The translations under genes and the position numbers were made by a program. Of a stretch of 41,401 nt of DNA, positions 1 through 41,401 are shown piece by piece. The DNA is from Flavobacteriales bacterium. GTDB taxonomy: Bacteria; Bacteroidota; Bacteroidia; NS11-12g; UBA955. How positions within the stretch are numbered: position 1 is the stretch's first letter; each line of letters begins with the position of its first letter. Location: NCBI GenBank assembly GCA_947463435.1, contig CANHTS010000003.1, positions 1 to 41,401 of the forward strand. Direction: 5' to 3'. The notes below the pieces were generated by a model. It was not told the origin of the DNA. It ran no database searches and was given only the letters and a program-made list of their open reading frames with translations.

Positions 1-1
1 A

Positions 2-217
2 AATGCCCGGAGAAACTTCCATGGCATTTATCACAACATTTCCGAAAAGTATGTGCAGAATTACCTGAGTGAATTCTCGTTCCTCACCAACCACCGGCAC
101 CTTGGATCACAAAAATTTGATGCGCTTTTATCGCTAATCCTAAGCCAGACGTGGTTTGCGTCTTTGGTGCAAGCTTCCGTATACTCGGGAAACGCGTCGA
201 CGGAAACGGGACCGTGA
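2..217 (+). mobile_element. 3' end of an IS1595/ISXO2-like transposase gene, 5' part cut off by the window edge
   Basis: Frame starting at nt 2 reads NARRNFHGIYHNISEKYVQNYLSEFSFLTNHRHLGSQKFDALLSLILSQTWFASLVQASVYSGNASTETGP*, resembling the ISXO2-like DDE C-terminal pattern (G-YHxVSxKxLxxYxxEFxFxxNxR...FDALL). Not in the ORF track because it has no start codon in the window. Confidence 0.72.
165..183 (-). repeat. Dispersed copy of the core motif (tatacggaagcttgcacca on the minus strand) of the right-edge 79-bp array
   Basis: The + strand tggtgcaagcttccgtata is the exact 19-nt reverse complement of 41178-41196. Confidence 0.85.
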
Positions 218-503
218 AGCACGACAATACCATCCCGTTCCCCCATCCCAACCCCCAAATTCAACACTTCCATCTCTCCTTCCTTGTTATCCACTGGCTC
301 CCACATTCCCCGTGATGGCCTGACGCTTGTGATATCCATCCTGCCATTTTCACGCATGCATGTGCCAATAGCAGGGTGATGTCATTTACAACAACATCAT
401 GCTAAAACAGCCTCTTAGCGCTGCCATTATGCTCTTGCACAGGCACCACCCACTTGAAAAGTTAAAATCCTCGCTCGTTCCGGAATGGAACGCAACGCCA
501 TCC

Positions 504-1808
504 TTAAAACCGCATACTCGCCTGCAGCACACCTCCTGCACCACCGGTCTTTCCGGGCAGCACAAGGCCTTCAACCGAAATAGCCTGCGCCTGTATCCAC
601 AGCGAATTCCACGGACGCAAACTGAACCCCAGTCCGATATCACCGTTAGGCACACCGCCATATGCAGTGGTAACATGCATCTGTACAGAATGCTTCTGAT
701 TCAGGCTTTTCGTGTATTCCAGGCTTGCACGGGGAATGAATCCTGGATACATACGGTATTCCAAACGCGCCCTGAGTGTGTTGCCTTTTGTACCGATGGT
801 TGTAAACATTTCGGCTCTGAACCGTGCAGGCAACATGATCCAACCGCTGGGATCGCGGCGATCCGGATCCAACTTGCTTAACAAGGTGTCGAAATAGTTC
901 CGGAACGAAGCCGTTGAGTCAATCCCGTAGGGTGTAAACGGCACATTCCAGCCAAAGACCTGAACGCCCTGTTCGGCTTGATAACGCGATGCGCGCTTGC
1001 CGAGTGATACCAAGCCTAAATCCTGTACATCAAAAAACCAATTCAAAGGCCGATTGTACTTGGAGGAGTATTTGACCCCCGCGACACCAAATTGGGTGGA
1101 AAAGCCATGACTGAGGTCGTAGAATCCATTGGCATTTCGGTCTTTCCGCGTGTAATCCAGGTTGTAATTCATGAAGACACTGTCGCCCACTGCCGAAGTA
1201 AAGAGCGAACCCGAGGGAAGGCGCAGGTCTTGATAGTTTCGCATAAACACCCAATTTGCACCCAGACGATAGGTGATTTTCGAATTCCTGGGACGCCACG
1301 TGGCTTGTGCACCCAGCCGGTTCCACGAAATGGTATTGAAACGCAGGTCCCGGCTTTCGAGTGTTTTTCCTGCAAAAGGTGCATTGCCCCGAAACACCAG
1401 ATCGAATGCCGGTTGGTCGAATTGGGATGCGTAAAGGTTGGTATACGCGTATTGATATGACCAGGATATCTTCTTGGATGGTATCATATGCCGTGCAAAA
1501 TCGTCGAATTGGACAAGTATACCCGCCTGTCCCTGCAAATGGCTCTGTGCATCGCCAATCCGATCCGAACTCTTGCGGATGATATCGTTGCTGATACCAC
1601 CCCCCATAAAAGGATACAACATACCCGCCGGCAAACGCTGGCTATACATCCAGGCATCTGTCTGCACCTTTAGAACCGAACTGGGCTGTATTTGTTGAAT
1701 CGGCGGTGGCAACATTTGCACTGCACGCTCAGTCGTCATGGAATCTTTCTGGGCATGCGCCGCCCAAACACTTCCACCCGTAATCAAGAAAATGAAAAGC
1801 CGCTTCAT
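504..1808 (-). CDS. Putative outer-membrane beta-barrel protein (possibly DUF5723-like), N-terminal signal peptide
   Basis: MKRLFIFLITGGSVWAAHAQ signal; beta-rich repeats; C-terminal aromatic (...GGVLQASMRF). ATG at 1808 overlaps the stop of the upstream gene (TGATG). Confidence 0.75.
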   Translation of the reverse strand: MKRLFIFLITGGSVWAAHAQKDSMTTERAVQMLPPPIQQIQPSSVLKVQTDAWMYSQRLPAGMLYPFMGGGISNDIIRKSSDRIGDAQSHLQGQAGILVQFDDFARHMIPSKKISWSYQYAYTNLYASQFDQPAFDLVFRGNAPFAGKTLESRDLRFNTISWNRLGAQATWRPRNSKITYRLGANWVFMRNYQDLRLPSGSLFTSAVGDSVFMNYNLDYTRKDRNANGFYDLSHGFSTQFGVAGVKYSSKYNRPLNWFFDVQDLGLVSLGKRASRYQAEQGVQVFGWNVPFTPYGIDSTASFRNYFDTLLSKLDPDRRDPSGWIMLPARFRAEMFTTIGTKGNTLRARLEYRMYPGFIPRASLEYTKSLNQKHSVQMHVTTAYGGVPNGDIGLGFSLRPWNSLWIQAQAISVEGLVLPGKTGGAGGVLQASMRF

Positions 1809-3847
1809 CAAAGACTGTTTTCCATGGTTACCTGGCCAACCAGACGGATGCGCAGGCGGTAAAATGAATACAACTTACGGTACGCGCTGCCTTCGGTCCG
1901 CAACATCGGCACAAAGACAATATAAGAAGCGCGGCGCAGATTTTCCATCCGGTCTTCCGGTACAGCGGCCTCAAGCGTAGCCACTGCGCGATTGATAACC
2001 ATACCTGTCGCCTGGTCAACAGACGCAGCCGGTAACTCGGGTTGCGGAATGATGCTGTCTATCTCTTGGTAAAAGGCATCCAACAAATAAGCTTTCATGC
2101 TCACTGCTACCGGAAAATCGTTTTCCGCGTAGAAGCGTAACACTGCCTTTTTGGCGTTTTCTATGCCGCGGATCGATTTCAGATCCATGCGTTGCGTATC
2201 CCTGAAATACAGTCCAGGCGTGCGGAAGCCAACCGGCATCGACGCGTCGAGGTAGACGTTCAGCGGTTTGTCATGGTACAGGAAATCCTGCCAGCGGTTG
2301 GTATTGCCGTTCGGGTTCAGCTTGATGTTCAAATCATAACCGAAACCGGAAGGCACGTTGGAAAGAAAATCCCGGATATTGGAGTTACCCGTATTGAGGT
2401 AAAAATTCGTTTCAGAAGCCTTCCACGGTTGAAAATCAGCACTTTGGATGGTATGAGTAGCTCCGACGATGCCGGGTGCATTCAGGAGCACAGAACGTTT
2501 GTTCAGCACATTCTCTGAGGAAATACTCCGCACTGCTACCTGTCCCTGTGCGCCTATGCCGTTTGAAACCCGGAGATTCATGGAAACAAACTCCGGCTCC
2601 AGGCTGCCACCCAACGGGGGATACATCGTTACGGGCTGTACACCGCTGATATTCTCATCACTCTGCCCGAAATAACCGACCGCCCATTCAGGCTCTATGC
2701 CTACGATGCCATATTCAACCCGGATGCTGTCGTCGAGCGATACATTCACCTTGCGCCCGCTGCTGTCCAAATTGACGATCACAATCTGGTGGAAAGTATT
2801 GACTGTGTCGGTGACGGATGGATTCTTGCCGCGGTAATCGACCACGTAGCCATTCATGTCCACATCCTCTGAATAGCGTTTCGTTTCGCCTGGAACGGCG
2901 GCAGGAACTTGTATGATCCGCTCTACGCTTTGTCCGTTTTTCACCACATTCGGCAAGCGGAAAATCATGGTGAGGTTTTCCTGGATGGTAGTGGATATAC
3001 GAATGCGCAGTGTTCCGCGACGCGCCTGGATGAACTTGATTTCCGGTCCGCCCAGCTCCATACTGGTCCCTTCATCCTGATACAACACATTTTGTGAGGG
3101 GAAGGCTGCAGTGGCTGCACGCGGTTTCAGTCCGGTTACGGCGAGATTGAGCTCCACACCTTTGAAGGCATCAATGGTGACTGGTCCGTTGCTGGCATCG
3201 GTTCTCAGCGTCTTGATTTGCGCCGTGAGCACCTTGTACACCGTTTTGCCGGCCAGTGAAACCTTGCGTGTTTGCGTGGTTCCAGGAGAAACGTTGTTGA
3301 ACGTCTCGATGGAAATGAGGGAATTATCCGTCTTATTTCGCAGCTCAAACGTCACCTCAGAAAGGTTGACCTGCAATTCGTTGGTCAGCGATATATTAAG
3401 CCAGCCGGAATCGAGCGTCGCATATTCAAAGAATGCGCTGGCATCGAGGTCTACCGGGGTCAGGTTGGTGAGATTCTGCGCCGGTATAACTTGTGTGCTG
3501 CCGTTCAACAGGATGAAGACCGGATTGATCTCCGCCAGGGTAATCCGTCGACTGATATTCTGATCGTTCAGGCGCAGCGCCTTAAGCGTGAAGAAACGCG
3601 TTACAACGGTGTCCGGAATGCGGATGCCTTCCAGGCGGTTGCTGCTGTAGACCAGCTGACTGTACTCGAGTGAATAACTGCTGTCTCCTGTCTTGTTAAA
3701 CAGGTTCGCAGAGTTCATCTGGTCAAGCGAAATCTCAGCCTTCGCAACCGGTGCGAGGTATTCAGATTCCCAGAAAGTGCCACCGTTTTTGCGGCAGGCA
3801 GACAGCAGGACTATACCCGCCAACAGGATGTAGTAGTGTTTCTTCAT
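1808..3847 (-). CDS. Large secreted lipoprotein of unknown function
   Basis: 679 aa; lipobox MKKHYYILLAGIVLLSAC|RKNG. Confidence 0.8.
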   Translation of the reverse strand: MKKHYYILLAGIVLLSACRKNGGTFWESEYLAPVAKAEISLDQMNSANLFNKTGDSSYSLEYSQLVYSSNRLEGIRIPDTVVTRFFTLKALRLNDQNISRRITLAEINPVFILLNGSTQVIPAQNLTNLTPVDLDASAFFEYATLDSGWLNISLTNELQVNLSEVTFELRNKTDNSLISIETFNNVSPGTTQTRKVSLAGKTVYKVLTAQIKTLRTDASNGPVTIDAFKGVELNLAVTGLKPRAATAAFPSQNVLYQDEGTSMELGGPEIKFIQARRGTLRIRISTTIQENLTMIFRLPNVVKNGQSVERIIQVPAAVPGETKRYSEDVDMNGYVVDYRGKNPSVTDTVNTFHQIVIVNLDSSGRKVNVSLDDSIRVEYGIVGIEPEWAVGYFGQSDENISGVQPVTMYPPLGGSLEPEFVSMNLRVSNGIGAQGQVAVRSISSENVLNKRSVLLNAPGIVGATHTIQSADFQPWKASETNFYLNTGNSNIRDFLSNVPSGFGYDLNIKLNPNGNTNRWQDFLYHDKPLNVYLDASMPVGFRTPGLYFRDTQRMDLKSIRGIENAKKAVLRFYAENDFPVAVSMKAYLLDAFYQEIDSIIPQPELPAASVDQATGMVINRAVATLEAAVPEDRMENLRRASYIVFVPMLRTEGSAYRKLYSFYRLRIRLVGQVTMENSL

Positions 3848-3897
3848 GGGTGTGGAAGGAAAAACTGTTCCCGGCCCAATTTCCGGGAAACAGTGTA

Positions 3898-5010
3898 TTA
3901 GTGCGCGAGCTGCAAATCGGCACCAGATCCCAGTTTGCGCATGAGGCGCATGTGGGAATTGAATGCTTCACGGAAGGTCGGGTACTCGAGGTAGGGCACA
4001 TTGTACTTTGCAGCAACGCGCTGTACAATCTTGCGCACGTCAGGATAATGCACGTGGCTGATTTGTGGGAATAAATGGTGCTCAACCTGGAAATTCAATC
4101 CGCCGGTCACCCAATTCCAGAACCTGGATGTAGGAGCGAAGTTGGCGGTGGTAGCCATCTGGTGTACAGCCCATTCCTGAGGAATACGGGTGCGCACATC
4201 CTGAGCAGCTTCCACAAAATGGGTGATCTCCACCACGTGTGCCATTTGGAACACACAACTCAGAATTATACCGAGGGTGACGTGCAAGGATACGAATGCA
4301 AGCATACCGCCGCCCCAGCCGAGCATGTAAACGGGCAAGCCTACATATACCGCCGTGTACATGATCTTGGTTACCCAGAAAATGATGTGCTCGCTAAGCG
4401 GAATGGGAGGAAGATCGGTGGTATACACGCGGCGCTTGAAATACTTTTCGAAGTCGGCTGCGTACATCCAGAATATGGAACTGATGGCATACAGGCCCAT
4501 CATATAGATATGCTGAAACCGGTGCGCCGGTTTCCAGGGCTGGCTAGGACAATGGCGCAGGGCTGGAATCTTGGCAATATCGTCATCCACTCCGTCAACG
4601 TTTGTGAAGGTGTGGTGAATTACGTTGTGCTTGGTCTTCCAAATGAATGCATGGCTGCCCAACAGGCTCATGATATTGCCAAACCAACGGTTAACCCGTC
4701 CGCTGGATGAGAAACTGCCGTGACATGCGTCGTGCATGATATTGAATCCGGCCAGGGCGTGGAATATGCCGATTACGGCGAAAATGAGAACCGAAGCCCA
4801 TACCGGCAGACCCAAAAACAGCGCTGCTACGTACAGTGCGGGAACTGTGATGACGATGATCGCGGTCTTGGTATAAAGACGTGAATCGCCTGTTTTTTGC
4901 TTGCCCTTGGCCTTGAAAAATTCGTCAACCTCGCGGCGGAGTTCCCCGTAAAACTGGTTGCCGTTATTTTCGAAAATCGGCGGGGGAACATTGACATGTG
5001 GTGTATTCAT
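3898..5010 (-). CDS. Membrane fatty acid desaturase (acyl-lipid/linoleoyl-CoA desaturase-like)
   Basis: Three histidine boxes: HDACHGS, HNVIHH and QVEHHLFP; hydrophobic segments; no cytochrome b5 domain seen. Confidence 0.93.
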   Translation of the reverse strand: MNTPHVNVPPPIFENNGNQFYGELRREVDEFFKAKGKQKTGDSRLYTKTAIIVITVPALYVAALFLGLPVWASVLIFAVIGIFHALAGFNIMHDACHGSFSSSGRVNRWFGNIMSLLGSHAFIWKTKHNVIHHTFTNVDGVDDDIAKIPALRHCPSQPWKPAHRFQHIYMMGLYAISSIFWMYAADFEKYFKRRVYTTDLPPIPLSEHIIFWVTKIMYTAVYVGLPVYMLGWGGGMLAFVSLHVTLGIILSCVFQMAHVVEITHFVEAAQDVRTRIPQEWAVHQMATTANFAPTSRFWNWVTGGLNFQVEHHLFPQISHVHYPDVRKIVQRVAAKYNVPYLEYPTFREAFNSHMRLMRKLGSGADLQLAH

Positions 5011-5030
5011 TACTTTTTGTTAATGCTTTG

Positions 5031-5038
5031 CAAAGATA
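5031..5038 (-). promoter_or_regulatory. Candidate -7 box (TATCTTTG) for the desaturase gene
   Basis: TAnnTTTG, 20 nt before the ATG at 5010; overlaps the 10-bp palindrome CTTTGCAAAG (5026-5035). Confidence 0.45.
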
Positions 5039-5058
5039 GGCGAAGATTTCGGCCTCCG

Positions 5059-6447
5059 ATGCTCAACCCAACGCGCTTAAGTTTGCGCATGCAATGGCCG
5101 GAAGCGTTTTATCAACGGGTTCTATCAAGATTAGGGCTTGAAGCAGCTTCTTTCTTTACCGTACTCGATACAGAACCGGTTACAGCCGTGAACCTGCATC
5201 CGCTCAAATTCAACGCTCCGATGACATTAGCGGAAATACCATGGAACCCGTATGGCCGGATTCTTTCTGAACGACCCGCTTTTTTTCTCGATCCCTGGTG
5301 GCATGCCGGTGCCTATTATCCGCAAGAATCCGGAAGCCAGCTTTTGGCCGCTGTGCTTGAACAACTGCCGGTTCCTGAAGAGCCAATTATGCTCGACCTC
5401 TGCGCAGCACCGGGCGGTAAAAGCGTCCTCATCTCCAATTTCCTGCAAGGCCGCGGCGCCCTCCTCAGCAACGAAGTGATCCGGAAACGGGTACCGGTTC
5501 TCTATGAAAACCTGGCGCGCAACGGATTCGCAAACAACGCCATCAGCAACCTGGATCCAAAAGAACTCGGCAATTGTACAGAGCTGTTTGATTTGATTTT
5601 TGTGGACGCACCCTGCAGCGGCGAAGGCATGTTCCGCAAACACGCACAGGCGTCTGAACAATGGTCGCCGGATTTGGTAGAGTTCTGTGCCCTGCGGCAG
5701 CAACGCATCCTGAGCGATATCTGGCCCGCTTTGAAACCGGGTGGATTTCTGGTCTACAGCACCTGCACCTTGAACGAAACAGAAAACGAAGACAACCTGC
5801 GCTTTCTGCTGCAACAGGCGGATGCCGAAGCGGTTGACCTGAAGTTTCCAACATCATGGAACATAGAACCCGGCACAGCGCCAACAGCCTGTTGGTATAG
5901 CTGGCCACACAAAACGGGCAGTGAAGGATTCTTCCTGGGAATCGTCCAAAAGCGGGCCTCCGGCGATAAGGGAATCTTAGAAAAGCCGATTTCCCTGGCC
6001 AAGATCAACCTTCCACAACAGTGGCTTTCCGAATCAGCACCACCACCACATGTGCGCCACAAAGAACAGCCTGCACTCATGAATGCTGCGCTTGCCTCCT
6101 TGTTGCCGTCTCTCGGCACAGCACAACATGGCATCCAACATGCCGGAACACCGCTCGGAGAGTGGATTGGCAACAAATTCAAACCGGCACCGGAGTTGGC
6201 ACTTAGCCTGCATTTGCGCGCAGATTGCAGTTTGCCGCTCAACCTGAGCCAGGCGGTTGCTTTCCTTTGTGGCGATGGGGTTTTGCCTGAAGCCGAAACG
6301 CAGGGTTGGTATCCGCTTTCATACGAAGGCCTCGGTTTGGGTTGGATTAATCACCTCGGAAAACGCAGCAACAACGCGTGGCCACGGGCTTGGCGCATCC
6401 GGCAACGCCCATCCGGCGGCGTTCCCGTTCCATTCTGGCAGCCCTGA
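5059..6447 (+). CDS. NOL1/NOP2/Sun (RsmF-like) rRNA m5C methyltransferase
   Basis: LDLCAAPGGKS SAM motif, DAPCSGEGMFRK, YSTCTLNETENE; ORF extended to 4897 but ATG at 5059 (MLNPTRLS) is more plausible because it clears the divergent gene. Confidence 0.9.
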   Translation: MLNPTRLSLRMQWPEAFYQRVLSRLGLEAASFFTVLDTEPVTAVNLHPLKFNAPMTLAEIPWNPYGRILSERPAFFLDPWWHAGAYYPQESGSQLLAAVLEQLPVPEEPIMLDLCAAPGGKSVLISNFLQGRGALLSNEVIRKRVPVLYENLARNGFANNAISNLDPKELGNCTELFDLIFVDAPCSGEGMFRKHAQASEQWSPDLVEFCALRQQRILSDIWPALKPGGFLVYSTCTLNETENEDNLRFLLQQADAEAVDLKFPTSWNIEPGTAPTACWYSWPHKTGSEGFFLGIVQKRASGDKGILEKPISLAKINLPQQWLSESAPPPHVRHKEQPALMNAALASLLPSLGTAQHGIQHAGTPLGEWIGNKFKPAPELALSLHLRADCSLPLNLSQAVAFLCGDGVLPEAETQGWYPLSYEGLGLGWINHLGKRSNNAWPRAWRIRQRPSGGVPVPFWQP

Positions 6448-6497
6448 CCCGGAGCCTGCTGCATAGCTTTCCGTATTATTGTGTGACCAGCCAGCCC

Positions 6498-8243
6498 ATG
6501 ATACGCCAGCTCCTGTTCCTTGCACTTAGCTTTTCCTCCCTCCAGATGAAAGCGCAGACCCATGTACGTATTACCAGCGCCTCGGCAGACTCCGTTATGC
6601 GCGGACGCTACAATCCAGCGCAGTTTGCACCGGCTTTTCCAATCAATTACCCGCCGCATATCGCCCAATGGATAGCCCGTCAGGTTTCTCCGGACACCCT
6701 GCGCGCCAACATCCTGAAACTCGCTTCCTTCCAAAACCGGAATACAGCTTCAGATACCCTTTCCGGATCGCGTGGGATTGGTGCAGCGCGCCGCTGGATA
6801 CATGGCGAGTTCAGCCGCTATGCCCGCGAAAGCAACGGACGACTCCTGCCGGCATTCCAGGAATTTGATTTCAATGTCTGCAACCTGATGTCGCGCCACA
6901 GCAATGTGATAGCTGTGCTGCCCGGAACCGATACCGCCGACCGCAGCATCGTGCTGATTGAAGGGCATTTCGACAGCCGCTGTGAAGGCAATTGCGATAC
7001 CGCTTGCCTGGCCGAAGGCGTGGAAGACAACGCAACCGGAACAGCCCTCGTAATGGAGTTGGCACGTGTCTTCAGCCGAAACGGCTTCGCCTTCCCCCGA
7101 ACCATTGTATTCATGGCCACTACCGGTGAAGAACAGGGCCTCTACGGTGCGCAGGCGTTTGTGAATTATGCACTCCGCAACGGCGTCGCCATCCGGGCAG
7201 TCATCAACAACGACGTGAGCGGTGGAATCATCTGTGGGAAGACAGCTTCGCCCCCGGGTTGTCCGGGCGAAAACCTGATCGACAGCATCCGGGTGCGGCT
7301 CTTTTCTGCAGGAAACATCAATTCACCTTCCAAGCAACTCGCCCGCTTTGTGAAGTTGCAATACGCGGAAATGCTGCGGCAACATATGGATGTGCCCAGC
7401 GATATCCAGATCATGAGCCCGGAAGACCGCACCGGCCGCGGTGGTGATCATATTCCATTCCGGCAGAACGGTTTCCCGGCCATCCGCCTCACCAGCGCCC
7501 ATGAACACGGCGATGCCGATGTGAGTAAACCGGGTTACAGCGACCGACAGCATTCCACCCGCGATCGCGCGGGTATTGATTTTAATAGCGATGGATTGCC
7601 GGACAGCTTCTTCGTCGATTTTCGCTACCTGGCGCGCAATACCTGCATCAATGCCTGCGGCGCAGCCATGGCCGCCGCAGGTCCGGCGCGTCCCGATCTG
7701 CAAGTGCAGGTAAGCGGCAAAACCCTCTTCACCACCATTACGCGTGAAACACAATACACCTGGTACCGCATCGCCATCCGCAGCACCTCGCAGGATTGGG
7801 ATACCGTGTTCACCCAACACGGCGTTAGCGGGAGCTTCCTCATGCCCGAAGGCCGCAGTTACTATATCAGCGCCGCCGCAGTTGATTCGAATGGCGTGGA
7901 AAGCATCTTCAGCCGCGAAGTCACCGCCCAGACCACCGGCCTTCTAGACTTTGGTTCAAGCAGCGAAACACCCGATATTGAACTGAAACAAAACCATCCC
8001 AATCCTTTTGATCTTGCAACCTGGATTGTAGTCCATGTGAACCGCATGCCGCGTTTCAGAAAAGCTGAACTCCAGGTGAGCGACGCCGGCGGAAGGGTGC
8101 TGCGCCGCTGGCCGGTTGAACTGCGGCAGGGCACCAACGAATACCTCTACGAACACGGAGAAGGCATGCGCGGCATCCTGCATTATTCCATTCTGCTCGA
8201 TGGCCGTCCGATGCAAACACGCAGCATGGTCTTCGCCAACTGA
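6498..8243 (+). CDS. M28 family zinc peptidase with T9SS type A C-terminal sorting domain
   Basis: MIRQLLFLALSFSSLQMKAQ signal; IEGHFDSR, GVEDNATGTA, TGEEQGLYG; C-term IELKQNHPNPF...ILLDGRPMQTRSMVFAN. ATG chosen at 6498. Confidence 0.9.
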   Translation: MIRQLLFLALSFSSLQMKAQTHVRITSASADSVMRGRYNPAQFAPAFPINYPPHIAQWIARQVSPDTLRANILKLASFQNRNTASDTLSGSRGIGAARRWIHGEFSRYARESNGRLLPAFQEFDFNVCNLMSRHSNVIAVLPGTDTADRSIVLIEGHFDSRCEGNCDTACLAEGVEDNATGTALVMELARVFSRNGFAFPRTIVFMATTGEEQGLYGAQAFVNYALRNGVAIRAVINNDVSGGIICGKTASPPGCPGENLIDSIRVRLFSAGNINSPSKQLARFVKLQYAEMLRQHMDVPSDIQIMSPEDRTGRGGDHIPFRQNGFPAIRLTSAHEHGDADVSKPGYSDRQHSTRDRAGIDFNSDGLPDSFFVDFRYLARNTCINACGAAMAAAGPARPDLQVQVSGKTLFTTITRETQYTWYRIAIRSTSQDWDTVFTQHGVSGSFLMPEGRSYYISAAAVDSNGVESIFSREVTAQTTGLLDFGSSSETPDIELKQNHPNPFDLATWIVVHVNRMPRFRKAELQVSDAGGRVLRRWPVELRQGTNEYLYEHGEGMRGILHYSILLDGRPMQTRSMVFAN

Positions 8244-8249
8244 ATAAAC

Positions 8250-9452
8250 TCAGTTACCATCTGCGTAGTCCTGCAGGTAGCTGTAGCGTTCCGTTAAAGC
8301 GCCCCGGCGTGTAATGCGCGCACCTTCGAGCATGGCGCTTTGGGGGTGGAAGAGTTCCGGAATCACATCATGTAACAGGTGTTCACCAAACTCACTGCTC
8401 GCGTCGCGGGGCAATTCATTGGGCAAATTGCTGACAGCCATTACGTCGATCGTATCCGGAAGAAAAGGCGCAGTGCGTTGTTGTGTTTGACGGTCCCAAC
8501 CAAAAACCGGATCAGCGATGGTGGTTGCGTCTACAGTAATCGGCACAGAACCATCTACATCACAACTGATATCGGCAATTACACGGATGCGGAAACCCGG
8601 CCAAAGTGTGTCTTCTTTTTCAAAGAGCCGGGGTAAATCGCTCGTCCAGAAAAGACCGTTGATGAGCATATCGCAGGCAGGCAGAAATGAACGGAATGAG
8701 CTTTCGTATTCGCTGTGGTTCGCGTAGAAATGCTGCGAATTCCAGGGTTTACCTTCTCGGTGCTGGTATAACTCGTGGCTGTTGAGATGCACAAAAACAG
8801 GCCGCGTATGGTTGCGCAGCAGGAAATCTTCCGGTGTTACCTCCAGAACATTCAGTTGGCGCAGCAGTTCAAGTGCGCCATTCGCCACACGGCCGCCGCC
8901 GGTAAGAACGATCTTGGCCGGTCCAGGCTGAATCTTATGGCATTCGCGCAGCATCTCGGCATAATCCAGGCATTGCCAGGCGGGCTTGAGTTCATAACTG
9001 CCGGTTTTCCTTCCCCAGGTAAGGAAGCCGTTGTAAGCACCGACGATGCCTGCCCAGCGACCAAACCCGAGCACCCGCAAGCCACTTTCCCATTTGAGGG
9101 TTTCGTAATCGATCAACTCAATGTTCTTCTCCAGGATGACTTGCAGCATCGCCTGGTTATAAGGTTGTTTCTTGATGGTATGCGAGAAGAAGAAATATGT
9201 TTTACCGGTAATCAAATGATCCCTTGGAACTTCCTTGATGCCGAATAGCACATCGCAATCGCTAAGGTCGCTGACCACCGGAATGCCTGCGGCCCGATAT
9301 TCGTCGTCGCTGTAGGTGCGTTCCGAGCTGCTTTCCACAAAAATGCGCACATCCGGGTAGCGCTTCTGCACACTCACACATTGAACGGGGGTCAGGGCTA
9401 CACGGGTATCCGGCGGACTTTTTCTTTCCCGCAACAAACCGAATCGGATCAT
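8250..9452 (-). CDS. Alanine dehydrogenase/PNT-type NAD(P) oxidoreductase, saccharopine dehydrogenase (L-lysine-forming)-like
   Basis: N-term GLLRERKSPPDTRVALTPVQC; FFFSHTIKKQPYNQAML; IVLTGGGRVANGALELL. Confidence 0.8.
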   Translation of the reverse strand: MIRFGLLRERKSPPDTRVALTPVQCVSVQKRYPDVRIFVESSSERTYSDDEYRAAGIPVVSDLSDCDVLFGIKEVPRDHLITGKTYFFFSHTIKKQPYNQAMLQVILEKNIELIDYETLKWESGLRVLGFGRWAGIVGAYNGFLTWGRKTGSYELKPAWQCLDYAEMLRECHKIQPGPAKIVLTGGGRVANGALELLRQLNVLEVTPEDFLLRNHTRPVFVHLNSHELYQHREGKPWNSQHFYANHSEYESSFRSFLPACDMLINGLFWTSDLPRLFEKEDTLWPGFRIRVIADISCDVDGSVPITVDATTIADPVFGWDRQTQQRTAPFLPDTIDVMAVSNLPNELPRDASSEFGEHLLHDVIPELFHPQSAMLEGARITRRGALTERYSYLQDYADGN

Positions 9453-9487
9453 GCTGCGAAGCTATGAAGCGGCTTTTTATTTGCTGC

Positions 9488-9495
9488 TACCTTTG
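9488..9495 (+). promoter_or_regulatory. Candidate -7 box (TACCTTTG) for the SRAP-CapA-GT operon
   Basis: TAnnTTTG, 14 nt before the ATG at 9510. Confidence 0.5.
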
Positions 9496-9509
9496 CCTTC
9501 GCTTCCGCC

Positions 9510-10226
9510 ATGTGTTACGCGTATGCCACCCATTTCGACCGCAATAAGCTGAAGCAGCGCTACGGGCTGGCCGATGTGCCATTGAGTGGTTACCATTTCT
9601 TCAACAGCGCCTTCAACCGTCCGCTCTTGCCGGTGATAACAGGGTTGCACCCGGCCAGCCTGCATTTGCTGAGCTGGGGACTTGTTCCGCATTGGGCACG
9701 CAACGCAGAGCAGGCCGATGAAATGGCGCGCCGCGGTTTCAACGCCCGCTCAGAAACCGTGGCCGAAAAGCCCATGTTCCGCGATGCTTTTCGAAAGGGA
9801 CGCTGCCTGGTTCCCGCTGCAGGTTTCTACGAATGGCGGACAGAAGGCAGTACCAAGTATCCCTTTTTCATTTATCCTGTTTCCGAAGATGGAATCTGCA
9901 GCCTGGCCGGTATTTGTACCCTGAAGACTGATTCCGAAACCGGCGAAGAACAAGGTTCCTTTTCCATCCTTACCGCTCCGGCCGATGCGTGCATGGCATG
10001 GATTCACAACAGCAAACTGCGCATGCCACTCATCCTGCGCAAGGAAGATGAAGCCGCCTGGCTGGATGGCAACGAAGCCGAAGCCAATGCCCTCATCCAA
10101 CGCGGTGCTTCAGACGCGTATGCAGCTTTTCCGGTCAGCAGGCTGGCTTCCTCAGCCCGCTCCAACCGCGACGTGGCCGAAGTATGCGCGCCATTTACGT
10201 ATCCTGAACTGAACCTTCCCTGGTGA
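9510..10226 (+). CDS. SRAP (SOS response-associated peptidase; YedK/HMCES family) protein
   Basis: Cys2 after Met (MCYAYATHFDR), FNARSETV, AAGFYEWR, HNSKLRMPLIL. Confidence 0.93.
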   Translation: MCYAYATHFDRNKLKQRYGLADVPLSGYHFFNSAFNRPLLPVITGLHPASLHLLSWGLVPHWARNAEQADEMARRGFNARSETVAEKPMFRDAFRKGRCLVPAAGFYEWRTEGSTKYPFFIYPVSEDGICSLAGICTLKTDSETGEEQGSFSILTAPADACMAWIHNSKLRMPLILRKEDEAAWLDGNEAEANALIQRGASDAYAAFPVSRLASSARSNRDVAEVCAPFTYPELNLPW

Positions 10227-11569
10227 AACCGCTGCATCGTTTCAATCCGGTTATCTCGCTAACGCGAAAGGGGAAAATGCTCAATGCCCTCCTGCGTGCA
10301 TTTTACAGCCTTGTACGTGTATTCAAAGGGAAAGCATGGGAAAGACCTTTGCCCGCCTTTGAAGAAGACCCGCAAGGTTTCAGCTCCCGCGATATTCTCT
10401 ATTTTGGCTACAAGTATTACGGTTTTCCCCATTGGAAAGCGGAAAAGAATGAAACAGAAGCGGCACTCCGATGTCAACCGGCGCAAAAAGCTCCTAAAAA
10501 TCCCATGACCAACACCGCAGTCCTCAGCCTAGGCGGCGACCTGATGCCTTACAAGGTGCTGCGCGATGCCGATACCAGCCGGCTTTGGGATGAATTCAGG
10601 GATTTCTATTTCGGGGCTGATATCGTATTCGCTAACCTGGAAACCCCGTTGAATCTTTCCAAACCTGCTTCCTGGGTGCCGGAAGTGATGCTCAACGACA
10701 TGTATTTCAATGGCGACCGCGAACTGTGGGACATCTTCACCGATCGCGGGCGTGGGCGCTACGATGTGCTTTCCATTGCCAATAACCACATGCTCGATCA
10801 GGGGTATGATGGACTGGAAGCCACAGCTAATTTTCTGCATCAGGAAAAGGTTGCCTTTGCGGGCTGGAATAAGCGAGGCATATTTCAGGCAGAAAAACAA
10901 ATCGTGGAACGCAAGGGCATTCGATTCGGTTTCAGCGCCTGGACCTATTCTTTGAATCGCTGCAAGCCAGATTCGCAGCGCGCCGGAGAACTGAATTTCC
11001 TGCCCTTGAACCGCGCCGGTTTCGACTCCAGGCGCATTGTGCAGGAATGCAGGCAATTGCGTGAAAAGGGCGCCGAAGTCCTGGTTCTATCCCTCCATGC
11101 GGGCAATGCATATCAGGCTTTTCCGGGTGAAACGGTACGGGCTAACTTTCAGCGCTTGATGGAAGAAACGGGTGCCGATGTGATCGTGGGCACCCACCCG
11201 CACAATCCGCAGCCATGGGAATTCCATACCTGGAAACGCGCAGACGGTTCAATAGCGCGCGGATTGATTCTGTATTCATTGGGCGATTTCATTGCGTATG
11301 ATATTTTTAAATGGTGCCATTTGCCATTGATGCTGCGCCTGAGTTTTACACGGCAGGAATCGGGTGTTACCCTGACGGGTTTTGAGCCGCGTTTTGGCTT
11401 TATGCACCTAAGCAGGAATGGTTCACTTCGCTTACTTGATTTCGCTGCAGCAGCAGATAAAATTGACCCAAGAGTGGATAAAGCGGCCTGGAAGGAATGG
11501 CAGGAACTGCGGTATTTTTACAAACGGAATTTTTCTGGACTTTTACCTTTATCCTCATCTAACCATTGA
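10223..11569 (+). CDS. CapA family (poly-gamma-glutamate-like) metallophosphatase-fold protein
   Basis: SLGGDLMPYKV, FANLETPLN, SIANNHMLDQGYDGLEAT, IVGTHPHNPQPWE; GTG start overlaps the upstream stop (GTGA); alternate ATG at 10277. Confidence 0.85.
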   Translation: MKPLHRFNPVISLTRKGKMLNALLRAFYSLVRVFKGKAWERPLPAFEEDPQGFSSRDILYFGYKYYGFPHWKAEKNETEAALRCQPAQKAPKNPMTNTAVLSLGGDLMPYKVLRDADTSRLWDEFRDFYFGADIVFANLETPLNLSKPASWVPEVMLNDMYFNGDRELWDIFTDRGRGRYDVLSIANNHMLDQGYDGLEATANFLHQEKVAFAGWNKRGIFQAEKQIVERKGIRFGFSAWTYSLNRCKPDSQRAGELNFLPLNRAGFDSRRIVQECRQLREKGAEVLVLSLHAGNAYQAFPGETVRANFQRLMEETGADVIVGTHPHNPQPWEFHTWKRADGSIARGLILYSLGDFIAYDIFKWCHLPLMLRLSFTRQESGVTLTGFEPRFGFMHLSRNGSLRLLDFAAAADKIDPRVDKAAWKEWQELRYFYKRNFSGLLPLSSSNH

Positions 11570-12726
11570 ATCCTTCACGTACCCGGGTTTGCCATCTCAG
11601 TAACCTGCACGTTGCCTTCGATACGCGGATTTATTTCCGTTTTTGCCGCAGCCTGGCCAAAGAATACGATGTGACATTGATTGCAGTGCATCCGTGCGAG
11701 GAAGTAGTGAAAGGCATTCACATCGTGCCGGTCAGGCGTTTAAAGAACCGATACTGGGAAATGGCAACCGCTTCGCTGCGGATGTTCCCCAAGGCTCTGC
11801 GTGCCCGTGCTGCTATTTATCAGATCCACGATCCGGAATTGATTCCTTGCGGATTGTGGCTCAGGCTGCTGGGAAAGAAGGTTGTTTTCGATGTGCACGA
11901 GAACTTCGCGGCAGACATCGCAGATAAGCCCTGGATCCGTCACAAGCGCTTGCTGTCAACTTTGTACACCTGGTGGGAAAAGCGCGCTGCTAAGCGCTTT
12001 GAACTCCTGTTGGCGGAAGATTCCTACGCACCGCATTTCAAGGACCTTGGCGCCAGCTATACTGTTGTGCTCAACTATCCGGATTTGCCCTTCTTCAGGC
12101 CGTTCCGCAAACTGGACGCCAGATCGGAAGAGCATCTCTTTTACATCGGTATTCTGCTCGAAACACGCGGTTTGTTTGAAATTGCTGAAGCCTTGTACAT
12201 CTTGAAAAAACAGGGAAGAATCTTCCAATTTCATTGTGTAGGCGAACTGTATTCCCGCCTGGAACAAGGGATGAACAAGCTGCCATTCTACAATCAGATC
12301 AGGGAGCAGATGCATTTTTATGGCCGCATGCGCCTCGACGAAGGCTACGCTTTATCGAAAGGAATGGGTATTGGCTTATGCATTATCCATCCGATGAAAA
12401 ACTCGGTCGAGAGCTACCCGACGAAAATGTTTGAATACATGAGCATTGGCTTGCCAGTCATAGCCTCCGATTTCCCTTTGTACAGGGAAGTGCTCGAAGC
12501 ACATGGCTGTGGACTTTGTGTAGACCCGCGAAACCCTGAAGCCTTGGCCTCTGCCATACTGACCATCGCTGACAATCCAACACTACAGGCCGAAATGGCT
12601 GAAAATGGCGTAAAAGCCGTGGAAGCACATTATTCCTGGGAGTCGCAGGAAAAACGCATGCATGAAGTTTACAACAAACTCATCAACGGCCAGAAGCCGG
12701 TATCAATGGCACCAGGAGGCGTCTGA
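11566..12726 (+). CDS. Glycosyltransferase family 4-like protein
   Basis: VCHLSNLHVAFDTRIYFR; KMFEYMSIGLPVIASDFPLYREVLEAHGCGLCVDPRNPEALA; TTG start overlapping the upstream stop (TTGA). Confidence 0.9.
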   Translation: MNPSRTRVCHLSNLHVAFDTRIYFRFCRSLAKEYDVTLIAVHPCEEVVKGIHIVPVRRLKNRYWEMATASLRMFPKALRARAAIYQIHDPELIPCGLWLRLLGKKVVFDVHENFAADIADKPWIRHKRLLSTLYTWWEKRAAKRFELLLAEDSYAPHFKDLGASYTVVLNYPDLPFFRPFRKLDARSEEHLFYIGILLETRGLFEIAEALYILKKQGRIFQFHCVGELYSRLEQGMNKLPFYNQIREQMHFYGRMRLDEGYALSKGMGIGLCIIHPMKNSVESYPTKMFEYMSIGLPVIASDFPLYREVLEAHGCGLCVDPRNPEALASAILTIADNPTLQAEMAENGVKAVEAHYSWESQEKRMHEVYNKLINGQKPVSMAPGGV

Positions 12727-13089
12727 AGCTACAGCGGCCCATTTCTGGTACTCTTCCAGCTCTTTGCCGTTCAGCTTCTTTTCCCATTCCATCAACTTAT
12801 TGATCATTTCACCGCGCTGGCGGAACAATTCCATATCCGGATTCATATCGTCCATCTTGCCGAGTTTACAAACGATTGTATTGTAAGCGTCCAGATCGCC
12901 TGCATAAGGAAGGCTAAGCGGAATTCCCAGACGGTTTTTGGCAACCGCCTGTTGCGGAGCCTGGGCTTCGGTGGCGGTTCCGCTGCTAACGCCGGTTCCG
13001 CCGGCATCGGTGCTTCCGTTGTTTTGCGCAGATTTACAGCCCTGAGAGCTCATCACGATGAAAACGAGGCCAAGTACAAGAAGTCTCAT
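12703..13089 (-). CDS. Small lipoprotein of unknown function
   Basis: Lipobox VMSSQGC|KSAQNN; -7 box upstream; convergent 24-bp overlap with the glycosyltransferase gene. Confidence 0.75.
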   Translation of the reverse strand: MRLLVLGLVFIVMSSQGCKSAQNNGSTDAGGTGVSSGTATEAQAPQQAVAKNRLGIPLSLPYAGDLDAYNTIVCKLGKMDDMNPDMELFRQRGEMINKLMEWEKKLNGKELEEYQKWAAVASDASWCH

Positions 13090-13096
13090 AGTTTGG

Positions 13097-13104
13097 CAAA
13101 GTTA
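13097..13104 (-). promoter_or_regulatory. Candidate -7 box (TAACTTTG) for the small lipoprotein gene
   Basis: TAnnTTTG, 7 nt before the ATG at 13089. Confidence 0.45.
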
Positions 13105-13132
13105 AGTCATACAAGAATTACTTCGGAACCGA

Positions 13133-15949
13133 TTAATAACTCAGATACATGCTCTTGGTTTTGATCAGTTCGCGGAAAGCAGGGTCTTTCAAATCTTTGA
13201 CAAACACAATTTCCTCTCCCGTGCTCTTCATTTCCGGCCCGAGCTCGCGGCTCACTCCGGGGAACTTGTTGAAAGAGAAGACTGGCTTCTTGATCGCCCA
13301 GCCGGCTGGGCGGGGTGGCACGGTGAAGTCGCGCAGCTTATTCACCCCCAGCATAACACGGGTTGCCCAGTTTACATATGGCACGTCGTAAGCTTTACAA
13401 ATAAAGGGAACCGTTCGGCTGGCCCGCGGATTGGCTTCGATAACGTACACTTTTTCGTCTTTGATGGCAAACTGGATATTGAGTAAACCTATCACCTGAA
13501 GGGCGCGCGCAAGTTTTTCAGTGTATGCTTCCATCTGGGAGATTACCGATTCGCTCAATCCGAAAGGCGGCAAAACAGCGCTGCTGTCTCCGCTATGGAT
13601 ACCTGCAGGTTCGATATGCTCCATCAAACCGAGAATATGAACGTCTTCGCCGTCGCAAATGCAATCGCTTTCTGCCTCTTCAGCCCGATCAAGGAAATGA
13701 TCAATCAGCACCCGGTTGCCAGGCAAGTCGCCGAGCAGTTTTACTACCGCGCGTTCCAGGTCTTCGTCGTTGATTACGATCACCATACCCTGCCCGCCCA
13801 GCACATAACTTGGCCGAACCAGAACCGGATATCCGACCTGATTGGCAATTTGTATTGCTTCATCAGCATCGAGGGCTACACCGTATTTAGGGTAGGGAAT
13901 TCCCAGTTCTGCAAGCAGGTCGCTAAAACGACCACGGTCTTCGGCTATGTCCATGTTATCATACGATGTGCCGATGATAGGAATTCCATGCTCTTGTAGC
14001 TTCTCCGCCAGTTTCAGCGCCGTCTGACCACCGAGCTGAACGATCACGCCTTCGGGTTTTTCGTAGGCGATGAGTTCGCGCAAATGTTCCCAGTAAACCG
14101 GTTCGAAATAGAGCTTATCGGCCATGTCGAAATCGGTACTCACTGTTTCGGGATTGCAGTTGACCATGATGGCTTCAAAACCCGCTTCGCGCGCTGCAAG
14201 TATGCCGTGCACGCAGCTGTAGTCGAATTCAATGCCCTGGCCGATGCGGTTCGGGCCGCTGCCCAAAACAATGACCTTGCGGCGATCGCTGAATAAGCTT
14301 TCGTTTTCTCCGTCGAAAGTGCTGTAAAAATAATTGGTTGGGCTGGGGAATTCGGCGCTGCAGGTATCCACCATTTTATATACGCGGCGGATATCGAGTT
14401 GCATGCGCTTGTTGAACACATCGTCTTCCGTGCAATTCCCCATCAGCCAGGCAATCTGATGGTCACTGAAGCCCTTTTCTTTGGCAATGCGGAGCAAAGC
14501 GGCAGGTATGTTATCTACATTGAACCGGCGTATTTCTGTTTCCGTTTTTACCAGGTCGTGGATTTGTTCAAGAAACCAGCGGTCAATGCGGGTGATTTTA
14601 TGGATGGAAGTGAGCGGAACACCCATAGAAACTGCGTCTTTGAGTTTAAAGAGGCGATCCCAGCTGGCGTATTCCAGCGCGTGCAACAAATCATCAAGGT
14701 TGCGACTCGATTTGCCGTCGGCGCCGAGCCCGTGGCGTCCAATTTCCAGGCTCTGGCAAGCTTTCTGCAAGGCCTCCTGGAAGCTGCGGCCGATGGCCAT
14801 CACCTCGCCCACACTCTTCATCTGGAAGCCCAAACGTCGGTCCGCACCGTGGAATTTATCAAAGTTCCAACGTGGTATTTTTACGATTACATAATCGATG
14901 GCCGGTTCGAAAAACGCACTTGTTGTTTTCGTTACCGGATTCTTCAGTTCGTCAAGATAATAGCCTATGGCCAGCTTGGCTGCGATTTTGGCGATCGGAT
15001 AACCTGTGGCCTTCGATGCCAGCGCTGAACTGCGGCTAACCCGCGGATTGATTTCCACGGCGATGATTTCTTCCGTGTCCGGGTTCACGCTGAACTGCAC
15101 GTTACAGCCTCCGGCGAAGACGCCCATGCTGCGCATCATGCAGAAGGCCATGTCGCGCATTTCCTGAAAGGTAACATCGCTCAGGGTCATGGCCGGCGCA
15201 ACTGTAATGCTGTCGCCCGTATGGATGCCCATGGGGTCAAAGTTTTCAATCGTACAGATTACGGCGATATCGTCTTTGCCGTCGCGCAGCAGTTCGAGCT
15301 CGTACTCCTTCCAACCCAAGACAGCCTGCTCAACCAACACTTCGTGAACCGGGCTTGCTTCGAGGCCGCGTTGTAAAGCCGCGTCGAATTCCTCCTTCTT
15401 ATACACGATAGAACCGCCTGTGCCGCCCAGGGTATAACTGGGTCGAATCACCAGTGGGAAGCCGATGCGTTGTGCGATTTCTTTGCCCTCCAGAAAACTG
15501 TTGGCAATCTGGCTCTTGGCCACACCCACATGGAGTTCCATCATCAGCTGACGGAATTTCTCGCGGTCTTCCATGCGGTCGATCGCCTCAATATTTACAC
15601 CAATAATCCGGCAGCCGTATTTCTCCCAGATTCCCAATTCATCGCATTCCTTCGCCAGGTTCAGCGCGGTTTGTCCACCCATGGTTGGCAGCACCGCATC
15701 GATTTTCCTTTCCTGAAGGATTTTTTCGATGCTTTCGGGCGTTAAGGGCCACAAGTAGACATGATCAGCATTCAGCTTATCGGTCATGATGGTGGCCGGG
15801 TTGCTGTTGATCAGGCTGACTTCGATACCTTCCTCCCGGAGAGATCGCGCAGCCTGGCTGCCTGAATAGTCGAATTCACAGGCCTGACCGATGATAATCG
15901 GGCCGGAACCAATGATGAGTACGCTGTGGATTTCGGGGTCTTTTGGCAT
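13133..15949 (-). CDS. carB: Carbamoyl-phosphate synthase large subunit (short form)
   Basis: Two ATP-grasp halves: SVLIIGSGPIIIGQACEFDYSG and VIVLGSGPNRIGQGIEFDYSCVH; TALNLAKECDELG; ends just after GPEMKSTGEE. Confidence 0.97.
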   Translation of the reverse strand: MPKDPEIHSVLIIGSGPIIIGQACEFDYSGSQAARSLREEGIEVSLINSNPATIMTDKLNADHVYLWPLTPESIEKILQERKIDAVLPTMGGQTALNLAKECDELGIWEKYGCRIIGVNIEAIDRMEDREKFRQLMMELHVGVAKSQIANSFLEGKEIAQRIGFPLVIRPSYTLGGTGGSIVYKKEEFDAALQRGLEASPVHEVLVEQAVLGWKEYELELLRDGKDDIAVICTIENFDPMGIHTGDSITVAPAMTLSDVTFQEMRDMAFCMMRSMGVFAGGCNVQFSVNPDTEEIIAVEINPRVSRSSALASKATGYPIAKIAAKLAIGYYLDELKNPVTKTTSAFFEPAIDYVIVKIPRWNFDKFHGADRRLGFQMKSVGEVMAIGRSFQEALQKACQSLEIGRHGLGADGKSSRNLDDLLHALEYASWDRLFKLKDAVSMGVPLTSIHKITRIDRWFLEQIHDLVKTETEIRRFNVDNIPAALLRIAKEKGFSDHQIAWLMGNCTEDDVFNKRMQLDIRRVYKMVDTCSAEFPSPTNYFYSTFDGENESLFSDRRKVIVLGSGPNRIGQGIEFDYSCVHGILAAREAGFEAIMVNCNPETVSTDFDMADKLYFEPVYWEHLRELIAYEKPEGVIVQLGGQTALKLAEKLQEHGIPIIGTSYDNMDIAEDRGRFSDLLAELGIPYPKYGVALDADEAIQIANQVGYPVLVRPSYVLGGQGMVIVINDEDLERAVVKLLGDLPGNRVLIDHFLDRAEEAESDCICDGEDVHILGLMEHIEPAGIHSGDSSAVLPPFGLSESVISQMEAYTEKLARALQVIGLLNIQFAIKDEKVYVIEANPRASRTVPFICKAYDVPYVNWATRVMLGVNKLRDFTVPPRPAGWAIKKPVFSFNKFPGVSRELGPEMKSTGEEIVFVKDLKDPAFRELIKTKSMYLSY

Positions 15950-15962
15950 CGATTAAATTGCG

Positions 15963-15970
15963 CAAAGTTA
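15963..15970 (-). promoter_or_regulatory. Candidate -7 box (TAACTTTG) for carB
   Basis: TAnnTTTG, 13 nt before the ATG at 15949. Confidence 0.5.
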
Positions 15971-16046
15971 GCACAATTGGACGCTCCGGGGCTGAAAAAT
16001 CCCCTGAAACCGCGACTGCTGCGCAAGGGTGTGGAAAGCTGCTCTT

Positions 16047-16054
16047 TATCTTTG
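16047..16054 (+). promoter_or_regulatory. Candidate -7 box (TATCTTTG) for the methyltransferase gene
   Basis: TAnnTTTG, 9 nt before the ATG at 16064. Confidence 0.5.
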
Positions 16055-16063
16055 AAGCCCGCC

Positions 16064-16867
16064 ATGTACGAATTTCACGGAGACAAAAAGCGATACTTCG
16101 ATATGACCTGCGCTGTCACGCGTGATCATATCATTCCATTCCTGCGCGAGCGTTTTCCTTTCCCTGAAGGGATGGAAGTGCTGGAAATCGGTTGCGGAGA
16201 AGCCGGCGTGCTCAAGGCGTTCACCGACTTGGGATACACCTGCACCGGTATTGAACTGGAAGACGCCCGTCTCGACCATGCAAGGGCTTTTATGCCAGAA
16301 GAAATGGCGGCAGGGAAAGTTCGTTTCGTTCATGGCGACATCTACGATATTGAGCCTGAACGCGATCTCGGTAAACGTTTCGACCTCATCATACTGAAAG
16401 ATGTTATTGAGCATATACCTGACCAGTCGCGTTTCATGCCACAATTGCACCGCTACCTTAAACCGGGAGGCGCAGTTTTCTTTGCTTTTCCTCCCTGGAT
16501 GATGCCTTATGGCGGCCATCAGCAGGTTTTGCCCGGCAAATGGGCGAGCAAACTGCCATGGTATCACCTCTTGCCGGGTTCTTTGTATCCGGCGGCACTG
16601 AAAGCCTTGGGCGTGAACGCTTCGGGCATTGCAACCATGGAGGAAATTCGCTCCACTGGCATCAGCATTGAACGTTTTTTGCGCATCGGAAAACAAGCCG
16701 GTTTCCGCGTGAAGCACCGGCGCGATTACCTTTTCAATCCGATTTACGAGCATAAATTCGGGCTGCGGCCAAGGCGTTTACCGGTATTTCTCGGGGCCAT
16801 TCCCTGGTTGAGAAATTTTTACACGATGGGCGTTTATTTCCTCATGGAAGCGTCTGAAAGGCAATAA
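16064..16867 (+). CDS. Class I SAM-dependent methyltransferase
   Basis: MEVLEIGCGEAGVLKAF; LIILKDVIEHIPDQSRFM; YLKPGGAVFFAFPP. ATG at 16064. Confidence 0.9.
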   Translation: MYEFHGDKKRYFDMTCAVTRDHIIPFLRERFPFPEGMEVLEIGCGEAGVLKAFTDLGYTCTGIELEDARLDHARAFMPEEMAAGKVRFVHGDIYDIEPERDLGKRFDLIILKDVIEHIPDQSRFMPQLHRYLKPGGAVFFAFPPWMMPYGGHQQVLPGKWASKLPWYHLLPGSLYPAALKALGVNASGIATMEEIRSTGISIERFLRIGKQAGFRVKHRRDYLFNPIYEHKFGLRPRRLPVFLGAIPWLRNFYTMGVYFLMEASERQ

Positions 16868-16933
16868 GCACAAGCTGTCACCGTTTTTTTACCGGTGGAA
16901 AAGATTTCGGGACTTATATTCGCAGATTCAGGC

Positions 16934-17860
16934 ATGAAACGAATAGTAATCGGAGCAATCGCCATTGCGGCGGTCAGTGTGGCCACAGAAGCCATGGCCC
17001 AATCGCCCAAAGTGCGCCGCGGTAAGCCGCTGCACGTGGGGCTGATGCTGGGGGCTTCCAATTATCAGGGAGATCTTACCACTTCGGTGGCCTGGAACGA
17101 AACCAAGCCGGCCGGTGGGCTGATTTGCCGCTACGACCTGAACTACATGTTCACCCTGCGGGGCAGCGCATTGTTCGGAACCATCAGCGGTTCAGACAAG
17201 AATTACGACAACGATCCGGGCCGTGCACGCCGCAACCTGAGCTTCCGTTCCAATGTGGTTGAGTTCAGCGGTCAGCTGGAATGGAATCTTTTCGGTTACG
17301 AATCCGATCCCAATACCCGCGCCCGCTCCCCTTACCTGTTTGCGGGTGTTGGTGTTTACAAATTCAACCCTAAGGCTTATTTCGAATACGATCCGGCAAT
17401 TTTCTCGCAGGGCCCCAATCCGATTGATCCCAATGGAGAATTAGCCAAGTACGACGGTAAATGGGTAGAACTCCAGCCGCTCGGAACCGAAGGCCAGGAG
17501 ACAACGAAATACAATGACAAACGCCGGTATGGACTGACCCAGGTTTCGATTCCTATCGGATTCGGATTCAAAACACAGCTCAATGAAGATTGGGCACTCG
17601 GCATTGAAGCCGGCGTTCGCAAAACTTTTACCGATTATCTCGACGATGTGAGTTCCATTTATGTGGACGACCAGATTGTAGGTGGTGCGTATGGTTACCT
17701 CGCGGTAGCCATGAAAGATCGCGCACGCGAAGTGGGGCAAGAGTCATTTGCCAACGATAACCCGCGTGGCAACAGCAACAACAAAGACTGGTACATGTTC
17801 CTCGGCTTTACCCTCACCCGTCCGATCGTAGGGGGCAAAACCACCTGTTTCCAGTTCTGA
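16934..17860 (+). CDS. DUF6089-like outer-membrane protein, copy 1
   Basis: Signal MKRIVIGAIAIAAVSVATEAMAQ; LGASNYQGDLTTS; RKTFTDYLDDVSSIY; adjacent to uppS/bamA as in other Bacteroidota. Confidence 0.82.
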   Translation: MKRIVIGAIAIAAVSVATEAMAQSPKVRRGKPLHVGLMLGASNYQGDLTTSVAWNETKPAGGLICRYDLNYMFTLRGSALFGTISGSDKNYDNDPGRARRNLSFRSNVVEFSGQLEWNLFGYESDPNTRARSPYLFAGVGVYKFNPKAYFEYDPAIFSQGPNPIDPNGELAKYDGKWVELQPLGTEGQETTKYNDKRRYGLTQVSIPIGFGFKTQLNEDWALGIEAGVRKTFTDYLDDVSSIYVDDQIVGGAYGYLAVAMKDRAREVGQESFANDNPRGNSNNKDWYMFLGFTLTRPIVGGKTTCFQF

Positions 17861-17865
17861 ACCGT

Positions 17866-18669
17866 TTGAGATGCTTGCTTTTGTTAGTTGCCGCAAGTTG
17901 CGGCCTGTCCGTAAATCTTACGGCCCAACGCTTTTTTAACGGAAAGCGGGAAGTAGGCGCATTTTTTGGTGTCTCCAATTATCATGGCGATCTGGCGCCA
18001 AGCCTTGTGGTGTCAGATTTCAGACCTGCTATAGGCGCACTGTTCCGGTATAATTTCAATCCGTATGTCACGTATCGTGTGCAAGGATCCTTTGCTGAAA
18101 TACGCGGCAGCGATGCCAATTATTTGCCACAACGCCCCAGGAACCTGGAATTCAGAAGTGTGATCATTGAAGCAGCCAATACGATGGAATTCAATTTCCA
18201 CCGTTTTGGCACCAATGTCCTCGATCAGGATTTTTCCCCGTTTCTCACCATCGGTTTAAACCTCTTCTACTTCGATCCGATTGGCCGTTTTGGAGACAAT
18301 GAGCACCAGTTGCGACGGCACCATACGGAAGGTCAGAAACGGGCATACAGTCCACTGCAGCTTGCTGTGCCCATTGGCATTGGCATCAAACAGAACCTTT
18401 CCAGGAATTGGGTTTTGGGTGTTGAAGGAGTTTGGCGTAAAACGTTTACCGATTATTTGGACGATGTGAGCGGATTTTATCCTGATTACAAGGCGCATGC
18501 AGACAAGTACGGCAGCCTTTCTGCCGACCTCAGCCACAGGCAAACACTCAATGGTGACAAGCCTTTCAAGGCCGGAACGCAACGTGGCGACAAGCACTTG
18601 CGCGATTGGTACTTTTTTCTGGGCATGACCCTTACCTATCGCTTTACGCCCGTAATTTGCAGGGGTTAA
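17866..18669 (+). CDS. DUF6089-like outer-membrane protein, copy 2 (tandem paralog)
   Basis: GVSNYHGDLAPS; RKTFTDYLDDVSGFYPDYKAHADKYG; TTG start 5 nt after the upstream stop. Confidence 0.82.
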   Translation: MRCLLLLVAASCGLSVNLTAQRFFNGKREVGAFFGVSNYHGDLAPSLVVSDFRPAIGALFRYNFNPYVTYRVQGSFAEIRGSDANYLPQRPRNLEFRSVIIEAANTMEFNFHRFGTNVLDQDFSPFLTIGLNLFYFDPIGRFGDNEHQLRRHHTEGQKRAYSPLQLAVPIGIGIKQNLSRNWVLGVEGVWRKTFTDYLDDVSGFYPDYKAHADKYGSLSADLSHRQTLNGDKPFKAGTQRGDKHLRDWYFFLGMTLTYRFTPVICRG

Positions 18670-19421
18670 TGTCTGAGAGTGCGCTGAAAGAAAAAATTGA
18701 TCCGGCACGGCTGCCCAGCCATGTCGCCATCATCATGGACGGCAATGGGCGTTGGGCCATGCAAAAAGGACATTTGCGGATGCTTGGCCACCAATACGGT
18801 GTGCAGGCCGTAAGGAATGTAACGGAAGCAGCGGCAGAGCTGGGCGTGAAATATGTTACCCTTTACGCCTTTTCGACCGAAAACTGGCGCCGGCCGCAAG
18901 AAGAAATCAATGCCTTGATGGCATTGTTGGTTGATACAATCCAAAGCGAAACCGATACGCTGATGAAGAACGGGATTCGCCTGGAAGCCATTGGAAACCT
19001 TGCGCAATTGCCTACGGCTTGTAACAAACAGTTACAGGAAACCGTCGAAGTTACTAAAGATAACGACCGCATGACCCTGATCCTGGCGCTGAGTTATTCC
19101 GGCCGCTGGGATATCATCGAAGCCACACGCAAAATTGCCAGGCAGGTGAAGGAAGGGCTCCTGCAGCCGGATGAAATAGACGAAAACGTGCTCAACTCTG
19201 CGCTGAATACATCCAGATACCCAAACCCTGAACTGCTCATCCGCACCAGCGGAGAACAGCGTATCAGCAATTTTCTACTCTGGGAAATTGCGTATGCCGA
19301 AATGCATTTCACACCGGTTCTCTGGCCGGATTTCAGCAAAGATGATTTTTACCAGGCCATACTCGATTTCCAACAACGCGACCGCCGATTTGGACTTACG
19401 GCCGAACAATTGCACTCCTGA
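18669..19421 (+). CDS. uppS: Isoprenyl transferase / undecaprenyl diphosphate synthase
   Basis: HVAIIMDGNGRWAMQKG; TLYAFSTENWRRP; LIRTSGEQRISNFLLWEIAYAE; start overlaps upstream stop (TAATG). Confidence 0.96.
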   Translation: MSESALKEKIDPARLPSHVAIIMDGNGRWAMQKGHLRMLGHQYGVQAVRNVTEAAAELGVKYVTLYAFSTENWRRPQEEINALMALLVDTIQSETDTLMKNGIRLEAIGNLAQLPTACNKQLQETVEVTKDNDRMTLILALSYSGRWDIIEATRKIARQVKEGLLQPDEIDENVLNSALNTSRYPNPELLIRTSGEQRISNFLLWEIAYAEMHFTPVLWPDFSKDDFYQAILDFQQRDRRFGLTAEQLHS

Positions 19422-19455
19422 TACCTTGCCCTTCCTCACCGTTCCATACAGCTCC

Positions 19456-21990
19456 ATGTTCCGGAAAACCCTGCTAAGCTTTTTCATGGTCTTGGCAGCA
19501 ACCTTTTCACTGCGCGCCCAGCAAGACACCTCAGCCTATTTCAGATACAATTTCGTTGACCCCGAGGAGTTTGTCATAAAAGACATCCGGGTAGAAGGCG
19601 CAAAATATGTGCAGGAAGCGCTGGTTGTCATCTATTCCGGGTTGTCGATCAACCAAACCATACGCATTCCGGGCGATGCCATTTCCAACGCCCTCGTCAA
19701 CCTTTGGAAACAGGAATACTTTGCCGATATTCAGGTGGGGCTCCAGCGCCTTCCAGCAAAGAAAGTAATTCTGACCTTCTATGTAACCGAACGCCCGAGA
19801 CTGAGTAAGTTCAGCATCAAAGGCCTTAAAACCGGTGAATCGAAAAACCTGCGGGAAGAAATCACCCTGAAAAGCAATAATATCATCACCCAAAACCTGC
19901 TGAACAAGACCCGGCAGGAAATCAAAGAATACTACGACAAGAAAGGTTACTTCAACGCCGATGCTGAGTTTTCACGTGAGCCTGACCCTGCTAAACCAAA
20001 CTTCGAAATCATTCGCATCAAGGTTACCAAAGGCGAGAAGGTGAAGATTGAAGATATCGTTTTCAGCGGGAACAGCGCTTTAACAGAAACGATACTGCTC
20101 AAGTCGCTCAAGAAAACCAAGCGTCTCAAAGGCAAAATCAATCCTTTCGTTTCCAGCCGCTTTATTGAAGAGAAGTACCGCGAGGATCTCGACAAGCTGC
20201 TCGTTCGCTATTACGAGAAGGGCTACCGCGATGCAGAAATCGAATTTGACGATATCGAGCGGATTTCTGGCAACCGCATCGTCGTCAAGATTGGCATTTC
20301 AGAAGGAAATCAGTACCGCTTTGGCAAGATCAGCTGGCGCGGCAATACCAAATTCAGAAGCGGGATGCTCGATACCCTGCTGGGCATCAAACGCGGCGAT
20401 ATCTACAATCAAAGCTTGTTGGAAGAAAAGCTGTTTGCCAATTCAGGCGGTTTCGATATCCAAAGCCTCTACATGGACGATGGCTATCTTTTCTTCAACA
20501 TGCAGCCCATCGAAACCGGTGTGCGCGGAGATTCGATCGATATTGAAATCCGCATGTTCGAAGGCGAACAGGCCCGCGTAAACCGCGTAACCGTAAGTGG
20601 CAACACCAAAACGAGCGACCATGTAATCCTGCGCGAAATCCGCACAAAGCCGGGTGACAAATTCAGCCGCAGCGATATACAGCGAACCATGCGCGAACTG
20701 GCGCAGCTGGGGTATTTTGATCCGGAACAAATGGGCGTTGACCCTGTGCCGAATCCGGCCGATGGAACTGTCGACATCAACTACAAGGTTGCCGAAAAGC
20801 CCAGCGACCAGATCGAACTCTCCGGTGGCTGGGGTGCCAATGGCTTTACAGGCAGACCGGCATTGCTCGGCACGGCCGGCATCACGCTCAACAACTTCAG
20901 TATCCGCAAGCTGGGCAAACCTGAACTGTGGAACCCGATTCCCAGTGGCGATGGGCAACGTCTTTCCATTCGCGCCCAGAGCAATGGTACCTTCTACCAG
21001 GGTTATAACTTCAGCTTCACTGAACCTTGGCTGGGCGGCAAGAAACCGAATTCTTTCTCCGTCAGCTTGTTCCATACCGTTAACCAATACGATTGGGCCG
21101 TGCGCACCGATCCGAGCCGCAGGGTGCTGATGAACACCGGCGCCTCTGTTTCCCTTGGCAAACGCCTGCGCTGGCCAGACGATTTCTTCAGCCTGCAATA
21201 CGTGCTTAGTTTTCAGCGCTATAAGTTCCAGAATCTCGCAGGTTCGGGTTTTGGTTTCCCGCGCGAATTCCAAAACGGTACATCCTTCACACCGAGCCTG
21301 CAATTGGTGCTGACGCGTAACTCGGTCAGCAACCCGATCTATCCGGAAAGTGGAAGCCAAATCACCATGAGCGTTCAGGCTACACCTCCATTCTCTGTAT
21401 TCAGCAACAAAGATTACGCTTCCCTTCCATCGGCAGAGAAATACAAGTGGATTGAGTATCATAAATGGAAATTCGATGCCTCGGTTTACACCCAGCTTTT
21501 CAAGAATTGTGTATTGGCTACACAGGTGCGTTTCGGTTTCCTCGGCTTTTACAACCAGGATCTGGGCATGACATTCTTCGAGCGTTTCCGTCTGGGAGGT
21601 AGTGGACTCTTTGGTTTCTCGCTGGCAGGTACCGAAATCATCTCACAGCGCGGTTATGATAACTTTACCGTGAGCGATGCCGCAAGCCGCAGTGAAATTG
21701 GGGTTCCGATCTACAATAAGTTCACCACCGAAATCCGCTATGCCATCAGCAAGAACCCGACGGCAACGGCTTATGCCCATATCTTCGGTGAGGCGGGCAA
21801 TGCCTATGTGAACTTCAGAAGCTATAACCCAACGCAAGATTTGCGCAGGGCTGTAGGTGTAGGTGTTCGTCTCTTCATGCCCATGTTCGGTATGATAGGT
21901 CTCGATTATGCCTACGGTTTCGATTGGCGTCAGGTGGCCGGCAATTCAAAACCCGGTCAATTCCACTTCTTCCTCGGCCAGCAATTCTAA
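19456..21990 (+). CDS. bamA: Outer membrane protein assembly factor BamA
   Basis: Signal MFRKTLLSFFMVLAATFSLRAQ; POTRA repeats (FSIKGLKTGESKNLREEI, VTVSGNTKTSDHVILREI); C-terminal barrel ending FHFFLGQQF. ATG at 19456. Confidence 0.94.
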   Translation: MFRKTLLSFFMVLAATFSLRAQQDTSAYFRYNFVDPEEFVIKDIRVEGAKYVQEALVVIYSGLSINQTIRIPGDAISNALVNLWKQEYFADIQVGLQRLPAKKVILTFYVTERPRLSKFSIKGLKTGESKNLREEITLKSNNIITQNLLNKTRQEIKEYYDKKGYFNADAEFSREPDPAKPNFEIIRIKVTKGEKVKIEDIVFSGNSALTETILLKSLKKTKRLKGKINPFVSSRFIEEKYREDLDKLLVRYYEKGYRDAEIEFDDIERISGNRIVVKIGISEGNQYRFGKISWRGNTKFRSGMLDTLLGIKRGDIYNQSLLEEKLFANSGGFDIQSLYMDDGYLFFNMQPIETGVRGDSIDIEIRMFEGEQARVNRVTVSGNTKTSDHVILREIRTKPGDKFSRSDIQRTMRELAQLGYFDPEQMGVDPVPNPADGTVDINYKVAEKPSDQIELSGGWGANGFTGRPALLGTAGITLNNFSIRKLGKPELWNPIPSGDGQRLSIRAQSNGTFYQGYNFSFTEPWLGGKKPNSFSVSLFHTVNQYDWAVRTDPSRRVLMNTGASVSLGKRLRWPDDFFSLQYVLSFQRYKFQNLAGSGFGFPREFQNGTSFTPSLQLVLTRNSVSNPIYPESGSQITMSVQATPPFSVFSNKDYASLPSAEKYKWIEYHKWKFDASVYTQLFKNCVLATQVRFGFLGFYNQDLGMTFFERFRLGGSGLFGFSLAGTEIISQRGYDNFTVSDAASRSEIGVPIYNKFTTEIRYAISKNPTATAYAHIFGEAGNAYVNFRSYNPTQDLRRAVGVGVRLFMPMFGMIGLDYAYGFDWRQVAGNSKPGQFHFFLGQQF

Positions 21991-22052
21991 AAAAGGGCGA
22001 TATTTGGTAATGTATGGGCGCTTTTTTACGCCCTGTTACCAAAGTCCTCCCG

Positions 22053-22781
22053 ATGCATGAGCTGACCCTTTTGTTGCAAGAAATCCAGGCTGAGGTACCC
22101 GGTTTCTTGTTGCAGTTCCCCGAATCAGATGCCATTCACCGTTTCCGTGTCAGAATAAAGCAATTGCGTGCGCTGGAAAGGTTGCAGCGGCAGGAAATAG
22201 CCTGGCGTTCCATTTTGGATGTCTACCGCGCAGCGGGAGCCATTCGCGATCTGGAACATCGACTGCATTTCACGAAAAAAGAGCTTGGCACCGGGCATGT
22301 ATTGTACCGCCATTTGCTCCAAACCAGGCCGGAACGATTGCAGAGTCTGAATGGAGCCTTAAGGGAATTTGACGGGCGTTCGTTCGTTGCTGCCCTTCAG
22401 AGCCTTGAATCAGATCTTTCAAAGCTGGAAGATCCGGAAAACAAGGTATGGATAACATGCCGGAGCTGGCTGCGAAAAGCGCGATTCCGGCTTCGCAAAT
22501 CAAGTCGGAAGAAAGAAGCACTGCATGCAGCACGCAAAGCGCTGAAGCAGTCTTTACACCTTCTGCAATGCTTTCATACGGCAGAGAAAATCGAACCGTT
22601 GCGTGATCTGGAGCAGGATATCGGCAGTTGGCACGATGAATGGGATTGGTGCCGACAAGCCGCCGAAGTAATGGGCAGCTCAGGTAAGGAAGCGTTTCCC
22701 GACAAACAGGCCAATCTGCAAAAAGTACGGCGCATGTTGCGCAAGCGGGTGCTAAGCTTCAGGCTGCGGCAATTGCGCTAA
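22053..22781 (+). CDS. CHAD domain protein
   Basis: SDAIHRFRVRIKQLRALERL and AIRDLEHRLHF; Lys/Arg/His-rich helical protein. ORF extends to 22014; ATG at 22053 (MHELTLL) is an alternative start. Confidence 0.82.
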   Translation: MHELTLLLQEIQAEVPGFLLQFPESDAIHRFRVRIKQLRALERLQRQEIAWRSILDVYRAAGAIRDLEHRLHFTKKELGTGHVLYRHLLQTRPERLQSLNGALREFDGRSFVAALQSLESDLSKLEDPENKVWITCRSWLRKARFRLRKSSRKKEALHAARKALKQSLHLLQCFHTAEKIEPLRDLEQDIGSWHDEWDWCRQAAEVMGSSGKEAFPDKQANLQKVRRMLRKRVLSFRLRQLR

Positions 22782-22787
22782 GCTCGA

Positions 22788-23831
22788 TTAGAACGCTTCA
22801 CCAAAGGCGATGTAGAAACCGCTTTGACCGTGGGCGCCCCAGGCATAATCCAGGCGCAGGTTCACCCTGGCGGCGCGGTCTGCCAGGAAACGTAAACCCA
22901 AGCCGGCATTCGGTTTGATAGCCTGGAACATCGATTCTCTACCTGTAATTGTGTTGCCGGCACCGCCGAAAGCCGCAAGGCCCCAGCGGCGGTAAACAGT
23001 GCGTCTTATTTCCATTTGCAGCAGTGCGAGGTGTTGTCCGCGGAAGCGCCCCAGGAAATAACCGCGCGCCGCATCACCTCCATACAATGGCAAGTCGAAG
23101 AAGGGGGTCAGTTTGCCGGAATGGTGATAGAATCCACGGAATGCAATGGTGCCTTCGGAAATCGGAAAATAATGCCGGTAATCGAGTTGAAGCTTTGGAA
23201 AGTTCCCGCCTGTCCAGCGGTTAATACCCATTTGTAACCTGAACATCCGGCCGCTTCCGGCATTGAGTTGATTGTCGCGATGATCGCTAAGGTATGTCCA
23301 GCCGAAACCGCCTGCACGCCCGGGAGCAAGGGTAGTGAAAAGCGCAGTATCGCCTTCCATAAAAGAAAAGTTGCGTTGTTGATGGAAACGGAGATCGGGG
23401 CCAGCGAACAGCTTGGGCTTCAGACGGAACAACCAGGCAAACTGGGCTGAGCTGCGCTGGCCTGAATAACGCAGGCGTTGCAGGTCGGAAGTGCCGGCGC
23501 CAATTCCCCAATAGTAGTCGGGATAAAAGGTGTGCAATAATTGGGTTTTCAATACCGCTTTTTCGTCTCTGAGGAACCAATCGCATTCAGCCAGTAAAAT
23601 GCGTTGGCGGTTGCGGGTGAAGCTGATATCGATTTTGGCGGATGAAATGCGCGCCAGGCTGTCGGGTCTGTAAGCCAACTGCACCACAGCGCCTGCATAG
23701 GCGCGTGTTTCAGGTGTATAACCAAGCGTAGGAACCGGCAGGATGCTCGTCTTGCGAAAGCTGCTATCGGCGCTAAGCAGCGCAGGAGAGGCAAGCGTCA
23801 GGCAAGCTACGAATCGGTAAAACCCGGACAT
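22788..23831 (-). CDS. BamA/TamA (Omp85) family C-terminal barrel protein without obvious POTRA domains
   Basis: Short N-terminal signal then LPVPTLGYTPETRAYAGAVVQLAYR; GGDAARGYFLGRFRGQHLALLQMEIR; Omp85-like strand pattern. Confidence 0.75.
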   Translation of the reverse strand: MSGFYRFVACLTLASPALLSADSSFRKTSILPVPTLGYTPETRAYAGAVVQLAYRPDSLARISSAKIDISFTRNRQRILLAECDWFLRDEKAVLKTQLLHTFYPDYYWGIGAGTSDLQRLRYSGQRSSAQFAWLFRLKPKLFAGPDLRFHQQRNFSFMEGDTALFTTLAPGRAGGFGWTYLSDHRDNQLNAGSGRMFRLQMGINRWTGGNFPKLQLDYRHYFPISEGTIAFRGFYHHSGKLTPFFDLPLYGGDAARGYFLGRFRGQHLALLQMEIRRTVYRRWGLAAFGGAGNTITGRESMFQAIKPNAGLGLRFLADRAARVNLRLDYAWGAHGQSGFYIAFGEAF

Positions 23832-23833
23832 AC

Positions 23834-24466
23834 TCAACCAACAGGCCGCCAAATGCGGACGGGCGCTTCGATGCCAAAGCTGCGCTTGATGGCCGAACGC
23901 AGAAAAATGGCGGTTTCAATGCCTTCGTTCTGTAAAAAGGTTTGCAAACCTGCCTCGCCTGCCGCCATCATATCAATCATGTCTAATCTCCATAAGCCTT
24001 CTTTGTCGAAGCGCAGACTGAGTTTGCTTTGCTGCCCGTCAAACCAGAGGGGAACCTTCGCCATACTTCCTTTTATATGCGGATATCCCAATACGGCGCG
24101 GTCTAAGCCTGCAACGCCCACCATGCCATTGCGGATTCCAAAGGCAAGCAGGTCTTTGCCGCGCATTACGCGGATTTCGCTTTCCGGAACCTGCAAACGG
24201 ATGGCCAAAACCAGCAATTGACTCATGACGCCGTGGCGGCTCAGGGCCGCGCTGTCGGCAAAACGCACTACCTGCAGCATTGAATCGTAGTAGCCGGTAG
24301 TACGCCGGTTGAGTTGCGCTATGGCCTGGTCTGCGTCGCGATTCTGCAACGCAGTCCGGTAATTTTGAAAGATGCGTTGCAGTTCGGCGCTGTCGGTCTG
24401 GGCCTGCAAGGAATATTGGCCGCCAATCAGCCCAATGAAGAACAGTACGCGAAACAACAAACGCAT
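23834..24466 (-). CDS. Secreted/exported protein of unknown function
   Basis: MRLLFRVLFFIGLIGGQYSLQAQ signal; ORF extends to 24517 but that overlaps pgk. Confidence 0.72.
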   Translation of the reverse strand: MRLLFRVLFFIGLIGGQYSLQAQTDSAELQRIFQNYRTALQNRDADQAIAQLNRRTTGYYDSMLQVVRFADSAALSRHGVMSQLLVLAIRLQVPESEIRVMRGKDLLAFGIRNGMVGVAGLDRAVLGYPHIKGSMAKVPLWFDGQQSKLSLRFDKEGLWRLDMIDMMAAGEAGLQTFLQNEGIETAIFLRSAIKRSFGIEAPVRIWRPVG

Positions 24467-24488
24467 CTTTCCGGGTTTCTTTAGTTGT

Positions 24489-25700
24489 TCAGGAATTGGC
24501 AGCCTCTTCGCCTTCATTCACTGCCGCGATGCCCGGCAGCACTTTTCCTTCGAAATACTCGAGCAAGGCGCCACCACCGGTGCTCACATAGCTCACCCGT
24601 TCGGCCAGCCCGAACTGGTAGATGGCAGCCGCGCTATCGCCTCCGCCAATCAAGGTAAAGGCGCCTTTACCTGTGCTTTCAGCTACCGCCTCAGCAACGG
24701 CTTTGGTGCCCTGGGCAAAATGTGGCATTTCGAACACGCCCATCGGGCCATTCCACAGCACGGTTTTGCTGTCGAGGATGATCTTGCGGTAGGCAGCAGC
24801 GGCGTCAGGCCCGATATCAAGACCCATCCATCCTTCTGGAACACTGTTGCTGGAAGCGCTGCGGCGGTTGGCGTCGTTGCTGAATGCATCCGCACAAACA
24901 CTGTCTGCCGGCAATACAATTTGAACACCTTTGGCTTCGGCCTTCTTCATGATTTCCCGGCAGGTTTCCAGACGCTCTGTTTCGCACAGGCTGCTGCCAA
25001 TGCTTCCACCCATGGCTTTGAAGAAAGTGTAGGCCATGCCACCGCCAATCAGGATGTTATCCGCTATGCCGAGCAGGTTTTCTACAATCAGGATCTTATC
25101 ACTCACCTTAGCGCCGCCCACGATTGCGGTGAAAGGACGCGCTGGCGATTCCAACACCTTTCTGGCGTTTTCAATTTCAGCGGCCATCACATAACCGAAA
25201 CATTTCTTTCCGGGGAAATGTGCTGCGATAACAGCCGTGCTGGCATGCGCGCGGTGCGCAGTGCCGAAGGCATCATTCACGTAGAAAGTACCAAGAGCTG
25301 CGAGTTTGGCCGCAAAATCAGCATCACCTTTCTCTTCTTCCTTGTGAAAACGCAGGTTTTCAAGCAGCAATACCTGTCCGCTTTGCAAAGAAGCCGACAA
25401 CAGGCTTGCTTCCTCACCGATACAATCCGGAGCAAAAAGCACCTCAGTTTCAAGCAGCTCGGCCAGCCGCGCGCGGATGTGTGCGAGTGAAAATTTCTCT
25501 TCCGGTCCGTTCTTTGGGCGGCCCAGATGGCTCATCACGATGGGGCTGCCTCCGTCGGCGATAATCTTCTTCAGGGTGGGGATAGCCGCCCGGATACGGC
25601 TGTCGTCGGTGATTTCGAACGCAGCATTGAGGGGTACATTGAAATCGACACGGATCAGCACTTTCTGTCCGGCAAACGAATACTGGTCAACGGTTTTCAC
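24489..25700 (-). CDS. pgk: Phosphoglycerate kinase
   Basis: [64 protein letters not shown] start at 25700 inferred from the homologous N-terminus and the -7 box. Confidence 0.97.
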
Positions 25701-25704
25701 ACTG

Positions 25705-25712
25705 CAAAGGTA
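25705..25712 (-). promoter_or_regulatory. Candidate -7 box (TACCTTTG) for pgk
   Basis: TAnnTTTG, 4 nt before the GTG at 25700. Confidence 0.5.
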
Positions 25713-25733
25713 AGCAGCCTGTGGGAACAGCAT

Positions 25734-27095
25734 TCAGCGCCGTACATGCACCAAGGTAAAGCGCTTTTTACTGTACTCAAAGGTCTTGCGCCCAATATCT
25801 ATTTTGGTGCCGTCTTTGGCTTTGGACGGATTGAAAACCGGTCCGTCGGGGAAGTAAATCAGCCCGCCTGTTTTGATGGCAATATCCACCAGGTTGGCAT
25901 GAATATTCGTCTGAATATTGCAGGGAATCACATTCACCGGTTTTTTGAGGGAAACGATCAGGCGCATGTCTTTCACACCAGCCGTGTTGTCTGCGATCAT
26001 AAGCAGGGTATCTGCATCGGGAAACTCTTTGGCGGCGCGGAGCAGTGCTTCGATATTGTTTTCGGGCATATCGCCGCCGGAACCGTTGCGCATGGCCCGG
26101 TAAGCCATAGCTTTTACGCTGTCGAATTGATTGCTCGAGATGGGATAAATACCACCCGTTTTCCCTGGAACCTTCCATTCATCGGGCATATTGTCGCCAT
26201 CGTTGAAGAATAGGTATTGTCCGTTGTCGAGCAATCCGGGCCGGAGTGCAAGCCAAACCAGCATTTGTGCCGTATAGGGCGACATGCTGGCGGTTACATC
26301 CTGTACCACGGCCTTGGTTTTAGGTGATGGAAGGCGGTTAAGCGTTTGCAGGAGGAAGGTATCAGGAAGGAAGGAGGCGTCAAAATCGCGCTTCTGGACG
26401 GTATAACCGCCTTTTCGGCCGCGTTCAACGCTGTCACGCCGAACTTTCATCTCCGGTTCCCTGAACCAGATACCGGGTTTGTCATAGCGGAATCCACTCT
26501 TGCGTTTCTTGAGGTTACGCGGCAGATATTTTCCGGTTGGCGTTCGCACTTTCTTGATTTTGTAATCAATCTCCAGCGGAATATCGATGCTCGTATCGTA
26601 CACACTGCGCAATACCCGTTCGATGATATCAATTTCCATCCTTGATTCTGGCCTTGGCGAAGGGTTGCGCTTCATCACCACTACAAAACCATGAAAACAG
26701 CGGGCTGCATTTTCGCGGGTAACGGCATTGCGTTGTTCAAGCACTTCCCAGCGTATTTCGCCGCGCGAGAGTATGCCAGGTATCTGTTTTTCCAGTATTT
26801 GCAGCCGCTGCCGATTTAGCTCCGGCTGGTCGAAGTCTTCCAATTCGCGGAAGCGCGTATAGACCAGTTTGATGGCTGCAACGCTGTCGGGTTTCAATCC
26901 TTTGAATTCGGTCGGATTTACAAATTGTGCGCCGGCAAAGTCCATGCTCAGCAGGCGCATGGAGGAAGGTAGTCGGCTCGTGCCCAATTCGCCCACTATG
27001 TCGGGTTTGATGGCCATGATGGCTTCAATCCGGCTGTTTTGCGCTTGCAGGAAGAAAGGCAGAAACACAAAAAATATCAAACAGCGACGGGCCAC
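25734..27095 (-). CDS. Secreted protein with degenerate vWA-like domain, function unknown
   Basis: Signal-like VARRCLIFFVFLPFFLQAQ (GTG start); TKAVVQDVTASMSPYTAQML (MIDAS-like DxTxS) and LLMIADNTAGVKDM. Confidence 0.7.
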   Translation of the reverse strand: MARRCLIFFVFLPFFLQAQNSRIEAIMAIKPDIVGELGTSRLPSSMRLLSMDFAGAQFVNPTEFKGLKPDSVAAIKLVYTRFRELEDFDQPELNRQRLQILEKQIPGILSRGEIRWEVLEQRNAVTRENAARCFHGFVVVMKRNPSPRPESRMEIDIIERVLRSVYDTSIDIPLEIDYKIKKVRTPTGKYLPRNLKKRKSGFRYDKPGIWFREPEMKVRRDSVERGRKGGYTVQKRDFDASFLPDTFLLQTLNRLPSPKTKAVVQDVTASMSPYTAQMLVWLALRPGLLDNGQYLFFNDGDNMPDEWKVPGKTGGIYPISSNQFDSVKAMAYRAMRNGSGGDMPENNIEALLRAAKEFPDADTLLMIADNTAGVKDMRLIVSLKKPVNVIPCNIQTNIHANLVDIAIKTGGLIYFPDGPVFNPSKAKDGTKIDIGRKTFEYSKKRFTLVHVRR

Positions 27096-27155
27096 ATTCT
27101 CATAACGTCAAACCCTGTGCCGTTATTGGCTGGCTTTCGAGCCCCTGCAGCAGCG

Positions 27156-27163
27156 TACCTTTG
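27156..27163 (+). promoter_or_regulatory. Candidate -7 box (TACCTTTG) for the M16 peptidase gene
   Basis: TAnnTTTG, 6 nt before the ATG at 27170. Confidence 0.5.
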
Positions 27164-27169
27164 CGTTTC

Positions 27170-28408
27170 ATGGCAGCACCTGAATACCGCCTCCATACCT
27201 TTTCCAACGGCCTGCGCATGGTGCACAAGCGTGTCGGCGGCACGCGACTCGTTCATCTCGGTTATGTGATCAATGCGGGTTCCCGGCACGATGGCGCGCA
27301 TCCGGGCCTGGCGCATTGCTTCGAACACATGATGTTCAAGGGCACGGAAAAACGCAAAGCCATACACGTTCTGAACAGGCTTGAAACCGTGGGCGGCGAA
27401 CTCAACGCCTTCACTACCAAAGAAATCACGAGTATTTACGCCAGTGTGATGACGGCACATTTCAGCCGTGCGGCGGAACTGTTGACCGATGTGGCCTTTC
27501 ATTCTACTTTTCCTGAGCACGAGCTGAAGAAGGAAAAGCAGGTGATTACGGAAGAAATCAACCTGTATCTCGACACACCCGAAGAGAATATCTACGACGA
27601 ATTCCAGGAGATGGTGTTTCGCGACCATCCGCTCGCTGGAAATATTCTCGGCACGCCGGAAAGTGTGAAGGCCATGCAGCGGGAAGACATGGTTACTTTC
27701 CGGGCGAGCCATTATGGTTCATTGAACACGGTTTTCGCAGTGGTTGGAAACATCAGCTTTGAGCGGGCGATTCGCACCTTGCAGCCGCTTATGGATGCCA
27801 TTCCGGCCTATGCAAACGGCAATGGAAGGCAGCAACAAACGCTGCATTACAAGCCAGAAAGCCGCAGTACGGAAACCGAGTTTGTGCAAGGTTACGCCAT
27901 TATGGGCTGCCCGGCCTATGCCTCAGACGATAAACAGCGCTGGCCCATGAACCTGCTCAACAACCTGCTGGGGGGCCCGGGTTTGAATTCCAGGCTGAAC
28001 CTGGCCATACGCGAGAAGTATGGGTTTACCTACAGCGTGGAAAGCGGTTATGCTGCCTTTGCCGATACGGGTATGTTCCATTGCTATGTTTCAAGCGATA
28101 AGGCCCATCTCATGCGCGCCGTCTTGCTGATTGAAAAAGAACTAACCAAACTGCGCGATAAACCCTTGGGCACACTTCAGTTGCACAATGCGCGCAACCA
28201 GTTGTGCGGACAAATTGTCATGGCCGATGAAAACCGCAGCGGGCTGATGATGCATCTGGGTAAGCACATTGTGCAGCGCGGCTCGGCAGAATCGCTCGAC
28301 CAGGTGTTGAAGCATATCCAAAATATCAGCGCCACACAGCTCACTGAAGTGGCACGTGAGGTATTCGATCCGGCAAGGCTCAGTTATCTGCTGTACCTTC
28401 CGGCATGA
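27170..28408 (+). CDS. M16 family (insulinase-like) zinc peptidase
   Basis: GLAHCFEHMMFKGT (HxxEH); GGELNAFTTKEIT; VITEEINLYLDTPEE; LLGGPGLNSRLNLAIREKYGFTYSV. Confidence 0.94.
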   Translation: MAAPEYRLHTFSNGLRMVHKRVGGTRLVHLGYVINAGSRHDGAHPGLAHCFEHMMFKGTEKRKAIHVLNRLETVGGELNAFTTKEITSIYASVMTAHFSRAAELLTDVAFHSTFPEHELKKEKQVITEEINLYLDTPEENIYDEFQEMVFRDHPLAGNILGTPESVKAMQREDMVTFRASHYGSLNTVFAVVGNISFERAIRTLQPLMDAIPAYANGNGRQQQTLHYKPESRSTETEFVQGYAIMGCPAYASDDKQRWPMNLLNNLLGGPGLNSRLNLAIREKYGFTYSVESGYAAFADTGMFHCYVSSDKAHLMRAVLLIEKELTKLRDKPLGTLQLHNARNQLCGQIVMADENRSGLMMHLGKHIVQRGSAESLDQVLKHIQNISATQLTEVAREVFDPARLSYLLYLPA

Positions 28409-29034
28409 TTCCGGCGCACATACGGAAAATGCTGCTCGGCGGCGAAAGTGAGGTGCTCGATTTCAAGCAAACCATCAGCAGCGCGGCGAAAATTGCCAAG
28501 ACGATGGTGAGCTTTGCCAACCACAAAGGGGGAACCATATTGGTTGGAATTCGCGACAATGCAACAGTCTCTGGTATACGCAGCGAAGACGAGAAATACA
28601 TGCTCGACCTCGCTGCGGGTTTTTTCTGTAAGCCTGAAGTATCACTCATCATTCACGAACATGAGGCGGAAGGGAAAACCATCCTGGAGGCTATCGTTCC
28701 GGAAGGTCCTTCCAAGCCCTATTACGCAAAGGGAGAAGATGGTAAGTGGTGGGTTTATGTGCGTGTGGCCGATCAATGCATTCTTGCCAGCAAGGTGACG
28801 ATCGACGTCATGAAGCGCCGTTCGGGTGAAAAGCCAACCAAACTCCAATATACCCCGCTCGAGCAACAGCTCTTGAAAGCTATCGAAATGCAGGGCCGCA
28901 TTACCATGCCCGAGGTTTGTGCATCTTTCAATATCAGCCGCCGACGCGCAACGCGCATGCTGGTGAACTTGCTGAGCATAGGCGTATTGCGCAGCCATAC
29001 CACAGAGAAGATAGAGTTTTATACCCTGGCCTGA
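28405..29034 (+). CDS. AlbA_2 (Schlafen AAA_4-like) domain protein with C-terminal winged-helix
   Basis: GESEVLDFKQTISSAAKIAKTMVSFANHKGGTILVGI; C-term LKAIEMQGRITMPEVCASFNISRRRATRMLVNLLSIGVL; ATGA overlap with M16 gene. Confidence 0.85.
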   Translation: MIPAHIRKMLLGGESEVLDFKQTISSAAKIAKTMVSFANHKGGTILVGIRDNATVSGIRSEDEKYMLDLAAGFFCKPEVSLIIHEHEAEGKTILEAIVPEGPSKPYYAKGEDGKWWVYVRVADQCILASKVTIDVMKRRSGEKPTKLQYTPLEQQLLKAIEMQGRITMPEVCASFNISRRRATRMLVNLLSIGVLRSHTTEKIEFYTLA

Positions 29035-29038
29035 AGAT

Positions 29039-32000
29039 TTAACGGAACAGATGGAAGGTGTTGTTATACCAATGCCTTACGCCTTTGAAATCGGTAATAT
29101 CCAGCGAAACAACATAAACGCCCGGTGTAACTGGTTGGCCCTTGAATGTGCCATCCCATGGTTCGCTGTTGTTCGTACGGTACATCAGTTCACCCCAGCG
29201 GGAATAAATTTCCATTTTGTATTGCTGTATGCCCATTCCCTGGGGTGCAAAGAGATCGTTTTTTCCGTCGCGCCCTGGGGTGAAGGCATTTGGAACGTGC
29301 AGGGTGAAAATGTAGCGCACCTGCACGCGGTCTTCGCTGGAATCGCGGCAACCGTAATCATTTTGTACCCACTGGCGCAAACGATACCAACCGCTGTCCG
29401 CATAGGTATGGTTCACGTTGGAAGTCTGGTAAAGACTGCTGCCGTCTCCCATATCATACCAATACAAAGTGGCGCCGGCGCTGCGGTCGAGCAGACGAAT
29501 GACAGGATCGAGAATGGTGGTTCCATCGGCTGGCTGGATTTCAAAACCAGCTGAAGGAACCGGATATACCCAAACCGGTCTCACGGTATCGTAACGGCAA
29601 CCATAATTGGTCAAAATGTCTAGCCGCACATTGAAGATTCCATCGCTGCGGTAGGTGTATTGTGGATTGGCGCTTGAAGAAGTTCTGCCGTCGCCGAAGT
29701 TCCAGCTATGGCGAGATACGCTGCCACCGGGAACCACGCTGAGGTCATTGAAGCTGGTGAAATCACCCAGGCATACGGTATCAGCAACAAAAGCCGGAAC
29801 GACTTTATCAAAAGCGGTTACGAACCGGATCAGCGAATCGCGACAACCCTGATTGCTGGAAGCGTGCAACGCAACACGGTAAGTTCCGGCGCCTGGATAA
29901 GCATGGGCGGGAGAACCATTGGTGCTGCCTTTTCCATCACCAAAATCCCAACGCTGGGTTGCGATGCTGCCGCCGGTCACCCGTAATGTGTCTCTGAATT
30001 CAAAGCGGTTGTCGTAGCAGGCATTCACCGCTCCAAAGCCAATTTGTGGCAAGGCGTGAATACGGATATTCCGGTTGGTGTGATAAATACAACCTTCTGC
30101 GTTTTCCAGGCTGAGCTTTACGTTGTAGAGACCGGGGTTTTTATACCGGTAAACCGGATTTTGCAGGGTGGATGAATCGCCGCTGCCAAAGAACCATTTC
30201 CGTCTGGTGGGTGTGCCGTTTCCGGTATGGCTGCCGCTGAAAACTGCATCTTCTCGCAGGCAATGATCGCTGAGGACAATATTCGGCCTTGCAGCATGAT
30301 GCACTATGGCTTCCTTGCTGAGCGAATCGCGGCATCCGTACTGGCTTTCCAGGTAAAGCCTGACAGTATAGCGGCCACCTGCGTTGTATCGATATGTCGG
30401 ATGTGTAAGATTGCTGCTGTTGCCGTCTCCAAATGTCCAGTTTCTGCTGCGGATGGTGCCAAAGTCAATGCGCGAACTGTCGCGGAACCGTGTGGTGCTG
30501 TCTTCACAAACAGCCTGCATGCTGAACGCAGGAACAGGTGATGGATAAACACGGAAACTGTCGGTGCGGCTGTCGGCGCAACGGCGATCGCTTTCCACAA
30601 ATAAGTAGACCGGAATCATGCCGGCATTACGCGTTCTCCATGCCCCGCTGTTGCTGCTAAAGCTGTCGCTGGCTGCAATTTTCCAACCTATGCGTCCTTT
30701 TCCTGCGCCATTCCAATTGGAGTTATCGCTGAACCGGAGGCTGTCGCTGATGCAGACTCCGTTGCTGATCAATGCTGCCACAGGCCGGGGATGAATGGTT
30801 GCCGAACCGCTGAAAGTATCTTTACAACCGTTGATGCTGGCCGCGAAAAGGGTAACTGTGTATGTACCGGCGGCTGGATAAATGTGTTTTACGAGTTTTC
30901 CGCTGTCTGTCTTGCCATCACCAAAATCCCAACGGGGTTTGAGCAGTGTGCCGCTCAACAGTGTTGTGGAATCGGCAAACCGGAGTGTGTCGGCGCCTTT
31001 TCCGTAGCATGCAGCTCGGTTGCCGAAGAAAGCGCGCGGACCAGGGAATACGTTCACTGTGGCGCGGAAGGTATCGGTGCAATTGGCATCGCTGATAGCG
31101 ACAAGGCGCACACTTCGGCTGAGGCCGCCATTCATGCGCAGGGTTTGTTTCAGGCCGTTGAGTGTATCCAGGCTTCCTAATGTCCACTGGCGCTCGCGGA
31201 TGATTCCGGTGCTGAGGGTGCTGGAATCGGTAATCAACGGGTCTTTTCCTTCGCACACACGGCTCCAGCCAAAGGCGGCGCGCGGATAAGGTTTGATTTG
31301 AACCCTGGCGGTATCCCAGGCTTTACAGTTGTTGGAGTCGCGTACTTCGATGCGGTAGGTTATTGTTGCGGCAGGTCTTGCTATGGTATTGGCACGGAGC
31401 GAATCATTCAAACCTGTGCCGGGAGTCCAGCGGAAGCGGTAAAGACCTTTCCCCCCGCTGGCTTTGGCGGAAAGAGCTGTGGGTTTACCTACGCAAAGGA
31501 GTGTATCGGTCGGACCGGCATCCACCACCGGAGGGGCGTGAACGGCCAGGCGCACCGTATCCCGCGTGGTGCAAAGGCCGCGGTTGGTGGCGAGAATCAG
31601 GTCGTATGTTTCCGATTTTCCACTGCCATTTAGCAACAATACGCGCGGCCGGGCAAGGGTGTCGTTGTCGAAGGCTGCTGCAGGTTCCCAGCTGTAGCGG
31701 AAACGGTTGGAATTGAATAAACCGGCCCGGAGGCTGTCGCCCGAACAAACCTGCAAATCCGGTCCGGCATTGGTTAAACCGGGAACCGGGAATCGGGTTT
31801 GACGGAATAGGCAGGCACAGGCAGCAGAATCAACAACAGCAATAACGGCACAGGAATATCCGGCGCGTATGCGCAAGGTTTTCAGGACATTGGCTGTCGC
31901 ATTCGCCGCCAGTCCTGATTTCAGGGTATCAGTACCAAGAATCGGATCTCCGGGGCTCAATCCGGCAGAAGCGTCGGCATCGTAGTGGTAGCGTATGACG

Positions 32001-35000
32001 ATGGGTGCGCCGGCAGCAATCCGTACACCGGTATTCCGAATGCTATAAGAGAGTTTGATTTCTTCGCTGTCGTTGCTGAGTTGCCGCGCCGAAATTCCCA
32101 TGTTCAGGAATTGGGGTTGTGCTTTCAGCAAGGTTGGACGGCTTAGCTCTTTACCGGTGATGACATTGATGGTGCACTTGGAATTGTCTTTCACACAAAC
32201 CACCTCCTGTTTCACGACACTTTGCCCGTACAAATCAGCCTGTCCGCAAGAGAAGAAACGCCCATCGGTTTGAAAGCGGAAACGGAATTCCATGGAATCG
32301 CCGGGTTTTATACCCCCGCGTAAGGACCATTCCACTTCGGTTGCGCCGTTTACATCGCGGCGTCGCACTGCTGTTGGCCCGTTGCGGATTGCAGTAAGCG
32401 AACTGGTATCGTAAACCATTCCTTTGGGAAGGAGGAGCTGGTATTTGTCGTTCCACGAAGTAGTATCAGGACCAAGCACAACAACGCGTACCCGCATGTT
32501 GGAGGGTTTTTCGCAAGGGAAAATGCTGTCTGCCCATTGTTTTACCTGGGTGAAATAGGGTCTGATTACCCCTTTAATATCCAGCGGATAACTGATGGCA
32601 GGGATAGAAGGGACAGGATCTCCGCAGCGGATGATGGCTGCAGCATTCGCCCGTACAAAGCTGCCCGAGGAATAATCGCAATTGGTGCGTGCACGGAAAG
32701 AAATAAACAGCTTGTTTTTTGACGTGTCTGTTGTGCCTCTGAATCCTTTTGCAAGGGTGCTGTTAAGCTTATCGAGGTTCCACTCGTAGGTGGTTCCGCT
32801 AACGAGCGAAGGAGCAGGCAGGGAAACAGGGGCGGCATTGCGCGGGTATTGCAAGCGTACCGTTCCTGAAACTACTTCCATACCAAGCGGTAAGGTCAGT
32901 TGGACGCGCGTATTGTACGTGCTCGTGGCCTGCACATTCTCCAGCAGGATCCGGTAAGGCACTTCAGCGCATAAAGGAGCGATGCTGGCCGAGTCATACA
33001 GCGTAAGCTGGAGTCGCGTGTTCTGGGGCTCAAGGAACAGTTTGGTTTGATTGGGTGTGCACCTGTAAGCAGTGAGGTCTTTGGGGTATTCGAGGCAGTT
33101 CCAGCCACCGAGTAAGGTGAGCGAATCTTTGGTACAGCTGGTGTAAACGGCTCTGACCTTAAAGCGGCGGACGCCATTGGCAGGCAAGTTACCGGCGCGG
33201 TAAACACCATTGACCGGGCGAATGAGGGTATCGCGGACAGCATCGCGGATTTCCACCACGCGGATTCCTCCTGCAGAAACCGGGCTCAGCCAAGCATTGA
33301 AAGCGGCAAAGCCAGTGGATGCATTCGAGTAACGCACCTCCCATTCTGCCGTATCGGTGGAAGCATAAAGCGTTGGCAAAACGGGTTGTAAAGAGAGGTT
33401 TGGGCGGTTAAACACGAGGTAGTCGTCATGTCCGGCTACAGAAGAAGGAACGGTATCAAAACCGCGTCCCAGGCTGTTCCGGCGCTCAAAAATGAAATCG
33501 TATTTGAGGGTAATCGGCGTTCCGGCCGGCAATTCACAACCAGGTTGTATCAGGGCGTTGAAATACCCGTGGAAACCATCGTCGCTGTAAGACAACTTAC
33601 CGCCACGGTCTTTGTAGAGATTGGTGGCATCGATCACCAGCGGACTGATGCTGCCGGCGACGGGTTGCAGGCTGTCGGCGATTTCAGTTACAGTCTGATT
33701 CGAACCAGCAGTGCGGTATTGTACGATTTGCGAGCGGATATACTTCGCTCCTGCTGGCAGATAAAGTCTTACAGCCTTGAGTCTTCCGAAATTACGGTAT
33801 TCGTACTGAAAATAGTTGCCGCCTCCGTAGTTGGAACAGCAGGGCCCGGCGCTGAGATAGAAGTAATTATTCACCCATAAGGGATTGCAGCTGTTGATGT
33901 TATACGTATTTCCCACCCAGTTCAGGAAATACCAGCCGCCGATGAACATCTCTCCTGAAAAAGTATCGCACTGGAAGCGTTGGCTGGCATTCGGAGCCGG
34001 CACGGTACCAAAATAGAAACGGTTGTCCCAGCGTGCGGTGACACCACCGTAACTAGGGACACCCGGATTGCCACTTACCCTGTAACGAACAATCAGTTCA
34101 ATGCTATCGTTTACGGTATAAAGGTAACTGGAAGGCAGGCAGCCACCAGCGGCAATGCTATCGAGTGTGAAATCGAATAAGAAGGTAGCATTCACCCCAC
34201 TGGTCACCTTTCGGTGCCTTACACGGTTGCAGGTACCGGAATACAGCGATCCACGCTTGTAGACGCGGAGGCGGGCATCAACGACAGTAAGGTAACTTCC
34301 GTTGGTGACGATGCTTTCCGCATACGCAAAGCGCCAGAGGGTAATTGAAGATGTGCGGCGTACCTTGCCAAAAAATGTGCTGGTGATGGTGTCGCCGGGC
34401 AGTGCCCTTTCTTTTCTTATTTTACTGTGATCCAGGCTTCCCGTGGCATCCGGCAACCCGTCGTTGTTGTTGTCGGGGGAACCAAAGGTGCTGCGCTCAA
34501 CCTTGAAATTCCGGAATTGCATGCCGCCGTTGCAGACATCATAACAATGTAACCGCAGTGTTACACTGTTGCAGAAAGTGCGAATCCAGACACTTGGATT
34601 GCACAGCGGATCCGGATTGTATCGGAACGTGGCTGCGACGGTGCGGTTGGAATTGCCTGTGGCTCCGACGCAGCTTGCCGTCAGGTAAACCATCATATCA
34701 CCATTGTTCAGGCTGAAGGGAACCGGACCTTTGAAAAATGCGCGAATGGTATCGCCATATTTTCTCACCGAATCCGAATTCCAGGTACCGGTAAGGTTGG
34801 CGTTTTGAAAGAAGAAATCTGACGCATTCAGTGAATGGGTAAGACCCGGAGGAACAATGATTTCTGCCCAATAGCGTGCCCGCGAAGTGCCGGCGAAGAA
34901 ATTTGTACTGCCAATGGTGTAGCGAAACAGCTTCTTTTCTGTATCGACCATATCCGTAGGAGCAAGCGGTGTAACACTCATTCCGGTCCAAACGGGTACC

Positions 35001-36337
35001 TGACCCCACGTCCAGTTTACGGTCTGAGTCAGTTTACATGGATCGGTGAAAGTTGCCATGTACTGCCAGCCGATTCCATAATAGGATATATTACAGATAT
35101 CAGGGGTACAGGTATACATGTTCCAGTCGATATAGATTGTATCGCCTGGTGCCATTGTTCCAATTCGCAGACGGATTAATCCAACAGCCTGAGGCCCGAG
35201 ACAGGTATAAACAGCACTGCTGCTGTTGGTGAAGATGATGGAATCGACCTGTGCTTTGAAACGGGCGCCTTTCCAGCCACGGCGCAACCAGATGCTGGCT
35301 GTATCCAGCCGCGACATCATGTTGTTGCTAAACCCGAAATTGGCGCTCTGAGCAAGTGTAATGCGCACGTTTTCCGCCTTCATTTCTCCGCGGTTGAAGA
35401 AACGTAAACGCTGTGCTGAAGCAGTTGCGGAATTATAACAGGTGCTCACGCTTCCCTGAACGATACCGGTCAAAATCGGTGCGCGGGTATCTTTGATCAC
35501 AGTTGCATTTGAGCGAATCGTTTGGCAGTTTTTTCCATCGCAACCCCAGGTAAGCTCAATACTTGTGGCAAAGGCGTTGCAGCCAATGATTTCAATGCTG
35601 TCCGTTATGGTGACAGATTCGTTTTGATCCAGCACCGAATCGCGGTCGCCGATGGTTTGAAAGAACGATTTTCCAAGTACGTTGATCACGGTGTCGCGAC
35701 CGAAGTAAGTAGCGCTGCGGTTTACACCATACGTCCGTATATCCTTTCCGTTTACACGCCTGAGCGTAATCGATGTCAGCGGACCTTTTCCATAATTGGT
35801 AATGGTAAAAGTGCGCACAAAACGGTCGCCAACGTTACCTGTGAAAGATTGATTGCTGATAGAAGCGAAGCCCGGTGCCGGCACGTTGGCAGGAAACGGA
35901 TTGGAAGTTGCCTGGTCAAAACTTCCCACATAAGCTGCCCTGCATGTGATGCTGGGTGTTCCGCTTGCGTTCAGGAAACCCAGAAAATCGCAATTGGACC
36001 TGATGCCGTACCGGAATGTAAAACGACCGGCCAGACTGAGATTGGGCCCATTGAATACCGGTTTGTTCAGATCGCTGATATTGTTTTCGCTGACGCCGGT
36101 GCCGGCGACAGATCCCGGCACATACATAACGCCGGGTGGCAGGGTAAGTGTAACAGTAATGCTGCTTACCGCGCCGGGGCTGATATTGATGACGGTTGCC
36201 CGGGCGGTATCGCTTCCTGCGCAAATATTCAGGTTGCGAGGTGTACTCAGGGTAAAAGTTAACCTGTTCCCCTGCGCGGATAGGTTCGCTGCAAGAAACG
36301 AAAGGAACAATAACAAAATCCCCCGGAATACTGACAT
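29039..36337 (-). CDS. Giant secreted multidomain PKD/Ig-like protein with gliding-motility-type (T9SS type B) C-terminal domain
   Basis: Signal MSVFRGILLLFLSFLAANLSAQ; multiple WDFGDGK...H/YxYPxAGTYxVxL...GCRD PKD repeats; C-term HVPNAFTPGRDGKNDLFAPQG...YSRWGELMYRTN...WDGTFKGQPVTPGVYVVSL. ATG at 36337 preferred over GTG at 36343. Confidence 0.93.
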   Translation of the reverse strand: MSVFRGILLLFLSFLAANLSAQGNRLTFTLSTPRNLNICAGSDTARATVINISPGAVSSITVTLTLPPGVMYVPGSVAGTGVSENNISDLNKPVFNGPNLSLAGRFTFRYGIRSNCDFLGFLNASGTPSITCRAAYVGSFDQATSNPFPANVPAPGFASISNQSFTGNVGDRFVRTFTITNYGKGPLTSITLRRVNGKDIRTYGVNRSATYFGRDTVINVLGKSFFQTIGDRDSVLDQNESVTITDSIEIIGCNAFATSIELTWGCDGKNCQTIRSNATVIKDTRAPILTGIVQGSVSTCYNSATASAQRLRFFNRGEMKAENVRITLAQSANFGFSNNMMSRLDTASIWLRRGWKGARFKAQVDSIIFTNSSSAVYTCLGPQAVGLIRLRIGTMAPGDTIYIDWNMYTCTPDICNISYYGIGWQYMATFTDPCKLTQTVNWTWGQVPVWTGMSVTPLAPTDMVDTEKKLFRYTIGSTNFFAGTSRARYWAEIIVPPGLTHSLNASDFFFQNANLTGTWNSDSVRKYGDTIRAFFKGPVPFSLNNGDMMVYLTASCVGATGNSNRTVAATFRYNPDPLCNPSVWIRTFCNSVTLRLHCYDVCNGGMQFRNFKVERSTFGSPDNNNDGLPDATGSLDHSKIRKERALPGDTITSTFFGKVRRTSSITLWRFAYAESIVTNGSYLTVVDARLRVYKRGSLYSGTCNRVRHRKVTSGVNATFLFDFTLDSIAAGGCLPSSYLYTVNDSIELIVRYRVSGNPGVPSYGGVTARWDNRFYFGTVPAPNASQRFQCDTFSGEMFIGGWYFLNWVGNTYNINSCNPLWVNNYFYLSAGPCCSNYGGGNYFQYEYRNFGRLKAVRLYLPAGAKYIRSQIVQYRTAGSNQTVTEIADSLQPVAGSISPLVIDATNLYKDRGGKLSYSDDGFHGYFNALIQPGCELPAGTPITLKYDFIFERRNSLGRGFDTVPSSVAGHDDYLVFNRPNLSLQPVLPTLYASTDTAEWEVRYSNASTGFAAFNAWLSPVSAGGIRVVEIRDAVRDTLIRPVNGVYRAGNLPANGVRRFKVRAVYTSCTKDSLTLLGGWNCLEYPKDLTAYRCTPNQTKLFLEPQNTRLQLTLYDSASIAPLCAEVPYRILLENVQATSTYNTRVQLTLPLGMEVVSGTVRLQYPRNAAPVSLPAPSLVSGTTYEWNLDKLNSTLAKGFRGTTDTSKNKLFISFRARTNCDYSSGSFVRANAAAIIRCGDPVPSIPAISYPLDIKGVIRPYFTQVKQWADSIFPCEKPSNMRVRVVVLGPDTTSWNDKYQLLLPKGMVYDTSSLTAIRNGPTAVRRRDVNGATEVEWSLRGGIKPGDSMEFRFRFQTDGRFFSCGQADLYGQSVVKQEVVCVKDNSKCTINVITGKELSRPTLLKAQPQFLNMGISARQLSNDSEEIKLSYSIRNTGVRIAAGAPIVIRYHYDADASAGLSPGDPILGTDTLKSGLAANATANVLKTLRIRAGYSCAVIAVVDSAACACLFRQTRFPVPGLTNAGPDLQVCSGDSLRAGLFNSNRFRYSWEPAAAFDNDTLARPRVLLLNGSGKSETYDLILATNRGLCTTRDTVRLAVHAPPVVDAGPTDTLLCVGKPTALSAKASGGKGLYRFRWTPGTGLNDSLRANTIARPAATITYRIEVRDSNNCKAWDTARVQIKPYPRAAFGWSRVCEGKDPLITDSSTLSTGIIRERQWTLGSLDTLNGLKQTLRMNGGLSRSVRLVAISDANCTDTFRATVNVFPGPRAFFGNRAACYGKGADTLRFADSTTLLSGTLLKPRWDFGDGKTDSGKLVKHIYPAAGTYTVTLFAASINGCKDTFSGSATIHPRPVAALISNGVCISDSLRFSDNSNWNGAGKGRIGWKIAASDSFSSNSGAWRTRNAGMIPVYLFVESDRRCADSRTDSFRVYPSPVPAFSMQAVCEDSTTRFRDSSRIDFGTIRSRNWTFGDGNSSNLTHPTYRYNAGGRYTVRLYLESQYGCRDSLSKEAIVHHAARPNIVLSDHCLREDAVFSGSHTGNGTPTRRKWFFGSGDSSTLQNPVYRYKNPGLYNVKLSLENAEGCIYHTNRNIRIHALPQIGFGAVNACYDNRFEFRDTLRVTGGSIATQRWDFGDGKGSTNGSPAHAYPGAGTYRVALHASSNQGCRDSLIRFVTAFDKVVPAFVADTVCLGDFTSFNDLSVVPGGSVSRHSWNFGDGRTSSSANPQYTYRSDGIFNVRLDILTNYGCRYDTVRPVWVYPVPSAGFEIQPADGTTILDPVIRLLDRSAGATLYWYDMGDGSSLYQTSNVNHTYADSGWYRLRQWVQNDYGCRDSSEDRVQVRYIFTLHVPNAFTPGRDGKNDLFAPQGMGIQQYKMEIYSRWGELMYRTNNSEPWDGTFKGQPVTPGVYVVSLDITDFKGVRHWYNNTFHLFR

Positions 36338-36345
36338 GGTCACGC

Positions 36346-36353
36346 CAAATATA
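36346..36353 (-). promoter_or_regulatory. Candidate -7 box (TATATTTG) for the giant PKD protein
   Basis: TAnnTTTG, 8 nt before the ATG at 36337. Confidence 0.5.
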
Positions 36354-36391
36354 AGGAATCCTTAAAATCCTGTGAACCCAAGGCATCTGAC

Positions 36392-36399
36392 TACCTTTG
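36392..36399 (+). promoter_or_regulatory. Candidate -7 box (TACCTTTG) for der
   Basis: Matches Bacteroidota TAnnTTTG; ends 4 nt before the ATG. Confidence 0.55.
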
Positions 36400-36403
36400 C
36401 AGC

Positions 36404-37771
36404 ATGAATCGCATTGTTGCAATCGTCGGAAGACCCAATGTTGGGAAGAGTACCCTTTTCAACCGTTTAACCGGAGAGCGCAAGGCAATCGTAGACGACG
36501 TGAGCGGCGTAACCCGCGATCGTCACTATGGCGAAAGCGACTGGAACGGCACGCGATTCATGGTTGTAGACACTGGCGGCTTCGTACCTGAAAGCGAAGA
36601 TGTGTTTGAAAAAGCCATCCGCGACCAGGTGCATATCGCCATCGAAGAATCGGCTGTGCTGCTCTTTGTAGTTGATGTGACATCCGATATCCATCCGCTC
36701 GATGAAGAGTTTGCCGATGTGTTGCGCCGCGCAGGTAAGCCTGTCTTGCTGGTTGCCAACAAGGTGGATACAGCCAAGGTGAGTCCGCAAACAGCTCAAT
36801 TCTACAGTCTGGGTTTTGACGAGCTCTTTGAAATCTCTGCCATCAGCGGTTCAGGAACAGGAGAACTGCTCGACCGTTTGGTTGAGATCCTCGGTCCGGA
36901 CGCCCAAACACCGGTTAAAGAGCGCTTACCCGAGCCAATAGATGAGAATGATGAATCGGCTGATGCTGAGCCTGCGCTTCCCTGGATACCCAAAGTAGCC
37001 GTTGTAGGAAGGCCTAATGTTGGAAAATCGTCTTTCATTAACGCCCTTACCGGTCAGGACAGAAATATTGTAACTGAAATCGCCGGCACCACGCGCGACA
37101 GCATTCATACGCATTACAAAGCCTATGGTAAAGACCTGATTCTGGTCGATACTGCGGGAATCCGGAAAAAGAGCAAGGTGCAGGAGAACATTGAGTTTTA
37201 TTCGGTGATGCGTTCGCTGCGCGCGCTGGAAGAAGCCGATGTGGTTGTGTTGATAATCGATGCCACGCTCGGTCTTGAAGCGCAGGATCTCAATCTCTTC
37301 TGGCTGGCACACAGAAATGCCAAAGGTGTGGTGATTCTGGTGAATAAGTGGGACTTGGTTGAGAAGGAAACGAACACCATGAAGGCTTACACGGAAGACA
37401 TACGTAAGCGTCTGGAACCCTTCACCGATGTGCCGATTCTGTTCATTTCAGCCATGACCAAGCAGCGCATTTTCCAGGCGCTCGAAGAGGTGATGCACGT
37501 GCACGAAAATATGCAGCGCCGCATATCCACCCGCGAGTTGAATAATTTCCTCCTGCCGATTATCGAAAATCAACCACCGCCAAGCCGCAAGGGTAAGTTT
37601 GTAAAAATCAAGTATGTAACCCAGTTGCGTTCGCGGCGCATCGCATTTGCCTTGTTCTGCAATCTTCCCCAGTACGTGGCAGACTCGTATTCCCGCTTTC
37701 TTGAAAATAAGCTTCGGGAAAGCTATGATTTTAAAGGTGTTCCGATTAGCCTGTTTTACCGCCAGAAATAA
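36404..37771 (+). CDS. der: Ribosome biogenesis GTPase Der (EngA)
   Basis: Two G domains: IVGRPNVGKSTLFNRLTGER and VVGRPNVGKSSFINALTG; NKWDLVEKE; KH-like C-term. Confidence 0.97.
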   Translation: MNRIVAIVGRPNVGKSTLFNRLTGERKAIVDDVSGVTRDRHYGESDWNGTRFMVVDTGGFVPESEDVFEKAIRDQVHIAIEESAVLLFVVDVTSDIHPLDEEFADVLRRAGKPVLLVANKVDTAKVSPQTAQFYSLGFDELFEISAISGSGTGELLDRLVEILGPDAQTPVKERLPEPIDENDESADAEPALPWIPKVAVVGRPNVGKSSFINALTGQDRNIVTEIAGTTRDSIHTHYKAYGKDLILVDTAGIRKKSKVQENIEFYSVMRSLRALEEADVVVLIIDATLGLEAQDLNLFWLAHRNAKGVVILVNKWDLVEKETNTMKAYTEDIRKRLEPFTDVPILFISAMTKQRIFQALEEVMHVHENMQRRISTRELNNFLLPIIENQPPPSRKGKFVKIKYVTQLRSRRIAFALFCNLPQYVADSYSRFLENKLRESYDFKGVPISLFYRQK

Positions 37772-38289
37772 GGCCTCAGATTTTCCGGCATTTCCGGATG
37801 GGGGCCGAGTATTTTTTCCATCAACAGCACATCATGCCAGGCTCCAAGCTTGAACCCTGCCTTGTGTAAGGTTCCGGTTTCAATAAAGCCCATGCTGCTG
37901 TGCAGGGCAACACTTTCGCGATTGGGCAGGGTAATGACAGCGTAAACATTGATCATTCCTTGTTCCTGTAGTAAACCGAAGAGCATTTCGTACAATTTCC
38001 GGGCAAGCCCCTGTCGCTGAAAGTCGGGGTGGATATATACGGAGCTTTCACAGCACCATTGATAGGCGGCGCGCTCGCGGAATTTCCCTGCATAAGCATA
38101 GCCCGCAATTTTGTCGTCTGATTCTGCAACAAGCCAGGGATATTGTTGCATTACACTTTCAATTCGACCGGCAAATTCTTCCACGCCCGGCACCTGATAC
38201 TCAAATGTGATGGCGCTGGTTTTGACAATTGGCGCGTAAATCGCGCATATTCCCGCTGCGTCGGCGGGCTGTGCAAGGCGAATCTGCAT
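37756..38289 (-). CDS. GNAT family N-acetyltransferase (phosphinothricin acetyltransferase-like)
   Basis: RLAQPADAAGICAIYAPIVKTSAITFE; SSVYIHPDFQRQGLARKLYEML; HSSMGFIETG. 16-bp convergent overlap with der. Confidence 0.9.
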   Translation of the reverse strand: MQIRLAQPADAAGICAIYAPIVKTSAITFEYQVPGVEEFAGRIESVMQQYPWLVAESDDKIAGYAYAGKFRERAAYQWCCESSVYIHPDFQRQGLARKLYEMLFGLLQEQGMINVYAVITLPNRESVALHSSMGFIETGTLHKAGFKLGAWHDVLLMEKILGPHPEMPENLRPYFWR

Positions 38290-38290
38290 G

Positions 38291-38956
38291 TCAGGAGTTA
38301 ACGGCCAACGTTAGGAAATCGTTCACCGCTTTTCCGCTGCGGTAGACCTGCATCAGGTAGTCAACCGGATGGTTTTCAAGGATGGTTTCCGGTTCGAAAT
38401 TGTGGCCAAAATACCATTGTTTACGGGCGATGAGCGGATGGGCGGTTGCGAGCTCCTTTAGATCGCCGGCTACGCGTTTCTGTTCTTCACCCTGCAAAGT
38501 GCCGAAAGTTTTGCGGAAGGCCGGTGCTGATACCAGCGCTTCCAGTTTTTCGGGCCTTGCGGCTATGTATCGGCGAATGCGATCAGCCAATGCAGTATCC
38601 GGATTGTAAACGCCCATATACACGACGCATTGTTCGGCCCCCAGCTGGAAATAAAAGCCTGGGTTCATCATATCCTTCTTGCCTCCTGGAGCAAAGGCTG
38701 CTGCCATGTGCAATTTGTATGGTGACTTGTCTTTTGAAAAGCGGATGTCTTTGTTGATCCGGAATATCAGGTCGCCGGTTTTCATTTGGTCGTGCGGGGC
38801 ACCCAATGCTACTTGCATGGCGGCCACCAGTTGATGGAAGGGCGCTTTAACCTCGCGTTCGTAGGCGTCTCGGTGGGCATCAAACCAACCTTTACGGTTA
38901 TCGGATGCCAGGCCGATGAAAAATTCGAAGAAGGGGAGGCCGGGGAAATGTTGCAT
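38291..38956 (-). CDS. DUF2461 family protein
   Basis: FFEFFIGLASDNRKGWFDAHRDAYEREV; DLIFRINKDIRFSKDKSPYKLHMAA; GFYFQLGAEQCVVYMGVYNPD. ATG at 38956. Confidence 0.88.
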   Translation of the reverse strand: MQHFPGLPFFEFFIGLASDNRKGWFDAHRDAYEREVKAPFHQLVAAMQVALGAPHDQMKTGDLIFRINKDIRFSKDKSPYKLHMAAAFAPGGKKDMMNPGFYFQLGAEQCVVYMGVYNPDTALADRIRRYIAARPEKLEALVSAPAFRKTFGTLQGEEQKRVAGDLKELATAHPLIARKQWYFGHNFEPETILENHPVDYLMQVYRSGKAVNDFLTLAVNS

Positions 38957-38977
38957 GGAGGTCGGGCTTATGAACGT

Positions 38978-38985
38978 CAAATTTA
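38978..38985 (-). promoter_or_regulatory. Candidate -7 box (TAAATTTG) for the DUF2461 gene
   Basis: TAnnTTTG, 21 nt before the ATG at 38956. Confidence 0.4.
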
Positions 38986-39050
38986 CATTGCTTTGTTGCC
39001 GGGCATTGTAAGTCTCCGATTTGTGGTGTTTTTTTGTGGAAACCGCCAAC

Positions 39051-39782
39051 ATGAGACGTTATCTGTTCGTGTTTCTTAGCCTCTCATGTGCTACAGGCCT
39101 CAGAGCACAAAATGTTCCGGACACCCTGCGTTGGAAGGGCGAAGAACAAAGTATGTACAGTTCGATGGCAGGCTACATGAGCATCCGCGAACGAATGATG
39201 CTCACTGAAATCAACCGCATGCGATCCAATCCGGCGCTCTATGCCGAATTTGCTTCTGTATATCTCGCGCAGCTTGAAGCTGGTCTGCAAGCGCCGCCGA
39301 CGGATCTTACGCTGATTGTGAAGAAAGAAATGGCGCCGGGTTTCTATGTGGATGATACCTTGCGTGGGCGGCGGATTTTTGAAGATGATATCCGTTCTAC
39401 CCGCGAGTTGATTGCGCAGTTGCAAAGTATCCCACCCTTGCCTCCGTTGGTTCCGGACCCATGTTTATATCGCGCAGCCAGGGCGCATGGTTCATTTTTA
39501 CAATCGGCCGGAGATTTGAGTCATATCGGAACCGGAGGCAGCGATATCTGGCAACGCATCAACAGTGAAGCATGTTTTTCATTCAGTTCTTGTGCAGAGA
39601 ACCTGGTGGCTTATCGGGAAAGCATACGCCAGACGGTGCTCGATTTGCTGATCGATGCCTATGTACCCACGCGCATCCACAGGAAAATAATGCTAGACCC
39701 CGGTTTCAATAAAGCGGTTTGCGCGGAAGCCGGCAGAGTAGGCCGTTATCCTTCTGCCTGGGTAATGAACCTGGTGCACTGA
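39051..39782 (+). CDS. Secreted CAP (CRISP/SCP/PR-1) domain protein
   Basis: Signal MRRYLFVFLSLSCATGLRAQ; EINRMRSNPALYA; ARAHGSFLQSAGDLSHIG; CAENLVAYR. Confidence 0.85.
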   Translation: MRRYLFVFLSLSCATGLRAQNVPDTLRWKGEEQSMYSSMAGYMSIRERMMLTEINRMRSNPALYAEFASVYLAQLEAGLQAPPTDLTLIVKKEMAPGFYVDDTLRGRRIFEDDIRSTRELIAQLQSIPPLPPLVPDPCLYRAARAHGSFLQSAGDLSHIGTGGSDIWQRINSEACFSFSSCAENLVAYRESIRQTVLDLLIDAYVPTRIHRKIMLDPGFNKAVCAEAGRVGRYPSAWVMNLVH

Positions 39783-39783
39783 G

Positions 39784-40878
39784 TCAGAGTTTTTTGCGGC
39801 GGTTGGTTTCAAAGTCCTCAAAAACCAATTCGCCCAATCCCTGAAGACCGGTGTAGAAAGCTCTGCCGCCGTTCACTTCGGTAAACTCATGGACAAACTG
39901 TTGCAGATATGGGTCGCGCGCAATCATGAAAGTAGTCACCGGAATTTTCAATCTTCGGCACTGTGCCGCCATTTGGAGTGTACGGTTGATGATTTTGCGG
40001 TCGAGCCCGAAACTGTTTTTGTAGTAATTGCCGTTTTCCTTGAGACAGGAAGGTTTCCCGTCGGTAATCATGAATATTTGGCGGTTGGGATTCTTTTTCC
40101 TGCGCAGCAGTTCCATCGCTAATTCGAGGCCTGCGACTGTATTGGTATGGAATGGGCCAACCTGCAGGTAAGGCAGATCTTTTACGCTGATGGGCCATGC
40201 ATCATTGCCGAATGCGATGATATCGAGCGTGTCTTTCGGGTATTTGATGCGGATGAGTTCGGCGAGCGCCATGGCTACCTTTTTAGCCGGTGTAATGCGG
40301 TCTTCGCCATATAGAATCATGCTATGGCTCACATCGATCATCAGCACGGTGCTGGTTTGCGATTTGTGTTCGCGTTCGCGCACCACCAGATCGCGTTCCT
40401 CCAGGCTTTCGAATTCTCTGCCGGCACGGATTTGGGCATTCCGCAGGCTGTCGGTCATGCTGATGTTGTCGAGCCCATCACCAAAACGGTATTCGCGTAA
40501 ATCGGCCGACATTTCGTCGCCCTGACCGGTGAAGGTGGTTTTGTGTTGTCCGGCTTTACCTTTCTTCAGTTTGCCGAAAATTTGTTCCAGCGCGTCGCGG
40601 CGAATTTGTTGTTCTGTTGATGGAGAGATGGCGATGCTCCCATCTTCATTGTCTTTCAGGTAACCTTTTTCGCGCAGCTCTTCGATGAAGTCACCAATAC
40701 CGTAGTTGCCGGGTGTCAGTTCATGGGCTTTGTCGAGTTCCGTGAGCCAGTCGAGCGCTTCTGCGACGTCGCCACTGGTATGGACCAATAGTTCGCGAAA
40801 GATGCGGAAAAGAGAATCGAAATTCGATTCTTCCTTGTTTTCAAAGTATCGACTGAAAATGAAACCGGGTCTGGCCAT
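39784..40878 (-). CDS. VWA domain protein with intact MIDAS
   Basis: STVLMIDVSHSMILYGEDRITPAKKVAMAL (DxSxS); IFMITDGKPS; ATG at 40878 (MARPGFIFSRYF) preferred. Confidence 0.88.
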   Translation of the reverse strand: MARPGFIFSRYFENKEESNFDSLFRIFRELLVHTSGDVAEALDWLTELDKAHELTPGNYGIGDFIEELREKGYLKDNEDGSIAISPSTEQQIRRDALEQIFGKLKKGKAGQHKTTFTGQGDEMSADLREYRFGDGLDNISMTDSLRNAQIRAGREFESLEERDLVVREREHKSQTSTVLMIDVSHSMILYGEDRITPAKKVAMALAELIRIKYPKDTLDIIAFGNDAWPISVKDLPYLQVGPFHTNTVAGLELAMELLRRKKNPNRQIFMITDGKPSCLKENGNYYKNSFGLDRKIINRTLQMAAQCRRLKIPVTTFMIARDPYLQQFVHEFTEVNGGRAFYTGLQGLGELVFEDFETNRRKKL

Positions 40879-41012
40879 GGATGCGTATAACGGAACATCG
40901 AAGTTCGGTAATAGGTTTGAATGGATTGGCAGTGTAGGGTGCTTCGAGGAAAGAAAGAGGGTGAAGCACTCGTGCTTTGACAGCAATGAAGCACAGGTTG
41001 AACGGTGTTAAC

Positions 41013-41023
41013 ACCAGAGCATA
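41013..41023 (+). repeat. Left arm of an 11-bp inverted repeat flanking the array (accagagcata)
   Basis: Reverse complement tatgctctggt found at 41377-41387. Confidence 0.75.
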
Positions 41024-41401
41024 CGGAAGCTTGCACCAGGGATTGTAATGCCGATGGGACCCGTTGAAAATGAAGGCTTTGACGATTTTGAGTCCGATTA
41101 TGCGGAAGCTTGCACCAGGGATTGTGCTGCCGCTGTAACCGGTTGGAAATAAATGCTTTGGGGATCTTGAGTCCGATTATACGGAAGCTTGCACCAGGGA
41201 TTCTGATGTCGCTGTAACCGGTTGGAAAAGAAGACGTTAAGAATCTTGAGTCCGATTATACGGAAGCATGCACCAGGGATTGTAATGCCGATGGAACCCG
41301 TTGAAAAAGAAGGCGTTAAGGTTTTTATGGCCGACTACACGGAAGCTTGCACCAAGAATCCGTAGGATGGCTGTTTTATGCTCTGGTTGCCCGCGCAGGA
41401 G
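41024..41401. repeat. Tandem array of 79-bp units (4 full plus 1 partial/diverging)
   Basis: cggaagc(t/a)tgcacca begins at 41024, 41103, 41182, 41261 and 41340, spaced exactly 79 bp. Confidence 0.97.
41377..41387 (-). repeat. Right arm of the 11-bp inverted repeat flanking the array
   Basis: tatgctctggt, perfect reverse complement of 41013-41023. Confidence 0.75.

Follow-up and report, generated by a model that had tools for sequence, protein, structure and literature searches.

A 79-bp tandem array whose units begin with the end of a resident IS1595-family element: a likely IS-end satellite

Introduction

What is the 79-bp tandem repeat that occupies the right end of contig C3, next to a VWA-domain gene? 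The window that we analysed is the entire contig (41,401 bases), part of a fragmented, metagenome-type assembly of 2.64 Mb in 280 contigs that is 84% complete. The assembly may hold a mixture of strains: C3 and another contig, C132, overlap with small differences. Bacteria are known to carry MITEs derived from insertion sequences (IS), and tandem repeats within MITEs have likewise been described in them. Here we describe the array, the match of its repeated core to the end of a resident IS and the related arrays of the same genome.

The window array and its unit

A single array exceeded the TRF threshold in the window, at 41021-41354 (period 79, 4.2 copies, 83% matches, 0% indels, score 416). 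The whole structure spans 41024-41401, is non-coding and consists of four 79-bp units followed by a fifth core; pairwise identity among the four full units is 74.7-86.1%. We placed the natural start of the unit at 41017 (GAKTATRCGGAAGCTTGCACC) because the tail of each unit and the next head form one conserved block and the TIR described below begins there. In this register the relevant features of the window are the following.

2-214, plus strand: 3' end of an IS1595-family transposase gene (residues 257-327), cut by the contig start; 97% to the C132 transposase
166-186, minus strand: TIR belonging to that IS (GAGTATACGGAAGCTTGCACC), at the edge of the window opposite the array
39784-40878, minus strand: VWA-domain gene, whose start is separated by 138 bp from the array upstream; a neighbour with no shown link
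41017-41095, plus strand: unit 1, TIR-like core 41017-41037 (GAGCATACGGAAGCTTGCACC) and spacer; 20/21 identical to the C132 IS TIR
41096-41174, plus strand: unit 2, core 41096-41116 (GATTATGCGGAAGCTTGCACC) and spacer; 19/21 to the C132 IS TIR
41175-41253, plus strand: unit 3, core 41175-41195 (GATTATACGGAAGCTTGCACC) and spacer; 20/21 to the C132 IS TIR
41254-41332, plus strand: unit 4, core 41254-41274 (GATTATACGGAAGCATGCACC) and spacer; 19/21 to the C132 IS TIR
41333-41359, plus strand: fifth, bare core (GACTACACGGAAGCTTGCACC AAGAAT); 19/21 to the TIR and 87% over 31 bases to the end of the C147 MITE
41360-41401, no strand: unmatched sequence to the contig end, with no copy found elsewhere in the assembly

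The middle of the unit comes in two versions in the order A-B-B-A, units 1 and 4 being alike and units 2 and 3 alike. The AAGAAT that follows the fifth core is closer to IS ends (AAGATT, AAAGAA) than to the AGGGATT of the internal units. Since the array reaches the contig end, it may continue, with further copies possible past 41401. Elsewhere in the window, 29039-36343 (minus strand) encodes a 2434-aa protein whose scanned C-terminal part contains PKD repeats and a CHU_C type IX secretion signal domain.

A first-pass annotation of the window had located five cores at 41024, 41103, 41182, 41261 and 41340, which is exact, and the absence of indels was confirmed by TRF. Its count of five holds for the cores; the fifth copy is a core only, and what lies between it and the contig end is unrelated. 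The conserved tail that it reported, ttgagtccgattat, is kept in units 1-3, whereas unit 4 carries tttatggccgactac, and the tail adjoins the head as one block. We agree with its exclusion of a repeat protein, as no ORF of at least 80 aa runs through the array and the period is not a multiple of 3, and of CRISPR, the spacers being homologous to each other. The structural repeat that it also considered, read as a structured RNA, was not borne out: folding z-scores ranged from -1.6 to +1.1 over both strands, with no Rfam match over threshold.

The unit heads match the end of a resident IS1595-family element

The first-pass annotation had proposed a BLASTn search of one 79-bp unit against the source genome and other Bacteroidota. 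BLAST of the array against its own genome returned short matches to IS or MITE ends at C132:163-186 (plus) and C132:1250-1271 (minus), at C147:4876-4897 (plus) and C147:5121-5142 (minus), and at the left edge of the window (165-188). C132:165-1271 is a 1107-bp insertion sequence in which inverted copies of GAGTATACGGAAGCTTGCACC at both ends flank a transposase gene. The 327-aa transposase has an IS1595 zinc ribbon and a DDE domain (PF12760, 4e-9, and PF12762, 5e-7, both over their cut-offs) and falls just below the cut-off of 75 for NF033547 (72.5 bits, E 4e-20). C147:4878-5142 is a 265-bp element that shares the ends of the C132 IS and has no transposase, a MITE; simple MITEs with similar ends are present on C33, C88, C114 and C147.

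All five window cores agree with the C132 TIR at 19-20 of 21 bases, while other offsets within the unit reach at most 11.8. On this match the heads of the window units are clearly recognizable as the TIR of a resident IS1595-family element. Allowing up to 3 mismatches, the 20-bp core occurs 10 times in the 2.64-Mb assembly and its reversed control not once, which excludes chance. Apart from the TIR, the window array and the C132 IS have little in common. Like a MITE, the window array is short and non-coding and its ends match a resident IS; its cores all point in one direction, any right side lying past the contig end, and inverted cores are found in the array on C73. The idea in the first-pass annotation of a dispersed element that had expanded locally was right in direction. 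It missed that the core is an IS1595-type TIR, that the same IS stands at the other edge of the window and that the genome contains at least seven arrays, because recognizing the TIR required the rest of the genome.

The genome shows a strong expansion of IS1595-type transposases, with 43 matches, many of them truncated by the end of a contig. At E 1e-50 none of the order's other 109 genomes had a relative of the C132 transposase, and among 398 genomes of the phylum a single 29% relative was found, with no recognisable TIR there. The nearest named relative in the IS1595 family is ISBbi1, at 31.5% identity; the resident elements with these TIRs likewise encode IS1595-type transposases. Among the features of the family are target duplications of 7-9 bp (PMC12561309). 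Neither the C132 and C53 elements nor the MITEs showed a target-site duplication (about 8 bp expected); these may be old copies or rearranged sites. Given this lack at complete elements, we make no claim of recent transposition or mobility.

Positions 1-344 of the window overlap the start of C132 across the IS1595-type IS end (98.5% over the 200 bases checked, with few differences). It is therefore probable that C3 and C132 either adjoin each other or represent variant strains.

Related arrays in the same genome

We searched about 1.5 Mb of the assembly with TRF and all of it with TIR patterns. At least seven loci clearly have the form (TIR+spacer)n+TIR, and together their cores resemble the TIRs of several resident IS1595 subgroups. 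Unit lengths are about 55-143 bp, with one of 193. In addition to the window array we found the following.

C42: 91-bp units, six cores; the core is GATTATGCGGAAGCGTGCCAC, a match to the end of another IS1595-type IS located on C212
C73: 143-bp units within about 630 bp; three forward cores, then two inverted
C91/C13: 111-112-bp units, six cores; shared flank
C144/C24: units of about 55 bp
C170: 70-80-bp units, five cores; found with the TIR of the C53 IS
C1: four cores spaced 112, 193 and 111 bp

The C91 array and the one at the C13 end are probably the same locus, and C24 probably continues the C144 array. Within each array the cores point one way; on C73 they then face inverted ones. The C42 array, the second to be found, was reached through a weak hit. 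The C53 IS, which has transposase fragments between its ends, carries a TIR (GATTGTGTCGAAGCCTACACAA) that until then had been seen in no array, and searching with it as a test yielded the new array on C170. There two types of spacer follow each other as B-A-B-B-A, with an incomplete first unit, which echoes the A-B-B-A order of the window array. In the C91 array it is neighbouring units that are most alike (97% and 95%). The C91 and C1 cores are less close to known IS ends (18/21 and 17/21). Some sequence just inside the TIR is common to C73, C91 and C33, so at these loci the spacer is in part IS-derived.

Another repeat of this genome, with the motif CACGCAAAGACCGCAAAG, forms arrays with a period of about 155-184 bp at C48 (6458-7282 and 9127-9636) and C59 (6501-6931); the spacers of the C1 array contain this motif as well.

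Specificity and conservation

TIR-pattern searches in the own genome gave 35 hits against 4 and 48 against 0 for reversed-pattern controls. Two sister species had no real TIR copies, only hits with 2-3 mismatches, and a pattern search over 392 genomes of the class returned, beyond the own genome, 2-mismatch hits only. In GTDB, paired copies of CGGAANNNTGCACC lying 50-80 bases apart were present at 21 loci, with no such array among them; the scan may have left out own or near records. Upstream of VWA orthologues the array was absent at 19/19 loci, and a conserved regulatory element of this gene was rejected on that ground. On these comparisons the sampled relatives clearly lack the arrays. A plasmid or phage repeat was considered as well and discarded, with no match.

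Bacteroidetes bacterium RE-18aug17-270 has intergenic 17-bp tandem repeats at L108:103-200 and L116:2423-2671. One variant of the unit, CGGAAGCTTGCACCAAG, is identical over its 17 bases to part of the IS end described above. No transposase match lies near these repeats, and the likeness may be a relation or a coincidence.

In a ranking designed after the arrays had been seen, and covering six of them (the C73 units are too alike), the conservation of the 21-bp core among windows ranked 4/92 on C42, 6/112 on C91, 4/55 on C144, 7/80 on C170, 7/195 on C1 and 13/79 in the window array. In all six arrays the TIR belongs to the better-conserved stretches of the unit, which suggests, without proving, that it has been retained through recognition by the transposase.

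Discussion

We consider it quite likely that the window array is an IS-end satellite, that is, a tandem series of one IS1595-family end, each copy followed by a like spacer and the whole closed by a bare TIR. For its origin we favour, with moderate confidence, a seed that was later amplified. The seed would have formed when adjacent insertion or an internal deletion left two IS or MITE ends near each other and pointing the same way; the direct TIRs would then have recombined, or slipped during replication, and the TIR+spacer unit would thereby have been multiplied and shuffled. A (TIR+spacer)n+TIR structure in one direction is the expected product of such events from one TIR-spacer-TIR seed, and the likeness of neighbouring units on C91 and the shuffled spacers on C170 fit recombination or slippage. 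Stacked ends of the seed type are present on C73, in a MITE-like structure. More tentatively, the TIRs may have stayed intact because the transposase still recognises them, in which case the array could offer extra putative transposase-binding sites and possibly be part of a non-autonomous mobile element.

The array could instead be one arm of a larger non-autonomous transposon, a foldback-like or stacked-end mobile element with its inverted arm past the contig end and extra TIRs that aid transposition. We regard this as rather unlikely, although the array begins at the outer TIR boundary, C73 has direct and then inverted cores, and Galileo and Tetris are precedents (PMC4079207); at C91/C13 and C42, where both flanks are seen, neither inspection by eye nor pattern searches revealed an inverted partner, and the missing target-site duplication also speaks against it. 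Another reading takes the arrays as banks of the genome's own IS ends, maintained as decoy, immunity or landing sites; by binding transposase they would damp transposition, repel it or attract it. The many IS1595-type copies, the resemblance of the arrays to several IS subgroups and the conservation of the TIR relative to the spacer would suit such a role, which nevertheless seems improbable to us: no array is conserved in relatives, neutral amplification accounts for the form, and a recent re-supply of TIRs could account for the conservation. We know of no IS1595 immunity.

The array lies upstream of the VWA gene, and on the strand of that gene there are two weak sigma-70-like matches, both of which would be compatible with a cis-regulatory repeat made of promoter or regulator sites. 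These matches barely exceed those in shuffled sequences (2 against 0.7, sd 1.0), however, the orthologues in relatives lack the array, and similar arrays adjoin unrelated genes, all of which makes regulation of this gene very improbable. We give hardly any credence to an ordinary VNTR with a chance likeness to the TIR or to an assembly artefact, which might have been suspected because the assembly is fragmented and the array lies where a contig ends. The units differ by 14-25% and so are not one read copied, the C42 and C73 arrays are internal to their contigs, and cores match TIRs at seven loci against 0-4 hits for control patterns.

The IS-end satellite has its closest logic in eukaryotes, in the tandem amplification of transposon-end sequence. 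The TIR-220 repeats of Tetris in Drosophila virilis are a transposon end amplified in tandem and partly free of the transposon, and the TIR repeats of Galileo carry extra transposase-binding sites (PMC4079207). Both are foldback elements with long TIRs and repeats of about 220 bp, whereas here 21-bp bacterial IS ends head units of 55-143 bp and several IS subgroups are resembled. In P. gingivalis, BrickBuilt/MITEPgRS (464) links a minisatellite with repeats of 23 or 41 nt to a MITE whose TIRs match a resident IS (PMC4596501). It shares with our case Bacteroidota, an intergenic location and resident-IS TIRs, but its repeats are internal, with TIRs at the outer ends only, and its parent is an IS5 rather than an IS1595 element; a MITE of this type with a minisatellite is ruled out here, as a TIR heads every window unit. 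In corals, CMITE units derived from a transposon and set apart by similar spacers form tandem arrays, ascribed to replication slippage (PMC2872659). What is repeated there is the full-size MITE, in contrast to the arrays described here, whose units each have one end and share one orientation. The word "tandem" is absent from a 2024 review of prokaryotic MITEs (PMC10969869). We found no bacterial array with an IS end heading every unit in the open-access literature, in which an earlier description may have been missed, and no description of arrays of IS1595 ends in the papers found.

What appears to be new is the IS end at the head of every unit, the presence of several arrays in one genome and their resemblance to several IS subgroups. 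It is conceivable, if doubtful, that bacterial DNA includes such arrays as a class that is actively maintained: IS1595 subgroups would have matching banks of ends that bind transposase and control, attract or repel transposition. If the arrays prove general, they would be a bacterial counterpart of the insect route from transposon to satellite and a simple system in which to test the effect of many transposon-end copies on transposition, and they would give rise to VNTRs and to breaks in the assembly of genomes rich in IS.
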